DNA of 64,000 nucleotides from positions 186,001 through 250,000 of the forward strand of contig JAJVIP010000009.1 in the NCBI GenBank assembly GCA_022072025.1, given 5' to 3'. Source of the stretch: Elusimicrobiota bacterium (lineage in GTDB: Bacteria; Elusimicrobiota; Elusimicrobia; F11). The notes under the pieces were generated by a model, which saw only the letters and a program-made list of their open reading frames with translations, made no database searches and had not been told where the DNA came from. The position numbers were made by a program, and so were the translations under genes. Position 1 is the stretch's first letter. Every line of letters begins with the position of its first letter. Positions 1-64,000 of the stretch are shown one piece after another.

Positions 1-1
1 C

Positions 2-853
2 AATGTCAAAATGACAGCTGAAGTGAGACGAAGTTTGGGAGAGGACAAGTCGGCCATTCAAGGTGTCAAAAATTTTATCGCGGTGGCCAGTGGAAAAGGC
101 GGGGTGGGAAAGTCCACTGTGGCGGTTAATTTGGCGGTGGCCATGGCCAAAACTGGCGCCAAGGTAGGACTTTTGGACGCCGATATATACGGGCCCACCA
201 TTCCGTTGATGATGGGGCGAGAACATGGAATTGAAGTGGGGCCTGATAACGAAGTGAATCCCGCTTTTGCCCATGGGGTGAAGTATATGTCCATGGGATT
301 TATGGCAGCGGGAGACAAACCGCTCATCTGGCGCGGTCCCATGGCCCATCATGCGCTCCAGCAGGCCCTTTTCCACACCCGATGGGGTGAATTGGACTAT
401 TTGTTTGTTGATTTACCGCCTGGAACCGGTGATGTGCATTTGACGCTGGTCCAGTCCACCAAACTTACCGGCGCGGTCCTTGTCTCCACACCCCAAGATG
501 TGGGGCTGACCATCTCATTAAAAACTTATCGCATGTTTGAAACCACCAAAGTCCGCATGTTGGGGTTGGTTGAAAATATGAGCTATCACATTTGTTCACA
601 TTGCGGTGAACGCGAAGAAATTTTTGGCAATGGAGGAGCTGAAGCTGCAGCAGAGCGGCTTCACATTCCCTTTTTGGGGCGTGTTCCCTTGGACCAATTG
701 ATTCGAGAACAGGCCGATCTGGGAAAACCAGTGGTGGCTTCTCATCCAGATTCTTCCGTGAGTCAGGCCTATATGGAAATGGCCAAAAAATTGGCGGCGC
801 AGGTGAGCATCGCGAGTTTTGAACAACCCGTTCTCAGTATCGTTGAGGATTGA
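2..853 (+). CDS. mrp: Mrp/NBP35-family Fe-S carrier ATPase, cut by left edge
   Basis: P-loop ATPase of the Mrp/ApbC/NBP35 family, which binds and delivers Fe-S clusters to apo-proteins in the cytoplasm. Counting from the ATG at 11, a deviant Walker A (GKGGVGKST) lies at about residues 28-36, followed by LLDADIYGP and a later CSHC pair (coding around 596-607) that matches the cluster-binding CxxC of the family. The frame is open to the left edge and the residues just before the ATG (NVKMTAEVR) look like the end of the usual N-terminal MIP18/DUF59 domain. The gene therefore very probably starts outside the window, and ATG 11 is internal. Its 3' end overlaps the DUF971 gene, a common pairing for this family. 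Confidence 0.93.
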   Translation, partial: NVKMTAEVRRSLGEDKSAIQGVKNFIAVASGKGGVGKSTVAVNLAVAMAKTGAKVGLLDADIYGPTIPLMMGREHGIEVGPDNEVNPAFAHGVKYMSMGFMAAGDKPLIWRGPMAHHALQQALFHTRWGELDYLFVDLPPGTGDVHLTLVQSTKLTGAVLVSTPQDVGLTISLKTYRMFETTKVRMLGLVENMSYHICSHCGEREEIFGNGGAEAAAERLHIPFLGRVPLDQLIREQADLGKPVVASHPDSSVSQAYMEMAKKLAAQVSIASFEQPVLSIVED

Positions 854-1160
854 GTTGGCGTCTCCTACGGAAATTCGGAAATTGGCTGGGGGCCGTGGAA
901 TGAAAATGACATGGCCCGCTATGGAAGAAAAAGTTTTTTCAGCGCGTTTTTTACGACAAGAGTGCCCTTGCGCCGCTTGTCGACACGAATTGACCGGAGA
1001 ACGCTTGCTGGATCCCTCATCTGTTCCGAATGATCTCGTCATCGTATCGTCAGAAATTATTGGACAATATGCGTTGGGCTTTCAGTTCAGTGATGGACAT
1101 TCGACAGGGATTTATACCTTTGAGTACTTAAAAAATTTACATGTTCCTGTTAACTCATAG
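819..1160 (+). CDS. DUF971 domain protein
   Basis: Small single-domain protein (113 aa) matching DUF971, the fold also found at the N-terminus of gamma-butyrobetaine hydroxylase. The family is often encoded next to mrp and is thought to be linked to Fe-S proteins, but its role is not settled. Visible features are a C-x2-C-type motif (ECPCAAC) near residue 45 and a conserved C-terminal half (ALGFQFSDGHSTGIYTFEYL). The start is uncertain: TTG at 819 gives a 35-bp overlap with mrp, and TTG at 843 is an alternative. Translational coupling to mrp is likely. Family call is good, function is inference. Confidence 0.8.
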   Translation: MNNPFSVSLRIELASPTEIRKLAGGRGMKMTWPAMEEKVFSARFLRQECPCAACRHELTGERLLDPSSVPNDLVIVSSEIIGQYALGFQFSDGHSTGIYTFEYLKNLHVPVNS

Positions 1161-1187
1161 GCGGGCGGCAATGGAGAGAATCTGGAT

Positions 1188-1976
1188 ATGAAACAGTATT
1201 TGACCTTATTGAATGATGTTCTCCTGAACGGGGAAGTGCGAACCGACCGAACTGGGACGGGGACGCGGAGTCTCTTTGGCGCTCAGATGCGTTTTAATTT
1301 GGCTCAAGGATTCCCTGTTTTAACCACAAAAAAACTCCATTTGAGGTCCATTATTCATGAGCTCTTATGGTTTCTTAAAGGCGAAACCAATATCAAATAT
1401 TTGCGGGATAACAAGGTGACGATTTGGGACGAGTGGGCTGATTCAGAAGGAAATTTGGGCCCGGTCTATGGTTCTCAGTGGCGAAATTGGGGAGGGCAGG
1501 GATTGGATCAGATCGCCGAGTTAATCACTCAAATCAAAAAGAATCCCCATTCTCGGCGGCACATTGTGAGCGCTTGGAATGTGTCGGACCTAAAGAAAAT
1601 GGCGCTTCCTCCTTGTCACGCTCTCTTTCAATTTTATGTTCACACGGATGGACGCCTTTCTTGCCAACTGTACCAAAGAAGCGCGGATGTATTTTTGGGG
1701 GTTCCATTTAACATCGCAAGCTATGCTTTGCTCACGATGATGGTGGCGCAGGTATGTGATCTCAAACCCGGCGATTTTGTTCATACCTTTGGCGATGTCC
1801 ATCTTTATCTCAACCATGTGGAGCAGGCCAAGGAGCAATTATCGCGCGCGCCCCGATCTTTACCCACGATAAAAATAAACCCCGAGATCAAATCTATTTT
1901 TGATTTTAAATTTGAAGATTTTACGCTAGAGAATTACGATCCTCATCCCGCCATTAAAGCCCCCATTGCCGTATGA
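1188..1976 (+). CDS. thyA: Thymidylate synthase
   Basis: Methylates dUMP to dTMP with 5,10-methylene-tetrahydrofolate, producing dihydrofolate, in the cytoplasm. At 262 aa it is within two residues of the Escherichia coli enzyme. The catalytic cysteine is C143 in [12 protein letters not shown], and the substrate/phosphate-binding stretch [20 protein letters not shown] follows. The N-terminus has the family GTRSLFG segment. The stop overlaps the start of dihydrofolate reductase by 4 bp (ATGA). This coupling makes sense because ThyA oxidises folate and FolA regenerates it. Confidence 0.97.
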
Positions 1977-2458
1977 GTCTCTCAATAATTTGGGCGATGA
2001 CCGACGACCGGGTCATCGGACGAGACAATCAACTGCCCTGGCATCTCTCGGAAGATCTGGTTCGTTTTAAAAAGATCACCTCCGGCCATCCCATTGTGAT
2101 GGGCCGCAAAACCTATGAATCTATTGGAAAACCGCTCCCCGGCAGGAGGAACATCGTGGTGACACGAAGTGAGACCATGAAAATTGAAGGGGCCGATACT
2201 GTTCATAGCTTGAAAGAAGCTCTTCAATTGGCGGGAGAAGGTGAAACTTTCGTTATTGGTGGCGCGACGCTATTCAAAGAAGCTTTACCAATCGCAGATA
2301 AGCTCTATATGACATTGATTCACCATGACGTTCCTGGGGATGTTCATTTTCCTGATTTCGATCTCAAAAAAGAATTCCAGGTGGTTGAAGAGACGCACCA
2401 CCAAAGCGCCAAGGGGGAAAAAATGAACTTTTCTTTCATAACCGCCCTCCGGCGCTAA
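1973..2458 (+). CDS. folA: Dihydrofolate reductase
   Basis: Reduces 7,8-dihydrofolate to tetrahydrofolate with NADPH, recycling the folate oxidised by the upstream thymidylate synthase. Full length for the family (161 aa). Seen directly: the [20 protein letters not shown]-terminus, the acidic active-site residue D28 in the helix after [14 protein letters not shown] for cofactor binding, and the later [13 protein letters not shown] nucleotide-binding strand. The start overlaps thyA by ATGA. A short AT-rich gap with no clear hairpin terminator follows. Confidence 0.97.
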
Positions 2459-2548
2459 AATGGGTTGATTTTAGGGCAAGTTTTTTAAAAACAATTCTAT
2501 TTTCTTCCCTGGCGATTCATCCCTTCCTCCTTATACTAGGGGTCATCC

Positions 2549-3088
2549 ATGAATCGCATTTCGACCCTAACTCTTCTCCTCGCATTCGCCGTTGGTTGCG
2601 CGCCCTCCAAAAGTCTGATGAACACCACCATGAGTCCGGATTTAAGCCTGCCTGATCGGCCTCGTATTGCGGTTCTTCCGTTGGAGTTGGCGGGTTATGC
2701 CGATGAAGATTTAACGGTGATCCGCCAAAATTGGCGCAACATGGTGGAATCGGGATTTTTGGAGAATTCATTCCGTGTCGTGGACCGTGATGTGGTTGAC
2801 AACATCTTAAGAGAACAACATTTTCAACGCTCAGGAGTCGTCAATTCGGCCACGTCTGTGGAAATCGGTAAAATTCTTGGAATCAATTTGGTGTTAATGG
2901 GGACCGTGCGCGTATTGGCTTCCGATGGAAGTAAGTTTCATGTTCAGTTGCGCATCATCAATGTTCAAAGCGCCGAGTTGATGGCGACCACTTTTGCCAC
3001 TGGCGACCCCAGTATTGGTTACCGGGCGTCCTTTGAATTGGCCAAGAAATTAAAGGCCAAATTCAATACTGAAATCAGAGCTTCATGA
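2549..3088 (+). CDS. CsgG/LpoB-like outer-membrane lipoprotein
   Basis: A 179-aa predicted lipoprotein: hydrophobic leader with lipobox ending at C17 (AVGC). The body fits the CsgG/LpoB-type fold: IAVLPLE strand, a partner-binding middle (FRVVDRDVVDNILREQHFQRSG), then IGKILGINLVLMGTVRV and a closing strand. Such proteins act at the outer-membrane inner leaflet in curli-type export or peptidoglycan synthase activation; which role applies here is unknown. A TATACT box at 2532-2537 with AGGGG just after it precedes the ATG, so this is probably the first gene of a three-gene envelope operon. It overlaps the next gene by ATGA at 3085. Confidence 0.75.
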   Translation: MNRISTLTLLLAFAVGCAPSKSLMNTTMSPDLSLPDRPRIAVLPLELAGYADEDLTVIRQNWRNMVESGFLENSFRVVDRDVVDNILREQHFQRSGVVNSATSVEIGKILGINLVLMGTVRVLASDGSKFHVQLRIINVQSAELMATTFATGDPSIGYRASFELAKKLKAKFNTEIRAS

Positions 3089-6000
3089 AGAAATTTTTTT
3101 TTACACGGCCGCCATTTTTTGTTTTACACCTTCCTTACATGCCGCTACCATTTCTGGTTATATACTAGACCTCGACGGAAATGGAATCAACAACGTCCAA
3201 GTTAATTTAAGCGGAACTTCCACAAGTCTCGCCGTCACGGTGGCTGACGGTTCTTACTCCTTCGCGGGTGTATCTGTTGGCGGCACCTATGTCGTGACTC
3301 CCTCACTCTCAGGATATGCGTTTACTCCTCTTTCTAAGTCCACAGGGACCATCGCGGGAGACGTCTCAAACTTCAACTTTACCTATGGAAAACAATGGAG
3401 TGGTGCTGGTCTTGATGCGTTGGCCTCAAATCCAAGCAATTGGACTGCGGGGATTGCCCCCATCACCAATGATCTGGTTCGTTTCGATGGAACAAATTCG
3501 TCCAAAGGATGCGTTTGGGACTTAAACACTTTCATGGAAAGAATCGAACTCAAAGTCGGATATTCATCGAGTGTGGTGGTCGTGACCGATATGTTTTTGG
3601 GGCATGTGACGATCGAAGCCGGTGAGTTTTTGATGGGAGCCTACGAAATCACCATCGGGAAAAATTTTTCTCATACCGGGGGGCGGTTCCGCTCTTCAAC
3701 GGGGGGGACAATTTTTTGGACGGGGACTTCGCTCCAAACCGTGGCGATGACCCCAACTTCTTTGGGGTCGGGATTGTTCGATAGTTATTTTCATAATTTC
3801 CGCGTCCAATCCTCCAGCACGGTCCGCGCCACAGCGGATTTGATTGTGGATGGAACTTTCAATATTAGTTCCGGCCGTTTTGAATCGATGGGTGGCACTC
3901 ACACTTTCACAGGCGGAACCCAAAGCGGGGTCGGGGGAACTTTCAATTGGGATATTTCTGCGGGCGATTTTGCACCCTCTTTGGGTCAAATTCTTTTCGA
4001 TAGTCGCGCGAATGGAACCTATCAAGTAAGGTCCGGATCAGCCAATGCAATCCTTAATCTTTCCGGAGCCGGGAATGTTGCCTTGGTTTTTCTCAGCAGC
4101 ATAACGGTGAATGGAAATTTGTCCTTGGGGGGATCCGGGAGCGCTTTGACCAGTGATTGGGGCAGCGGGTTTACCCATAATGTGGTTGGTTCGGCCTTGA
4201 TTGGTCCCGCTTCCAACTCTGGTTCACCCACCATAACTCTTGGTGCCAGTACCATAAACTTTTTCAATGGGGTGGTAATTGGAACGGCGACAATGTCTGT
4301 CCAAAGTGGCCTTATCAATGTTCGGTCGAGTACCTTGAATGTGACGGGACAAGGGAATTTAATCGTTCCAACAGGGCAAACAGGAACTTTCGTTTTTTGG
4401 AACAACACGCACTTGCAATTAAGTGGCGGAACCTTGTTGGTTCAAGGGCCCAGTATCTTCACCAGCTCCGCATCGGGTGTGACAAGATTTTCCACGGACA
4501 TGAGCGGCACCGTCAATATTCAAACCACCACCGTATTGGGGTCGATGAATGCCCATGGGTTCCGTTTGGGAGTGGGGGCTGTCCCCGTTAACTTAAAAGG
4601 CTTGGATTTTGTCAGCGGTCCAACGGGCGGAGCCGCCATTAATTTCGATCCTGTCACCCAATCCAATGTGACATTGGATTCACCTCGGTTTGATGTTTCC
4701 TTCAGTACGAATGTTCGCGCCATAATAAATCCTTCGGTCCTGGCCGCCGCTGATATTGACGTGATTGATTCGACTGGGAGCAAAACTGGGCCCTCTTATG
4801 AATACGATCCGGATGGGATCGTTAATTGGGGGACATTGGGCGTTCCCACCAATTTCTCAGGGACGACGTTGGGGGTTTCAAGCATTACTTGGAGTTGGAG
4901 CAAGGTCAATCATCCGCTGGGGTTCGTGGTCAAATCTTCCACGGGAGGAGCACTTTCGCCTTCGCTCACCCTCAATACCACGTATTGGACCGAAATAGGC
5001 TTATCGACGAATACCGCCTACACGCGCTATGTCGAAGCCTTTACCGATGTGAGCCAAGCCGCTTCAAGTCAAGTGACTCGTTATACCGAAGCCTTGCCGG
5101 CGTCGACGGTCAGTTTCCCAAGTGTATTTATTTCCTCTTTAACATTGACCTGGGACCTCAATGGCAATCCCTCGGGGACCCATTTTATTATCGAACGTTC
5201 CACCAATGACGTTTCATATACACAGCTGGCAAGCGGTACCGTGGCCAGCTTGGCTCCCTACCTCGACACGGGACTGACGGCCGAGAAACTCTATTACTAT
5301 CGAGTCAAAACTCAGAATGGAAATGGGGATATTGTTCCGGCCAGTGTGAAAGCCAGCACCACGACGGCGGCGGTTCCGGCTGCCTATATCTTCATGATTT
5401 CCCCATCCACCGTTAGCAATTTGGGTCAGAAGACTTTCACCGTTACAGGGGCTTTTATTCAGATGGGGGCAGTTATTCGCTTCAAACGAAGTGGAAGTCC
5501 CCGTGTTTTTCCGGAATCTTTTGAGGTCGTTGAGCCTTCCACCATTACCGCCATCATGAAAATGTCGGGTGTCACAGCGGGGATGTGGGACGTGGAAATT
5601 GAGAATCCGGATGGCAAGATATCGGCGGCCAGTGGGGCTGGAATTCTCACGGTCACCAATGCCGTTTCTGCAACGCCAGTCACCATTCAAACTCTCACCT
5701 CGGCCAGTGGAATTAGCTTTACCACCACGGGAGGTGAATCAACGCTGACAGTGGCCTCCGCTGCGTTGCCAGACAGTCGTCTCTACATTTCGGCGGATCC
5801 GGAGAACACACCTTTGGAGATTGACTCCGGCGTCATCTCAGAGGCCAATGCTTCCCTCAGAGGCTTAACGCTCATTCCATCCAGCGTGAGGGAAGTGATG
5901 GCCTATACCTCTCAAGGGGCCTACACATCTGGATTTACTGGACCGGTGTCATTGGGAATCCGATATCCAGACCTCAATTCCGATGGAATCATTGATTCGA

Positions 6001-6452
6001 TTCTCTTGAGAGTTTCAGGGATCCGGTTGCTTAACCTCAATGAAGACACCCACCGCTGGGAGGCGGTGTCAGGAGTTGTGATTGATCCGAGCACAAAATT
6101 TGTCTCCGCTTCGCTGAGCCATTTTTCTGTTTACGCCTTGGCCGCTTCTCCCACGTCCGCCACCCTGGCCGAGGCAAAAGTATATCCCAGCCCGTGGAAA
6201 AAGGGGTCCGCGGGAAGATTTGATGCCTCCTCCCTAAGCATCACCAACCTCACCGAGTCTGGGACCGTGCGCATTTATTCCTTAAGCGCCGAATTGATCA
6301 AGAAAATCACCTATGACCTGGTCGACGTGGGGGTGGTGAGCTGGAACGGAACAAATGAAGACGGCGAACCCGTGAAAAGTGGCGTCTATTTGATCAACAT
6401 CGAGAGCTCAGCGGGTGAAAACAAGACACTCAAAGTGGGAATTGAGCGATGA
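3085..6452 (+). CDS. Large secreted surface protein with FlgD/T9SS-like C-terminus; signal peptide out of frame
   Basis: The body (frame of 3240, about 1120 aa) has an N-terminal carboxypeptidase-regulatory/SdrD-like repeat (SGYILDLDGNGINNVQVNLSG), a long Gly/Ser/Thr-rich beta-helix-like region, a fibronectin-III-like module (near 5100-5360) and a C-terminal FlgD-Ig-like/T9SS-type domain (VYPSPWKKG ... GTVRIYSL ... WNGTNEDGEPVKSGVYLINI). No good start exists in that frame. The ATG at 3085 overlaps the upstream stop as in the rest of the operon, but its frame hits a stop at 3166 unless a 9-T run (3094-3102) gains one T. With ten Ts the product opens MKKFFFYTAAIF...SLHA, a clean signal peptide. 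Either sequence error, mutation or phase variation. The 3' end overlaps the next gene by ATGA. Confidence 0.7.
3094..3102 (+). repeat. 9-T homopolymer in signal-peptide codons
   Basis: Run of nine Ts three codons after the ATG at 3085. One extra T (or two fewer) would join the ATG to the downstream 1.1-kb-scale surface-protein frame through a convincing signal peptide. Tracts like this in surface-protein genes are classical slipped-strand contingency sites, and are also common assembly-error sites. Confidence 0.6.
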
Positions 6453-8851
6453 AAAAGGCATTCGCAATTTTGATGTTTGTGGCGGCGCTTCCTTTGTCAG
6501 GGGATGATGTGGTGTTGACTTTACCCGGTGAGGCGAAAGGGGCTGCCATGGGGGAGGCATACAGTGCCACAGCGACAGGGGCGTCGGCCCTGTGGTACAA
6601 CCCCGCCACCCTGTCACGTCGGGAAGGGCGTTCGATGTCGCTCATGCACACCAGTTATCTTGAAAAGATCACGTTCAATACATTGGCGTTTGCGTTGCCA
6701 TTTGGATTTCAAAATGCGGTGGGCGTGGGACTTTCCTATTTGAATACTGGAACGATCCCTTCCTATGACAACACCGGATTGGCTGCTGATTCTTATTCTC
6801 CCAATGACATATGTGTCCGATTGGGCGCCTCTAAATCATTTTTTATGACCAGTGTCGGGATGTCAATTTTTTATCTCAAATCCACCATCGTTGAGTCCGC
6901 GGCAACCGCGGGGGTAAATTTTGGCCTTCATCACCTTAGGGGGCCGTGCTCATTGGCTTTGTCGGTCGAAAATGTTGGAGGAAAATTAAAATATCGATCA
7001 ATGGAAGAAGAATTGCCGCTGCGCATGCGGGGTGGGACGAGCCTGCGAATATTTCCCCGTTTGATTTGGAATGTGGATGTGATCAAACCAAAAACAGGAC
7101 ATCCCTGGTTGGCCACAGGAACCGAATATAAGTTCGATTGGGGAGAAACCAGGGACGTTTCTTTTAGGGGTGGGTACAACACGCAGGCCAACGGAGATGT
7201 CGAAGGATTGAGTGGGTTCTCCGCGGGGGCGGGATTTGGTTTTTCGGGTTCCAGTCTCAATTATGCCTGGGTCCCTTTTGGCGATTTGGGGCAAACCCAT
7301 CGTTTGTCTCTGGACGTCCAATTTGGGGATGATGCGGAGAATTCCCGATCAGAGCGCGAACTTCGTTCCCGGTCTCTTATTACTCCCTCAAAAAAATTGG
7401 TCACCCAAGTGGGAGGAAAGGGACAAAAGATGGTGAGCGCGAAAGCGCTTCCCCTTTTACCCTGGAAAAAGGTGAAAGGCAAATGGCGAACGTCCAAAGA
7501 CAAAATGATTGATCTTTTGGCCCGTGACGCGCTTTGCAGCGGGATAGCGGCGCGGGCGTTGATCACGCGAACGTCGGGTACCGTTCGAGTGCAATCTTCT
7601 GGGGAAAAAAAAGAATCTTTTCGCGTGAGGGCGGGTCGATATGTATTTGAAGGAGACACTCTCACCTCTCAAGCCAATGCCTCAGCTCATCTGGTGTTCG
7701 CCAATGGAGTCAAAGCGGAAGTGGGGCCCCATACCCGTCTTCAAATTAAAACTACAGCGAACCAGTGCGATGTCGCTATGGTTTCCTTGCGTGAAGGAGA
7801 GGTTTATGGCGTGTCTGATAATGGAAAAGAGTTTCGTCTTGAAACTCCCTTGGGAGACGCCGTGCTCAAAGATGCGCAAGCGCGTCTGACCTTTGATGGA
7901 AAAATGGCGCAAATGCGTGTTCGATCTGGATCGGGAACATTTATTTCAGAGGGAGATATCGTGGTAGTAAAAGCGCGCAATACTTTTTCAAAATCAGCAG
8001 AAGGAAAAACCGAAAAAATTGGTATTGATGACAACCGTCCGAATGTCGGCGTTAACATAACGGCCCCGGATTTTCGTCGAACGCCAGGACGCTGGGATCC
8101 TCATTTTGCAAAAAACTTTTCTACTGAAATGATGCGCCTTGATTCGGTCCCGGGGCTGCGTTTGGCCGAATATATTCGTGACACCACGCTGCGGGATCAA
8201 CTCAAACTCCAAGTGATCGATATGGTGAGGCGACGTGCCGAGATGGAGTCCCAAGCCCATGATTATCGAAAAGACGTTGAGGAGTTTCGGGCCATGAAAG
8301 ACAACCTGAAACAATCTCTTCAAACCGCTGATTCGGAAGCCTTCAAAAGACTCAAGAAAGATCTCAAACAAACCAACCGGGTGTTGGGCAGGGCCCAATC
8401 ATCCTTGAAAACAATCGAAAAAAACCTTCAGAAATTTTTGAATGAGATGCGGAACAATCAGGAATTCCTTGCGGCCATTCCTATTGTGCGGATGCTTAAC
8501 ATCACTGCTGAGGAATCCACCATTCCTTTCGAGAGTGGTCGCGCAATTTTGCCTGAGAATGCCACTTCCGTTCTGGATACTGTGGCGGCTTCCATGGTCC
8601 AAATACGGCCATTTCGCGTGGTGGTGGAAGGACACACCGATAAAACGGGGTCCAGTCGGGCCAATCAACGGCTGTCCAAGCAACGGGCGGATGCGGTGGT
8701 TCTTTATTTGCGCAAGAAGACCAGTTTGCCGTCACGTTTATTCATCAGCAAAGGAATGGGTTCGGCCCAACCGTTGGATGAGGGGGATTCACCCGAATCG
8801 AAAGCGAAAAACCGTCGAGTGGAAATTTGGTTCGAACTGCGGGGGCTGTGA
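6449..8851 (+). CDS. PorV-like barrel + FecR + OmpA fusion protein
   Basis: An 800-aa three-part envelope protein. Residues 1-18 form a signal peptide. About 20-290 resemble PorV/PorQ-type outer-membrane barrels (GEAKGAAMGEAYSATATGASALWYNPATLS). About 370-470 form a FecR-like domain (TSGTVRVQS ... VRAGRYVFEGDTL ... VFANGVKAEVGPHTRL). About 575-670 are a charged coiled coil. About 690-800 are an OmpA peptidoglycan-binding domain (VVVEGHTDKTGS, then NQRLSKQRADAV with the binding Asp and Arg). It would tie the outer membrane to the cell wall while holding a FecR module in the periplasm. Last gene of the 2549-8851 operon, abutting the convergent flavoprotein gene with no spacer. Confidence 0.85.
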   Translation: MKKAFAILMFVAALPLSGDDVVLTLPGEAKGAAMGEAYSATATGASALWYNPATLSRREGRSMSLMHTSYLEKITFNTLAFALPFGFQNAVGVGLSYLNTGTIPSYDNTGLAADSYSPNDICVRLGASKSFFMTSVGMSIFYLKSTIVESAATAGVNFGLHHLRGPCSLALSVENVGGKLKYRSMEEELPLRMRGGTSLRIFPRLIWNVDVIKPKTGHPWLATGTEYKFDWGETRDVSFRGGYNTQANGDVEGLSGFSAGAGFGFSGSSLNYAWVPFGDLGQTHRLSLDVQFGDDAENSRSERELRSRSLITPSKKLVTQVGGKGQKMVSAKALPLLPWKKVKGKWRTSKDKMIDLLARDALCSGIAARALITRTSGTVRVQSSGEKKESFRVRAGRYVFEGDTLTSQANASAHLVFANGVKAEVGPHTRLQIKTTANQCDVAMVSLREGEVYGVSDNGKEFRLETPLGDAVLKDAQARLTFDGKMAQMRVRSGSGTFISEGDIVVVKARNTFSKSAEGKTEKIGIDDNRPNVGVNITAPDFRRTPGRWDPHFAKNFSTEMMRLDSVPGLRLAEYIRDTTLRDQLKLQVIDMVRRRAEMESQAHDYRKDVEEFRAMKDNLKQSLQTADSEAFKRLKKDLKQTNRVLGRAQSSLKTIEKNLQKFLNEMRNNQEFLAAIPIVRMLNITAEESTIPFESGRAILPENATSVLDTVAASMVQIRPFRVVVEGHTDKTGSSRANQRLSKQRADAVVLYLRKKTSLPSRLFISKGMGSAQPLDEGDSPESKAKNRRVEIWFELRGL

Positions 8852-9583
8852 TCAATCGTATTTTTCGAAATGGATTTGGCTGGACGGGACCCCAAGCGAG
8901 ATCAGTTTTTCTTGCACGGCATTGATCATGGGTGATAAACCACAGATATAGAAGTCTTTGTCGGTGAGGTTGGGGACGAATCCCTGAATTTTTTCCTGGA
9001 CGTAACCTTTTTCCCCTTTCCATTTTTCAGTGGGTCGACTCAATGTGAAAAGCGGTGTGAAGTTTTTGTGCAGGCTGGCCACTTTTTCCCAATCTGATTT
9101 GTAGATGGTGTCATCGTCGAAGCGGTTTCCAAAAATTAAATACATATTTTTTGTGGTTTTTTTCGACAGTTGGTCGTAAATCATGCTCCGAAAGGGAGCA
9201 ATACCAGAGCCGGTGGCAATATAGACCACGTCTCGCGGTAAGGGGTCGGGTTGAATAAATTTTCCCAAGGGCCCCATGAAAGTGACCTTGTTGCCTGGTT
9301 TTAAACTGTGCAGATAGCTGGATGATTTCCCACCCTCAACCAACGTCACACAGAGTTCAATAAATTCATGGTTTTGAGGGGCGGAAGCGATGGAGTAAGA
9401 GGTGCGGCGCGGTTTGTCGGGTTGGGGAACAAAAACTTGCACGAATTGCCCGGATTTAAATTGGATCGATTTTCCATCAGGCAATCGAAAACGAAGATGA
9501 ATGTTGCGTGGAGTGACCAAAGTGGCCTCCTCCACGGTGGTTTCATAAGTGTCAAAGGAACGAGCGTGATGTTCTTGACTCAC
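8852..9583 (-). CDS. Ferredoxin-NADP reductase-like FAD oxidoreductase
   Basis: Cytoplasmic 243-aa flavoprotein of the ferredoxin reductase superfamily, moving electrons between NAD(P)H and a protein or small acceptor through FAD. The N-terminal FAD barrel has the RxYS-type motif (R60-T-S-Y-S). The NAD(P) domain has ATGSGIAPFRSM at about 123-134, and the family's closing CGLSPMINAVQEKL ... LGVPSSQIHFEKYD. There is no fused 2Fe-2S domain, so it is closest to stand-alone Fpr-type reductases; the partner cannot be named. The start is GTG at 9583. It is tail-to-tail with the OmpA fusion gene. Confidence 0.85.
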   Translation of the reverse strand: MSQEHHARSFDTYETTVEEATLVTPRNIHLRFRLPDGKSIQFKSGQFVQVFVPQPDKPRRTSYSIASAPQNHEFIELCVTLVEGGKSSSYLHSLKPGNKVTFMGPLGKFIQPDPLPRDVVYIATGSGIAPFRSMIYDQLSKKTTKNMYLIFGNRFDDDTIYKSDWEKVASLHKNFTPLFTLSRPTEKWKGEKGYVQEKIQGFVPNLTDKDFYICGLSPMINAVQEKLISLGVPSSQIHFEKYD

Positions 9584-9652
9584 AATAACCCCCCAGTTGG
9601 TTAAACCTCAAATTGGTATAGCGGATCAGAGTCTGTTTCGGATTGCCAGATT

Positions 9653-9732
9653 GTCATCCCGAGCCACGGGCGAGGGATCCCTACGGGATATTAAATAATC
9701 CTATAGAGATTCTTCACTTCGTTCAGAATGAC
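9653..9732. repeat. Dispersed MITE-like repeat, copy 1
   Basis: An 80-bp element beginning GTCATCCCGAG and ending TTCAGAATGAC, so its ends form imperfect terminal inverted repeats. The core (CGAGGGATCCCTAC and CCTATAGAGATTCTTCACT) recurs at 60916-60999. The variable hairpin near the left end is GCC-acg-GGC here. No coding content. Confidence 0.8.
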
Positions 9733-9806
9733 TTTGCTGATTACGCAGCCGGAAACGAATCAATGATCACGCGTTTATCTATGTCTTGTATTAATCATAA
9801 TTTAAT

Positions 9807-11228
9807 ATGACTTCGATGATGCGTCGACGTTTAATAATTTATTTCATTACCGCTCGAATTCTAGCCTGTGCTTGGGGCCTTGATACTTCCCTCACTCAAG
9901 CTGAACAGGCAAAAGTTGTCGTGGCGAAGCATTTGATTGAACTTCTCGATCGGCCAGAGGCCTCAAACCTTGTTAAAAAACAAACGCTTTTCCAAGATTC
10001 CTATTGGGAGGGAGTTTTCCATAAGAAAGGGTTCTCCACGCGCTATTCATTTATTCGACCAGAATTAAAGAATGCCATGGAGGGGGTTCCGTTGATTAAC
10101 GGAGCTCCGGCGGAGCCTCGGATTTGGATCAAGTCGGTGTTGTATGGCCTCTCCCCGCTTCCCATGGTCCCTATTTCAACCTTGGAACCATTGGAGAAAA
10201 AACGAATACGTGGGTTCGCGCAGGGGGCGCTTAAAGAATTTTCGTCCACCCTATATCAAAATCCTCGTGATTTTGAGGCCGCGATATCCAATGTGGCGAT
10301 GGAGGCCGGATCCGTCTTTCAATCAGGATTGATTGGAGAGGGTTTCAATCAATTGGGGGATCTCAGCCGAGATGTGCGGCTCAAACAACAAGAATTTGAA
10401 TTGATTGACGCCAAGGATCGCCTCAACGAAGCGCTCCATTTGTGGGGTCTCCATTTGGTATGGGACGCCGAAAAGTTGATCGAAGGGCAGCTCAATTTGT
10501 CCGCCTATTTGATCGAAACCAAACATGTGTATGATATTTTGGGGGTATCTTTTTATATGTATGAGGTCGCGCCCGTTGTGGAAAATGAATTTTACCCGGC
10601 GTTGGGCCATGCGGAAGGGGACCAAGGGCCTTTGCTTCTCTTCGGTCAAACAATCGACCAACAACTCCATTTGACCCAATCCTATCTCAGTGATGAGAGG
10701 GCGAGCGTATTAACACCCCACGGGGACCTTGATCCAGCGTCGGTGAAGTTGATTGATTTGTTGGTTCGAGATTCTCTCTCTGATATGACGGACCTGCGCA
10801 AACCCTTGATCGATACGGTGGGCCATCATGAGGGATATCACAAATTTATTGACCCTCATTTGTCTCAATCGGTTCGTCGGGGATTTTTTACCGAAAACGA
10901 GAAATCTGTGTTGCATGAGACGGGAGCCTATCTTTACCAGTTGAGCGCTGCTCAGGATAAATTTATTTTGTTCGACCTGTTGTCCGTTCTCGCCACTGCG
11001 ACAAGTGAAACGGTCGATTTTCCAGCCAACCAACAAGGGGCGAGGGAAGCGCTCATATTTCTTCAGCAGGTTTGTTCAGATATTCAATTCGTGACGGAAC
11101 AGAAAAACTTTTTAGGACCAGGGTTGGTGGATTTATTTAAATCATCTCCCCGGTTCCTTAAAGATGTGGCGGAAAGAGCGCGTCTCAAATATGAAGTTTA
11201 CGTTCGCAATGGATCTGCAGCTAAATAA
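9807..11228 (+). CDS. Secreted protein of unknown family with HEXXH zincin-like motif
   Basis: I do not recognise this 473-aa protein. It begins with an Arg-rich stretch and a hydrophobic segment (about 8-24) consistent with export, from ATG 9807, 9816 or 9819; no strong ribosome site decides. The middle is helical and Leu-rich. Residues 341-345 read HEGYH, a true HEXXH zinc-binding motif, and about 26 residues on comes LHETGAYLYQL with E371 placed like the third ligand of gluzincin peptidases (ExxA/Y). That spacing and context make a metallopeptidase plausible, but it rests on two short motifs. It precedes the DUF4139 gene by 11 bp, with a GGAG site between, so the two are probably co-transcribed. 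Confidence 0.6.
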   Translation: MTSMMRRRLIIYFITARILACAWGLDTSLTQAEQAKVVVAKHLIELLDRPEASNLVKKQTLFQDSYWEGVFHKKGFSTRYSFIRPELKNAMEGVPLINGAPAEPRIWIKSVLYGLSPLPMVPISTLEPLEKKRIRGFAQGALKEFSSTLYQNPRDFEAAISNVAMEAGSVFQSGLIGEGFNQLGDLSRDVRLKQQEFELIDAKDRLNEALHLWGLHLVWDAEKLIEGQLNLSAYLIETKHVYDILGVSFYMYEVAPVVENEFYPALGHAEGDQGPLLLFGQTIDQQLHLTQSYLSDERASVLTPHGDLDPASVKLIDLLVRDSLSDMTDLRKPLIDTVGHHEGYHKFIDPHLSQSVRRGFFTENEKSVLHETGAYLYQLSAAQDKFILFDLLSVLATATSETVDFPANQQGAREALIFLQQVCSDIQFVTEQKNFLGPGLVDLFKSSPRFLKDVAERARLKYEVYVRNGSAAK

Positions 11229-11239
11229 AGGAGAGAAAT

Positions 11240-12598
11240 ATGAAAAGAACTTTCGTGTCGTTTGCGGTTTTTCTGGGCTTTGGCGGGTTGATGGCCCATG
11301 CCTTGGAGGTGACGGTCTACAATGAGGATATGGGACTGGTCAGAGAAACAAGAAAATTTAACTTGGTGGCCGGATCAAATGACGTGGCCGTGGTGGATGT
11401 TCCCTCCCGTATCGACGCGACCAGTGTGCATTTTAAATCCCTTTCTGACCCAGAGGGAGTGTCGGTGATAGAACAAAACTATCAATATGATTTGATCAGC
11501 CAAGAAAAAATTCTCGAGAAGTATCTTGGAAAAGAAATAGAACTGGAACGGTTCGTGGGGGTGGGGGGTGAAAAACGGGAAACCGTCAAGGGGACCCTGC
11601 TGGCCATCAATGGTGGTCGGGTTCTTCAAGTGGGAAAGAAAATTTATTTAAACCCGGCCGGGAACCCCGTTCTCTCTGAATTGCCGGAGGGCTTTTTGAC
11701 CCGGCCCACATTGCTGTGGAAAATATCATCCAAAAAATCTGGTGAACAAAAATGTGAAATCAGTTATTTGACTTCGGGAATGAGTTGGCAAGCGGATTAT
11801 GTGTTGGTGTCCAATGCCAAAGACGACAAGATGGATTTAAACGCCTGGGTGACTCTAACGAATAATTCAGGAGCCACTTTCCCCGATGCCAAATTGAAAC
11901 TGGTGGCGGGAGATGTCAACCGGGTTCAAGCGGGTTATTTGGCCGACAATAGGCGAGCGAAGGGGGCCGTGATGGCCATGGAAGCGCGCGCGCCGCAATT
12001 CGAAGAAAAATCATTTTTTGAATACCATCTTTACACGCTTCAGCGGCCCACCCTGCTGAAAAACAATGAAACCAAACAGATTGAAATGGTCTCGGCGGCA
12101 GAAGTCCCCTTAAAAAAACTGTTTATTTACGACGGAGGCCGTTCCGACAAAAAAGTGTGGGTGATGTTGGAATTCAGAAATTCGAAAGACAACCATTTGG
12201 GCATTCCCTTGCCGAAAGGACGCGTGCGTGTTTATAAAAAGGACAGCGATGAGGCCCTTGAGTTCATTGGAGAAGACAGCCTTGACCACACGCCCAAAGA
12301 TGAAACGGTGCGCGTCAAAATGGGAGACGCATTTGATGTGACAGGCGAGCGAATCCAAACGGCCTCCCAAAGAGACAAGCGTTGGTCACAAGAAACATTC
12401 GAAATCAAACTTCGCAATCACAAAGACGAAGATGTTGTGGTGACGGTGGTGGAGCATCTGTCGAGTTGGGGGGAATGGAAAATTCTCGAGTCCAGTCAAA
12501 AATTCCGCAAGCGAGACTCTTCGACCATTGAATTCGACGTTCCTGTTAAAATGAATGGGGAATCTGTGGTGTCCTACACCGTGAAATATTCATGGTAG
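11240..12598 (+). CDS. DUF4139 domain-containing secreted protein
   Basis: A 452-aa exported protein: signal peptide ending near AHA at residue 21, then an N-terminal LEVTVYNEDMGLVRETRKF beta-region and the DUF4139 core (ISYLTSGMSWQADYVLV ... LNAWVTLTNNSGATFPDAKLKLVAGDVNR). Members are widespread envelope proteins of unknown function, some annotated as mucoidy-inhibitor A-like. GGAG lies 10 bp before the ATG. The last 9 bp overlap the convergent M23 gene. Probably in one operon with the HEXXH protein upstream. Confidence 0.85.
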   Translation: MKRTFVSFAVFLGFGGLMAHALEVTVYNEDMGLVRETRKFNLVAGSNDVAVVDVPSRIDATSVHFKSLSDPEGVSVIEQNYQYDLISQEKILEKYLGKEIELERFVGVGGEKRETVKGTLLAINGGRVLQVGKKIYLNPAGNPVLSELPEGFLTRPTLLWKISSKKSGEQKCEISYLTSGMSWQADYVLVSNAKDDKMDLNAWVTLTNNSGATFPDAKLKLVAGDVNRVQAGYLADNRRAKGAVMAMEARAPQFEEKSFFEYHLYTLQRPTLLKNNETKQIEMVSAAEVPLKKLFIYDGGRSDKKVWVMLEFRNSKDNHLGIPLPKGRVRVYKKDSDEALEFIGEDSLDHTPKDETVRVKMGDAFDVTGERIQTASQRDKRWSQETFEIKLRNHKDEDVVVTVVEHLSSWGEWKILESSQKFRKRDSSTIEFDVPVKMNGESVVSYTVKYSW

Positions 12599-13081
12599 AA
12601 GAAGAAACGGATCAATAAAGTCGCCCCCGGGCGTGATAATTTCAAAATGCAGATGCGGGGTCGAGGCTCGGCCCGTGGCCCCCACAATGCCGATTGTTTG
12701 ACCTGTTTTGACTCGCTCGCCGAGCTTGATCTTGATTGATTTTAAATGGGCGTAGCGGGTTTCGTATCCGTCTGAATGGTGAATTTTGATTTGTTTCCCA
12801 TAACCCTTGACCCAACCGACCGACATGACGCGCCCCGCTCGAGAGGCCACAACCGCATCTCCGCCTGTCAACCTAGCGCGGATGTCGATTCCAGTATGAA
12901 ATCCTTTTCCCCGTTTCCCAAATTTTGAGAGGAGTGAAGCATTGGCAAGCGGCCAATGAAATTTTTCAGAGGGTTTTACTTTGATTTGAGTTGAAATGGG
13001 GATGCGTTTGATAGGGGAGGGCGCGCAAGCGAAAAAACCAAACACCGGCGCAAGAAATATGAAGGTGAGAAATAACCTCAT
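12590..13081 (-). CDS. M23-family (LytM) peptidase lipoprotein
   Basis: Short (163 aa) murein-type endopeptidase or LytM factor. A hydrophobic leader ends in FFAC (C19), close to a lipobox, so probably a lipoprotein facing the periplasm. The M23 zinc ligands are all present: H62 and D66 in HTGIDIRA, and H145 in HLHFE, with H143 as the usual catalytic histidine. It therefore could be an active peptidase cutting peptide cross-links. Its 3' end overlaps the convergent DUF4139 gene by 9 bp. Confidence 0.9.
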   Translation of the reverse strand: MRLFLTFIFLAPVFGFFACAPSPIKRIPISTQIKVKPSEKFHWPLANASLLSKFGKRGKGFHTGIDIRARLTGGDAVVASRAGRVMSVGWVKGYGKQIKIHHSDGYETRYAHLKSIKIKLGERVKTGQTIGIVGATGRASTPHLHFEIITPGGDFIDPFLLLP

Positions 13082-13477
13082 GATGAGGTCTCATGATACC
13101 ATCGAGAAATGATAATTTCCTGCTGAGATATGACTGGGAAATTATTCGTTAAAAAAGAATCATCGCGCGCCCGCCGAGTTGAAAAGTTGTTCAACCGTAT
13201 CAGCCTTATTTTGGAGCATGCGCGGCGGAACGTGGTTCGGACTGTAAACACCGAAATGGTTCAAGCCTACTGGATGATTGGTCAGGAAATCGTGGAAGAG
13301 GAACAACAGGGACGGGCACGGGCTGAATATGGGGAAGGTTTAATTGAGAATCTGTCTCATCGGTTGAGCGGTCGCTATGGCAGAGGTTTTACGCCCACTT
13401 TACTTAAGAGAATGCGCCAATTTTATTTGAGATATAAAAAAGGTGCCGCAACGCGGCTCCAATTGGGAAAAAAATCG

Positions 13478-13502
13478 AATAGTGCCGCACTGCGGCACTA
13501 TT
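13478..13502. repeat. Perfect 12-bp-arm palindrome in DUF1016 linker
   Basis: AATAGTGCCGCA, one C, then its exact reverse complement, inside the coding sequence for the variable linker before LSWTHY. A second, shorter palindrome (GCCGC-aac-GCGGC) lies about 20 bp upstream near 13445-13457. Both look like small palindromic insertions tolerated in a linker. Confidence 0.8.
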
Positions 13503-13906
13503 CCAGTGAAACCTGGTCGCTATCTTGGACTCATTACAGAACATTGATCACCGTTGAAAGCCAATACGCCCGAGCTTTCTACGAAACCGAAGCCATGGAA
13601 AACAATTGGTCTGCACGGGAACTGGAACGTCAAATCAATAGCCTTTTATTTGAACGTTTGGCCAAGAGCAGAGACAAGAAAGGATTGTTAAAGCTGGCTC
13701 AGAAAGGACAGGAAATCCAAACTCCTGAGGACGCCATTAAAGATCCCTTTGTTCTCGAATTTCTCGACTTACCCGAATCCCATAAACTGGTTGAGTCCAA
13801 TTTGGAACAGGCTCTTATAACGGATTTACAGAACTTTCTCCTCGAGCTCGGAAAAGGTTTTGCTTTTATCGAAAGGCAGTCGCGGCTTACCTTGGATGGC
13901 GATCAC

Positions 13907-14008
13907 TGCGGCTGAAGCCCCGGACGTAAGTCCGGGATTACCTTACCGCGGTACTTTTCCGGGGATACAAGTCCCGGAAAAGTGGCAGCCCGAAGGGCTG
14001 CCCTTGAC
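13907..14008 (+). repeat. Structured element copy 1 (102 bp, inside DUF1016 gene)
   Basis: Predicted helices: P1 TGCGG (13907-13911) with CCGCG (13946-13950); P2 CCCGGAC (13919-13925) with GTCCGGG (13930-13936) around a GTAA loop; P3 ACTTTTCCGGG (13953-13963) with its complement at 13973-13983; P4 GGCAGCCC (13984-13991) with GGGCTGCC (13995-14002). The tail is CTTGAC. All four helices have counterparts with different but still pairing sequence in copy 2 (15340-15426). Boundaries are set by where the DUF1016 reading resumes. Confidence 0.8.
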
Positions 14009-14400
14009 TTTTACGTGGATTTGGTTTTCTATCACACTATTCTGAAGTGTTATATTCTGATTGATATAAAAACAGGAAAGTTGACTCACGGCGATATCGG
14101 CCAAATGCAACTTTACGTAAATTACTTCGATCAGGAGCGACGTACTTCCGGCGACAACTCTACTATCGGCCTAATTTTGTGTGCCGATAAGAACGAGGCA
14201 ATGGTGAAATATATGTTAGGTCGAGATAAGAAAAAGATATTTGCCAGTCGATATAAGTTGCATCTGCCGAGTGAAAACGAATTGGCAAATGAAATTCGTA
14301 AGGAGCTACGGGAGATACGTCAGGCTTAGAGATTTTCCAATAGGCTGTTGGAGAATATAGCGATTAGATATACAGTGAACGAGTAGGCTGCCGATTTTTC

Positions 14401-14441
14401 GGGCATGTGGCGGAATGGCAGACTCACGGGACTTAAAATCC
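14401..14441 (+). pseudogene. 5' fragment of tRNA-Leu(UAA)
   Basis: Forty-one bases match the first 41 bases of the intact tRNA-Leu at 15444 with two differences (39/41), covering the acceptor 5' strand, D arm and anticodon loop. After TTAAAATCC the match stops: no variable arm, T arm or acceptor 3' strand follows. It is a duplicated, non-functional remnant. The surrounding 14330-14565 gap holds nothing else I can name. Confidence 0.85.
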
Positions 14442-14565
14442 GAAAACTCCTCCTGAGAACCAACTGTTTCCAGCGTGTGTGTCGAAAAAGTGTCAACGGA
14501 AGATGTCGACAAAGATATCCCCCTCAAAAAGAAGTGATATATAAGCTACTATAGGGGAGGTCTCA

Positions 14566-14904
14566 ATGGACGTCATTCCAAAGAGAATCGAATATTACAC
14601 CACGGTTGAAGGCAAGGTCCCATTTCGGGAGTGGTACTACTCACTCAAAGACATCAAGACTCAAGCGGTGGTTCGTGAGCGATTGACTCGTGTTGAACGC
14701 GGACTTCTGGGCGACTTTAAATGGGTAGGCGAAGGGGTGTGCGAATTGCGTATTTCTTTTGGGCCAGGGTTCCGGATTTATTTTGGACAAGAAGGACGCA
14801 CCGTGGTTTGGTTGCTTTGCGGTGGAGAGAAAAACACACAGAAGAGAGACATTAAAACTGCGCATGTTTATTGGGGCGATTATTTGAGGAGGAAGAATCA
14901 ATGA
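14566..14904 (+). CDS. RelE/HigB-type toxin
   Basis: A 112-aa protein of the RelE/HigB-like (phage Gp49-like, addiction-module killer) family, expected to be a ribosome-associated mRNA endonuclease. Recognisable parts are the EYYTTVEGKVPFREWYYSL N-terminus, the GVCELRISFGPGFRIYFG core and the VVWLLCGGEKNTQKRDI segment, which holds the family's conserved basic end. A GGGGAGG ribosome site sits 8 bp before the ATG, and TACTATA just upstream is a possible -10. It overlaps the antitoxin by 4 bp (ATGA); the toxin-first order is typical of this family. It lies between a tRNA-Leu fragment and the intact tRNA. Confidence 0.88.
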   Translation: MDVIPKRIEYYTTVEGKVPFREWYYSLKDIKTQAVVRERLTRVERGLLGDFKWVGEGVCELRISFGPGFRIYFGQEGRTVVWLLCGGEKNTQKRDIKTAHVYWGDYLRRKNQ

Positions 14905-15221
14905 AAAATCCTACTTATCATGAGGATCTCATCAACGATCTTAAAGATCCTAAATTTGCTTTGGAATATCTTAATGCTTGTCTAGAGGGGGGGGATGAAG
15001 GTACATTCCTCTTGGCGCTGCGACATGTGGCAGAAGCGCATGGCGGCTTTGTCAAACTTGCTAAGAAAACGAAAATAAGTCGCGAACATCTTTTTCGGAT
15101 GTTGTCCAAGAAGGGAAACCCCCGTTTAACCAGCCTCCAAAACCTCGCCGATGTATTCGGATGGCGACTTGCTCTTGTTGAAAAAGACCAAACGCATTCT
15201 CACCTGCGAAAAGCAGCGTAA
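14901..15221 (+). CDS. HigA-like antitoxin (HTH protein)
   Basis: A 106-aa helix-turn-helix antidote partner of the upstream toxin; it should bind the toxin and repress the operon. The start is ATG 14901, with AGGAGGA 7-13 bases upstream, inside the toxin's last codons; the longer reading from 14871 has no such site. The family features are KNPTYHEDLINDLKDPKFALEYLNACLE at the N-terminus and the HTH-bearing GFVKLAKKTKISREHLFRMLS with LTSLQNLADVFGWRL after it. Confidence 0.88.
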   Translation: MKNPTYHEDLINDLKDPKFALEYLNACLEGGDEGTFLLALRHVAEAHGGFVKLAKKTKISREHLFRMLSKKGNPRLTSLQNLADVFGWRLALVEKDQTHSHLRKAA

Positions 15222-15265
15222 TATCGTATCCAAAATAAGCTCAATATTAATTACCATTAAATTAT

Positions 15266-15304
15266 CCCCAGTAATAATTGGGGTCACGATGTGAGCATTG
15301 TGAC
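15266..15304. other. Two adjacent hairpins after the toxin-antitoxin pair
   Basis: CCCCA (15266-15270) pairs with TGGGG (15279-15283), and GTCACGATG (15283-15291) pairs with CATTGTGAC (15296-15304) with one bulge. No T-run follows, so this is not a canonical intrinsic terminator. It may be a transcript end, a regulator site or part of the islet's repeat debris. The rest of 15222-15339 shows nothing else. Confidence 0.4.
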
Positions 15305-15339
15305 TGCATAGGTTTTGAACGCTTTTTGAATCGGTTTAT

Positions 15340-15426
15340 CGTGGCCAAGACCCCGGTCGTAAGTCCGGGGTTACCTTACCACGATACTCGCCGCGGCGAG
15401 TGGCACCGTCGTTCGGTGCCCTTGAT
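15340..15426 (+). repeat. Structured element copy 2 (about 87 bp, before tRNA-Leu)
   Basis: Aligns with copy 1 through CCCCGG-CGTAAGTCCGGG-TTACCTTACC and the GCCCTTGA end. Helices: P1 CGTGG with CCACG; P2 ACCCCGG with CCGGGGT, a T-T mismatch, then C-GTAA-G; P3 ACTCGCC with GGCGAGT; P4 GGCACCG with CGGTGCC. P1, P3 and P4 differ from copy 1 on both strands yet still pair, and the GTAA loop is unchanged. It lies 17 bp before the tRNA and in the same orientation as copy 1. Confidence 0.75.
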
Positions 15427-15443
15427 TAGAAAAGAGTTTTGTT

Positions 15444-15526
15444 GGGCATGTGGCGGAATGGCAGACGCACAGGACTTAAAATCCTGTTTTCTTCGGAGAG
15501 TGTGGGTTCGAGTCCCTCCATGCCCA
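15444..15526 (+). tRNA. tRNA-Leu (anticodon UAA)
   Basis: The acceptor stem GGGCATG pairs with CATGCCC (15519-15525), with discriminator A at 15526. The anticodon stem CAGGA/TCCTG encloses CTTAAAA, giving anticodon TAA at 15477-15479, which reads UUA. A longer variable region and a T arm with TTCGAGT are present, as expected for Leu. CCA is not encoded. A 41-nt 5' duplicate lies about 1 kb upstream. Confidence 0.93.
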
Positions 15527-15583
15527 TTTTGGAAGTTAAAAAAAGTTGATGGGGGAAAGAAATCTCTCAGTCAACTGGTCGTG

Positions 15584-18500
15584 TTAGGCGGCGCTGTTTC
15601 TGATTCTTTGTTCTTTTCCCGTGGGCAGGTTCTTCTTAGGCGAAGGCAGGAGGATACCCTCCACATTATTTTTGTTTGGCTTATCGTTTCTGTTGTTAGA
15701 GCGGGAGCCCTTCGTGCCTCCTTGATAACGGCCCGCCACGCCGACCGGCTCAACCCCTCCAAAAACTTGCTGAAAGATATCCTTCCTCTTTAACTTTGAT
15801 TCCTTTGCTCGGGCCAGATGGTGAACGTGGCGGAACCAGAGGAATCCTCCAGCAAGGGTCGCAACAATTAACTGGAAAACGATTCCATACACCCAATGGT
15901 CACTGGTCGGCACTTTTGGAAAACCCTTTTCTTGTCCCACGACGATTGACATGAATTGAGATAAGAAAAATGGGCTGGCCAGGGGCAGAAGACTGAATGC
16001 GCTGGGAGCGCCGACAAGACGCGGGTCAACAACAGGATCTGTTTCTGTCGAAGGATCTGGAGTGGGGTCCTCAACACCATCGAAATCACCACCATCTCCT
16101 TTGTATCCAGAATTAGTGACGTAGATTAAGGCACAATTTTCTGGAAGATCTACGTTATATTTTTTTGACAGCTCTCTCACCTCGTCGGTGACGACAACAC
16201 CGACGGTCTCGAGGTCTTCGCCCCAGCCATAACTGTATTGTGTGGCCAATATATGTGCCCCGTGTGCAATGGCGTCGGTTCTATTGAACCACGTCAAGGG
16301 ATAGACCGCTAAACTGTCGAGGTGAATAAAAGTCCGCGCGTTTTCTCCTTCGTAGGAACTTCTGTTCCAATCAACTTGATCGAGCTCAGTTAGGATGGCA
16401 ATTTTCCCTTTCCTACTTCTCCACTCGTGCGCGGTTTTTTCAAATGCCCAGAATTTTTTAACAAATTCGATCCTTGCCGCATTCTTCTGGCGCACGTGTT
16501 GGAGATCAACAAGGAATCTTAGTGCGGTTGTTATGCGGGAGGGTTGATCAGGGGACGATTCTGGCACCTTAAGTTTTTCTCGCAACATGGTCAGCTTGTC
16601 GTTTAGATTGGTGTTGGGACGGATGTGAGAGTTCACAAATTCTTCAATCGTGCCAAGCCGGTCCGATTCCAGAGTTTCAATATCAAGTTCATCCATCCAG
16701 TTAAAAAGATTTTTTAAATATCGCTCGGGATTTTCAATGACCCAATCTGTGCTGAAGTGAGCCATGGACTCAAACCAGGCAAGCTCAAAATTTCCGTGCT
16801 GAACACTGTCTCCGTCACGGAGGAGGATGACCCACTGGACGTTTGACGCCTTATGTAATTCCTTTCTGGTGGAGTCCAGTGGCTTGTTCCACGACATTAA
16901 ATTCGAATCTTTCGGGGTTATGGCCACTCGAAGTTCGCGCAGTTTATCGTCAAGGTTTTCATCTGATTCATCGTCTCTTCCGAAGGTTACAATCAATTCC
17001 AAAAATTGCCTCGCGGATTCTTGATTTAGATCGGGTGTTACTTTTTTCAATTGATCGATTTGAGGGATAAAAGAATATATGAATGGTCGTAGACTTGGTT
17101 CTCTTTGAGAAACTGTTAGGAGTTCGTCACGAAGAAGTTTTCTTTGAGCAGCGTTAAGAGGATTTAACAGCGCACCCTTCAGCCGATTAATAAACTCCGC
17201 GTACTTGTTGGAGGCTTGGCTACTGTCCCGCGCTTCTCGCTCGGCTACGAATATATGCAACAGCAAGAATATTCGGGCGTGAACACCGGTGGTGCTGGAG
17301 AATTTCAACCTCATTGCACCAACGACTCTTTGCGCTGTTATAACTTGGTCCTCAAGAGAAATTTCGAGATCATCTCGAAAGAGATGCCGGATCAGCCAAG
17401 GAAGATGCTTAAGGAACTTGTCTCCGTCCGGTTCACCAGTCATGTTTTGTATCTCTTCTCGTCCGCCCTCAAAATCAGTCGGGCCGCTGGAGTAGATGCG
17501 TTCAATTGTCCATTCGGAAATGGGATATTCGTAGGGACGTTCTAATCCTTCAATCCGAATTGATTTTCGGGGTTTTTCACTTCCATCGGATCCGGTCGTG
17601 GTACTCATCTTCGTGGGCTTGTTAAGCAGTCCCACCCATTCCACCTCAAGGTTTGGGAAAAGCCCCCAAAAATCAAAATCCACACCTTCCGGTGTGGTTA
17701 ATTTTCTGGCGGGATCTATGTGAATTCGAACGGGCCACTGTAAGGCGGGGGCAAGCTCACCCAGTCCCTTGAGCACTTGGTAATCATGATCCCAGTGACA
17801 AAGCGCGAGGGGAATTCCAAAGGTGCAAGCGACAACGAAAGGGAAGGCGAAACCGAATATCGAATCAAGAAAGAAAACCAATGGAGGAATGCCGAAATAA
17901 ACCAAGGTGAGAGACGCCAGAATTCCTATTTGATTCCAGGATCCGAAGTGGGGGAGACGTTGACCTTTTTTCCACTCGAGGTGTTCTCCCCAAAACAAAA
18001 CGAAGTTAAACAACTGCAGGACGAGAACGGCGTTATAGACATGGATTGTTTCCCATCCGAAGGGATTCAAGAGCAAGAGATACGGAAGAGACAATCGCAC
18101 TGGTTCCCATAGGGCCGCGATGGCCGCTGTTGTTCCTGGCCCATCGACCCATTCCTGTCCGAACACGGGTTCGAGAGATTTTTCAAGGGGTCGAAAGAGA
18201 GCCTTCACCAGAGGAACCACAAATTTTCGCGTGCTCTTGGCGAGGGCGGCGTCTTTTTTTTGCTCTACGCTTCCATTGACTTTTGAAGATTGTCCAGCGA
18301 GTATTTTCTTGGCGTTGGTACCGTCCCAGTATCCTGGTTCAACATATAGAAAGTCGAACGTTTTAGAATCAATATTAATGGTGCCATTGGGATCTCGTGT
18401 CGCTTTTCCCTCTTCTATCTCCCATTCCAGAGCCAACGACACAAGCATATGAATGGGCATCGTGGGATTGGATAAATGTGGGAAGTACAGTCGTTTGGCG

Positions 18501-21500
18501 ATGCTCGTTTTAAGGAGGTAAATCCACTCCGGCGAACCGATAGGGATGTTGGTATTTTCGAGCGCCTTAAAATCGACGGCATGCTGAGACATGATTCCTT
18601 TTAGAGGGTTGGGTGAAAGGTGGGCAAGTTGCTCGCATTTTTCTTTGTTCCATCCCTGATAAGCGAGATAGATGTACTGGATGGCCAAACTCCGAGCAAT
18701 GATCTCAAGTTCGGTTGAAATAATTGTGCGGACCAAGAGTTTGTGTTGGGGGTACGCAGCGAGGTTTTCATGATGAGCCTGTAGAAGTTCGTAAAGCTTG
18801 ATGTGATGTTCAATGTTCTCGATATTGTCGGCAATATAAGTCTGAGCGAGCAGTTCTCCTTTTACATAGTTCAATAGTTCTCGTGCGAGCGAAGGATTCG
18901 ATTGCATCAAGCGTTCGGCCTCCTCAACATAATGGCGAAGCAGTGGAAAATTAATATGGAGCTGAGGTCGTCCGCTTCTAGGCACAACTTGACAGAGGGG
19001 GCCCTTACGAGGAATAGCGACGCTTCCCGGATCTCGGTTGTAATTCAACTTAAATTCGTCAATGAGGGCGCGAATGCGGTGCCCATCGGCAGTTAACTGG
19101 TCGGCATATTGCAATTCCCAGGACAATGCTTCGAGAAGATCTACGTCCGATAGCGTAAAAAGGTATTCAATTTGCCGAGGTTCCGGTTTCTTTAAACCCT
19201 GAATGATGGATCGTCCACTGGAACCCAGGGCGGCCCCCCAACCCAGGGTGCCCAGTGAGCTGATTTTAATGAACGACCGCCTTGGTAAGACGGGCGCCGC
19301 ACGCGGTCCTAAGCGTTTTTGAACACTTTTTTGCACCGTCGGAATCCTGTCTTGTTTCGCGCCTGGACGATGAAGAAGCCTCCCTACAAGGTAGGAACCA
19401 AAGGCGCCCGCCAACGCGGAGCCCATTCCAGGGATATAGCTTCCAATAATAAAAATCGTAAAGCCTGCCATGAGATAGACGACCGACGTCTTGGATAGTT
19501 TTTTGAAGGGCGCGTGGTAGATTAAAACGTAGGCAAAAAGCGCGGTGAGGATGTAGACCATGATATCTCCCATTGTTCCAGTCCCAAATTCAACATCGTA
19601 CATTTGAGCGATCTCCTGGTAGAGACCATTAATAAGCGTATTGGTCGCAATAAGGAATAGACCCCAGCGGTAAACTGTTTCCAGGTGACTAAGAAAAAGT
19701 GGCGATTTGGAGGTCTCGGTACTCCACAGCGTGTGCCTGATGATGTACAGGATCACATAGAAGCCTCCGACCAACCCGGGGATGTAGAGAGCATCATTGA
19801 GGTAACCATTCACAAAATTATTTAGGAATCCCCAGTCTAATTTCCAACTGTAGCTTGTTGATAATCTATACATGGCAAAGACGACGATAATGATGGAGCT
19901 GGCGAGGGCGGTGAACGTGAATGTCTCAGAGTTCCGAAGGGCGAGCGTCCGCGAGGAGGGACCAACCCCCTTTTTATTTGCTTTTGATTTTATGGACCAC
20001 CCGACGAGTGAACCGGTGATGAATAGGGCGCCCCAACTCTCGATGAAATCAATCAGTCCCAGGTAGGGTTTTATTCTGTCGCTTCGTCCATCATGCATGA
20101 GTCGTTCCAAGTAGCCAAACGCATCCCGATGGAAAGCGGTAGCGATGATATCTTCGAGATCTTCTTTCGATTGAACCGAACCGGCACTGATGTTGATTTC
20201 AATTCGAAATTCATTCAAGTGATAACAGAGCCTCCATTTGGTTGATTTGAATAGGTGGTTGGTGACCTGATCAAACAGAGGTTTCTCGAATCTCACAATA
20301 TTGATGTGCAATCCTCGTTTGACGAGTTCCTGGTACATGGTCTCTGTTAAGTCGAAGTCCTCCAGCAACCGTTTGAGCGCAACCCGCGCGACATGGTCAA
20401 AATCAATATCGCTGTATTGAAAAGATATATACAAGGTCGGGCGCTGGACTGTGACTTTAATCGGAGCCGGGTCTCGGTTGGGTTTTTCTTGAGCATCGAG
20501 CAGGTCGCCGCTCGGGAGGAATGATGCGATCGCAGCGCCGGCGGCGTACATGAAAAAGGGGCGCCTTGAAAGAGTCGCCAAGTGTTGACGGGTCTGGCTT
20601 CCGACGGTTTTCCCTCCGGGTTCCCTTAATGCGTGCTTGTCATGTTCCCAGTGAAAAAGCGAGAGGGTTCCGACGAAAGCGAAACCGAAAGCGAACACAG
20701 GGTTGAGGAAGAAGCATAACATGGGAAGGGCGAAATAGGCGATGGTGAGTAGCGCCAGAATTCCTATTTGATTCCAGGATCCGAAGTGGGGGAGACGTTG
20801 ACCTTTTTTCCACTCGAGGTGTTCTCCCCAAAACAAAACGAAGTTAGACAACTGCAGGACGAGAACGGCGTTATAGACATGGATTGTTTCCCATCCGAAG
20901 GGATTCAAGAGCAAGAGATACGGAAGAGCCAATCGCACCGGTTCCCATAGGGCCGCGATGGCCGCTGTTGTTCCTGGCCCATCGACCCATTCCTGTCCGA
21001 ACCAGGGTTCGAGAGATTTTTCAAGGGGTCGAAAGAGAGCCTTCACCAGAGGAACCACAAATTTTCGCGTGCTCTTGGCGAGGGCGGCGTCGGTGCGAGA
21101 GGGAGAGGCTCTTTCCAAAGAGTTAGAAGATTTTTTCCCGAGAGTTTTTCCGATGACCCCTTTCCTTAGTGTCATGGTTGGCATGGAATGGCCCCAGAGG
21201 ATGTAATTCAATACGTGGAAAGGATAACCCACGAAGAACAGGCCATAGGCAGCGGAACTAAGTTGAAAAACGTAATTTTGAATGTATTCCAGGATGGAAT
21301 AGAAACTTAAAAAAACGACGGCAGAATAGAGCGGAGCGAACCCACAAAATGACACCACGAGATAGATGCCTAAAACCGCGTTGATTGGAAACAGGATTAT
21401 TCGTGCAAATCGATAGAGTGGTTTTAAGAAGGAGGGGTTTAATAGGAAAAAGGACTTCGTCGATGGCAAGGAAAATTGGCCACTGTCATACGTTAAATAA

Positions 21501-24046
21501 GCAATAAAAGCAGTGATGCATAGCCATGCTGTTACCATCCCCCATTTGATTTGCGGAGCGGATGCCGCCCCCGTAAGAACAGAACCCAGCAATGCAATAG
21601 GGACAAATAGAGTGAGCGACATGAGATTGGATGAATTTTCCTCCCCGTCATTTTGAAATTTTGGTTTGTAAAAACTCTCCATTCGTTTCAATTTGAGAAA
21701 GTTGTTAAACCAAAATACGGAGTAAATAAAGGCTCCGAGCGTTACGGAAATGAAGACAAAATGGAGGAGGATGCTCATGCCTTCCCCATGCCCGAAAATA
21801 AAATGGCTTATGAGGCGGGTTGGATATTGAAGAAAAACGGCCAAGTTTTGCATGAATGAGAAACTGGAGAGAGATTGGTAAGAGTGGGCAGAATGAAGAT
21901 CTTTTGAGATTTCCGATTCCCTTGTCTCGAAAATTCCTCTCGACCAAAGGAACCTGTTTTTTTTGATAACGAGCCGATCGAAAATAAAAGAGGCGATTAT
22001 TGCGATGAATAGGATCAAGAGGAACCAAAAAGCAAACTCCGGTGACATCCCCGCCTGTGGATTTTTCAAGGCAGGCTCAATTTGGGCCAAGAGGGGGGGG
22101 AAATGATCTCCCCATGCATTTTTCGGAGATAGGACGTTGACTGATACTGCTGCGATGGCACCCGCCGCAGAGAGAGCGATGGTCCAACGTTCGGGGCCGA
22201 ACTGGGTCCAATAAGCGTGTTTGTTACGACCGTGGGTGACGGGTTCCGCTTTGTTGTTCAGTCCAAAGTGGCTGACCGCGGCCTGCATCCATCTTCTCCC
22301 TCTCGTTGCTTCAAAAGTCGCCAGCAATTTCCCGCCGGCTCTTTGTGCAATGGCGGGATGGTTTGCGAGGTAAAGCTTTTGTCCCTCGAAGAGTTGGTCG
22401 AGGGGGGTTTTTTGTTGGGTGAAGACGCTGAGGGTGGCGGAGCCATTATCGGTTTGAACTTGGGTGATTTTTGGGACGAAGGAAATGATGATTGGCTGTT
22501 CGGTTGAGGACCGCTGAAGGACATCTTTGATGCCTTGGGCGTGGAAGCCGCCGGTGACCAAAACGGCGACGTTCACATTTTTATGGGTTATGGCCTGAGA
22601 TAGGTTGTTGGCGATGGCTTTGTCTCGGAGTTCGGCTTGTTGGTAAAACTGCTCGAAACTTTCCAGGCCAAGGGTCCCCCTCCCTCGACTTTGTCTCAGG
22701 GAAGGGAACATTTTTTCCCGTAAAGTTGTCATCTTATATTCCCGCCACTCTTCTGGGGTAAGCGAAAAATCCACCAACTTTCCGGTCAAATAGAGATCGT
22801 GTGATATCTTAATGAGAGCACGTTCACCTGCGGTCTGGATTAACTGGGTGTAGATTTTTTCTTCCAAATCTTTCAGGTCCCTCAGCAAATCCTCCGCCTC
22901 AATGGTCTCCGCTAGGAGAACGTAGTGAAGGTAGTCATTGATTCTTCTGAACTGGCGGAGTTGAATGCCATTGGATTCGCAGAGGGCGTTGAGGTATTGG
23001 TAGAAGTCGGAGTGGTTAATATCGCCTGCGCAGAGCGCAAGGCCGGTTTCCATGAGCTCCGTCGCGGCCGCTTTGTCAAGTTTTTTGAGGAGTTGGGAGA
23101 GAAGAAGAGAACGCTCGTGTTCGACCTGAGCGTAGTCGAGAGATCGCTCGAGGCGAAGCGCCTCAAGAAAAGTGGCGATGGAGAAGGGAAGATCTGAGTT
23201 GAGGCCTGATTTGAAACCCGCCACATGCTCCGCATAGTCTCCCATTTCGATTTTTCCTTCACGATATGCGTCGACCTTTTGGTCAAATTGCCAAAGCCGT
23301 GTGTTGAACATTTTCGCTTTTCTGTTTCGGTATTCGATTTTGAGATTTTGAATTTGCTTGGAATATATTGCTTGGATCTTGGCGCTTTGCCGGTAGGCTT
23401 CGACATTGGTGGCGTGGTGGAGAGAATCGTCAATGCCGAGGATTTGGGGGGATGACGGAGACGTCATCAAAGCATGAACCGGTCCCGAAATTTTATTCTC
23501 CCGCAAAAGATAGTCCGCCACTTTCTGAACGGAATCCTGGTGCGGATATGTTTGGTACGGCGTGAGGTCAATGGGTTCAAAGGCCCCCTCCAAGGCGACG
23601 AGATCGACGGATTTTTTCTGAACGAGGCCCAGGATCGCTGCCCCGATATTCTGTTGGGCTTCTTGGTTCATGTGAATGTCTTGGATGTGAACCACAATTT
23701 TTTGAGACGGCTCGGAGGACCCGGGGGTATTGTTGGGGGGGAGTGAAACGTCGCGGATGGATCCGGCTTGGGAGGACAGCGCCAGGAGGACGTTTTTTAA
23801 CTTCGAGTTAGACGTGCCGTTCCTCAGCCACCGTTCGACTTTTTTCGCGGAGACTCGTGAGGAAATGGCTTTTTGTAAATAGGGGAGCGATGGGAATTTA
23901 TTTATCGCGTCAGCCGGTAACGAAGCGAGTTCAATTTTCTTTTGCCGTTCTTTCCAAAAGTTGTTTTCTGGCGCGTACGCAAAGAGGCAATTGGTGGCCA
24001 GATAAACGGGAATGAGAACGGTGGCAATGAATCTGACGGATTTCAT
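15584..24046 (-). CDS. Giant (2820 aa) mosaic secreted/membrane protein with ChaN/Tiki-like N-terminal domain
   Basis: Signal peptide at 1-24. Residues about 110-560 resemble the TraB/ChaN/Tiki superfamily: H120-I-Q-D-I-H125, E153 in LVALEGA, and GGFH at 499-502 near the end, spaced like its H...E...H pattern; this is inference. Several hydrophobic multi-pass blocks follow, alternating with soluble stretches. One block (DAALAKSTRKFVVPLVKAL ... WEHLEW-type) occurs twice, near 985 and 1931, almost identical in DNA. Two internal Tat-like motifs each precede a hydrophobic segment: SRRPFFMYAAG near 1155 and PRRSFIKISS near 1586. The C-terminal third is soluble, then one or two membrane segments and a basic, Asn-rich tail. 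No clear ribosome site. It may be a natural multi-module protein, a fusion of paralogues or partly an assembly product. Confidence 0.7.
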   Translation of the reverse strand: MKSVRFIATVLIPVYLATNCLFAYAPENNFWKERQKKIELASLPADAINKFPSLPYLQKAISSRVSAKKVERWLRNGTSNSKLKNVLLALSSQAGSIRDVSLPPNNTPGSSEPSQKIVVHIQDIHMNQEAQQNIGAAILGLVQKKSVDLVALEGAFEPIDLTPYQTYPHQDSVQKVADYLLRENKISGPVHALMTSPSSPQILGIDDSLHHATNVEAYRQSAKIQAIYSKQIQNLKIEYRNRKAKMFNTRLWQFDQKVDAYREGKIEMGDYAEHVAGFKSGLNSDLPFSIATFLEALRLERSLDYAQVEHERSLLLSQLLKKLDKAAATELMETGLALCAGDINHSDFYQYLNALCESNGIQLRQFRRINDYLHYVLLAETIEAEDLLRDLKDLEEKIYTQLIQTAGERALIKISHDLYLTGKLVDFSLTPEEWREYKMTTLREKMFPSLRQSRGRGTLGLESFEQFYQQAELRDKAIANNLSQAITHKNVNVAVLVTGGFHAQGIKDVLQRSSTEQPIIISFVPKITQVQTDNGSATLSVFTQQKTPLDQLFEGQKLYLANHPAIAQRAGGKLLATFEATRGRRWMQAAVSHFGLNNKAEPVTHGRNKHAYWTQFGPERWTIALSAAGAIAAVSVNVLSPKNAWGDHFPPLLAQIEPALKNPQAGMSPEFAFWFLLILFIAIIASFIFDRLVIKKNRFLWSRGIFETRESEISKDLHSAHSYQSLSSFSFMQNLAVFLQYPTRLISHFIFGHGEGMSILLHFVFISVTLGAFIYSVFWFNNFLKLKRMESFYKPKFQNDGEENSSNLMSLTLFVPIALLGSVLTGAASAPQIKWGMVTAWLCITAFIAYLTYDSGQFSLPSTKSFFLLNPSFLKPLYRFARIILFPINAVLGIYLVVSFCGFAPLYSAVVFLSFYSILEYIQNYVFQLSSAAYGLFFVGYPFHVLNYILWGHSMPTMTLRKGVIGKTLGKKSSNSLERASPSRTDAALAKSTRKFVVPLVKALFRPLEKSLEPWFGQEWVDGPGTTAAIAALWEPVRLALPYLLLLNPFGWETIHVYNAVLVLQLSNFVLFWGEHLEWKKGQRLPHFGSWNQIGILALLTIAYFALPMLCFFLNPVFAFGFAFVGTLSLFHWEHDKHALREPGGKTVGSQTRQHLATLSRRPFFMYAAGAAIASFLPSGDLLDAQEKPNRDPAPIKVTVQRPTLYISFQYSDIDFDHVARVALKRLLEDFDLTETMYQELVKRGLHINIVRFEKPLFDQVTNHLFKSTKWRLCYHLNEFRIEINISAGSVQSKEDLEDIIATAFHRDAFGYLERLMHDGRSDRIKPYLGLIDFIESWGALFITGSLVGWSIKSKANKKGVGPSSRTLALRNSETFTFTALASSIIIVVFAMYRLSTSYSWKLDWGFLNNFVNGYLNDALYIPGLVGGFYVILYIIRHTLWSTETSKSPLFLSHLETVYRWGLFLIATNTLINGLYQEIAQMYDVEFGTGTMGDIMVYILTALFAYVLIYHAPFKKLSKTSVVYLMAGFTIFIIGSYIPGMGSALAGAFGSYLVGRLLHRPGAKQDRIPTVQKSVQKRLGPRAAPVLPRRSFIKISSLGTLGWGAALGSSGRSIIQGLKKPEPRQIEYLFTLSDVDLLEALSWELQYADQLTADGHRIRALIDEFKLNYNRDPGSVAIPRKGPLCQVVPRSGRPQLHINFPLLRHYVEEAERLMQSNPSLARELLNYVKGELLAQTYIADNIENIEHHIKLYELLQAHHENLAAYPQHKLLVRTIISTELEIIARSLAIQYIYLAYQGWNKEKCEQLAHLSPNPLKGIMSQHAVDFKALENTNIPIGSPEWIYLLKTSIAKRLYFPHLSNPTMPIHMLVSLALEWEIEEGKATRDPNGTINIDSKTFDFLYVEPGYWDGTNAKKILAGQSSKVNGSVEQKKDAALAKSTRKFVVPLVKALFRPLEKSLEPVFGQEWVDGPGTTAAIAALWEPVRLSLPYLLLLNPFGWETIHVYNAVLVLQLFNFVLFWGEHLEWKKGQRLPHFGSWNQIGILASLTLVYFGIPPLVFFLDSIFGFAFPFVVACTFGIPLALCHWDHDYQVLKGLGELAPALQWPVRIHIDPARKLTTPEGVDFDFWGLFPNLEVEWVGLLNKPTKMSTTTGSDGSEKPRKSIRIEGLERPYEYPISEWTIERIYSSGPTDFEGGREEIQNMTGEPDGDKFLKHLPWLIRHLFRDDLEISLEDQVITAQRVVGAMRLKFSSTTGVHARIFLLLHIFVAEREARDSSQASNKYAEFINRLKGALLNPLNAAQRKLLRDELLTVSQREPSLRPFIYSFIPQIDQLKKVTPDLNQESARQFLELIVTFGRDDESDENLDDKLRELRVAITPKDSNLMSWNKPLDSTRKELHKASNVQWVILLRDGDSVQHGNFELAWFESMAHFSTDWVIENPERYLKNLFNWMDELDIETLESDRLGTIEEFVNSHIRPNTNLNDKLTMLREKLKVPESSPDQPSRITTALRFLVDLQHVRQKNAARIEFVKKFWAFEKTAHEWRSRKGKIAILTELDQVDWNRSSYEGENARTFIHLDSLAVYPLTWFNRTDAIAHGAHILATQYSYGWGEDLETVGVVVTDEVRELSKKYNVDLPENCALIYVTNSGYKGDGGDFDGVEDPTPDPSTETDPVVDPRLVGAPSAFSLLPLASPFFLSQFMSIVVGQEKGFPKVPTSDHWVYGIVFQLIVATLAGGFLWFRHVHHLARAKESKLKRKDIFQQVFGGVEPVGVAGRYQGGTKGSRSNNRNDKPNKNNVEGILLPSPKKNLPTGKEQRIRNSAA
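17915..18253. repeat. Internal direct repeat of giant gene, distal copy
   Basis: 339 bp matching 20753-21091 with about five substitutions and no gaps. The copies are 2838 bp apart (946 codons), so recombination between them would remove or add a block in frame. The encoded segment is a membrane module with DGPGTTAAIAALWEPVRL and LLLNPFGWETIHVYNAVLV. Confidence 0.9.
20753..21091. repeat. Internal direct repeat of giant gene, proximal copy
   Basis: Partner of 17915-18253, same strand, about 98.5% identical. Sequence outside the 339 bp is related but much more diverged on the left side and unrelated on the right, which points to recent gene conversion or duplication confined to this block. Confidence 0.9.
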
Positions 24047-24268
24047 GGAAGGATTTTAACCGGGCCGCCTTAAGTTCTCATTAAGAAGTTGTAATCATTT
24101 TGTAAAAAATTAAATTATTAAAATTATTGATAATCAGTTATTTTCATATAGTCCTGGGGGGCGGGGCCGAGGGTGAGACGGATTTTTAGGATTTTTTGTA
24201 TCGTCGGTCTTCAAAAAAATCCCTGCCTCCGGCGATATCCCTCTAAATAAATGAGGAGCTCAAAAAAT

Positions 24269-26080
24269 ATGATCACGACTACCAAACCTTCCCTTGAGGA
24301 AGCTTTAAAAACCCATTTTGGGTATGAGGCTTTCCGGCCTCATCAGCGGCTGATTGTTCAATCGGTTTTGGATCGCCGGGACGTTTTGGCGCTTTTGCCG
24401 ACGGGCGGGGGGAAATCGCTTTGTTTTCAATTGCCGGCCTTGTTGATGGAGGGGATCACGCTCGTGGTGTCTCCACTCATCGCTTTGATGAAGGATCAAG
24501 TGGATTCATTAAGCGCCAACGGAATCCCGGCCACGTTTATCAATTCCTCTCTTTCTCCTGAGGAGGTGGGCCGCCGTCTGGTCGCCATTCGTCAAGGCAA
24601 GATTCGGTTGGTCTATATGGCGCCTGAGCGGTTGATGCTGCCGGCGTTTTTGGAGGAAGTCCAGAAATGGACGGTGGGGCTCATTGCCATTGATGAAGCT
24701 CATTGCATCAGTTGGTGGGGGCATGATTTTAGGCCGGAGTATCGCCAATTGTCCCAGCTCCGGAACATTTTCCCCGGTGTTCCCATCATGGCCTTGACGG
24801 CCACCGCCACCGACCGTGTGCGAAAAGACATCATCGAGCAATTGCATTTGCGGCAACCGCGCCAGGAGGTGGCCAGTTTTAATCGTCCGAATTTGACTTA
24901 TCGGGTGCTTCCCAAAAGAGATGGTTACCGGCAATTGTTGACATTCCTAAAAGATCGACCTCAAGAGAGCGGGATCGTGTATTGCCTCTCGCGGAAAACC
25001 TGTGAAGAACTGGCCCGAGACCTTGTCGAGGACGGAATTGCCGCTTTGCCCTATCACGCCGGATTGGAGTCAGCGATCCGAGGCAAAAATCAAGAGAAAT
25101 TCCTTCGAGACGACGTCCGCGTCGTTTGCGCCACGATCGCCTTCGGAATGGGGGTCCATAAATCCAACGTGAGATTCGTGGTTCATTTCAATCTGCCGCG
25201 GAACATTGAAGGCTATTATCAGGAAACGGGCCGGGCGGGCCGGGACGGCCTGGCCAGTGATTGTTTGCTCCTCTATTCCTCGGCAGACGCCGCCAAATTG
25301 TCCCGGTTCATCAATGAGAAAACCGATCCGAATGAACGAAAGGTGGCGGCGCGGCAACTGAGTGAGATGATGTCCTTCGCCGAGAGCTCTGTTTGCCGTC
25401 GAAAAATTTTGCTCAATTATTTTGGGGAAACCGAAGGCGCTCTCCCCTGCGGAGGTTGTGACAACTGTTTGGAGCCCCGTCAGAATTTTGACGCCACTTT
25501 GCCGGCGCAGAAGTTGTTGTCCTGTGTGTATCGCATCAAAGAAAGGAGCGGTTTTTCGGTGGGCCTCACCCACACCGTGGACGTTTTGATGGGCCATGCC
25601 ACTGAAAAGATTCAAAAATGGGGTCACGCGAGTCTTTCGACCTACGGAATCGGAACTGAGTTTAAAAAACGGGAATGGCTATCGCTTGGGCAGGAAATGA
25701 TTCGCAAGGAATATCTGGCCCAATCGCAGGACGACTTCAAAACATTAACCATCACCGCCAAGGGGGTGGGAGCCCTGAAACAAAGAGATCCCATCACCTT
25801 GACCAAACCGCTCTCGTCCCTGCGGCCCCGTCGTCGCAAAGAGGTGGAGGGTGGATTCGATTCGAATTTGTTTAATTCCCTGAAGGCGTTGCGGAAAGAA
25901 TTGGCCGATGAACGAAACGTCCCGGCCTACATCATTTTTTCGGATGCCACGCTTCGCCAAATGGCCAGGGAACGGCCCACAACGCTGGAGCAATTTCGTC
26001 GGCTCAGTGGCGTCGGTCAACGCAAGTTGGCCGAGTTTGGAGAAATTTTTACTACACATGTCAAAAGGTTTATTCCGTGA
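24269..26080 (+). CDS. recQ: ATP-dependent DNA helicase RecQ
   Basis: 3'-5' DNA helicase acting in recombination and fork repair. From ATG 24269 (GAGGAG 10 bp upstream; the in-frame ATG at 24251 contains that site) it is 603 aa. Walker A TGGGKS is at 45-50 and DEAH at 142-145. The aromatic loop reads CISWWGHDFRPEY, with W where E. coli has Q. The helicase C domain carries FGMGVHKSNVRFVVHFNLP and ETGRAGRDG. Zinc cysteines follow (CRRKI ... CGGCDNC), then a winged-helix RQC region and a C-terminal HRDC domain. It is divergent from the giant gene across a 200-bp AT-rich gap, and overlaps the phosphatase gene by GTGA. Confidence 0.96.
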   Translation: MITTTKPSLEEALKTHFGYEAFRPHQRLIVQSVLDRRDVLALLPTGGGKSLCFQLPALLMEGITLVVSPLIALMKDQVDSLSANGIPATFINSSLSPEEVGRRLVAIRQGKIRLVYMAPERLMLPAFLEEVQKWTVGLIAIDEAHCISWWGHDFRPEYRQLSQLRNIFPGVPIMALTATATDRVRKDIIEQLHLRQPRQEVASFNRPNLTYRVLPKRDGYRQLLTFLKDRPQESGIVYCLSRKTCEELARDLVEDGIAALPYHAGLESAIRGKNQEKFLRDDVRVVCATIAFGMGVHKSNVRFVVHFNLPRNIEGYYQETGRAGRDGLASDCLLLYSSADAAKLSRFINEKTDPNERKVAARQLSEMMSFAESSVCRRKILLNYFGETEGALPCGGCDNCLEPRQNFDATLPAQKLLSCVYRIKERSGFSVGLTHTVDVLMGHATEKIQKWGHASLSTYGIGTEFKKREWLSLGQEMIRKEYLAQSQDDFKTLTITAKGVGALKQRDPITLTKPLSSLRPRRRKEVEGGFDSNLFNSLKALRKELADERNVPAYIIFSDATLRQMARERPTTLEQFRRLSGVGQRKLAEFGEIFTTHVKRFIP

Positions 26081-26661
26081 ATAAGGATCTGATTTCAAAA
26101 TCTCTTCATAAAATTTTTAACGGGGGTGTTTTCCAGCCGCCGCTTAAAATATTGTTTGTGTGCAAAGGGAATTACTTTCGCAGTCCCACGCTCGAGGCGG
26201 TGACTCGACATGAAGTGGAAGGCCGAGGGTGGGAAGCCTGGTTTGACATTAAATCCGCCGGTATTTGGGCACCTCACAGCATGGGGCCCAACGCATGTCC
26301 GGACTTAAAAACCGAACTTAAAACACAAGGGATTCGGGTTGCCCTTCAATCACCGCGGGCCCTATTAAAAGAAGAATTAATGAGCGCTCATGTTGTGTTT
26401 ATGTCCGATTCAACGGTGGGCCGTTTCATCAAAGAAATGAAAGGGCCATTGCTTCCTGAGGAAAGCCCGTTCTGTTGGCATTTCGCAGCACTCGCCCCTG
26501 AAAGGTATGGGTCCACTTTGGATATGCCCGATCCCTACTATGGCGACTGTTCCATAAAAGAAATGGTGCGCGATGGTCACCATGTTATTCGGAATGTTTT
26601 TTTGCCGCTTCTGGAGAGATACCTTGACCCCTTTTTTCGACGGAAAAATTCTTGTTTGTAA
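26077..26661 (+). CDS. Low-molecular-weight protein-tyrosine-phosphatase-like protein
   Basis: A 194-aa member of the LMW phosphatase fold. The catalytic loop is C29-K-G-N-Y-F-R35-S (canonical CxGNxCRS; the second Cys is Phe), and the general-acid loop reads DMPDPYYGD from residue 149, matching the family's DPYYG. It may dephosphorylate the BY-kinase of the exopolysaccharide locus that starts 107 bp downstream, as Wzb does for Wzc, or an arsenate/other substrate. The GTG start at 26077 overlaps the recQ stop, so translation is coupled to RecQ, not to the polysaccharide genes. It is about 40 residues longer than typical Wzb. Confidence 0.8.
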   Translation: MNKDLISKSLHKIFNGGVFQPPLKILFVCKGNYFRSPTLEAVTRHEVEGRGWEAWFDIKSAGIWAPHSMGPNACPDLKTELKTQGIRVALQSPRALLKEELMSAHVVFMSDSTVGRFIKEMKGPLLPEESPFCWHFAALAPERYGSTLDMPDPYYGDCSIKEMVRDGHHVIRNVFLPLLERYLDPFFRRKNSCL

Positions 26662-26681
26662 CCGTGGGGTTGTGATATGAT
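26652..26681 (+). promoter_or_regulatory. Candidate sigma-70 promoter of exopolysaccharide locus
   Basis: TTGTTT (26652-26657), an 18-bp spacer and TATGAT (26676-26681), about 88 bp before the ATG of the barrel-Wza gene. It is the only reasonable -35/-10 pair in the 107-bp gap that opens the long plus-strand locus. Confidence 0.4.
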
Positions 26682-26768
26682 CCGCCCGCTGTAATCCAGT
26701 CTTAGTTTTGCATTAAACCGAAGGAGCCATCCATTGTCGGGCGAATTGCGCCCTCACCGTTTATCACT

Positions 26769-28331
26769 ATGAATAAAATCATTTTGAGTATTTTTTTGTT
26801 TTTTTTAACTCTTCCTTGCGCTTATTCGGCTGATTCATTTGAGATGCGTGGCGCCCGATCGATGGGATTGGGCAATTCAGGTGTGGGTTCTCAGATGGGG
26901 TTGGACTCAGCACTTTGGAATCCCGCAGGAGTTTATGCTCCTTCCTTTCAAGGGATTTCATTGTCTTACGGCCATCCTGTCGTTTCCGATCAAGATCCGG
27001 AAAAACATTTGGGTTCTTTCGGCTTGCTGGAATCTCCTTCCGATCGGCGTTGGGGATGGGGACTTTATGGGGTTCACACTTCAACGGAAGGGTTTCGCAG
27101 TCAGCGTGAAATTGGGATTTCATTTGGACGTCCCCTTTGGGAAACTGAAAATGGAGAGCGTCTTTCAGTTGGGGCGTCGTTTGGATATGTTACGGACGAG
27201 TTAACCTCAGGACTTCAAAATCAAGAAAAGGACGGGGTTACCGTTGGGGCTGGGTTACAGTGGATTCTCTCTTCAGATTTTTCCATGGGGTTCATTGGCC
27301 GGGATTTAAATAAACCCCGGGTATCGGCCGATAGTCCCGAGCGCAGAATGGCGACCTATGGCCTGGGATTAAATTATCAATTTGTTAAACAAACCCGCCT
27401 TAGCTTTGATTGGATCAACACCGAATCGGAAGAGAGGGCCGATGTGCGCGGAGGTCTTGAAAGGAGCTTTTGGAATCAAAAAGCCTTCATTCGCGTAGGG
27501 TCCAATCGAGATGCCGCCACGGGGGGGCTCGGTTTGGCTTTGGGGAACTTGTCGCTTGATTATGCCTATGTCTATCCGTATCGGAAAAACCAGGACGACC
27601 GAATCCATACGATCGGTTTGGCCTATCGATGGGTTCCACCCACACTCAAATCGGTAGAGGAGGACGAGGGGGCGGATGTTGAAGTGACCGACGGGACGAG
27701 ACGATCTGTTCGACCCAACCGTTTTCTTGAACATGTAGAGGGCCTCAGGCGACGAAGTGAATTGTCTGTCGGGCCCTTGGATGTTCTTCAGATCCGCGTG
27801 AAAGACCATCCTGAACTTGAAACAAATGCGGAGGTGGATTCATGGGGATTCGTCCAACTTCCGTTTATTAAGGATTTGAAGGTGGATGGTCTAAAAACCG
27901 ATCAAATCGAAAAACGTTTAACGAATATTTATCAAGGTTTTGTTTTGAATCCACAGGTAACGGTGGACATCTCTTCTCACGTTAGTCGCGCTGTCTATGT
28001 CTTTGGTGAAGTTCATAGGCCGGGGAAATACCCCATGGGCAGTAATAAAGTGACCGTCCGAGATGCCTTGGTTGTGGCGGGGCTCCCCACAGAGAGGGCG
28101 GCCCATTGGAGAACCTTTGTTATACGCCAAACCAACACGGGCCCCATATATTATCGGGTGCATGCCAAAAAGCTTTTATACAGAGCGAAGTTGGATAACA
28201 ACGTGATACTTCAATCGGGTGATGTTGTGTATGTCCCGATGGGCATTCTCGACAGAATTGTAACTTTCATCGGGCGTTTGATTAGTCCCATATTCGGCAG
28301 TGTCGATTCCGTTGTTACGGGCGGATATTAA
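26769..28331 (+). CDS. PorV-like barrel fused to Wza-type polysaccharide export domain
   Basis: A 520-aa exporter. Signal peptide at 1-20. About 22-290 look like a PorV/UPF0164-type outer-membrane barrel (RGARSMGLGNSGVGSQMGLDSALWNPAGV). A linker follows, then a polysaccharide export domain (GPLDVLQIRVKDHPELETNAEVDSWG-like, about 335-400) and an SLBB-like beta-grasp (VYVFGEVHRPGKYPMGSNKVTVRDALVVAGG-like) to about 500. Wza normally crosses the outer membrane with a C-terminal helix and a lipid anchor; here a beta-barrel seems to replace them. It precedes the Wzc-like gene by 14 bp with an AAGGAG site, the classical Wza-Wzc pairing. Confidence 0.85.
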   Translation: MNKIILSIFLFFLTLPCAYSADSFEMRGARSMGLGNSGVGSQMGLDSALWNPAGVYAPSFQGISLSYGHPVVSDQDPEKHLGSFGLLESPSDRRWGWGLYGVHTSTEGFRSQREIGISFGRPLWETENGERLSVGASFGYVTDELTSGLQNQEKDGVTVGAGLQWILSSDFSMGFIGRDLNKPRVSADSPERRMATYGLGLNYQFVKQTRLSFDWINTESEERADVRGGLERSFWNQKAFIRVGSNRDAATGGLGLALGNLSLDYAYVYPYRKNQDDRIHTIGLAYRWVPPTLKSVEEDEGADVEVTDGTRRSVRPNRFLEHVEGLRRRSELSVGPLDVLQIRVKDHPELETNAEVDSWGFVQLPFIKDLKVDGLKTDQIEKRLTNIYQGFVLNPQVTVDISSHVSRAVYVFGEVHRPGKYPMGSNKVTVRDALVVAGLPTERAAHWRTFVIRQTNTGPIYYRVHAKKLLYRAKLDNNVILQSGDVVYVPMGILDRIVTFIGRLISPIFGSVDSVVTGGY

Positions 28332-28345
28332 GGAGAATCACAGCA

Positions 28346-30385
28346 ATGGAAACATATATCCCCAGATCTCTTGATGAAATCGCCGAATTGTTCTTCCGCC
28401 ATAAAAAATATTTTTTTGTTCCTTTTTTTGGAGTGTTGGTTCTTGCCGCTGTCGCATTTCGAATTCTGCCCAAATCCTATGAAGCCGAAGCCATATTGAT
28501 CACAGATGCCGGTTCGATCGCCAATCCCCTGGAAAGAGAGAGGGAAACACAAGGCACGTTGGTCAATCGCATCAAACAACTGAATTTGATGGTTCTGAGT
28601 TTTTCGAATATTAATACCATGTTGACCAATTTGGGATACATAATTCCTGGCGAAGATCAGAAAATGATCGATGCCCAAGTGGTTCGGGTAAAGAAAAAAT
28701 CTCTCGTCGAAATTCAGCCCAATGGTTTTGTGCTGGTTAAATACGAAGACCCCGTTGCGGAACGTGCTTATCAGATCACAAAAGCCATTGCCGAGGAAAT
28801 GGTAAAGAAAGATAGAGAGCTTTATGAATCAGAGGCCAGTCACCGTGTTGAGTTCATTCATGAGCAGCTTCGAATCTATAAGGAAAAACTTGAAAGTTCT
28901 GAGACCAGTTACCTCACGCGCCAGTTAAACGCAGATCTTAATGAGGCCATTCGCAAACGCGAAGTTTTGATGGGACAAACGGTTCTTGGTCCATCAAAGA
29001 TTCAAATGGAATTGGCTCAGACCGAAGCGGATTTAAAAAAGCTGCTTGTTGACGCCACGCCTGAGCATCCGATGGTGGGGGAACTTAACAACAAGATAGC
29101 TCGTTTACGCAGAGCATTGACCTCCAATATTAATCAGAGTTCAGCCGACGCTTCTATGGACAACCCCGCCTATCAGCAAGCCTATCTCAAGAGATCAGAA
29201 GCGGTTAAGGAAATTGACCTGGAAATTGCCGCTATTCGAAAGAAAATTCAATCCCTCCAAAGAACAGGACAAGCCGGTCAATCGGGATCTGAACAGGAAT
29301 TGGCGGCCAATGCGAGAGACAAAAAAGTGAATGAGGACATTTATCAAGCGCTTCTCATGGGGCTTGCGAATGCCACCATCGCTCAGAAGTTGGGGTCCCG
29401 TGGAAAAAAAGACATGTTGGAAATACTTGATCCCCCATTGATGCCCACGGCATTTTCCAAACCCAATCCCTTCATTATCGGCGCTGCCGGTTTTATTTTT
29501 GCGATTGTAGCGGGGCTCTTGGTCATATTTCTGAGGGAATATTTTGACAGTTCTTTCCGCACCGTTCGTGACGCCCGTGAATACCTGGAAATCCCTCTTC
29601 TGGGGCACATTCCCGTTATTGAAAACACCAAAAAAAACAATGTTGAGAAAACGCCCTCGGGGACGAACGGGCATCAAAATGGGAAGTCAACGGGAATGAC
29701 GGTTTCGTTTGGGCCCAAAATTGTCGCCTATCATCAGCCTGATTCCAAAGCCTCTGAGCATTTTCGTTTGCTCCGAACCAATCTGGAAAGCTGTCAAGTT
29801 GAACATCCATTTACAACTTTGTTGTTGTCGTCTGCTTTAGAAGGAGAAGGAAAATCAACCACCCTGCTCAATTTGGGAGTTTCGTTTGCCTCCGAAACCA
29901 CGAAGCGTGTGGTGGTGGTGGATGGTGATTTAAGGCGAGGATCTCTTGCGGAAAAAATCGGAACTTCTGCTACCCCCGGGCTTATGGACTATTTGTTGGG
30001 GCAGGTTCAATTGGAACAGATACTCCGTCCGACTGGCATTGCCAACTTGTCGGTGGTTACTTCAGGAAAAACCGTCAACAGTCCTTCCAGAGTGTTAACC
30101 GGGGATCTTTTAAAGAAATTCGTTGATGAACTTCGTTCTCGGTTTGATTTGATTCTTGTTGACAGTCCCCCCGTTCTTGATTTGTCCGATGTGCCCATCC
30201 TGTCAAGTCTGATGGACGGAATATTGTTTGTCGTGCAAGCTGGGAAAACCCGTCGGGAACAAGTGCTGGCCATGAACACCATCATGCATCAATTCAAACG
30301 AACCAAAGTTTTGGGGTATGTTCTAACCCAGGTTGAAAGCAAGTTGCCCACCTATTTAAATCCATATTTGCCAACGGGGTATTGA
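28346..30385 (+). CDS. Wzc-type polysaccharide co-polymerase with tyrosine autokinase domain
   Basis: A 679-aa inner-membrane protein that sets chain length and drives export together with the Wza-like protein. N-terminal Wzz segment with a membrane helix near 22-38; a long periplasmic coiled coil about 150-330; a second membrane helix near 375-393 followed by the FRTVRDAREYLEIPLLGHIP motif. The cytoplasmic BY-kinase domain has Walker A SSALEGEGKST at 495-505, Walker A' VVVVDGDLRRG and Walker B LILVDSPP. The tail carries a tyrosine cluster (YLNPYLPTGY), the usual autophosphorylation site. It overlaps the next gene at 30385. Confidence 0.93.
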   Translation: METYIPRSLDEIAELFFRHKKYFFVPFFGVLVLAAVAFRILPKSYEAEAILITDAGSIANPLERERETQGTLVNRIKQLNLMVLSFSNINTMLTNLGYIIPGEDQKMIDAQVVRVKKKSLVEIQPNGFVLVKYEDPVAERAYQITKAIAEEMVKKDRELYESEASHRVEFIHEQLRIYKEKLESSETSYLTRQLNADLNEAIRKREVLMGQTVLGPSKIQMELAQTEADLKKLLVDATPEHPMVGELNNKIARLRRALTSNINQSSADASMDNPAYQQAYLKRSEAVKEIDLEIAAIRKKIQSLQRTGQAGQSGSEQELAANARDKKVNEDIYQALLMGLANATIAQKLGSRGKKDMLEILDPPLMPTAFSKPNPFIIGAAGFIFAIVAGLLVIFLREYFDSSFRTVRDAREYLEIPLLGHIPVIENTKKNNVEKTPSGTNGHQNGKSTGMTVSFGPKIVAYHQPDSKASEHFRLLRTNLESCQVEHPFTTLLLSSALEGEGKSTTLLNLGVSFASETTKRVVVVDGDLRRGSLAEKIGTSATPGLMDYLLGQVQLEQILRPTGIANLSVVTSGKTVNSPSRVLTGDLLKKFVDELRSRFDLILVDSPPVLDLSDVPILSSLMDGILFVVQAGKTRREQVLAMNTIMHQFKRTKVLGYVLTQVESKLPTYLNPYLPTGY

Positions 30386-30735
30386 TGATGAAATTTAACG
30401 TTTTGCGCGTTTTCTTTTTTTCGACTTTTATCTTGAGCTTTTCGCTTGTTTCCTATGGAGGCTCATTCGACGGGCTCGTGGTGTATCCCAATCCCGTTCG
30501 CGTTGATCGAGGTCAATCCACCATCACATTTAACGGAGTGCCCGCTCCTGTTCATATAAGAATCTACAACACACGAGGTCAATTGGTATTGGATCTCCAT
30601 CAAAATTCAGGGACGCAATTTACTTGGAACCTCACGAATGACGCGGGGCAACCCGTGGCTCCGGGGGTTTATATCTATCTGTTGTCGGATGCTGAAAGTA
30701 AAACCACCCGTGGAAAATGCGCGGTCGTAAGATGA
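30385..30735 (+). CDS. Small secreted protein consisting of a FlgD/T9SS-like C-terminal domain
   Basis: About 116 aa: a signal peptide (to about residue 26) followed almost at once by a FlgD-Ig/T9SS type-A-like domain with the usual landmarks VVYPNPVRVDRGQ, IRIYNTRGQLVLDL, WNLTNDAGQPVAPGVYIY and a basic end. No cargo domain is present. ATG 30385 or 30388 fits; the TTG at 30382 is less likely. It overlaps the Wzc gene before it and the PorV-like gene after it (ATGA), so all three are co-translated. Possible roles: a surface adaptor, or a minimal substrate of the neighbouring barrel. Confidence 0.75.
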   Translation: MMKFNVLRVFFFSTFILSFSLVSYGGSFDGLVVYPNPVRVDRGQSTITFNGVPAPVHIRIYNTRGQLVLDLHQNSGTQFTWNLTNDAGQPVAPGVYIYLLSDAESKTTRGKCAVVR

Positions 30736-31733
30736 GAATTCAGACAGTATTTTTAACGGTTATTTTATCTCCTGCTTTAATGTTTGCCGGGGTTGAAACG
30801 AGCGTCGGAACGCGTGGATTTCCTTTGCTCTCAACCGAATCTACAGCCCGTATGACGGGGATGGGGCGAGCGCATGGCGCGGTCGCGGATGATGTCCAAG
30901 TCGTGTTTACCAATCCGGCAGGTTTGGGTCTGTCGGTTGACTCAGAATTTATTTTAGGGCAACAGGCCGGCGTAGAAAGCATTTCAACAAGCCATGCCGG
31001 CGTCGTATTGCCATTGAATGGAATAACAGCGGGTGGGGGATTTGATTTTGGGGCGTTGGGAATTTCCCTGTCCCATTTGGAATATGGAGATTTGAATGGG
31101 CGTGATGTTTCTGGCAATGCCACTGGAACCTTTTCTCCCGACGAGAGTGTTCTGGGAATTGGTTATGGCCGATATTTTTATGGAGGGGTCTCCGCAGGAG
31201 CGAAATTAAAATTTTTCCAATCCACCATTGATAACTCAAAAGCTGATGGGTCCACTGCTGATATTGGTTTCTTGTTTCAACCCCAAGGATCGATATGGAC
31301 CACGGGAGTCACTTTTCAAAATATCAGTGGAGAGGCTTCCTACGAATCGGCATCTGTCAAACTTCCTGAGATGATTATCATGGGAATTGCTGTTCGACCC
31401 TTTAACAACGAGCAACTCCTTATTTCCGCCGATACCCTTGATCCAAAGGATGATTCCTATTCAATTCGAACAGGAATGGAATGGTGGATGTCCGACGTTG
31501 TCGCGCTACGAGTCGGATATGACTCATCGGATGATGGCGGATCGGGGTTTACCACCGGGCTTGGTTTCCAAATTCGCAATTTGGAGGTTTTCTATTTCCC
31601 GGTAAAACGTTTCCGTTTGGATTACGCCTTTTCCTCAGCGAATAACTTGTCTGTTGATGATTCAGCATCAGCGGGGTTCCATCAAGTTTCGTTGTCGTTT
31701 CAATTTGGTGAAGACAACCATGCCTCAGAGTAA
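30732..31733 (+). CDS. PorV/PorQ-like outer-membrane barrel protein
   Basis: A 334-aa protein from ATG 30732, which overlaps the upstream stop; the longer GTG-type start inside the previous gene is not needed. Signal peptide MRIQTVFLTVILSPALMFAG. The rest is alternating beta structure typical of PorV/PorQ-type barrels (STARMTGMGRAHGAVADDVQVVFTNPAGLG; end FHQVSLSFQFGED). In type IX secretion PorV carries cargo bearing C-terminal domains to the surface, and here the gene sits beside a protein that is essentially such a domain. Whether it is a shuttle or a structural porin cannot be told from sequence. Confidence 0.8.
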   Translation: MRIQTVFLTVILSPALMFAGVETSVGTRGFPLLSTESTARMTGMGRAHGAVADDVQVVFTNPAGLGLSVDSEFILGQQAGVESISTSHAGVVLPLNGITAGGGFDFGALGISLSHLEYGDLNGRDVSGNATGTFSPDESVLGIGYGRYFYGGVSAGAKLKFFQSTIDNSKADGSTADIGFLFQPQGSIWTTGVTFQNISGEASYESASVKLPEMIIMGIAVRPFNNEQLLISADTLDPKDDSYSIRTGMEWWMSDVVALRVGYDSSDDGGSGFTTGLGFQIRNLEVFYFPVKRFRLDYAFSSANNLSVDDSASAGFHQVSLSFQFGEDNHASE

Positions 31734-32703
31734 CTCCAACCCAAATCGTCCGCTGACATTGATCGAACCCCTCCTCGATGTTTCTGTTGTTGTTTATTTA
31801 GACGATCATCTTGAAAATACCGCTCAAACATTCGCCACGATCGCCAATCTCCTTCGTGATATGAAGATGACCTTTGAGTTTATTTTTATGGATGATGGCA
31901 ACAAGGCGGAGGTGGCGTCCGATATTGAGGGTGTTCAATCCTTTGTCCGGAACACAAAGGTGATCCGCTTACCGAGATTTTATGGAAACTCTACCGCTAT
32001 GCCGGTGGGGTTTGGCCATGCCCGTGGTCGATTGATTTTGACCTTGGGTTCTTTTCTGCAAGTTCAACCCGAAGATATTCGGAAACTTTTCGAGAAATTG
32101 AACGAGGGCTATGATTTTGTGAATGGGTGGCGATTTGAAAGGAAGGATAGCGGACTTAATCAATTTCATACGCGTTTTTTTAACACGCTGATACGTTGGG
32201 CGTCTCAAGTTGAATTGCACGATACCAATTGCACGCTAAAACTTTTTCGAAGGGAAGTGGCCGAAGATATTCGGATTTATGGGGATCTCTATCGGTTTTT
32301 CCCTATTTTCGCCGCGCATCAAGGCTATCTGGTCACCGAAGTTCCGGTCCGTCAGAGAAAAGAATTGAACCAGGTGGGACTTTATTCTCCTTTGACCTAT
32401 CTCCGTCGAGGGTCCGATCTTCTTATGATTTTTTTTACCACCCGGTTCGTGACCAAACCGCTGCGATTTTTCGGTTTGGTGGGGTCTGCATTTTTTTCCG
32501 TTGGATTTTTAATTTGCAGTTATTTGGTCGTTTGGAAATACATGTATCGAATTGCGTTGGCAGAACGTCCCTTGCTCTTGTTGGGGGTTCTGTTGATCAT
32601 CATGGGGGTCCAGATCATTTCTGTTGGGCTCATAGGAGAATTGATTCTGTTCATTCAAATGCGGCAGTTTAAAATGCACCGAGTTGAAAAAATACTGAGC
32701 TAA
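31720..32703 (+). CDS. GT2 glycosyltransferase with C-terminal membrane segments
   Basis: A 327-aa DPM1/ArnC-like family 2 glycosyltransferase. The GT-A domain has VVVYLDDHLENTAQTFATI and FIFMDDGNK in place of the usual DDGS. A later HDTNCTLKLFRREV segment fits the acceptor site. Two C-terminal helices (about 255-280 and 290-315) anchor it in the inner membrane, as in polyprenyl-phosphate glycosyltransferases. The start ATG 31720 lies inside the end of the barrel gene. It probably loads a sugar onto undecaprenyl phosphate for this locus; the sugar is unknown. Confidence 0.85.
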   Translation: MPQSNSNPNRPLTLIEPLLDVSVVVYLDDHLENTAQTFATIANLLRDMKMTFEFIFMDDGNKAEVASDIEGVQSFVRNTKVIRLPRFYGNSTAMPVGFGHARGRLILTLGSFLQVQPEDIRKLFEKLNEGYDFVNGWRFERKDSGLNQFHTRFFNTLIRWASQVELHDTNCTLKLFRREVAEDIRIYGDLYRFFPIFAAHQGYLVTEVPVRQRKELNQVGLYSPLTYLRRGSDLLMIFFTTRFVTKPLRFFGLVGSAFFSVGFLICSYLVVWKYMYRIALAERPLLLLGVLLIIMGVQIISVGLIGELILFIQMRQFKMHRVEKILS

Positions 32704-32708
32704 TTGTC

Positions 32709-33941
32709 ATGAAAATTTTGATGATTTCACCTCAGCCTTTTTTTACTCCTCGTGGAACGCCTTTCAGCGTTTATCACCGGACCAAAGCCCTGTCTGATTT
32801 GGGTCATGACGTTGATTTGGCGACTTACCATTTGGGTCGTGATGTCAACATCGCGCACACGCGTGTTTTAAGGATTCCCTCCATCCCCTTTATTAAATCC
32901 GTCAAGATTGGTCCTTCTGGAAAAAAGCTTTTTCTTGATGTGTTTCTTTTTTTTAAATGTTTTTTCTTGTTGCTAAGAAATAAATATGACCTCATTCATG
33001 CGCATGAAGAAGCTATTTTTTTCTGCCTTGTCTATCGCATTTTCTTTTGGAATGTCCCCATCCTCTACGACATGCATTCAAGTCTCCCGCAGCAGTTAAA
33101 GAATTTCAATTTCTCCAGCAACAAATGGCTCATCGGCCTGTTCCAGTGGCTTGAGACGAAGGCCATTGCCCATTCAAAAGCCGTAATCACCATTTGTCCG
33201 GAATTACAACGCACTGTGGATGATTTGAAGATCTCAACTCCCCATGTCATGATCGAAAACTCTCTGTGTGATGCAGTGGTGTTGTCCGACAACAGCGACA
33301 TTATCACAGAAGATTTGATTGCTTGGGACCGCTTCGAGGGCCGCAAGTTGGTTCTCTATACAGGAACATTTGAGTATTACCAAGGTCTCCCGCTTCTTAT
33401 CGAAAGCGTGCGTGAAGTGGTTCGTCGTTTTCCAGAAGTTCTCTTTATACTCATCGGTGGAAATTCCCAGCAAATATTATCGATGAAAAAAAAGGCCAAG
33501 GAGCAGGGCGTATCAAAAAATATTCTTTTTACCGGGAATCTTCACCCGAACACGGTAAAGCATTTTATCCGCAGGGCTGATGTATTGGTTTCCCCGCGCA
33601 TTCATGGAAACAATACCCCGTTAAAGATTTATGAATACCTGGCCAGTGGGAAGCCCATCGTGGCCACTGATCATGAGACACACACTCAAGTGCTCAGCTC
33701 AAAAGAAGCCGTGTTGGCGCATCCTTCCGCTCTTTCTTTTGCGGATAGCATTTCGCAAGTATTGTCCAATCCCGAAGCCCACGCTTCTCTTGGGCACCAG
33801 GCCACGCAGCTGTACCAAGGGAGCTATGGATCACTCGTGTATATGGACCGTTTAAAAAAAGTTATGGATCTGTTTGTTTCTCAAATTTCTCTGGGAGATC
33901 AAAAGTCTCAGTCCAAAAAAAAAATAAAAAAATCGGCTTAG
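32709..33941 (+). CDS. GT4-family glycosyltransferase
   Basis: A 410-aa GT-B enzyme of glycosyltransferase family 4. N-terminal Rossmann half: ILMISPQPFFTPRGTPFSVYHRTKALSDLGHDVDL. C-terminal donor half: LVLYTGTFEYYQGLPLLIESV, then ADVLVSPRIHGNNTPLKIYEYLASGKPIVATDHETHTQVL, carrying the E-x7-E-like donor motif. It transfers a nucleotide-activated sugar in the cytoplasm. The tail is Lys/Ser-rich (KKKIKKSA). An AT-rich 215-bp gap with a dispersed inverted-repeat element follows. Confidence 0.92.
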   Translation: MKILMISPQPFFTPRGTPFSVYHRTKALSDLGHDVDLATYHLGRDVNIAHTRVLRIPSIPFIKSVKIGPSGKKLFLDVFLFFKCFFLLLRNKYDLIHAHEEAIFFCLVYRIFFWNVPILYDMHSSLPQQLKNFNFSSNKWLIGLFQWLETKAIAHSKAVITICPELQRTVDDLKISTPHVMIENSLCDAVVLSDNSDIITEDLIAWDRFEGRKLVLYTGTFEYYQGLPLLIESVREVVRRFPEVLFILIGGNSQQILSMKKKAKEQGVSKNILFTGNLHPNTVKHFIRRADVLVSPRIHGNNTPLKIYEYLASGKPIVATDHETHTQVLSSKEAVLAHPSALSFADSISQVLSNPEAHASLGHQATQLYQGSYGSLVYMDRLKKVMDLFVSQISLGDQKSQSKKKIKKSA

Positions 33942-33950
33942 CCCGAATAA

Positions 33951-34123
33951 TTCAGTTGAATGACCTTTATCGTCTATCAACGGTGAATATTTTAGTGCCG
34001 TCATCCCGGCATGCTTTCTGGCCGGGATCCAGGTTTTCTTCAAGTGGAAAACCTGGGCCCCGGCCAAAAGATTGCCGGGGCGACAGCGTCTTGTGCAGTA
34101 CCTTTACGTACGATTCAACTGAA
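33951..34123. repeat. Nested inverted-repeat element between genes
   Basis: The outer arms TTCAGTTGAAT (33951-33961) and ATTCAACTGAA (34113-34123) are perfect 11-bp inverted repeats. Inside them, about 34000-34084, lies a second palindromic block starting GTCATCCCGGCATG and ending TTGCCGGGGCGAC, with an inner AGGTTTTC/GAAAACCT pairing and CCGGGATCC/GGGCCCCGG arms. It could fold into one long hairpin. It resembles dispersed non-coding palindromic repeats of many genomes. No open frame. Confidence 0.7.
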
Positions 34124-34155
34124 CCATTCCGCTTAGTTGTAAGGATTCCTCTAAT

Positions 34156-34923
34156 ATGAAAACGCAGGCCACCATTGAATCTGTTCAAAAATATTGGGAC
34201 GGGAACCTGCACGACCTGCCAGTGGCTCGCCACCCCCTTGGAACCGAACTTTTTTTTAAGGATTTGCGCGAATACCGCTATGAAAAACTTTGGCACCTCC
34301 CTGCGCTGGTAAATTTCAATAATTTTTCAGGAAAAAAAGTCCTCGAGATTGGATGTAGTGTTGGATTTGACTTGGTTCGTTTTTCTAAAGGCGGCGCGGA
34401 GGCAGTGGGAATTGATTTGTCTCCCGTGGCGGTTCAGTTGGCGGAGCGGTATATCCAAATCGAAAAAAGCTCTGCGCGTGTTCTCGTAATGAATGGTGAA
34501 AAGTTGGATTTTCCTGATGGAACATTTGATTTCGTTTTCGCCCATGGGGTCGTCCAATACACGTTGAATGACCGAAAAATGATTGGGGAAATTCATCGTG
34601 TTCTTAAAAAAGGCGGCCGCGCTTTGATTCAGTCCTACAACCGAAACTCTTGGCTGATGTTTCTCTCTCGTGTGATGAGAGTTGATCTGGAACATGTGGA
34701 TGCTCCCGTTATGAATATTTATTCTCCCAAAGAATTTAAAGGCATGCTCTCGTCTTTCTCAACCTTCGAATTGGTGATGGAACGTTTCCCAGTCAAAAGT
34801 CGCCTTCAAAAGGGATGGAAGGCCGTTCTTTATAACCATTTGTTTGTGGGTCTTTTTAACCTGATTCCCCGGTCGTGGGTCAAGCCTTTGGGATGGCATA
34901 TGCTGGCTTGGGTCACCAAATGA
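34156..34923 (+). CDS. Class I SAM-dependent methyltransferase
   Basis: A 255-aa UbiE-like methyltransferase. Motif I VLEIGCSVGFDLVRFSKGGA (about 58-77), motif post-I GIDLSPVAVQLAERY, then DGTFDFVFAHGVVQY and GEIHRVLKKGGRALI. The fold binds SAM; the substrate may be a sugar, lipid or glycolipid given the setting. ATG 34156 has AAGGA 9 bp upstream. It overlaps the GlpD-like gene by ATGA and opens a tight five-gene run (34156-39252), so these products probably act on one pathway. Confidence 0.9.
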   Translation: MKTQATIESVQKYWDGNLHDLPVARHPLGTELFFKDLREYRYEKLWHLPALVNFNNFSGKKVLEIGCSVGFDLVRFSKGGAEAVGIDLSPVAVQLAERYIQIEKSSARVLVMNGEKLDFPDGTFDFVFAHGVVQYTLNDRKMIGEIHRVLKKGGRALIQSYNRNSWLMFLSRVMRVDLEHVDAPVMNIYSPKEFKGMLSSFSTFELVMERFPVKSRLQKGWKAVLYNHLFVGLFNLIPRSWVKPLGWHMLAWVTK

Positions 34924-36506
34924 AACGCCAGTTCTCTCAATTGAACGGCACCTTCGACCTGGTGGTGGTGGGGGGAGGCATCACTGGCGCCTTTACGGCA
35001 TGGGAAGCGAGCCGGCGAGGTCTCAAAGTGGCGCTGCTGGAGAAAAATGATTTCGGTGGGGGCACCTCGGCCAACAGTTTAAAAGTGATTCACGGCGGTT
35101 TCCGTCGAATTAAAAAGGGTGACTTGTGGGGAATGTGGCAAGGCATGGTCAACCGAAGTGAGTACTTAAAATTGGCCCCTCATTTGGTTCGGCCGCTTCC
35201 AGTGGTGGTCCCACTTTATGGGAATAAATGGCTTCAGTCGTTGTGCGGTTGGGGCGCCACGTTTCTCTACAATCTTTTTTCAAAAGATCTGATCAACGGG
35301 GCTTCGAACTCGTTTGTGAACAAGGAAACAGTTCTCCGTTTGGTTCCAGGTCTCCCGCGTCAATCATTGGCGGGGGGGGTTCTTTTCCATGATGCTCAGG
35401 CCTTCCATACAGAGCGGCTGACATGGGGTGTTGTCCAATCCTTTATTGAAGCGGGGGGAGTGGCGGTCAATTACGCTCACGTTCAAGAACCACTGAAGGA
35501 AATAAACCAAATTAAGGAACTCGTGGTTCAGGATGTTCTGAATGAAGACCATATGAAAGTTTTTACCAAGTCTGTCGTGTGGGCCATGGGCCCATGGACG
35601 GTTCAACAAGGGAGTAAAAGAGTGTCATTTGCCAGGGCGCTCAACTTGGTGGTGCATCGACGGTGGAGTTCCCATGCCTTTGGCTTGTCTGGACCGTCTG
35701 GACGTTTTTATTTTTTCGCTCCTTGGAATGGGATGACTTTGGTTGGTACCCATCAAAAATGGGACGGTCCATTTAATGAAGACAAACGTGGGGTAGAGGA
35801 GTTGGCGGAGGAGTTTCGGGTAGAACTCAACGAGAATTATCCAGCCTTTCAGATCAACAAAGAAGATATCGTGAGTGTTCACGCGGGGTGGGTTCCGGCC
35901 CAAGGTCCGGAAAAAGAAAAAGGAAATGCGGAATTATCCGAAAAACCTCTTCTGCTGGACCACGCCAGCTCTGGCGGAATTCAGGGGTGTTTAACTTTAA
36001 TTGGAGTGAAATACACGGGAGCTCCACGTGTCGCCAGGCAGGCCGTGGATTGGGTCAACCGATTTTTGAAACGGGGACATCCCGCTTTCCCTGCTCATTT
36101 TTCAGGAGGTATGGAGAATTTGTTGACGCTCAAATCGTCCGCTGGTAAAAGTTTTCCTCGAATCCCCGTTGCTTTTATGGATCGAATTATTGGTTTGTAT
36201 GGAAGTCACTATAAAAAAATAATCGAGTTGGGGGCCCAGTGGCCGGATGGATTGGTGCCAATTGATTCAAATACCCAAACAACTCCCGCGGAGGTGTTGT
36301 ATGCCGTTCGTGAGGAAATGGCGGTTCAACTATCGGACGTCATTTTTCGGCGGACGATGCTGGGAAGCCAAGGAATTCCTTCGGAAAAAGTTTTAAAGAA
36401 AGTGGTCCAACTGATGGCTCAAGAAGTGGGATGGTCGGACGAAGAGCAGTCCGCTCAAATTAAAAAAGTCAGAGGCGTGCAACCTCCGGCGCAAGCGGTG
36501 GCTTGA
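34920..36506 (+). CDS. GlpD-like FAD-dependent oxidoreductase
   Basis: A 528-aa flavoprotein of the glycerol-3-phosphate dehydrogenase/DAO superfamily. The dinucleotide-binding start reads DLVVVGGGITGAFTAWEASRRGLKVALLEKNDFGGGTS, close to GlpD. LKVIHGGFRRIKKGD also matches GlpD. The C-terminal helical domain (HYKKIIELGAQ ... EVLYAVREEMAVQLSDVIFRRTMLG) is that of GlpD too. So it probably oxidises glycerol-3-phosphate or a related polyol phosphate. Its place between two methyltransferases, rather than near glycerol genes, hints at a modified lipid or phospho-polyol substrate. Start ATG 34920 overlaps the upstream gene. Confidence 0.85.
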   Translation: MKRQFSQLNGTFDLVVVGGGITGAFTAWEASRRGLKVALLEKNDFGGGTSANSLKVIHGGFRRIKKGDLWGMWQGMVNRSEYLKLAPHLVRPLPVVVPLYGNKWLQSLCGWGATFLYNLFSKDLINGASNSFVNKETVLRLVPGLPRQSLAGGVLFHDAQAFHTERLTWGVVQSFIEAGGVAVNYAHVQEPLKEINQIKELVVQDVLNEDHMKVFTKSVVWAMGPWTVQQGSKRVSFARALNLVVHRRWSSHAFGLSGPSGRFYFFAPWNGMTLVGTHQKWDGPFNEDKRGVEELAEEFRVELNENYPAFQINKEDIVSVHAGWVPAQGPEKEKGNAELSEKPLLLDHASSGGIQGCLTLIGVKYTGAPRVARQAVDWVNRFLKRGHPAFPAHFSGGMENLLTLKSSAGKSFPRIPVAFMDRIIGLYGSHYKKIIELGAQWPDGLVPIDSNTQTTPAEVLYAVREEMAVQLSDVIFRRTMLGSQGIPSEKVLKKVVQLMAQEVGWSDEEQSAQIKKVRGVQPPAQAVA

Positions 36507-37249
36507 TGTCGTCAGAGAGTCCGTATCGATTAACCCAAGTTGCCGAACTTTACGACAAAGACAGATTCTCAGGAAAATTCGGAGAGTGGTTGGAGGCCAG
36601 GGAAGTGGCACTCTACCGAAAATTGGTGAAGGGAGAAGGGAGCACCTTGTTGGATGTTGGGGCTGGAACCGGAAAATTATCCATTCCGTTTCTGCTGGAT
36701 GGCCAAAAAGTCACTTCTTTGGACCGGTATCCAGCCATGCTGGAAGTGGCCCAGAGGAAAAGCCAGGCGGTGGGAGTCCAAGGACGATTCGTAGAAGGGA
36801 ATGCTGAAGCCCTTCCTTTTCCCGATCATTCATTCGATGTGGTCACAAGTTCCCGTGTGTTGATGCATTTAACGGATTGGGGAAAGGCTCTGGACGAATG
36901 GTGTCGTGTTTCAAAACGAACCGTCATTTTCGATTACCCCCGATTAACAAGTGCCGCATTGGGTGACACCCTCATCAAAAGAATTAAAAAGTTTTTGGGA
37001 TTTGGTGCCTATCCCTATCGGGTTTATTTGGACTACCAAATCATAAGTCGGTTGAAAAAAAACGGATTTCATGTGGTTTTTGCGGACAATGCTTTCTTGC
37101 TGCCATTTGCTTTTCATAGATATTTGAATCATCCGCAATGGACTTTTCGTATTGAAAATTTTTTTAGCGCGATTGGATTAATGGGGATTTTCGGGTCGCC
37201 TCGCATCCTCAAAGCAACGCGAACCGTGGAGGGACGTTATGAAGCCTAA
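36506..37249 (+). CDS. Class I SAM-dependent methyltransferase
   Basis: A 247-aa methyltransferase with SAM motif TLLDVGAGTGKLSIPFLLDGQ, acidic loop LDRYPAMLEVA, GNAEALPFPDHSFDVVTSSRVLMH and TVIFDYP. Start ATG 36506 shares bases with the upstream stop; the TTG one codon earlier is less likely. The 3' end overlaps the dehydratase gene by 11 bp. Same SAM-binding family as the gene at 34156 but not close in sequence, so the two likely act on different positions or substrates. Confidence 0.88.
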   Translation: MSSESPYRLTQVAELYDKDRFSGKFGEWLEAREVALYRKLVKGEGSTLLDVGAGTGKLSIPFLLDGQKVTSLDRYPAMLEVAQRKSQAVGVQGRFVEGNAEALPFPDHSFDVVTSSRVLMHLTDWGKALDEWCRVSKRTVIFDYPRLTSAALGDTLIKRIKKFLGFGAYPYRVYLDYQIISRLKKNGFHVVFADNAFLLPFAFHRYLNHPQWTFRIENFFSAIGLMGIFGSPRILKATRTVEGRYEA

Positions 37250-38225
37250 AATTCTGATCACAGGAGCCAACGGCTACACTGGAAAGTGGCTTTGCCGTCA
37301 TTTAAATGAAAAGGGGATAGCGGTTCGGGCCTTGGTTCACAATGCCCCGAGTTCTGACTCCTCCAATCCCCTGATTGAATATGTATCGGGCGATTTGAGG
37401 GACCTGGCCAGCCTAAAAAAAGCCATGGAAGGGATTGAAACCGTAATGCATTTGGCGGCTGTTTATCGCCCCGCCAATGTGACCAGAAAAGATTTTTGGG
37501 ATGTGAATGTTGAGGGCGTTAGAAATATCGTTGAGGCCGCGGCTGAGGCCCATGTCAAAAAGTTTGTGCACTGCAGCACTGTGGGTGTTCATGGAACGAC
37601 GGGACGGCATCCCATCAACGAAGACGGTCCCATCAAGCCGGATGATTTGTATCAGGAAAGCAAATGGGCCGGGGAGCAATTGGCTTTGTCGATCGCCAGA
37701 GAAAAGGGACTGAATTTAACGGTTCTCCGTCCTGCGGGCATATATGGCCCTGGCGAAAAACGGTTTTTGAAAATAACCCAAATGATCAAGAACGGACGGT
37801 TTATTATGTTTGGTAATGGAAAGGTCTCCTACCATTTTGTTCATGTCAGTGATTTCTGCGAGGCTTTTTGGTTGGCCTCTCAAAAAGAAAATACCAATGG
37901 GCGTGTCTATATCATCGCGGACCGAACTCCCATCGATATCGCAGAGGTGGTGGTGGTCTTGGCAAAAGCGGTGGGAGTTAAGCCACCGACATTTAAGTTG
38001 CCCTATGCGCTGTTGTGGATGGCGGCCATTGTGACGGAAATTTTATGCAAGCCCTTTGGAATTCAACCTCCCATGCACCGCCGTCGAGCCGCTTGGTTTA
38101 GAAGTGAGCGTGCCTACAACATCGATCGCGCCATAAAGGAATTGGGTTACAACCCCAAAGTCGAAACCCGTGAGGGGTTGACCCAGATGGTGGACTCCTA
38201 TAAAAAAGCGGGATGGTTAAACTGA
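37239..38225 (+). CDS. NAD-dependent epimerase/dehydratase (extended SDR)
   Basis: A 328-aa extended short-chain dehydrogenase. The NAD(P) motif is TGANGYTGKW at about residues 8-17. The catalytic YxxxK is in DLYQESKWAGEQ, with the SDR Ser in VHCSTVGVHG. The C-terminal part (VGVKPPTFKLPYALLWMAAIVTEILCKPFG) is hydrophobic and like 3-beta-hydroxysteroid dehydrogenase/isomerase or dihydroflavonol reductase relatives, so the substrate may be a lipid rather than a nucleotide sugar. It overlaps the methyltransferase upstream. Confidence 0.88.
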   Translation: MKPKILITGANGYTGKWLCRHLNEKGIAVRALVHNAPSSDSSNPLIEYVSGDLRDLASLKKAMEGIETVMHLAAVYRPANVTRKDFWDVNVEGVRNIVEAAAEAHVKKFVHCSTVGVHGTTGRHPINEDGPIKPDDLYQESKWAGEQLALSIAREKGLNLTVLRPAGIYGPGEKRFLKITQMIKNGRFIMFGNGKVSYHFVHVSDFCEAFWLASQKENTNGRVYIIADRTPIDIAEVVVVLAKAVGVKPPTFKLPYALLWMAAIVTEILCKPFGIQPPMHRRRAAWFRSERAYNIDRAIKELGYNPKVETREGLTQMVDSYKKAGWLN

Positions 38226-38229
38226 GACC

Positions 38230-39252
38230 ATGATCCCTGAAGCGGTGGCGCCGATCGATAACGCGGTTTCAAACGAAGCCCGCCCGGCAAGAAAATCCAG
38301 GGTGGGCCGCTGGATCTATCAGGTTTTCATGTGGGTTGTGTTGGGGATATTGGCCTATCACTTCATTGATTTTAAGGAGTTGTGGTCCATTGTTTCGCAG
38401 GCCTCTTGGTCTTGGGTTGGAGCCATGTTGCTTGCGTCGACGTTGGATCGATTGTCCATGGCTTACAAATGGTGCCATTTGTCCAAAGCGCTTGATCTCA
38501 AATTTCCATTTCGAGAGGGCGTGAAAGGTTATTACGCGGCCAGCTTTCTTAATTATTCGCTTCCCACCACATTGGGGGGAGATTTCCTTAGGGGAGAGTT
38601 TATGAGCCGTTGGGTGGGGAATCGTCAGGTTTCCTACGCTATTTTGGCGATGGAAAAGGTCATCGGAATTATTTCCTCTTTGGTCGTGGGAGCTTGGGGG
38701 CTCAGTATGGTGGCCCTCATGAGCACTCAGCCCTGGATGAGAGCGGCGTGTTACGGTTTGGCCTTGGCCTCTTTATTGATCATGTTCGGTTTTATTTTTT
38801 CGTTTAGACAATCCATTCATGATTTGATGTCACAAATATTTTTAAAGATTAAGTTTCCAAAGTTAGCCAATTTAAGCGATAAATTTTTTTCTTCCTATCG
38901 CCGATTCTCTCAATCGAAAAAAATTCTATTTCAGAATTTTGGACTGGCCATGATCGAAAATGTTTTTCAAATGGCTATTCCCCTCTTGGCCGGTTTTGCT
39001 CTGGGGCTTCATATTTCGCCGCTTTTATTTTTTGCGACCATAGCGATTACAACGTTGGTGAGAAGGCTCACCATTCTTTTTGATTCGTGGGGCGTGACAG
39101 AGGTTGTGATCGTCACCTTGTACAGCACCGCCGGCCTTGAGCCCAGCCGAGCTTTGGCCATCTCTCTCTTAACCCACGCGGTCATGACATTTTCAATATT
39201 GCCGGGGGGGCCCTTGCTGGCGCGAATTCGACTTTGGGTCAAGGAAACTTAA
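38230..39252 (+). CDS. Flippase-like integral membrane protein (LPG-synthase TM family)
   Basis: A 340-aa polytopic protein of the UPF0104/lysylphosphatidylglycerol synthase transmembrane family, without the aminoacyl-transferase domain. Visible: YYAASFLNYSLPTTLGGDFLRGEFMSR, matching the family's N-x3-P-x-x-x-G-x-D-xx-R signature, and about seven hydrophobic segments. Members are suspected lipid flippases. It starts 4 bp after the dehydratase gene, which fits transport of the lipid made by this cluster. Confidence 0.85.
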   Translation: MIPEAVAPIDNAVSNEARPARKSRVGRWIYQVFMWVVLGILAYHFIDFKELWSIVSQASWSWVGAMLLASTLDRLSMAYKWCHLSKALDLKFPFREGVKGYYAASFLNYSLPTTLGGDFLRGEFMSRWVGNRQVSYAILAMEKVIGIISSLVVGAWGLSMVALMSTQPWMRAACYGLALASLLIMFGFIFSFRQSIHDLMSQIFLKIKFPKLANLSDKFFSSYRRFSQSKKILFQNFGLAMIENVFQMAIPLLAGFALGLHISPLLFFATIAITTLVRRLTILFDSWGVTEVVIVTLYSTAGLEPSRALAISLLTHAVMTFSILPGGPLLARIRLWVKET

Positions 39253-39282
39253 ATCAATGCGGAAAGTGAAAAGGGAAATTTT

Positions 39283-39879
39283 ATGCCGTCCCCAATAGGG
39301 CATGCACTTTTGGGCGCTTGGGTGGGATGGCGGGGGCCCTCCAATAAAATTTTCAGTTGGTGGACAGGGTGGGGTTTGTTTTTCGCTTTGTTGCCAGATT
39401 TTGATTTTATTCCGGGCCTTTTGATGGGGGAGCCTTTTAAATACCATCGATCCATAACGCATAGCCTGGGTTTTTTGCTGGCCATCTCTTTCGGAACATT
39501 TGCGGTTCTAAAAGTGGCGGGCATTAAAAAGTTGTGGACGATGACTTTCATCTCCGCGGGAGCGCTTCTGTCTCATCTCATGGCCGATTATTTCTGCGTG
39601 GGTGAATATGGTTCCATGGGTCTTCCGCTCTTTTGGCCAATCAATTCGCAATATTATTCAGCCTCAGTCGGTATTTTTATTCCTCTCTATTCGGGCGAGA
39701 GGGGCCAAGTTATTTCATGGGTTAATTTGATTTTGTTGGTTCTTGAGTTTATAACCGGGCTTTTGATTGTTTCAGGGTTATCGTTTGGAAAAAGAATGCC
39801 TTCTTGGATTTTCCGAAAATTTCTTTCGAAAAAAGATCCCATAGAGATTAAAGTTCTGGCGGAGCCGGATCATGAGTGA
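39283..39879 (+). CDS. YdjM-like membrane-bound metal-dependent hydrolase
   Basis: A 198-aa protein of the YdjM/LexA-binding inner-membrane family. H7 in SPIGHALLGAWVG, LLPDFDFIPGL and the YHRSITHSLGF motif give the His/Asp metal-binding set. About four membrane segments are predicted. The E. coli homologue has an ill-defined role, so function is open. GGGAAA lies just upstream of the ATG. Its last 8 bp overlap the glycosyltransferase-39 gene. Confidence 0.85.
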   Translation: MPSPIGHALLGAWVGWRGPSNKIFSWWTGWGLFFALLPDFDFIPGLLMGEPFKYHRSITHSLGFLLAISFGTFAVLKVAGIKKLWTMTFISAGALLSHLMADYFCVGEYGSMGLPLFWPINSQYYSASVGIFIPLYSGERGQVISWVNLILLVLEFITGLLIVSGLSFGKRMPSWIFRKFLSKKDPIEIKVLAEPDHE

Positions 39880-41401
39880 GGGAACGAATAGACGATTAAT
39901 CCTTGTTCTGTGGGTTTTTATCCTTTTGGGTGGCGCGTGGCTCAGGTTTGTGGACTTGGGTAAATTCAGTTTCTGGACGGATGAGCTCTTTCACGTCTTT
40001 GCAGCTCAATCCCACAATAACCAAGCGGACTATGTTGTTCCATTCAAAGGTCCCTATCACAGAGCGCGTATCGTCACGGATTTAACCGCTTTGTCATTCC
40101 GACTTTTTGGCCAGAGCGAAATGAGCGCTCGACTGCCATTCGCGGTTTTGAACTTGAGTTTTATCGCGTTGGCGGGGCTTCTGGTTTCACGCCTTTTTTC
40201 TCCTTTCATTGGTCTCATATTTGGATTTCTTCTGACGTTTATGCCGCTTTCCATCGAGTTGGCGCGTGAATGCAGAATGTACACGTCGTTTCAAAGCACA
40301 TATTTTTTCGGTGCTTTTGCGTTCCTCTATGCGCTTGAAAGTTGGCAATGGAAAAAGAGGATTTTATGGGGGTTGGCGGCGGCCGGGTTCTTGGCCTTGG
40401 CCTTCCATTTTCAACTCTTGGCCGCCAACTTTGCGTTGGTGGCCATCGTTTATTCATTTATTTGCGGAGCTTTTTTACCTCCAGATAAAAGCCATGGGTC
40501 GTTCCATCGGTGGAGATATTTAATTTTTTGGGGAGGAGGGGTGTTGGCTTTTGGACTCGTATATGCCTTAAATCCCCAGCTTGTCCGGGAGTTATTTACA
40601 ACTGCCACCAGCGTTCCTGCAACCCACACCTATATTAATCCTGTTGGCGACTGGCAATTTTATCGACATTATTTCATGGATCAATATCCGGCTTTTTTCT
40701 TCCTTTCTCCTTTGGGAGCTTTTTTTGTTGTCAGGAATTATGGCCGAAAAGGCATTTTGGTCGCGGTCAACTTTTTGCTTTTATTTTTTCTTCATTCCGT
40801 TGTTTTCCAGCGAAAAGCGGATCGATACGTTTTTTATCTGATGCCTTTCTTCCTGCTTTGTGTGGCAGTCGGGCTGGACACCTTGGGCCGGAATTTCTGG
40901 TCAGGATTCAAAATGCAACTTTCCAGTATTCAACCTTCATGGGCCCGGCTAGGTGCAGTTGTTCTTTTGCTCCCCGTGTTGTGGTGGATCTTCCATCCCT
41001 GGTTGATGAACGCTTATAAAACAACGAGAGAATCCAAATATCCAGATTGGAAAATTGTTCCCGCAGAAGTTTGGGAAAGTATAAAAGGTTCTGTAATTTT
41101 GGCCGCCAATCCCAAGGAATTCTTCTATTACTCGGGAATAATGCCGAATTATTATTTCGATAAAGAAGATCCGACTCCCGGTTATGTCATGGAGCCTGGA
41201 TGGGTTCTCAGTGAATCCGAGTTTTTGCGAGTTTTTCATTCGGAAAATAATTTCGTTGTTGTGACGGCCCGCTTTACCACAACGAACAAATCATACTTTA
41301 CCGATTCTATGAACCTCCTGATTCAAGAAGAAATGGTTGCTGTTCCCTTGAGTTCTGAACCGGAGATATTGATTTTCCGGAAAAAACCTCGCCGTTTATA
41401 A
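39872..41401 (+). CDS. GT39/ArnT-like membrane glycosyltransferase
   Basis: A 509-aa GT-C enzyme. The early luminal loop holds FWTDELFHVFAAQ with the catalytic-type Asp-Glu pair, and ten or more hydrophobic segments follow. Such enzymes use polyprenyl-phosphate sugars to modify lipids or proteins on the periplasmic face. Here it most likely decorates the polysaccharide or a lipid of the locus, with the donor perhaps made by the GT2 enzyme at 31720. The C-terminal domain (from about 385) is soluble. Confidence 0.85.
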   Translation: MSEGTNRRLILVLWVFILLGGAWLRFVDLGKFSFWTDELFHVFAAQSHNNQADYVVPFKGPYHRARIVTDLTALSFRLFGQSEMSARLPFAVLNLSFIALAGLLVSRLFSPFIGLIFGFLLTFMPLSIELARECRMYTSFQSTYFFGAFAFLYALESWQWKKRILWGLAAAGFLALAFHFQLLAANFALVAIVYSFICGAFLPPDKSHGSFHRWRYLIFWGGGVLAFGLVYALNPQLVRELFTTATSVPATHTYINPVGDWQFYRHYFMDQYPAFFFLSPLGAFFVVRNYGRKGILVAVNFLLLFFLHSVVFQRKADRYVFYLMPFFLLCVAVGLDTLGRNFWSGFKMQLSSIQPSWARLGAVVLLLPVLWWIFHPWLMNAYKTTRESKYPDWKIVPAEVWESIKGSVILAANPKEFFYYSGIMPNYYFDKEDPTPGYVMEPGWVLSESEFLRVFHSENNFVVVTARFTTTNKSYFTDSMNLLIQEEMVAVPLSSEPEILIFRKKPRRL

Positions 41402-41404
41402 TTT

Positions 41405-42913
41405 ATGTCTCTTGTCGCCCGTCGATTAATTGAAGGGTCCCTTCTCAATTCGCTGACCTTGTTGTTGGGGATTGTTATCTCCTTCTTCATGATGCCCTAT
41501 ATGGTCACCCATCTGGGAGATCACATGTATGGCATTTGGACCATTGTGGCGGAGTTCTTGTGGTATTACGGACTTTTGGATTTTGGTCTTTCATCCGCGA
41601 TTGGGCGGTTCTTGTCCCGGGCTATTGGACGAAAAGACGCAAAAGAAATTCAATCGGTGACGGCCACGGCCTTTTATCTCACGGTCGGTTTGGGTTTCGT
41701 GGCCATGATGGTTACGTTTCTCTTTACGCTTAAAGCCGGATGGATTGTTAAAGACGCCAATGATTTATCGATTTTCAGGATCTTGCTATTCATTGTCGGG
41801 ATTAACTTCGCTTGCGAGTTTCCTGTCCGTGTGTTCAATGCGGTTCTAGGGGCAAATTTACGTTTTGATATTCGCAACATCATTACGATCATTAAAAATT
41901 TATTGATTCCTTTTTTAGTTGTTCTGGCTATTCGGATGGGGTGGGGCGTCATTGGCATTGCGTGGGTCACCTTGTTGGCTTCTATTGGGGATAGCATCGT
42001 AAGAATTTATATGGCCCGACGAATCGAGCCCTCATTAAGTTTGGCTTGGTCCCATGTGGCCGTGGAGAGAATTCGTCAACTTTTTGGATACAGCGTTTAC
42101 GCTTTTGTTGGGAAAATTGCAGACATCCTTCGATTTAAAATTGATCTTTTTATTATCAGTTCAATGCTTGGGCTCAGCGCGGTAACACATTATTTTATCG
42201 GTGCGCGCCTTCTTGATTATTTCATGAAATTTGTCTCATCTTCTGTGGAAGTAATTGCGCCAGTTTTTAGTCAAGACGATGGGAGAAACAATTATGATGC
42301 GATCCGCGGAAACCTGTTTTTTGTAACGAAGATAAGCAGTTATTTGGCCCTGTTTCTGGGAGGAGGAGCCCTTTTTTTCGGCCAATCCTTTATCGAAAGA
42401 TGGATGGGGCCTGGTTATCCCAACTCCTATCGTGTGTTGGTTATTTTGATTATTCCGGCCATTTTGGCTTTGGTTCAAAGTCCGGGCGAACATCTTCTCT
42501 ACAGCGTATCCAAACATCGATTCCTGGCATTTTGGGGTTTGGCGGAAGGCATGGTCAACGCTTTGATTAGCATCTATATGGCCAAGTCCCATGGGATTTT
42601 GGGAGTGGCCTTTGGAACTGCCATTCCCATGTTTATCCGCTACATGGCCCAGCCCTTGTATGTGAGTCGGCAAGTTCATTTGCCTTTATTTTCATACAGC
42701 AAAATGATTCTAGACCATATGTTTTGGGGGGCTCTTTTTATAGGCCTGGGATGGATGCTTTCTCGCCCGTTTGTTCAACCCGATTATTTCAAGCTCACGC
42801 TGGGGTTTTCGGTCATGACCTTAATTTATTGGCCCATGGTTTTGTTTTTTAAATTCGATAAAAAGGAACGGGAAAAGTTTCTTTCGTTCTTCAGGTTTTC
42901 TTCCGCCTCTTGA
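41405..42913 (+). CDS. Wzx-type polysaccharide flippase
   Basis: A 502-aa MOP-superfamily (RfbX/PST) transporter with 12-14 hydrophobic segments, LGDHMYGIWTIVAEFLWYYGLLDFGLSSAIGRFLSRAIGR near the start being typical of Wzx. It should flip lipid-linked oligosaccharide units across the inner membrane before polymerisation. It starts 3 bp after the GT39 stop. Together with the ligase/polymerase at 46126 and Wzc at 28346, it completes a Wzx/Wzy-type pathway. Confidence 0.92.
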   Translation: MSLVARRLIEGSLLNSLTLLLGIVISFFMMPYMVTHLGDHMYGIWTIVAEFLWYYGLLDFGLSSAIGRFLSRAIGRKDAKEIQSVTATAFYLTVGLGFVAMMVTFLFTLKAGWIVKDANDLSIFRILLFIVGINFACEFPVRVFNAVLGANLRFDIRNIITIIKNLLIPFLVVLAIRMGWGVIGIAWVTLLASIGDSIVRIYMARRIEPSLSLAWSHVAVERIRQLFGYSVYAFVGKIADILRFKIDLFIISSMLGLSAVTHYFIGARLLDYFMKFVSSSVEVIAPVFSQDDGRNNYDAIRGNLFFVTKISSYLALFLGGGALFFGQSFIERWMGPGYPNSYRVLVILIIPAILALVQSPGEHLLYSVSKHRFLAFWGLAEGMVNALISIYMAKSHGILGVAFGTAIPMFIRYMAQPLYVSRQVHLPLFSYSKMILDHMFWGALFIGLGWMLSRPFVQPDYFKLTLGFSVMTLIYWPMVLFFKFDKKEREKFLSFFRFSSAS

Positions 42914-42917
42914 GCCC

Positions 42918-45227
42918 ATGTCATTAACCACCAAGTTGTCCGTCATTATTATTACGCACAATCGGGCCCAATTCATTTCACAAGCCATTGATTCGGTTCT
43001 TGATCAGCGTATTCCAGGGGGCCTGGAGGTCGTGGTGGTTGATGACGCCTCTACTGATTCGACTCCCGAAGTCATGGAGGCATATAAGGATAGGGTGAAA
43101 TATATTCGCCGAAAAACAAACAGCGGAGGTGGTTCAACTCCGCGGAATGAAGGGATTCTGTTTGCGATTGGAGAATTTATCGCCTTGTTGGATTCAGATG
43201 ATTTCTATGTTGACAACATCTTGGGCAAACAACTGTCTTATTTGGAAACCCACCCGGAAATTGATTTTATTTTTTCAGATTACCTGAATTTCGGGGATGG
43301 AAAACCCCCTGTGCCGCACAGTCAAACCTGCAAAACATTTCGAGCGCTTCTTGATGGTTTGAGAGGGAATGGTGTGTATGTTTTGTCTCCCGATCAGTCT
43401 TACCCGGTTCTTCTGAAAGAAAACTTTATTGGCGCTTGCGGCATGATGTTTCGAAAAAATCTGGTTTCAGAAGTGGGTTTTTTTGACAATGAATTAAAAA
43501 GCTCAGAGGATATTGACTTTACTTATCGTGTGGCTGCTAAAAAAAAGATGGCCTATCTGGATCAAGTGGGTTTCCATCGGCGGTTGCATGGAACCAATAT
43601 GACCCGAGATGTATTGAAGATGTTGCCAAGAGAATTACTCGTTAGGGAAAGACAACTGGCTGTTCCAAAAACTCAAGCGGCTCAGGAGATTTTGATCGGT
43701 CAAATTGATCGGCTGATAGAAAGCGCCGTGTTTAAATGCTTGGAACAACGCCGTTTTGGGGGGGCATTGGCTATCCTGGCGAAAAATCTCTGGATCCGTG
43801 GCGGATTTGTTCGAACGATGAAAATTATGGGGAAAATCATCCAAGTCACTTTCGATAAAGTTAAGTGGTCGTTGCAGGCGAAAATCTCCGGGTTTGTTTT
43901 TTACCCTCTTTGGGATATTTATGATCGAAGCATCAAGCTGCAAGAGTGGCGGCGGCTGGAGAAGTCCCAATGGGAGGACAGAGAAAAAAGAGATCAGGCA
44001 CGATTCAGAAGACTTAATGAGTTGATTGCGCATGCGCGAAAGACTGTGCCTTTTTACCGGGACATGAATATCTCGCCCCTCCATTCTTGGAGAGATTTGC
44101 AGGTTCTCCCCATCCTTCAAAAAGAAGATATCAGGCGGGCCCAAGACACCTTGCTTTCCCAAGTGTTCCCCAAAGCCAAGTTGTGTTCTTCAAAAACGGG
44201 GGGATCAACCGGAGTTGCTCTTGATTTATTTTTTGATAAGGCCTGCGAAGAAAAACGCAACGCTGCGGCTCTTAGATCGGACCGGTGGAGTGGCTGGCGT
44301 TTTGGAGACTTCCGAGGTGATTTGTGGGGAAATCCACCCACGATAAGAACATTTAAACAATTTGTTCGGAATTCTTTTCTCGATCGAAATATATTTCTCG
44401 ATACGATCTTTATGGATGAATCCCATATGCGGAAATTTCTATTGGAAGTTCAGAAGAAGAGGATTCGTTTTCTCTTTGGCCACGCCCATTCGCTTTTCGT
44501 GTTGGCCAATTTCGTGAGAGATGCGTTTGATTCTCCATTCCCTATGAAAGGAATTATTTCGACATCCATGACTCTCTTGGATTCAGAGAGAAAAACCATT
44601 GAATCTGTTTTTGGATGCTCAGTCACCAATCGATATGGCTGTGAGGAAGTGGGGCTTATCGCCTGCGAATGTGAACGTCATGAAGGGCTGCATGTCAATG
44701 AAGATCACTTAATCGTGGAATTCTTAAGGGAGGATGGATCTTTGGCGATGCCAGGTGAGGAGGCTCGCATCGTCATCACTGATCTGAATAATTTTGCCAT
44801 GCCGCTCATTCGTTATGAGGTGGGAGACAGAGGGGTGTTATCAAGCCGGTCCTGCGTTTGTGGGCGTTCGCTCCCTCTTATGGAACGTGTGCTGGGGCGA
44901 ACTGCGGATTTTTTGATGAAAGAAGATGGGTCGCTCGTGGCAGGGGTTTCTTTGGTGGAGCGAACTCTGACCAAAATTCCTGGCCTCGCTCAAATGCAGA
45001 TTGTCCAGTCGCATCCCAAAGAATTGACGGTCAATGTCGTGGCCGATTCGAATTATGGTGAATCTTCTCGCCTGTTGTTGATTCAGGAACTTAAAGAAGT
45101 TTTTGGTCCTCAAATGAATATTCAAATTATGCTGATGAAAAATTTGCCTCAAGAAAAGAATGGAAAATATCGATTTTCTATATGCAAAATAGACTCCTTA
45201 CTGCAGCCCAAGGTGCCCAGCGCATGA
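42918..45227 (+). CDS. GT2 glycosyltransferase fused to CapK/PaaK-like adenylate-forming domain
   Basis: A 769-aa two-domain protein. Residues 5 to about 320 are a GT2 GT-A domain (SVIIITHNRAQFISQAIDSVL, EVVVVDDASTDST, IALLDSDDF). From about 325 to 769 it is CapK-like, related to phenylacetate-CoA ligase: FRRLNELIAHARKTVPFYRD, adenylate motif SSKTGGSTGVALDLFF at about 424-440, NRYGCEEVGLIACEC and VGDRGVLSS. CapK-type enzymes are usually separate genes of unknown substrate in capsule loci. The fusion suggests that an acyl or amino-acyl group is activated for the sugar being added. It overlaps the next GT2 gene by ATGA. Confidence 0.88.
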   Translation: MSLTTKLSVIIITHNRAQFISQAIDSVLDQRIPGGLEVVVVDDASTDSTPEVMEAYKDRVKYIRRKTNSGGGSTPRNEGILFAIGEFIALLDSDDFYVDNILGKQLSYLETHPEIDFIFSDYLNFGDGKPPVPHSQTCKTFRALLDGLRGNGVYVLSPDQSYPVLLKENFIGACGMMFRKNLVSEVGFFDNELKSSEDIDFTYRVAAKKKMAYLDQVGFHRRLHGTNMTRDVLKMLPRELLVRERQLAVPKTQAAQEILIGQIDRLIESAVFKCLEQRRFGGALAILAKNLWIRGGFVRTMKIMGKIIQVTFDKVKWSLQAKISGFVFYPLWDIYDRSIKLQEWRRLEKSQWEDREKRDQARFRRLNELIAHARKTVPFYRDMNISPLHSWRDLQVLPILQKEDIRRAQDTLLSQVFPKAKLCSSKTGGSTGVALDLFFDKACEEKRNAAALRSDRWSGWRFGDFRGDLWGNPPTIRTFKQFVRNSFLDRNIFLDTIFMDESHMRKFLLEVQKKRIRFLFGHAHSLFVLANFVRDAFDSPFPMKGIISTSMTLLDSERKTIESVFGCSVTNRYGCEEVGLIACECERHEGLHVNEDHLIVEFLREDGSLAMPGEEARIVITDLNNFAMPLIRYEVGDRGVLSSRSCVCGRSLPLMERVLGRTADFLMKEDGSLVAGVSLVERTLTKIPGLAQMQIVQSHPKELTVNVVADSNYGESSRLLLIQELKEVFGPQMNIQIMLMKNLPQEKNGKYRFSICKIDSLLQPKVPSA

Positions 45228-46129
45228 TATCGGCAGATGTGAGTGTGGTGCTGACCTGTTTTAATTATGGAGACTATGTGGCCAGCGCTCTTGATTCGGT
45301 GTTACAGCAATCTCTCTTGCCGAAAGAAATCATTGTTATCAATGACGGCTCGACCGATCGTTCTTCTGAAGTCTTGTCTACCTATCAAAAAAATCCCCGT
45401 GTGCGCGTTGTTTCTCAAACCAATGGTGGTCAGGCGAAAGCCAAGAATCGCGGTGTCCGTGAATCATCCTCTGAATGGATTGCTTTTCTTGATGCGGATG
45501 ATGTCTGGGAAAGCAATAAGTTAGAGCGACAGTCTCAATTTTTTGAGAATCCATCGGTGGGTGTTATTTACTCCCGGCAAATATTTATTGACTCCGCCGG
45601 GAAAGCCCTGCAACCACAGCCCTTTCGTTTGCCAGTTTATCGTGGTCGTGTGACACAACATTTACTTAAAGATAACTTCGTTCCTTTTTCGTCCTCGTTG
45701 GTTCGTCGATCTCTGTTTGTGCAAGCGGGAGGGTTTGACGAGTCGTTGTCCATGTCAATCGATTGGGATCTTTGGTTGAAAATATCGCTCGTGGCTGAAT
45801 TTGATTTTGTGGATTCGGAGTTGTTGAGGTACCGGACGAATCATCCGGGACAAATGTCCAAAATGAAAGAAGTCAGAAGAGACTGCTGTGATCGAATCTT
45901 TAAATCATTTGTTGAGTCCCACAAGACGGAGTTGAATTCAACATGGATCAAATCAGCGGAAATATACACGTTGAATTTTCGCGCATATGATTTGAGAACG
46001 ACAAACCCGCTGGCTTCTTTTTTCTGTTATTTAAAGTCAGCTGTTCTTTCTCCATGGCAATGGGCCCCCTGGAAGGGATTGTTTCTGGCTCCAGTTGCCT
46101 TCCTATTTTCAAAAGAGCCGAAATCATGA
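45224..46129 (+). CDS. GT2-family glycosyltransferase
   Basis: A 301-aa cytoplasmic GT-A enzyme. From ATG 45224 it reads SADVSVVLTCFNYGDYVASALDSVL, then IIVINDGSTDRS, AKAKNRGVRESSSEWIAFLDADDVW (metal-binding DxD) and the acceptor region FDESLSMSIDWDLWLKISLV. The start overlapping the CapK-fusion stop is preferred to an ATG 42 bp further upstream. Similar in type to the GT2 half of its neighbour but with no attached second domain. Confidence 0.92.
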   Translation: MISADVSVVLTCFNYGDYVASALDSVLQQSLLPKEIIVINDGSTDRSSEVLSTYQKNPRVRVVSQTNGGQAKAKNRGVRESSSEWIAFLDADDVWESNKLERQSQFFENPSVGVIYSRQIFIDSAGKALQPQPFRLPVYRGRVTQHLLKDNFVPFSSSLVRRSLFVQAGGFDESLSMSIDWDLWLKISLVAEFDFVDSELLRYRTNHPGQMSKMKEVRRDCCDRIFKSFVESHKTELNSTWIKSAEIYTLNFRAYDLRTTNPLASFFCYLKSAVLSPWQWAPWKGLFLAPVAFLFSKEPKS

Positions 46130-47505
46130 GCCAGAGGTTAGCCAATAAAGGAAAACAGGCCCCGTCCCCTTATCCAAAATCAAACATATTGGGAATGTTT
46201 TTTTTCTCAATTTATATTTTGGCTTGGTATTTGCAGGTGGGGGAAAGAAAAGAGATTTTTGGCGCCATTCGCTTTGAGCTGTTATTGGGATTGTTTTTGA
46301 TTATTTGGAGCCTGTTTTCCCTTTTGGATCGCTGGCGAAGGCACCGTGAGCCTTCGGCGGGGTTGGCGCCCTGGTTGATTGCTTTCATCCTCTGTTTAAT
46401 TGTTCAAATACTTTTTTCAGTTAATTTCGAAGTATCGTGGTTTGTTTTTGTGAATAGAATTCTCAAATTTTCAATGATGGGGCTTTTTATTGTTGTGTTT
46501 GTTACCTCGCCTTCGCGTCTAAGATTTTTCTCTGGAGCATTGATGCTGGCTTTCCTCTATATGTGCCAAGAATCATTCCGATCGGCTTTGGATGGTTCAA
46601 TGTTGTGGGAAAACCAGGGTGTGATGCGGCTCCATGGGAGCACTTCACTTTATTTCCATCCCAATTCTCTGGCCGGAATGGCCACCGGCGCCATTCCTTT
46701 CGCATGGTTTCTGTTTGACGCGGTGAGAAGTTGGTGGGGCAAAGGGTTGCTGATAGTTTTGGGCATTTGCGCGTTGGGATGCGTTATGTATTCAGGATCT
46801 AGAACGTCATACTTGGGGCTCTTGGTTTTTCTGTTTTTGATTTTTATCTTTTCTGAACGAAAAATGAGATTTCTCGTTTTCATTGGAATTCTTTTGCTTG
46901 TTTCCATTCCCAAAATTCCCTCCGACTACAAGGCCCGTTTTGCCACCATTTTTACAGGGAAAGAAATCGAAGGGGCTTCTATGGATACTCGCAAACAAAT
47001 CTTGGAGGACGCATGGGAGGTGTTTATGCATCGTCCCTTGGGAGTGGGGGTTGCATCGTTTCCCACAGTTCGCCGACTTATGTTTGGACGCACGCAGGAC
47101 ACGCACAATTTGTATCTGGAAGTTGCGACCAATTTGGGAATCCAGGGTTTTGTTGTGTTTTTTACTCTGATTTTCCTGATGATTTTTAGATTGTCGAAAA
47201 TCGTGCGTTCTGTTTCATCATCATTGCGCGACATTATGGCCATTGAATCTATCCCAAAGACAAAGGAGGTTCTTCCTCCCACAATGAAGCAGCATGTGGC
47301 TGATTTGATTTGGATTCGGTCTGTGGCCTCGGCTCTCTTGTGTTATGTGGTGATACGTTTGGTTTTGGGAATCTTTGGTATGGATCTATACGAAATCTAT
47401 TGGTGGTTTTCTTTGGGGCTTACGGTGTCACTTTTTCGCATTCATTATTGGGCGGTACGTCAAACAAAATTCTTGGTCTCTCAATGTGTCCCGACAATTT
47501 CTTAG
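46126..47505 (+). CDS. O-antigen ligase/polymerase (Wzy/WaaL family)
   Basis: A 459-aa polytopic membrane protein with the O-antigen ligase-like (Wzy_C) core: YFHPNSLAGMATGAIPFAWFL, GSRTSYLGLLVFL, then the large periplasmic loop RPLGVGVASFP and DTHNLYLEVATNLGIQGFVVFF. It would polymerise repeat units or join the polymer to an acceptor in the periplasm. The start ATG 46126 overlaps the upstream stop; the longer reading from 46054 lies within the previous gene and is not needed. Confidence 0.92.
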   Translation: MSQRLANKGKQAPSPYPKSNILGMFFFSIYILAWYLQVGERKEIFGAIRFELLLGLFLIIWSLFSLLDRWRRHREPSAGLAPWLIAFILCLIVQILFSVNFEVSWFVFVNRILKFSMMGLFIVVFVTSPSRLRFFSGALMLAFLYMCQESFRSALDGSMLWENQGVMRLHGSTSLYFHPNSLAGMATGAIPFAWFLFDAVRSWWGKGLLIVLGICALGCVMYSGSRTSYLGLLVFLFLIFIFSERKMRFLVFIGILLLVSIPKIPSDYKARFATIFTGKEIEGASMDTRKQILEDAWEVFMHRPLGVGVASFPTVRRLMFGRTQDTHNLYLEVATNLGIQGFVVFFTLIFLMIFRLSKIVRSVSSSLRDIMAIESIPKTKEVLPPTMKQHVADLIWIRSVASALLCYVVIRLVLGIFGMDLYEIYWWFSLGLTVSLFRIHYWAVRQTKFLVSQCVPTIS

Positions 47506-47518
47506 AAGGTTTTTTTAA

Positions 47519-49594
47519 ATGCGGTCGCCAATAATCCGTCTCCTGCACTTGCGTTCATCTACATTCATGGGAAGCCCTGAGAAGCTTATTTTCTTGCAGA
47601 TACACCACATGCAGGGTTTTGAATGGCACGTCGGAGTTTTTCCAGATGGGAATAATAAGGAGTTTATTGAAAAGCTAAGGCCGGCTGTCAACTCCGTTTC
47701 GATATTTCCCCAAGGGAAACTTGGGTTTATAAAAGGTGTGTTGGCTCTGCGCTCAACTCTTAAGAAAAAAAACATTCAAATCATAGCGACCCATGATTAC
47801 AAATCGAACTTGGCGGGAAAATTGGCCACCATGGGGACCGGTGTCCGCCAAGTCGCCATTTTTCATGGAACGACCGAACATGATTTTAAAGGACGTCTCT
47901 ACGAGAAGTTCGATCGTTGGGTTTTGGGAAAGGTTGATGCGGTCGTGGTCGTTTCACGCGCCGCCAAATCAAAACTCTCTTACGTCAATGATAGGGTCCT
48001 TGTTGTTCACAATTCATTTGATTGGATCTCTCAATCAAGGCAGGAATATGAAGGTCCTGGTCCTCGGCAATTATTTGATATCCCTAAAAATGCGCCTTTG
48101 TTATTACATGTGGGTCGATTGAGTCCGGAAAAAAACCAAGAATTCCTGATTCAAGCCTTTCTTCAAGTTCTGAAAACCAATCCTGAGGCCTTCCTGGTAA
48201 TTGTGGGAGATGGGCCGGAAAGAAAAAAACTGGAACTTCTGATTGAAAAAATCGGCCTATTAAAAAAAGTGTGGTTGGCGGGACATCAAGCGAATGTCGA
48301 TCCTTTCTACAGAGAGGCGGACCTTTTTGTCTTGTGTTCGCAAAGAGAAGGGTTGCCGTTGGTTCTCTTGGAAGCCGCTTCTCACGCATTGCCCGTCGTT
48401 TCGACCTCAGTGGGAGGGGTCCCAGAATTTGTGGAGAACTCCGTTCAAGGATTTCTTGTTGAACCCGGTCAAATGGATCAATTGGTTCTGGCGATTGAAA
48501 GGCTTCTCCAAAATCCTCCAATAAGAAATCATATGGGGCGGGCAGCCTTGCTTAAACTTAAAGAACAATTCTCCCCTGAGAAATATGCGCAATCCTATTC
48601 CAACCTCTACCGAAGTCTGGTTGGACCGTCTTCCGTTTTCATCAGTTGGGAAGTCCACAGAAGAACCAGAGAAATGGCAGATGCATTGTCTATTCCATTA
48701 AAGGAAATATTGTTTTCGGGGCCTCGTTGGATGGGGCATCCGTGGCGATTCATTAAATCATGTGCCTATTTATTGAGGAAAAAACCGCGGGTTCTTTTCG
48801 TTCAGTCCCCCTCTATATTTTTGGCCTCTCTGGCCATGATTTACAAATTTATTTTCAAGGCCACGGTGGTGGTTGACGCGCACAATGAATCGGTTGTCCC
48901 TTATGAACACAGCGGTCAGATGGTTCGATCGATTGTTCGTTGGATGCATTCAAAGGCCGATTGGACTGTTGTGACCAATGGAGCTTTATCCGAAATAGTT
49001 AAAAGAAACGGTGGTCGCCCTTTGGTTATGCCCGATCGAATACCCTCCCTGGTTGCCAAAACCATTCAAACAGAATTAGGAAAGAAAAGGGTTGTTTTCA
49101 TTTGTACGTTCGCCCCCGATGAGCCTTACGCTCAAGTGATCAAAGCGGCGGAATTTCTTTCGAGTCATGTCGAAATCTTTATCACAGGAAATTTTTTAAA
49201 GGCCGACCCTGAAATATTAAAAGATATCCCCGCAAACGTTCGACTCACCGGGTTTGTTGATGAGGAAAAATATGTAAACCTGCTCAGCCAATCGAACCTC
49301 ATTATTGATTTAACCGAAATGCAGGACTGTTTGGTTTGCGGCGCTTATGAGGCTGTTGCCTTGGGAAAACCTTTATTGACCTCCGATACGCTGGCCTTAA
49401 GGGAACATTTCAGAAAAGGAACTCTTTACACCAAACATTCTGTGGAGGCATTGGTCCGCTCCATTCGGCTTGGGCTTGCTGAGGAGGACCGCTTAGAACA
49501 TGAAATGAATATTTTAAAACAAGAGTTAAAGATCGAATGGGAGGCTGCATTAAAAAAAATGCAGCAACAAGTTTTTGAGGGGAAATTATTTTGA
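47519..49594 (+). CDS. Tandem GT4-GT4-like glycosyltransferase fusion
   Basis: A 691-aa protein. The first part (1 to about 370) is a complete GT4 enzyme: MGSPEKLIFLQIHHM, HVGRLSPEKNQEFLIQAFLQVL, ADLFVLCSQREGLPLVLLEAASHALPVVSTSVGGVPE with the E-x7-E motif. The second part (about 375-691) is a GT-B-like domain of another subfamily: FISWEVHRRTREMADAL, VVVDAHNESVVPYEHSG, VVFICTFAPDEPYAQVIKA, LIIDLTEMQDCLVCGAYEAVALGKPLLTS. The two halves may add two sugars in succession. The frame overlaps the following gene by 4 bp. Confidence 0.88.
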   Translation: MRSPIIRLLHLRSSTFMGSPEKLIFLQIHHMQGFEWHVGVFPDGNNKEFIEKLRPAVNSVSIFPQGKLGFIKGVLALRSTLKKKNIQIIATHDYKSNLAGKLATMGTGVRQVAIFHGTTEHDFKGRLYEKFDRWVLGKVDAVVVVSRAAKSKLSYVNDRVLVVHNSFDWISQSRQEYEGPGPRQLFDIPKNAPLLLHVGRLSPEKNQEFLIQAFLQVLKTNPEAFLVIVGDGPERKKLELLIEKIGLLKKVWLAGHQANVDPFYREADLFVLCSQREGLPLVLLEAASHALPVVSTSVGGVPEFVENSVQGFLVEPGQMDQLVLAIERLLQNPPIRNHMGRAALLKLKEQFSPEKYAQSYSNLYRSLVGPSSVFISWEVHRRTREMADALSIPLKEILFSGPRWMGHPWRFIKSCAYLLRKKPRVLFVQSPSIFLASLAMIYKFIFKATVVVDAHNESVVPYEHSGQMVRSIVRWMHSKADWTVVTNGALSEIVKRNGGRPLVMPDRIPSLVAKTIQTELGKKRVVFICTFAPDEPYAQVIKAAEFLSSHVEIFITGNFLKADPEILKDIPANVRLTGFVDEEKYVNLLSQSNLIIDLTEMQDCLVCGAYEAVALGKPLLTSDTLALREHFRKGTLYTKHSVEALVRSIRLGLAEEDRLEHEMNILKQELKIEWEAALKKMQQQVFEGKLF

Positions 49595-50730
49595 GCAACG
49601 CTTTCTGGATCTCTTTGTTTATCCTTTTCTATATCTACATGGGGTATCCGTTTTTTTTATGGTTTGTTTCCTTTTTTTTCTTAGGGAAAAAACACTTGGA
49701 GCCCATCGAGCCTTCCGTCTCAATTTTGATTTCTGCCTACAATGAAGAATCCTGTATTGGAGCCACCCTTGAGAACAAACTCCTGTTGGATTATCCCGTT
49801 GGGAAAAAAGAAATCATTGTCGTTTCGGATGGATCAACGGATCGGACCGAGGAAATCGTTCGATCCTTTTCCTCAAAAGGGGTTCAATTGATTGTTCAAA
49901 CTCCGCGGCAGGGGAAAACCGCGGCTTTAAATGAAGCGGTCTCCCACGCCAAGGGGGATGTCTTGATATTTTCTGACGCCAACTCTCTTTATGAACCTTC
50001 AGCGTTACGGAAATTGGTCGCACATTTTTCGGATCCATCCGTGGGATATGTCACGGGAAAAATGGTTTATGTGGACGAGGTGGGCTCTCTGGTGGGCAGC
50101 GGCTGCAGTGCATACATGCGTTATGAAAATATGCTTCGAAGGCTTGAGACAAAAATCGGCTCAGTGATGGGGGTGGACGGTGGCATCGACGCGGTTCGTA
50201 AGTCGCTCTACAAAACCATGGCTCCTGAAATGCTCCCGGATTTTGTTCTCCCCTTGCGGGTGATTGAACAGGGTTACAAGGTGATATATGAAGAGGGCGC
50301 GGTCCTTAAAGAACCGGCCCTTACTCAAAACCGAGATGAATGGAAAATGCGAGTGCGAGTTTCGCTCCGAAGTTTCCACGCTCTATGGACCATGCGATCT
50401 TTGCTGAATCCATTTTTATTTCCCTTAACCTCGTTTCAGCTTTTATCCCACAAAGTCCTGAGATATCTCGCGGGATTTGTCCAACTATCGCTGTTAATTA
50501 CGAATGTATTAATGGTTAAAACTTCATTCTTTTTTGAATTCACCCTGCTATTACAAGGTGTTTTTTACCTATTGTCACTCATTGGGATTCTAGTCCCCAA
50601 AATGGCGGAGAATTTTCTCTTGATTCGCACCTCCGCCTATCTGTGCTTGCTGAACGCAGCCGCCATGATCGCTTTTTTGAAATTTATCGCTGGAAAAAAG
50701 CAGGTTCTATGGACCCCTCGAAAAGGATAA
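49591..50730 (+). CDS. Membrane-anchored GT2 glycosyltransferase
   Basis: A 379-aa processive-type GT2 enzyme. N-terminal membrane helix (about 5-28), GT-A core SVSILISAYNEESCIGATLENKLL, IIVVSDGSTDRTEEIV, VLIFSDANSLYEPSAL. The usual QxxRW is replaced by QNRDEW (TQNRDEWKMRVR). Three or four C-terminal membrane helices follow. It starts at TTG 49591 with GAGGGG upstream, and shares 4 bp with the tandem GT4 gene. A terminator-like hairpin ends the run downstream. Confidence 0.9.
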   Translation: MSNAFWISLFILFYIYMGYPFFLWFVSFFFLGKKHLEPIEPSVSILISAYNEESCIGATLENKLLLDYPVGKKEIIVVSDGSTDRTEEIVRSFSSKGVQLIVQTPRQGKTAALNEAVSHAKGDVLIFSDANSLYEPSALRKLVAHFSDPSVGYVTGKMVYVDEVGSLVGSGCSAYMRYENMLRRLETKIGSVMGVDGGIDAVRKSLYKTMAPEMLPDFVLPLRVIEQGYKVIYEEGAVLKEPALTQNRDEWKMRVRVSLRSFHALWTMRSLLNPFLFPLTSFQLLSHKVLRYLAGFVQLSLLITNVLMVKTSFFFEFTLLLQGVFYLLSLIGILVPKMAENFLLIRTSAYLCLLNAAAMIAFLKFIAGKKQVLWTPRKG

Positions 50731-50748
50731 TAGATCAGGCTTTTTGGG

Positions 50749-50771
50749 GGTGACCTCTGTCACCTTTTTTT
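50749..50771 (+). terminator. Intrinsic terminator (or attenuator)
   Basis: GGTGAC-CTCT-GTCACC stem followed directly by seven Ts. It stands after the GT2 gene at 50730. Only 28 bp then separate it from the next ATG (50800), so it may act as an attenuator for the downstream secretory genes rather than a simple end of the operon. Confidence 0.8.
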
Positions 50772-50799
50772 CCTGTCGTTTAACCTTCACACTGATGTC

Positions 50800-51993
50800 A
50801 TGAAGAGGGGAGCGAACCATTTTGCGGTCCTATGTTTAATTTTATCCCTCATTTCAGTGGCACATTCCAAAGGCCCTGGAACAACAGGGGCGTTGCTCCT
50901 TCTTGAACCCACGGGGGCCCGGTCCGCGGCCTTGGCTCAGGCCTACACGGCGGGAAGCAACGATATTTCAATCCTTGGTTATAACCCCGGTGCTTTGCCG
51001 ACATTAAAAACAGGGTACATGTCATTTTCGTACCAAAGAGGATTGGAGGATGATCGCCTTGGACAATTTCTTATCGGGGGGCCCACCCGCAACGGACATG
51101 TTGGCTTGACCTTTCAGGCCCTTGATGAAGGAACCCTAACGGTGGTTGAAAACGGTCAAAGTAGAGATGTGAACGTCCAACGGGATATGATGTTGGGCCT
51201 CTCCTATGGGCGTCAATTCAGGGGGCTTTCCGTTGGTTTTTCCGGGAAATATTTTCAATCGGAGTTGATTGAAAGTGAATCCGCCCGCGCTTTGGCGGCG
51301 GATGTGGGGATATTGTGGTCATCAAAACAACGCTGGCGGTTTGGGGCGGCCATGCAAAACATCGGAACCAAACTTCAGTTTCGTGAAATTGGGGACCCTC
51401 TGCCTCGTCTCATTCGAACCGGATTGTCGGTCAACTTGGGAAATGTGAACAAAGGAATCATTCTTTTGGCGGACGCTCTCTATCATATGAACGAAGAAGA
51501 GTGGCGTCCTGGAATGGGCCTTGAATGGCCGGTGGGCCCTTTGGCTTTTCGAGGAGGAATTCGGCATTCCTCTCAACAAGATGAACTAACCTTTGGAACC
51601 GGATTTCTTTTCGGGTCTTCTCAAATTGATTATGCGTTGGGCCTTTTTGGAAGTCGAGATTCCATCCATCGGCTCGCTTGGTCGATGAAATTTGGGAGAT
51701 TGTCGTCGTCATCCGAGTTTGTTAAAGAATCTAAAAATAAAACTTCCCAAACGGCTCGGGTGGGAACCTCCTCGTCTCAGCGGCGGCACAATTTGAACGG
51801 AAGCAAGCAAGAATCCAAACCCACCAGGCGGGTAAGAGAAATTTATATTGTTCAACGGGGAGATTCTCTCGCTAAGATCTCCAAGAAAGTGTACGGTCGA
51901 GCAGATTTGTGGACACAGCTTTATGCGGCCAACCGCCATTTGATATCCGACACCCGGCAATTGGAAGTGGGCCAAAAAATTATCATTCCATAG
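50800..51993 (+). CDS. PorV-like barrel protein with C-terminal LysM domain
   Basis: A 397-aa envelope protein. Signal peptide (to about residue 23). PorV/UPF0164-type barrel about 25-300 (GATRSAALAQAYTAGSNDISILGYNPGALPT-like start, SRDSIHRLAWSMKFG end). A basic, Ser/Gln-rich linker, then LysM at about 345-397 (YIVQRGDSLAKISKKVYGRADLWTQLYAANRHLI ... LEVGQKIIIP), which binds peptidoglycan glycan strands. The protein therefore links outer membrane to wall, as the OmpA fusion at 6449 does by another fold. No clear ribosome site; a terminator-like hairpin lies 28 bp before the ATG. Confidence 0.88.
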   Translation: MKRGANHFAVLCLILSLISVAHSKGPGTTGALLLLEPTGARSAALAQAYTAGSNDISILGYNPGALPTLKTGYMSFSYQRGLEDDRLGQFLIGGPTRNGHVGLTFQALDEGTLTVVENGQSRDVNVQRDMMLGLSYGRQFRGLSVGFSGKYFQSELIESESARALAADVGILWSSKQRWRFGAAMQNIGTKLQFREIGDPLPRLIRTGLSVNLGNVNKGIILLADALYHMNEEEWRPGMGLEWPVGPLAFRGGIRHSSQQDELTFGTGFLFGSSQIDYALGLFGSRDSIHRLAWSMKFGRLSSSSEFVKESKNKTSQTARVGTSSSQRRHNLNGSKQESKPTRRVREIYIVQRGDSLAKISKKVYGRADLWTQLYAANRHLISDTRQLEVGQKIIIP

Positions 51994-52003
51994 GAGAGGA
52001 GTT

Positions 52004-53449
52004 GTGGGGAAAAGTTTAAATCACAAAATCATGGGATTGTTGGGGTTCTTGATCGGGGCCCCAGGTCTTCTTTTCGCCACTCCTGAGGTTGCTGGATTCA
52101 CAGGCACCTTTTCTAACGGCGCCAACATTGTTATTGAGGGACGGTCCTTTGGGTCCAAAACACAAGCATCCCCTCTGACGTGGGACACTCTCGAATCAGG
52201 TCGTTTCAGCGCCGATTGGGCCAGCACACATGATTTGGGAATTGTCTCAAATGAAGTTCGTCATATTCGGTCTAGGCAAACAGCGCATCTCAATTTCACC
52301 AACAATCAAAATGAGGGAAAACTCCAAGCGGGTTCTCAGGTGTATCGCAAATGGTTTGCTCAATATTGGTTTCGTGTAAGTCCCAATTGGGATTGGGGAA
52401 CGAGCACCTATGGAGGGCCCAATACCTTTCTTGCCAATATCAAAGTGTTCAGGTTGTGGAACCCAGGTTCGACCACGGAAAATTTTGTTTTGGCCTTCAA
52501 TGGCTGGGACAATATCATTCGTTGGGATGTTGAAAATGTATCGCCCGAACAGACTGGGGTGGCGCTTCCAGATGCGATTTCTAAAATGACCAAGGGATCT
52601 TGGCATTTGATTCAATTCGAATTCGAAGAGAATTCGGCTCCTGATCGGTCGGATGGTAAGTTTCGTATGTGGTTCGACGGGAAATTAACATCAAACGAAT
52701 CAAGAATAAAAACGCGACAAAGAGAGGCCGGGTACAAACGTCCTTTTCTGATTGGCTTCTCAGAGGTGTGGGGGGGGAATGATAAGGCCCCCAATGATTT
52801 TTATATGGATGATATCTATATGGACTCATCGTGGGCCCGTGTTGAAATTGGCGATCAATCCATTTATGGAAATTGTTCAAAACGAGAAATACAAATTCCC
52901 ACACGTTGGAACGATAATCAGATCCAGGTGCAAGTTAACTCGGGGGGCTTTAATGTCGGCGAAACCGTTTATTTGTTTGTTGTAAACGATCAAGGGGAAA
53001 TAAGCAACCCAGGCCTCCCACTTGTTGTGGGAGGGGATAGCGCTTCTGTTCCTCTCCCACCTCTACCACCCCACCCCGCCCCCACTCCCGTCCCCACTCC
53101 CACCCCCGATCCCGCCCCCATTTCATCACCTGCGCCCTCACCGGTGCCACCAGGGAATACTTCCGTCAGTGGCACTGAGGCGAGCACCAATATTGTCCGA
53201 CCGTATCAAAATCAAGAGGCGGAGTTGGCTTTTACTCTGGATCAGCAGACAACGGTTATTGTCCAAATATTTAACAGGTCGAGAGAAAAGATCATAGAGC
53301 TGTTTTATGGGACACTTCCGGCTGGAAGACATGTCTTGTCCTGGGATGGCCGCAATTCCGAAGGGGCCTTGGTGGCGTCAGGGGTGTATCATGCCAGGAT
53401 TCAAATGGGAGAAAAAATAGAGAAAAGAAAGATCGTCGTAGTAAAATAG
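52004..53449 (+). CDS. Secreted jelly-roll-like protein with FlgD/T9SS-type C-terminus
   Basis: A 481-aa exported protein starting at GTG 52004 behind GGAGAGGAG. After the signal peptide comes an IPT/TIG-like stretch (VAGFTGTFSNGANIVIEGRSFG), then a beta-rich domain with WHLIQFEFEENSAPDRSDGKFRMWFDG and FYMDDIYMDSSWARVEIGD, reminiscent of concanavalin-like polysaccharide lyases or carbohydrate-binding domains. A Pro-rich linker (about 345-385) and a FlgD-Ig-like end (SWDGRNSEGALVASGVYHARI) follow. Paralogue of the next gene. It may bind or cut the polysaccharide made by this locus; no catalytic residues can be named. Confidence 0.72.
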   Translation: MGKSLNHKIMGLLGFLIGAPGLLFATPEVAGFTGTFSNGANIVIEGRSFGSKTQASPLTWDTLESGRFSADWASTHDLGIVSNEVRHIRSRQTAHLNFTNNQNEGKLQAGSQVYRKWFAQYWFRVSPNWDWGTSTYGGPNTFLANIKVFRLWNPGSTTENFVLAFNGWDNIIRWDVENVSPEQTGVALPDAISKMTKGSWHLIQFEFEENSAPDRSDGKFRMWFDGKLTSNESRIKTRQREAGYKRPFLIGFSEVWGGNDKAPNDFYMDDIYMDSSWARVEIGDQSIYGNCSKREIQIPTRWNDNQIQVQVNSGGFNVGETVYLFVVNDQGEISNPGLPLVVGGDSASVPLPPLPPHPAPTPVPTPTPDPAPISSPAPSPVPPGNTSVSGTEASTNIVRPYQNQEAELAFTLDQQTTVIVQIFNRSREKIIELFYGTLPAGRHVLSWDGRNSEGALVASGVYHARIQMGEKIEKRKIVVVK

Positions 53450-53456
53450 TCCCACA

Positions 53457-54773
53457 ATGAAAGTTCTGTTTATCTCATCCGCATTTTTGGGGACCATCTT
53501 CTCTCTGGGTTTTGCAGCCACTCCCCGGATTCAAAAAGTGGAAGGCAATTTCGCTCCTGATTCGGCCTTGACCGTGGTTGGTTCTCATTTTGGAGTCAAG
53601 CCAAACCCGAACCCGTGGATATGGGATCCTCTGGACAATGGAGAAATAAACCCCCTTTGGGAATCAGCCTATGATTTGAAATTGACCAAAACGCGCCAAC
53701 GACATAAAGGATCAAAATATTCCGCTACCCTCAATTTTTCCTCTGAAGCTCTTGAAGGGCGATTTCGAGCTCCCATTCTTGAAAGTCGTCGCTGGTTTGT
53801 TCAGTATTGGTTCCAATTGGCTCGCAATTGGACGTGGGGCACCACAGATGAAACAGGGAAAAATAGGTTCTTGTCCAAGGTGATTATGCTTCGGTTATGG
53901 AATCCTCAGATGCCCGAAGAATATTTTCAAGTATCGGCCTTGGGGTGGAATGATAAATTGGAAATTGGATCCCAAGATTCGGCCCCATTTTTTGAGAAGG
54001 AATCTCTTAACGCATTGCTGACGAAAAATGAATGGCACCTTCTGCAGCTGGAGGTTGAAGAGAATTCTTATCCAGGCGTTCCTGACGGTCGTTATCGATT
54101 GTGGTTGGATGGCGGACTTCTTTCTGACCGAGAAGGAATTCCCACCCGGATTACACGGGACGCTTATCGCTGGCCAACGATTGTCGGTTTTTCATCTGCA
54201 TGGGATCCCAATATTGCCAAAGGAGAGAAACCTCGCGGGCTCCGAACTTTTTTTATGGATGATGTGTATCTTGACACCACATGGGCGCGGGTCGAAGTTG
54301 GGGATCGGCCCACTTATAGTCAATGTCAACATCGAGAAATTCAAATTCCTACGGAGTGGAATGAGGGGCAATTGAGATTCGATGCCTCTGTTGGCGCGTT
54401 TTCGGAAGGTAAACCCGTTTTCTTATTTGTGATTAATGAGAAGGGGGAGATTTCCCATCCCGGTTGGCCCTTGTGGGTGGGAGGGGGACAAGTTCTTGAT
54501 AAGAAAGAGGGAGGGAAATTCAGGCCCCCTCAAAAATCTTTTTCCCTTTCTTCAAGAAAGAAAATGTCATTTGGCATGGAGGTTTTTTCAGTGGAAATTT
54601 TTGATCTCTCTGGGGCGATCGTTCGTTCAATATGGAGGGAGTCGAAAAATGAACCTGTCGCATGGGATGGAAAAACTTCTGAGGGTAAGCCTGCTCCGGT
54701 GGGAGAGGTGCGTCTTAAAATTCAGGATTTTTGGGGAAATGTAGAGATCATTCCATTCGAAGTTGTTCAATGA
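53457..54773 (+). CDS. Secreted jelly-roll-like paralogue with FlgD-type C-terminus
   Basis: A 438-aa paralogue of the protein encoded at 52004, 7 bp downstream of it. Signal peptide to about residue 21. Shared landmarks: VVGSHFGVKPNPNPWIWDPLDNGEINP, RRWFVQYWFQLARNWTWGT, WHLLQLEVEENSYPGVPDGRYRLWLDG and FFMDDVYLDTTWARVEVGD. The Pro-rich linker is shorter and the FlgD-like end (AWDGKTSEGKPAPVGEVRLKI) remains. The pair looks like a tandem duplication followed by divergence. It overlaps the next gene by ATGA. Confidence 0.72.
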   Translation: MKVLFISSAFLGTIFSLGFAATPRIQKVEGNFAPDSALTVVGSHFGVKPNPNPWIWDPLDNGEINPLWESAYDLKLTKTRQRHKGSKYSATLNFSSEALEGRFRAPILESRRWFVQYWFQLARNWTWGTTDETGKNRFLSKVIMLRLWNPQMPEEYFQVSALGWNDKLEIGSQDSAPFFEKESLNALLTKNEWHLLQLEVEENSYPGVPDGRYRLWLDGGLLSDREGIPTRITRDAYRWPTIVGFSSAWDPNIAKGEKPRGLRTFFMDDVYLDTTWARVEVGDRPTYSQCQHREIQIPTEWNEGQLRFDASVGAFSEGKPVFLFVINEKGEISHPGWPLWVGGGQVLDKKEGGKFRPPQKSFSLSSRKKMSFGMEVFSVEIFDLSGAIVRSIWRESKNEPVAWDGKTSEGKPAPVGEVRLKIQDFWGNVEIIPFEVVQ

Positions 54774-56962
54774 GGCCTTTGATCCGCATCGCGTTTGTGA
54801 TCGATTTTATTGAGGATCACATGGGGGGAACTGAAAAACAACTTCTCGAAACCCTTAAAAGACTCGACCGAAAAATTTACCAACCGCTATTGATCTGTTT
54901 AACGAGTACGCCCTGGGTTGACTCGAATAAACATGAATTTTCTTGTCCGGTTGTGATTTTGGGGTATCGGGGATTTCTTAAAGGGAATTTTTTTTTGGTT
55001 CTCTCTAGGCTTAGAAAAGTTTTAAGAGAACACGATATCAACATTGTTCAAACTTTTTTTGAAGATTCGATTTTTCTTGTGTTTTTCGCTACCCGCCTCT
55101 TTTCGCCGAAACCTATTTTACTTGCCAGTAAACGAGATATTGGTCTTGGGAAAAATCAGCCGTGGTATCACCTCCTCTTTGGGATGATACGGCCCTATGT
55201 TTTGAGGCGTTTTAATGGCGTTGTGGCCAACAGTGAGCGGGTGAGGGTTCATGTAATAAAAGAAGATCGATTGGCTCCCACCTTAGTGCACACTATTTAC
55301 AACGGCATTGATATCAAGGTAAGTGGGAGTCGAACCCCTGCCAATGCTTCGTCTTTACGAGTGGCTTTGGTGGCCAATTTCATTCCTATCAAAAGACATG
55401 AAGTGGCCCTTGAGGCTTTACTCAAATTAAAGAAGATCGCTCCCACTCTCAATATCCAACTTTATTTTTACGGAAAAGGACCCTCTCTTGAGGACATACG
55501 GAGTCGGGTGGAAAAGGAAGGACTTGAAAATCAGGTTCATTTTGAGGGCGCTGTGACAGATGTTTCTGCAAGGTTGGGTCAGATGGACGTGGGGCTTCTG
55601 TGTTCTGATCGAGAAGGATTATCGAACTCCATCATGGAATATATGGTTCACGGGTTGCCCGTTGTGGCGACATCGGTTGGAGGAAACCCGGAGTTGGTTG
55701 ATTCAACCAACGGATTTTTGGTTCCACCATCGGATCCCGAAGCCCTGGCCAAAGCCCTTTTGATCTTGGCTGAAAATCAGCCCCTTCGATTATCCATGGG
55801 GAAAAAATCCAGGGAAAAAATTGAAACCGAATTTTCATGGGAAAAAACATTGAAAAAAATGGAAAGCCTTTACAAGGAAACGCTCCGCTATCCCATCAAT
55901 GAAAGAACATTCGCATGGGATCTGCGTTGGTGGGTTCGGTGGTTTTTAGCGGTTTTTCTCTATCGTTCGGGACTATTGGCTTTTCTGAACCTCCTTTGGC
56001 AAGGGAAAAACAGAACGTGGCTGCAAGTGATTACCTATCACGGTATTTCAAATCGCCCCAATTTCATCGAACTTTTTATGCCGCCGGCTCTTTTCTGGGA
56101 ACAGATGCTTTTTTTGAAGAAAAAATTTCAATTGTTGACCATGACGGAAGTCTCGGATGTTATTGAAGGAAAGATCACTCTTCAAAAACCAGGTATCTGT
56201 ATAACTTTGGATGATGGTTACGTCGATAACAAAACGGCCTTGATGCCATTGGCACGTGAAGAAAAGATTCCATTTATTGTTTATTTGTCCACTCATTCTA
56301 TTGATACTCAACAACCAACCTTAGCGGAGTATCTTCATCGAATTATAGAAGCCACTTCGAAATCAAGCTTGGACCTCACATCGGTAGGGTTGGGGTTAAT
56401 TCCCTTGTCCTCATTTTTCGATCGAGCCGCAGCCATGAAAAAACTGGACCGTTATGGAAAAAAATTAGACGCGGGTTCCCGTGAAAAATTTATCGATGAT
56501 GTTCTCTTCGCGGCTGGGCTTGATCGGTCCCATGAAACTTTTCAAAAAACGATGCTCGGTTGGGACGATGTTCGAGACCTTTCTCAGGCGGGTGTAAATT
56601 TTGGCGCCCATTCCGTCTCCCATCCCATAATGAGCCGGTTAAATGCAACAGAACAACTCAAAGAACTTCATGAGTCCAGGGAGCGAATTGAAAAAGAAAT
56701 TAATCGACCGGTTGAACATTTCGCTTATCCCTATGGCGGTCGACAGAACGTGAATCCGGAACTTTTTGAAACCACAAAAAAAAGCGGATATCGAACCGCG
56801 GTGGTCCTTTATAAAACACCTTACACCCAAGACCAACTCTTCGCATTGGGACGCAGATTGATTACGATTCCTGTGGTGGCCGCTCCATGGGGGGCATTTT
56901 CACCTTCCCTTTTTTCATGTGAATTGAGCGGGATATTCGATTTTATTTTTCTCCGAAAATAG
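54770..56962 (+). CDS. GT4 glycosyltransferase fused to NodB-type polysaccharide deacetylase
   Basis: A 730-aa bifunctional protein from ATG 54770 (overlapping the upstream stop). Residues 1 to about 375 form a GT4 enzyme (FIEDHMGGTEKQLLETLKRL, VALVANFIPIKRHEVALEALL, SDREGLSNSIMEYMVHGLPVVATSVGGNPE). After a linker, about 425-730 form a NodB/CE4 deacetylase: VITYHGIS, ICITLDDGYVDNKTAL with the catalytic/metal Asp pair, GAHSVSHPIMSRL (H-x3-H) and HFAYPYGG. It may add an N-acetylhexosamine and de-N-acetylate it, though GT4 acts in the cytoplasm and CE4 usually outside, so topology is unclear. Confidence 0.88.
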   Translation: MRPLIRIAFVIDFIEDHMGGTEKQLLETLKRLDRKIYQPLLICLTSTPWVDSNKHEFSCPVVILGYRGFLKGNFFLVLSRLRKVLREHDINIVQTFFEDSIFLVFFATRLFSPKPILLASKRDIGLGKNQPWYHLLFGMIRPYVLRRFNGVVANSERVRVHVIKEDRLAPTLVHTIYNGIDIKVSGSRTPANASSLRVALVANFIPIKRHEVALEALLKLKKIAPTLNIQLYFYGKGPSLEDIRSRVEKEGLENQVHFEGAVTDVSARLGQMDVGLLCSDREGLSNSIMEYMVHGLPVVATSVGGNPELVDSTNGFLVPPSDPEALAKALLILAENQPLRLSMGKKSREKIETEFSWEKTLKKMESLYKETLRYPINERTFAWDLRWWVRWFLAVFLYRSGLLAFLNLLWQGKNRTWLQVITYHGISNRPNFIELFMPPALFWEQMLFLKKKFQLLTMTEVSDVIEGKITLQKPGICITLDDGYVDNKTALMPLAREEKIPFIVYLSTHSIDTQQPTLAEYLHRIIEATSKSSLDLTSVGLGLIPLSSFFDRAAAMKKLDRYGKKLDAGSREKFIDDVLFAAGLDRSHETFQKTMLGWDDVRDLSQAGVNFGAHSVSHPIMSRLNATEQLKELHESRERIEKEINRPVEHFAYPYGGRQNVNPELFETTKKSGYRTAVVLYKTPYTQDQLFALGRRLITIPVVAAPWGAFSPSLFSCELSGIFDFIFLRK

Positions 56963-56970
56963 GACCTTGC

Positions 56971-57822
56971 TTGAAAGAAAAACCTTCCCTCATAAACGCA
57001 CTGACCATTGATATAGAAGATTATTTCATGGTGTCAGCGGTAGAAGATAAAATTTCCAAATCCGATTGGGTCAATTTTCCAAGCCGGGTGGAAGCCAATA
57101 CGCGGTTGGTTTTGGATTTGCTGAGGCAAGCCAATGTTCGGGGAACATTCTTTACGGTGGGGTGGGTGGCAGAACATCATCCGACCGTGGTTCGAATGAT
57201 TGTAGAGCAAGGCCATGAGCTGGGCTGTCACGGTTATACCCATGAATTGGTTTATCGTCAGTCGCGAGATCAGTTCCGTGAGGATATTCGTCGATCCAAG
57301 CAGATTCTTGAAGACGTATCGGGGCAAAAGGTCCAAGGGTATCGGGCTCCCAGCTTTTCCATCACGAAAGAATCTTTTTGGGCGTTTGAAATCCTTGAGG
57401 AGATTGGGTTTGAATATGATTCGAGTTTACTCCCTGCCGCCCATGCCCGAGGAGGGGTGCGTGACGGGTCCATTTCGCGTTTTCCTCATCGTCGAGGGAC
57501 TTTGGCAGAGTTTCCCATGAGCACGGTCCGATTGTTTGGAAAATCATTTCCATTTTCCGGAGGGGGATATTTTCGTCTTTTTCCCTATTCTTTTACCCAG
57601 TGGGGATTTCAGTCCCTTAATCGCGCTGGACAACCCGGGGTGATCTATTTACACCCCTGGGAATTTGATTCCCATCAACCGCCCCTTCCGCTACGGACAA
57701 TGGACCGATTTCGTCATAATGTAAACATTCCTCAGACAACCAATAAATTTCGTCGTCTTCTCAAAGACTTTAAATTCCAACCCATGCGGGATGTTTTAAA
57801 AGGGTTGGAATTGCTTCGATAA
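56971..57822 (+). CDS. Polysaccharide deacetylase, XrtA/DUF3473 type
   Basis: A 283-aa CE4 enzyme of the type found with XrtA/PEP-CTERM exopolysaccharide systems (NodB domain plus DUF3473-like C-terminus). Motifs: ALTIDIEDYF (catalytic and metal Asp), GHELGCHGYTHELV (H-x3-H), YRAPSFSITKES, YDSSLLPAAHARGG and the closing YLHPWEFDSHQPP. It starts at TTG 56971, 8 bp after the GT4-deacetylase stop. No exosortase gene is in the window. It removes acetyl groups from amino sugars, probably of this locus's product. Last gene of the polysaccharide run. Confidence 0.9.
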   Translation: MKEKPSLINALTIDIEDYFMVSAVEDKISKSDWVNFPSRVEANTRLVLDLLRQANVRGTFFTVGWVAEHHPTVVRMIVEQGHELGCHGYTHELVYRQSRDQFREDIRRSKQILEDVSGQKVQGYRAPSFSITKESFWAFEILEEIGFEYDSSLLPAAHARGGVRDGSISRFPHRRGTLAEFPMSTVRLFGKSFPFSGGGYFRLFPYSFTQWGFQSLNRAGQPGVIYLHPWEFDSHQPPLPLRTMDRFRHNVNIPQTTNKFRRLLKDFKFQPMRDVLKGLELLR

Positions 57823-58189
57823 AATTCAAATACCCCCTCTGGTTCAACGGAACGGTGGCCGCAAGGAAAAATGCTGTCCCGCAAATGGGGAAAAACCCAA
57901 TTTCACCCGATCCGACCTTTTTCAACAGTTTGGCGGATGCCACTCGAGTGAATTTGGTTTCGATCGATAGCAAACCCAAAAATCAAGGAACCGTCGTGTC
58001 ATCATATAAGTGTGGGCTATTAAAAATTTGCCTTGAAGCGCGTCTTGGTGCCCTTGTGTTTTTCCCCTTTGGGTCTATGTCCATCAAGGGTTTCCATAAA
58101 AAGTAAACTCGCTCGTCGCTGGGAGCCAGGTCTGTTGGAGGCTCAACTGCTTTGTTACCAGTCAGCGAACTTTTTTTTAAGGAAACCCC
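57823..58189. other. 367-bp gap with a decayed minus-strand reading frame
   Basis: No confident gene. On the minus strand one frame stays open from about 58160 to 57770 except for one TGA near 57980-57985. Its translation is protein-like on either side (TGNKAVEPPTDLAPSDER before it, SGEIGFFPICGTAFFLAAT after it). It could be a pseudogene or chance. The plus strand has AAGGA just before the aconitase ATG but no clear promoter or terminator. Confidence 0.35.
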
Positions 58190-60859
58190 ATGGATTCGTT
58201 TAACTCTGAAAAAAAAATAAAAGTTGGACAAAATGAATATGTCATTCGATCCCTCCCATCTCTCGTGGAGGGGAAAGTTGGACATGTTGATAAGTTGCCG
58301 TTTACGTTAAAAATTCTTCTTGAAAACCTCCTCCGCCAGGAAGACGGGATCAATGTCACCCAAGAGGACATCCAGGCCGTTGCCGCTTGGGATCCCACCC
58401 GTCAGAAGGATCTTGAAATTTCTTTTATGCCCGCGCGTGTCATCCTTCAAGATTTTACGGGTGTCCCTTGCGTGGTGGATATGGCTTCGATGAGAGACGC
58501 GGTCGTTCAAATGGGGGGAGATCCTGAAAAAATCAACCCGCTGCAACAGGTTGATTTGGTCATTGACCACTCCGTACAGGTGGACCGGTATGGAAGCGCG
58601 GACTCTTTTAAAGAAAACGTAAAAATTGAATATGAAAGAAATAAAGAGCGCTATTCATTTCTCAAGTGGGGGCAGAAATCGCTCAAAAATTTTCGTGTGG
58701 TTCCTCCAGGGACCGGAATTGTTCACCAAGTGAATTTGGAATATCTGGGACAAGTGGTTTATTCTCTTGATAAGGCTGGACGAAGGGAGGCCTATCCGGA
58801 TACGGTGATTGGAACCGATTCGCACACCACCATGATCAATGGTTTGGGGATTGTGGGGTGGGGCGTGGGCGGTATTGAGGCGGAAGCGGCCATGTTGGGA
58901 CAGCCAGTGTCGATGCTGATTCCCGAAGTGGTGGGCTTCAAACTCTTCGGAAAGTGTCCCGAGGGCACCACGGCCACTGACCTTGTTTTGGTGGTCACTC
59001 AAATGCTCCGAAAGAAAGGGGTGGTTGGAAAATTCGTTGAATTTTATGGAAAGGGCCTCAGCAACTTGACTCTTCCTGACCGCGCCACCCTGGCCAACAT
59101 GGCGCCCGAATATGGGGCCACGGTTGGATTCTTTCCCGTAGATGAAGAAACGCTGACCTTTTTGAAATCGACGGGACGTTCTCAAGAAACGGTTGATTTG
59201 GTGAAAGCGTATGCCACTCAGCAAGGATTGTTCCGAACTGATTCTACGCCTGATCCTCTGTATTCCGACAAACTTGAGCTTGATTTGTCCACGGTGATTC
59301 CCAGTGTGGCCGGCCCCAAACGGCCTCAAGATCGGGTGAGTCTCGCGGAAGCGAAGGCCTCTTTTGAAACAGCATTGCCGTCTCTGATGAAAAAAGGGCC
59401 TCACCCCACCCTTGCCTCTGGGGCGAGAGAGATGAACGGAGACTTAAAGGATGGGTCGATTGTCATTGCGGCGATTACGAGTTGCACCAATACGTCGAAC
59501 CCCAGTGTGATGATCCAGGCGGGGCTTTTGGCCAAAAATGCTTGTGACAAGGGCCTCAAAACCAAACCGTGGGTCAAGACCAGTTTGGCGCCCGGGTCCA
59601 AAGTGGTGATGGGATACCTTGAGAAGGCAGATGTTCTTCAATATTTAGAAAAACTGGGATTTTATTTGGTGGGTTATGGTTGCACCACGTGTATAGGGAA
59701 TTCGGGGCCCTTGGATGAAATGATTGAAAAGTCCATTAAAGAGAATGAATTGGTGGTGGCGTCGGTTCTTTCCGGCAATCGAAATTTTGAAGGGCGCATT
59801 CATGCGTCCGTCCGGGCCAATTATCTCATGAGCCCTCCGCTTGTGGTGGCCTATGCTCTGGCCGGGAGTCTAAAGGTCAATTTGACCACGGAAGCATTGG
59901 GGCAAGGCAGAGACGGGAAACCGGTTTTCTTAAAAGATATTTGGCCCAACCAGAGGGAAGTTCAAGACGCGTTAAAAAATGTCAAACAAGAATTGTTTAA
60001 AAAAGAGTACGCGCATGTGTTTGAAGGAGACGATGTCTGGAAAACCATTTCCTTCCCCAAAAGCAACCGTTTTGATTGGGAGAAGGATTCCACCTATATT
60101 CGCCGCGCTGCGTTTCTAGAAAATTTGGCCGTCGCTCCCGCTCCCTTGGCGGATATTCGGGGGGCACGTGTGTTGGCTTCTTTGGGCGATTCGGTTACAA
60201 CCGATCATATTTCCCCGGCGGGCTCCATTTCGGCGGAGAGTCCGGCGGGAAAATATCTATTGTCTCATGGAGTGCCCAAATCTGATTTCAATTCCTATGG
60301 GGCGCGGCGAGGCAATCACGAAGTCATGGTTCGAGGAACCTTTGCCAACAATCGACTTAAAAATCAATTGGCTCCGGGAACCGAAGGGGGCGTGACGAAA
60401 AAATTTCCGGAAGGGACGGTCATGAGCATTTATGATGCGGCCCTGGCTTACGCAAAGCAGAACACTCCGCTTATTATTCTGGCGGGAAAAGAATATGGCT
60501 CTGGTTCATCCCGAGATTGGGCAGCCAAGGGAACCATGATGTTGGGCGTCAAAGCGGTCATCGCCGAAAGTTATGAGCGAATTCACCGCAGCAATCTGGT
60601 CATGATGGGGGTGTTGCCCCTGCAATTTCCCGATGGAAAAAATGCGGCCGGCTTGGACTTAAGCGGAGAAGAGGTTTTTGAAATCACGGGGGTGGCCGAT
60701 TCACTCAAGCCGCTCAAAGTGTTGAAGGTTCGGGCCACTTTAAACGGTGTTATCAAAGAGTTTAATGCGCTGATGCGCATCGATACGCCAAAAGAAATTG
60801 AGTATTACCAGCATGGCGGGGTCCTTCCCTATGTGTTGCGCCGGTTGAAGGGAAAATAA
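58190..60859 (+). CDS. acnA: Aconitate hydratase A
   Basis: Interconverts citrate and isocitrate in the TCA cycle using a 4Fe-4S cluster. At 889 aa it matches the AcnA/IRP class. Cluster ligands are C432 (ITSCTNTSNPS), C498 and C501 (GYGCTTCIGNSGPL). Substrate-binding stretches TDSHTTMINGLGIVGWGVGGIEAEA and NRNFEGRIHASVRANYLMSPPLV are present, and the swivelling domain carries SLGDSVTTDHISPAGSI and EYGSGSSRDWAAKG. AAGGA lies 6 bp before the ATG. It appears to be a single-gene unit, flanked by a 367-bp gap and a dispersed repeat. Confidence 0.97.
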   Translation: MDSFNSEKKIKVGQNEYVIRSLPSLVEGKVGHVDKLPFTLKILLENLLRQEDGINVTQEDIQAVAAWDPTRQKDLEISFMPARVILQDFTGVPCVVDMASMRDAVVQMGGDPEKINPLQQVDLVIDHSVQVDRYGSADSFKENVKIEYERNKERYSFLKWGQKSLKNFRVVPPGTGIVHQVNLEYLGQVVYSLDKAGRREAYPDTVIGTDSHTTMINGLGIVGWGVGGIEAEAAMLGQPVSMLIPEVVGFKLFGKCPEGTTATDLVLVVTQMLRKKGVVGKFVEFYGKGLSNLTLPDRATLANMAPEYGATVGFFPVDEETLTFLKSTGRSQETVDLVKAYATQQGLFRTDSTPDPLYSDKLELDLSTVIPSVAGPKRPQDRVSLAEAKASFETALPSLMKKGPHPTLASGAREMNGDLKDGSIVIAAITSCTNTSNPSVMIQAGLLAKNACDKGLKTKPWVKTSLAPGSKVVMGYLEKADVLQYLEKLGFYLVGYGCTTCIGNSGPLDEMIEKSIKENELVVASVLSGNRNFEGRIHASVRANYLMSPPLVVAYALAGSLKVNLTTEALGQGRDGKPVFLKDIWPNQREVQDALKNVKQELFKKEYAHVFEGDDVWKTISFPKSNRFDWEKDSTYIRRAAFLENLAVAPAPLADIRGARVLASLGDSVTTDHISPAGSISAESPAGKYLLSHGVPKSDFNSYGARRGNHEVMVRGTFANNRLKNQLAPGTEGGVTKKFPEGTVMSIYDAALAYAKQNTPLIILAGKEYGSGSSRDWAAKGTMMLGVKAVIAESYERIHRSNLVMMGVLPLQFPDGKNAAGLDLSGEEVFEITGVADSLKPLKVLKVRATLNGVIKEFNALMRIDTPKEIEYYQHGGVLPYVLRRLKGK

Positions 60860-60915
60860 TTTATATGAGGACTGCGCAATTTCTTGTTTTTTGTCGAAGA
60901 AAATCAAAGTTTAAT

Positions 60916-60999
60916 GTCATCCCGAGGTCGCCGTGGCGACCGAGGGATCCCTACAGGATTTTTAATCCTATAGAGATTCTTCACTGCGTTCAGAATGAC
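60916..60999. repeat. Dispersed MITE-like repeat, copy 2
   Basis: An 84-bp element with the same ends (GTCATCCCGAG ... TTCAGAATGAC) and core as 9653-9732. Its variable hairpin is GGTCGCC-gt-GGCGACC. It sits between aconitase and proA and carries no gene. Confidence 0.8.
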
Positions 61000-61028
61000 A
61001 CACTGTTCAGTTATGGAGAATCCACGTT

Positions 61029-62309
61029 ATGAATGAAATGAAGACTGATGTTGATTCTTTAACAGCTCAAGTGACGGCCATGGCTCAAGAAGCTCGGGCC
61101 GCCTCCAGGCTTTTGGCCACTTTGAGAACCGAAACCAAAAACAAGGCGCTTGAGGCCATGGCGCATGCTTTGCTTGCATCTGAAACGGACATCATCAAAG
61201 AAAACGCTAAAGATTTGGCGGCGGCTGAAAAGGCTGGCGTGGGCAAGTCCCTCTTGGACCGTCTGGCCCTCACCGATGAACGCGTTCAAGCGATGGCCAA
61301 GGGGCTCCAAGAAATGGCGCGTTTGCCGGATCCCTTGGAAGAAGTGCTGCGGAGCTGGACTCGTCCCAATGGGCTCAAGATACGTCAGGTTCGGGTTCCG
61401 TTGGGAGTCATTGGCATGATCTATGAAGCGCGTCCCAACGTGACGGCCGAAGCGGCGGGGCTCTGTTTAAAATCGGGGAATGCGGTTATTTTAAGAGGCG
61501 GGTCCGAAGCGTTTCACTCCAATAAGAAAATTGTTTCATTGATTTCCGAGGCGGCCCTCAAGGCCGGTGTTCCGGCTCATGCCATCCAAATGCTTCCGCC
61601 CCAAGATCGGCGAAGTACGAGGATATTAACTCAGCTTCATGGGCAAGTGGACCTTATCATCGCACGGGGCAGCGAAGAAATGATCGCGGATGTTTCATCT
61701 CACTCCCGTGTTCCGGTGTTGGGACATGGAAAAGGGGTTTGCCATGTCTACATTGATAAGGCGGCCGATATGGAGAAGGCAGTGAATATCGCCTTCAATT
61801 CAAAAGTTCAGCGGCCGGGAGTTTGCAATGCGATGGAGTCCTTGCTCATCCATGAGCAAATGATGTGGGATATTCTTCCCAAAATTTCCGGAAAATATAT
61901 CAAGGCGGGTGTGGAAATGCGCGGTGATGATCGCGTCGTGGGCCTTATCCCACAAGCCAAGCCGGCCAGTCCGCGGGATTGGGGGACTGAATATCACGAC
62001 AAAATTGTTTCCATGAAAGTCGTGGACAGCTTGGAAGAAGCCATAGAACATATCAACAGGTATGGATCAGGCCATACCGATAGCATTGTGACGGAAGACA
62101 AGCAGGCCTCCGAAAAGTTTGAACGGGAAGTCGATTCCTCCTGTGTGATGGTGAACGCCTCCACCCGGCTTCATGATGGAGGTGTGTTTGGGTTCGGGTC
62201 CGAAATCGGAATTTCGACTCAGAAACTGCATGCCCGTGGAACCATGGGCTTGCGTGAACTGACCAGCACGAAATACATCGTCGAAGGCGATGGTCAAATT
62301 CGCGAATAA
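61029..62309 (+). CDS. proA: Gamma-glutamyl phosphate reductase
   Basis: NADPH-dependent reduction of gamma-glutamyl phosphate to glutamate-5-semialdehyde in proline synthesis. Full length (426 aa; ATG 61038 is an alternative start). Recognisable: VPLGVIGMIYEARPNVTAEAAGLCLKSGNAVILRGGSEA, the catalytic Cys in QRPGVCNAMESLLIH, and the C-terminal STRLHDGGVFGFGSEIGISTQKLHARGTMGL. It starts a proA-nadD-yqeK-LCP run, an order common in many bacteria (usually behind obg and proB, which are not here). Confidence 0.97.
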   Translation: MNEMKTDVDSLTAQVTAMAQEARAASRLLATLRTETKNKALEAMAHALLASETDIIKENAKDLAAAEKAGVGKSLLDRLALTDERVQAMAKGLQEMARLPDPLEEVLRSWTRPNGLKIRQVRVPLGVIGMIYEARPNVTAEAAGLCLKSGNAVILRGGSEAFHSNKKIVSLISEAALKAGVPAHAIQMLPPQDRRSTRILTQLHGQVDLIIARGSEEMIADVSSHSRVPVLGHGKGVCHVYIDKAADMEKAVNIAFNSKVQRPGVCNAMESLLIHEQMMWDILPKISGKYIKAGVEMRGDDRVVGLIPQAKPASPRDWGTEYHDKIVSMKVVDSLEEAIEHINRYGSGHTDSIVTEDKQASEKFEREVDSSCVMVNASTRLHDGGVFGFGSEIGISTQKLHARGTMGLRELTSTKYIVEGDGQIRE

Positions 62310-62327
62310 AAAAAGTTCATTGCGGAT

Positions 62328-62915
62328 ATGAAGAGGCGACAAAAAATCGGTCTTTTGGGCGGCACTTTTGACCCTGTTCACCAGGGACATTTGGCTTTGG
62401 CCAAAGCGGCCTTAAAACAATTGGAGTTGGATCTCGTTTATTTGGTGTTGTCGCCCCGTTCTCCGTTTAAGTTGGATCACAATCTCACTCCCGTTCAATT
62501 GCGCGCCGCCATGTTGAAATTGGCCTTGAAAGACCAGGAAAAAATCCAGCTGGGGGAGTGGGAAATAAATAGGCCTGGGCCCAGTTATTCGGTGACCACG
62601 CTCTCCACCTATAAAAAGATGAACCCCACGCACGATCTTTTTCTGATATTGGGCTCGGACGCGCTGGCTTCGTTCTCAAAGTGGAAATCTCACAACCATA
62701 TCCTCAGGTTGGCGACCTTGGTGGTGGGTCGAAGGCCAGGAACTTCTTTAGAGATGAGCGGCGTGATTGGGCAAATATTTTTTCTGAAAGGAATGTTTCC
62801 GGAAATATCCTCAAGCCGAATTCGCCAGGATTTGGCGACGCATAAAAAACCGCAGGGTCTTCCCGTGACTGTAGAACGGTTCATTCGGGCTCACCAGCTC
62901 TATGGGAAAAAATAA
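62328..62915 (+). CDS. nadD: Nicotinate-nucleotide adenylyltransferase
   Basis: Transfers AMP from ATP to nicotinate mononucleotide in NAD synthesis. A 195-aa nucleotidyltransferase with the HxGH signature in LLGGTFDPVHQGHLALA (residues about 8-24) and the C-terminal ISSSRIRQDL (canonical ISSTxIR). It lies 18 bp after proA and overlaps yqeK by 14 bp. Confidence 0.95.
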   Translation: MKRRQKIGLLGGTFDPVHQGHLALAKAALKQLELDLVYLVLSPRSPFKLDHNLTPVQLRAAMLKLALKDQEKIQLGEWEINRPGPSYSVTTLSTYKKMNPTHDLFLILGSDALASFSKWKSHNHILRLATLVVGRRPGTSLEMSGVIGQIFFLKGMFPEISSSRIRQDLATHKKPQGLPVTVERFIRAHQLYGKK

Positions 62916-63492
62916 CAAGGCTCTATTTCAAAAATTATCCCGAAAACTGATGGACCGACAGTCCGCATCCCGGTATCGGCATTCCCTCAGTGTGGCGGAG
63001 TGGGCCGCTCAATTGGGACGGGCTCACGGCTGGTCGGTCGAGCGAGCGCGTCTGGCGGGTTTGCTTCATGATTACGCGAAGGAATGGTCTCCTAAAAAAC
63101 TAAAGAAATATGTCAAGAAACGTCGATTGTCCATTCCCAACCTTTCTTTTATTTTGAAGACCTCTCCCAATATGTTGCACGCCTATGTAAGCGCGGAGGT
63201 GGCCAAACAAAAAAAATGGATCACGAACAAAAAAGATCTTCGGGCCATTTCTTCCCACACATTGGGGCGGAAAAAAATGGGACTTGAAGAAAAAATCCTT
63301 TTCGTGGCCGACTTCTCGGCCCCCGGACGGGCCTATTCCTCCGCGGCAATGATCCGGAAAATCGCCATAAAAAATTTGGAGCAAGGTTTTCGGGAAACAC
63401 TGGCGCGAAAGATTGGCTGGCATTTGCTCAAGTCCAAACCTCTTCATCCTTTGGTTATCCAAGTGTGGAATCAAGTTGTGGGGGGATGTTAA
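62902..63492 (+). CDS. yqeK: YqeK-like HD-domain diadenosine tetraphosphatase
   Basis: A 196-aa HD-superfamily protein; YqeK relatives cut Ap4A symmetrically into two ADP. The metal-binding pattern is visible: H in RYRHSLSVAEWAAQLGRAHGW, the HD pair in AGLLHDYAKEWS, and a later His in AISSHTLG. The context after nadD is the family's usual one. The 3' end overlaps the LCP gene by 7 bp. Confidence 0.9.
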   Translation: MGKNNKALFQKLSRKLMDRQSASRYRHSLSVAEWAAQLGRAHGWSVERARLAGLLHDYAKEWSPKKLKKYVKKRRLSIPNLSFILKTSPNMLHAYVSAEVAKQKKWITNKKDLRAISSHTLGRKKMGLEEKILFVADFSAPGRAYSSAAMIRKIAIKNLEQGFRETLARKIGWHLLKSKPLHPLVIQVWNQVVGGC

Positions 63493-64000
63493 AAGTGAAC
63501 GGGTCCCTCCAAGCGCGACAACTTAAATGGCAGCGGTTTACCGCTTTGATTTTTCTGGCGCTCATTTTGGCTTCTTTGCTGGGAGCCACAAGGTCGCCGG
63601 TCGCGGCGGTTTTGGCCAGGGGGGAACGAATTCCCATTCTTATTTTTGGTGTGGATGCGGCCGATTCTTCACGTCATACAGATACCTTGATGTTGGGGCT
63701 CTTTGAGCCCGTTAAAAACTATATCAGCGTTCTTTCCATTCCTCGGGACACGAGAATTGACTTGCCTGGCTACCGTTTCAAACGGATCAATGAAATTTAT
63801 GGATATAACCTTCGCAAGTCCAAGGATGTGGTTTATTCATCCCAAAAGGTATTGGAAGGAGTCACCCATTTGCTCAGCAGTTCAGATTTCGTCCCTTTGT
63901 TGCCCTATTTTGTTCAAATAGATTTTTCTGGTTTTAATCGGACGGTGGATTTGTTGGGGGGCGTGTGGGTGGAGGTGAAAACCCCCATGCATTACGATGA
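63486..64000 (+). CDS. LytR-CpsA-Psr (LCP) family protein, cut by right edge
   Basis: The frame opened by ATG 63486 stays open to the window end (171 residues seen). A membrane helix at about 20-38 is followed by the LCP start: IPILIFGVDAADSSRHTDTLMLGLFEP, SVLSIPRDTRIDLPGY and the downstream Arg/Asp-bearing FKRINEIYGY. LCP enzymes attach undecaprenyl-linked polymers to peptidoglycan in Gram-positives, and exist with less certain roles elsewhere. Its place after yqeK is the common one, so it does not by itself tie to the polysaccharide locus. Confidence 0.9.
   Translation, partial: MLKVNGSLQARQLKWQRFTALIFLALILASLLGATRSPVAAVLARGERIPILIFGVDAADSSRHTDTLMLGLFEPVKNYISVLSIPRDTRIDLPGYRFKRINEIYGYNLRKSKDVVYSSQKVLEGVTHLLSSSDFVPLLPYFVQIDFSGFNRTVDLLGGVWVEVKTPMHYD

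Follow-up and report, generated by a model that had tools for sequence, protein, structure and literature searches.

Short palindromic repeats that lie in frame within protein genes have already been described in Rickettsia and Wolbachia, and their movement is still unexplained. The Rickettsia palindromic elements (RPE) are 105-146 bp long, form hairpins and account for 19 in-frame gene insertions, the one in gmk leaving an active enzyme; terminal inverted repeats are listed for them, and target-site duplication is listed as unknown (PMC2229807). PATEs are transposase-free relatives of the IS200/IS605 transposons; they make no target-site duplication, have hairpins near their termini and a specific 5' target (PMC3119063). 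Within the IS200/IS605 group, the insertion site of ISDra2 is 3' of TTGAT (PMC2806898), while IS608 inserts 3' of TTAC through pairing with a guide sequence of the transposon (PMC5934647).

The stretch of DNA analysed here (the window, 64,000 nucleotides from an Elusimicrobiota bacterium) carries on its plus strand, at 13130..14329, a gene for a DUF1016/YhcG protein, a PDDEXK nuclease, which counts 365 codons once the insert that splits it is subtracted. Pfam analysis matched it to DUF1016_N (1.7e-42) and, in both halves, to YhcG_C, the ORF at 13130-13915 covering profile positions 2-58 and the frame at 13982-14329 positions 58-155. The sequence-only reading had placed an insert of 102 bp at 13907-14008, keeping the frame and containing one stop (TGA, 13913), and all these values were correct on re-check. 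Excision of this segment gives ...RLTLDGDH^FYVDLVFYH..., which aligns without gaps across H^F to 15 of the 15 DUF1016 homologues found in named genomes (35-59% identical); when the read-through protein is aligned, with TGA taken as a residue, the gap is exactly 34 residues in every homologue. The nearest DUF1016 homologue of the same class, 67% identical, is uninterrupted.

The insertion point is 3' of TCAC, three residues ahead of a conserved Asp in the catalytic region, and AlphaFold modelled the read-through protein too poorly for interpretation (mean pLDDT 56). The gene is otherwise intact, as had been claimed: its downstream half still matches YhcG_C and no other decay is visible, a condition that fits a recent event. 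It is probably a fresh pseudogene that has lost its function; inactivation is the likeliest outcome, and it is also the option previously indicated as the simplest. RNA excision, stop read-through and the use of separate halves, which had been listed as possible ways to rescue the protein, have no positive support.

The insert belongs to a dispersed repeat family. It is up to 96% identical to its sister copies (E down to 1e-45) and has a fold z-score of -4.8; these two findings indicate that it is not chance sequence. A DNA search of its own genome at E<=0.001 identified, besides the window copy, 11 further places, and additional partial copies exist. Covariance models, run on 235 genomes of the class and 341 of the phylum, revealed near-complete copies in the same genome (nine), in the same-family genome G002 (two), in G036 (one) and in G023 (two), together with one diverged copy in G013; the copy number of the family is low. 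Weak model matches (E 0.006 to 3e-4) in G034, G044, G119, G172 and G178 were left out of the family, and two pattern matches (L120 and L123), which looked like chance and lie inside ordinary genes, were discarded. No member was matched in plasmids, phages or IMG/VR. Element lengths are mostly 102 or 105 nt; copy E7 has 101 nt, which is not a multiple of three. Copies E3, E7 and E9, the second copy of G002 and both copies of G023 are non-coding. E9 is a second, shorter copy in the window (15338..15426, plus strand), located upstream of a tRNA-Leu, in which one hairpin (P2, see below) is replaced by CTCGCC/GGCGAG.

The family has a conserved structure, in which the stem P1 surrounds a GTAA hairpin and is followed by P2, P3 and a terminal CTTGAC. 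In the window copy, all on the plus strand, the 5' strand of P1 (13905..13911) starts with the two target bases AC and pairs with the 3' strand at 13946..13952, which provides a guide-like GU; the enclosed hairpin, CCCCGGAC-GTAA-GTCCGGGA, is at 13918..13937, P2, ACTTTTCCGGGG ... TCCCGGAAAAGT, at 13953..13983 and P3, GGCAGCCC-GAA-GGGCTGCC, at 13984..14002. Covariation analysis of 13 distinct copies revealed that 95% of the cells are paired and that 16 pairs show two-sided changes, five of these pairs being in P2 and six in P3; none of 500 shuffles reached this result, and in slid controls pairing drops to 37-49%. The 3' end CTTGAC (14003..14008) is conserved; the two copies with target TTAT have CTTGAT instead. 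Comparison of the copies revealed no terminal inverted repeats, the two ends being unrelated; a DDE-type MITE was rejected for the lack of both inverted repeats and target-site duplication.

The element is inserted without target-site duplication, as established from the repeat family, from the empty homologues and from the natural empty site of a sister copy, E5. This copy lies in a giant ORF (L054) containing a duplicated domain, of which one repeat carries E5 and the other is empty, with flanks 96-99% identical; the insertion amounts to 105 nt, in frame, and no duplication is present beyond the bases common to target and element end (TGTCCTTGAC). The target in the window is TCAC (13903..13906, plus strand), directly 5' of the insert, and it stays in the left flank. 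Flank statistics define a consensus W-T-N-A-Y, found in almost all copies; T occurs at -4 in 19 out of 21 copies, against a background of 0.23 (p ~1e-10), and the right flank is patternless by eye. The last two bases of the left flank form the outer pairs of P1, target AC with internal GU. Two copies have target AT with internal AU and a 3' end GAT instead of GAC, and probably represent one subfamily. At pair 2-50 of P1, 11 copies have C-G and 2 have U-A.

Several copies are found inside protein genes. Besides the window copy, seven near-complete ones are stop-free and in frame within ORFs. E5, E6 and E8 are in giant ORFs, one predicted peptide for E5 being SGVTLPQYFSGDTSPGK; E4 is in a membrane protein, whose homologues cleanly lack the insert, and E2 in a 296-aa ORF adjoining a LexA-like gene, in a region that is variable among the homologues without insert. 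The remaining two are a copy close to the C-terminus of RNase HII in G002 and one in an alpha/beta hydrolase of G036, where the element is antisense. In G013, the diverged copy, also antisense, corresponds to a net gain of about 25 residues in a lipoyl synthase (L084, 1060-2046) that is otherwise intact. Two 48-bp internal-deletion derivatives are present in an ArnT-like gene (L117, 632-2389, minus strand), one of them mid-gene, in frame and in sense orientation, the other antisense and forming the C-terminus, with the last codons and the stop. To judge from the open reading frames, the sister copies in genes are probably translated as 34 extra residues.

The element consensus has three of the six frames open over 34 codons, with both strands represented, and the near-complete coding copies all lie in one of these frames (8/8; chance ~0.004, with the ancestral codon used for the DUF1016 copy and the events taken as independent, although three coding copies sit in giant mosaic ORFs, two of which are N-terminally related, so that their contexts may not be fully independent). 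The length, mostly a multiple of three, and the open frames would explain how insertions in genes can survive. These features bear on the proposal that the element is a plain non-coding repeat of the REP or PATE type, whose in-frame cases are the survivors of random insertion with no coding bias in the element itself. The missing target duplication, the near-terminal hairpins and the specific 5' target are shared with PATEs (PMC3119063), and intergenic copies do occur; however, more than half of the near-complete copies are in ORFs, while REPs are mostly intergenic (PMC8266576), and three of the six frames are open. This proposal is considered unlikely, and it differs from the preferred explanation mainly in emphasis. 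The latter, held as probable, is that the insert is a non-autonomous mobile repeat of the single-stranded DNA hairpin type, translatable and behaving like the Rickettsia palindromic elements: it would enter without target duplication, with a length mostly divisible by three and frames open on both strands, and its insertions in genes would persist as an added peptide of some 34 residues.

The stop codon of the window copy is a separate matter. The family consensus, read in the DUF1016 frame, is open (CGRSPGRKSGVTLPRYFSGDTSPGKVAARRAALD, with zero stops), and at the position of the TGA (13913..13915, plus strand) other copies have CGA, which is the consensus, GGA, ACA or another sense codon in the same frame. 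The precise in-frame insertion and its likely inactivating effect, as read from the sequence at the beginning, were retained, whereas the stop as an inherent part of the insertion was not, the sister copies being stop-free there: it is a single C-to-T change (CGA to TGA) of the window copy alone. Comparison of the copies indicates that the change arose after insertion or in the immediate source of this copy. The element would have inserted 3' of TCAC in the DUF1016 gene, perhaps already with harmful effect owing to the nearby conserved Asp, and the C-to-T change would have followed then or soon after.

A preserved DUF1016 function through translational bypassing or stop read-through would agree with the single lesion and the intact downstream half, features that are equally expected, however, for a recent pseudogene. 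TGA terminates 11 of the 27 stop-to-stop ORFs of at least 300 aa in the window and is thus an ordinary stop in this genome; moreover, the codon before the insert (CAC) differs from the one at its end (GAC), and the other copies have nothing to bypass. Such a rescue appears very unlikely. A further possibility, judged very improbable, is removal at the RNA level, with the 102-nt element acting as a tiny self-splicing or protein-assisted intron and the AC of the 5' exon paired to the guide-like GU. The exact joining of the empty sequence and the strong covarying structure, which includes exon bases, are in line with excision; on the other hand, lengths of mostly 102 or 105 nt are unneeded for an excised intron, for which 102 nt is also an unfavourable size, copies E3, E7 and E9 are non-coding, and in the copy antisense to its host gene the transcript would carry the complementary strand. 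An Rfam search of window positions 13000-15500 gave no intron-family match at E<=5 and no credible RNA family, Acido-Lenti-1 (E 0.86) being at chance level. Most coding copies contain no in-frame stop and are simply translatable, so that the element need not leave the mRNA.

Regarding mobility, insertion 3' of a short target without duplication, hairpins near the termini and an apparent pairing between the target and an internal dinucleotide make the element resemble IS200/IS605 transposons. It may thus have been moved by an HUH enzyme, either IS200/IS605- or RAYT-like, with the target AC pairing to the internal GU. The genome of the window has three RAYT-like Y1 genes, none of which has an element copy beside it, and they were rejected as parents since their ends do not match; two of the RAYT-like Y1 transposase genes observed, in L062 (1913-3013 and 9836-10927), are nearly identical and about 8 kb apart, with no element alongside. 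Matching element ends were not found near the Y1 genes of G000, G001 and G003, and in the near-complete genomes of two carriers (G002 and G023) no Y1_Tnp match reached the cut-off. Given the lack of a matching transposase and of such a Y1_Tnp match in these carriers, the mechanism is put forward as a hypothetical one.

Compared with the known systems, the element shares with PATEs and IS200/IS605 members such as ISDra2 and IS608 the lack of terminal inverted repeats and target duplication, the near-terminal hairpins, the insertion 3' of a short specific sequence and internal-deletion derivatives that keep both ends (PMC3119063, PMC2806898, PMC5934647). It differs in that no parent transposon or matching transposase was found, many copies are coding and three hairpins are present; furthermore, the putative paired guide is 3' of the left hairpin, whereas in IS608 it is 5' of it. 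With the REP/RAYT (TnpA_REP) system it has in common short dispersed palindromes and RAYT-like Y1 genes in the genome; unlike REPs, it has few copies, largely intragenic, with neither a REPtron-like arrangement nor a GTAG conserved on the 5' side of a palindrome of 20-50 nt. The protein-coding palindromes of Rickettsia and Wolbachia are similar in size (~100-150 bp), hairpins, dispersal and occurrence both in intergenic regions and in frame in conserved genes (PMC2229807). Conversely, the present element lacks terminal inverted repeats and combines a defined 5' target (W-T-N-A-Y) with the constant end CTTGAY, its host lineage appears unrelated, and its peptides matched no curated family in NCBIfam (to E 10) or Pfam (to E 1), which perhaps lack some RPE families. 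The Rickettsia palindromic element can be viewed as the nearest functional analogue, with no claim of membership in the Rickettsia families: given its own target rule and the lack of inverted repeats, the element seems to work like an RPE and is not filed as one.

These repeats, in metabolic as well as giant proteins, would represent a second, apparently unrelated lineage with in-frame coding palindromes. A tentative extension, possible rather than probable, is a coding palindromic family outside Rickettsiales, mobile as single-stranded DNA and choosing T-N-A-Y via internal guide pairing; if true, the way in which RPE-like "selfish DNA in proteins" inserts would become open to experimental test. 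Thanks to the empty sites, the defined target and the fixed end, direct tests are possible both of how the repeats move and of how the inserted peptides are tolerated.

Other features were observed around the locus. A partial tRNA-Leu copy, corresponding to the 5' part, lies at 14404-14444, upstream of a toxin-antitoxin pair resembling RelE/HI1419-HI1420 (14566-15221), and a complete tRNA-Leu is found just downstream of the pair (15443-15527), an arrangement like that at the border of a small island or duplication. Giant ORFs of 1650-2820 aa are present in the window (15584-24046) and in L054 (1-8100), L055 (2-6205) and L057 (1-4971); they are partly related mosaics of transketolase, PLP-enzyme and CheR domains with repeated membrane segments, and three of them contain in-frame copies of the element.
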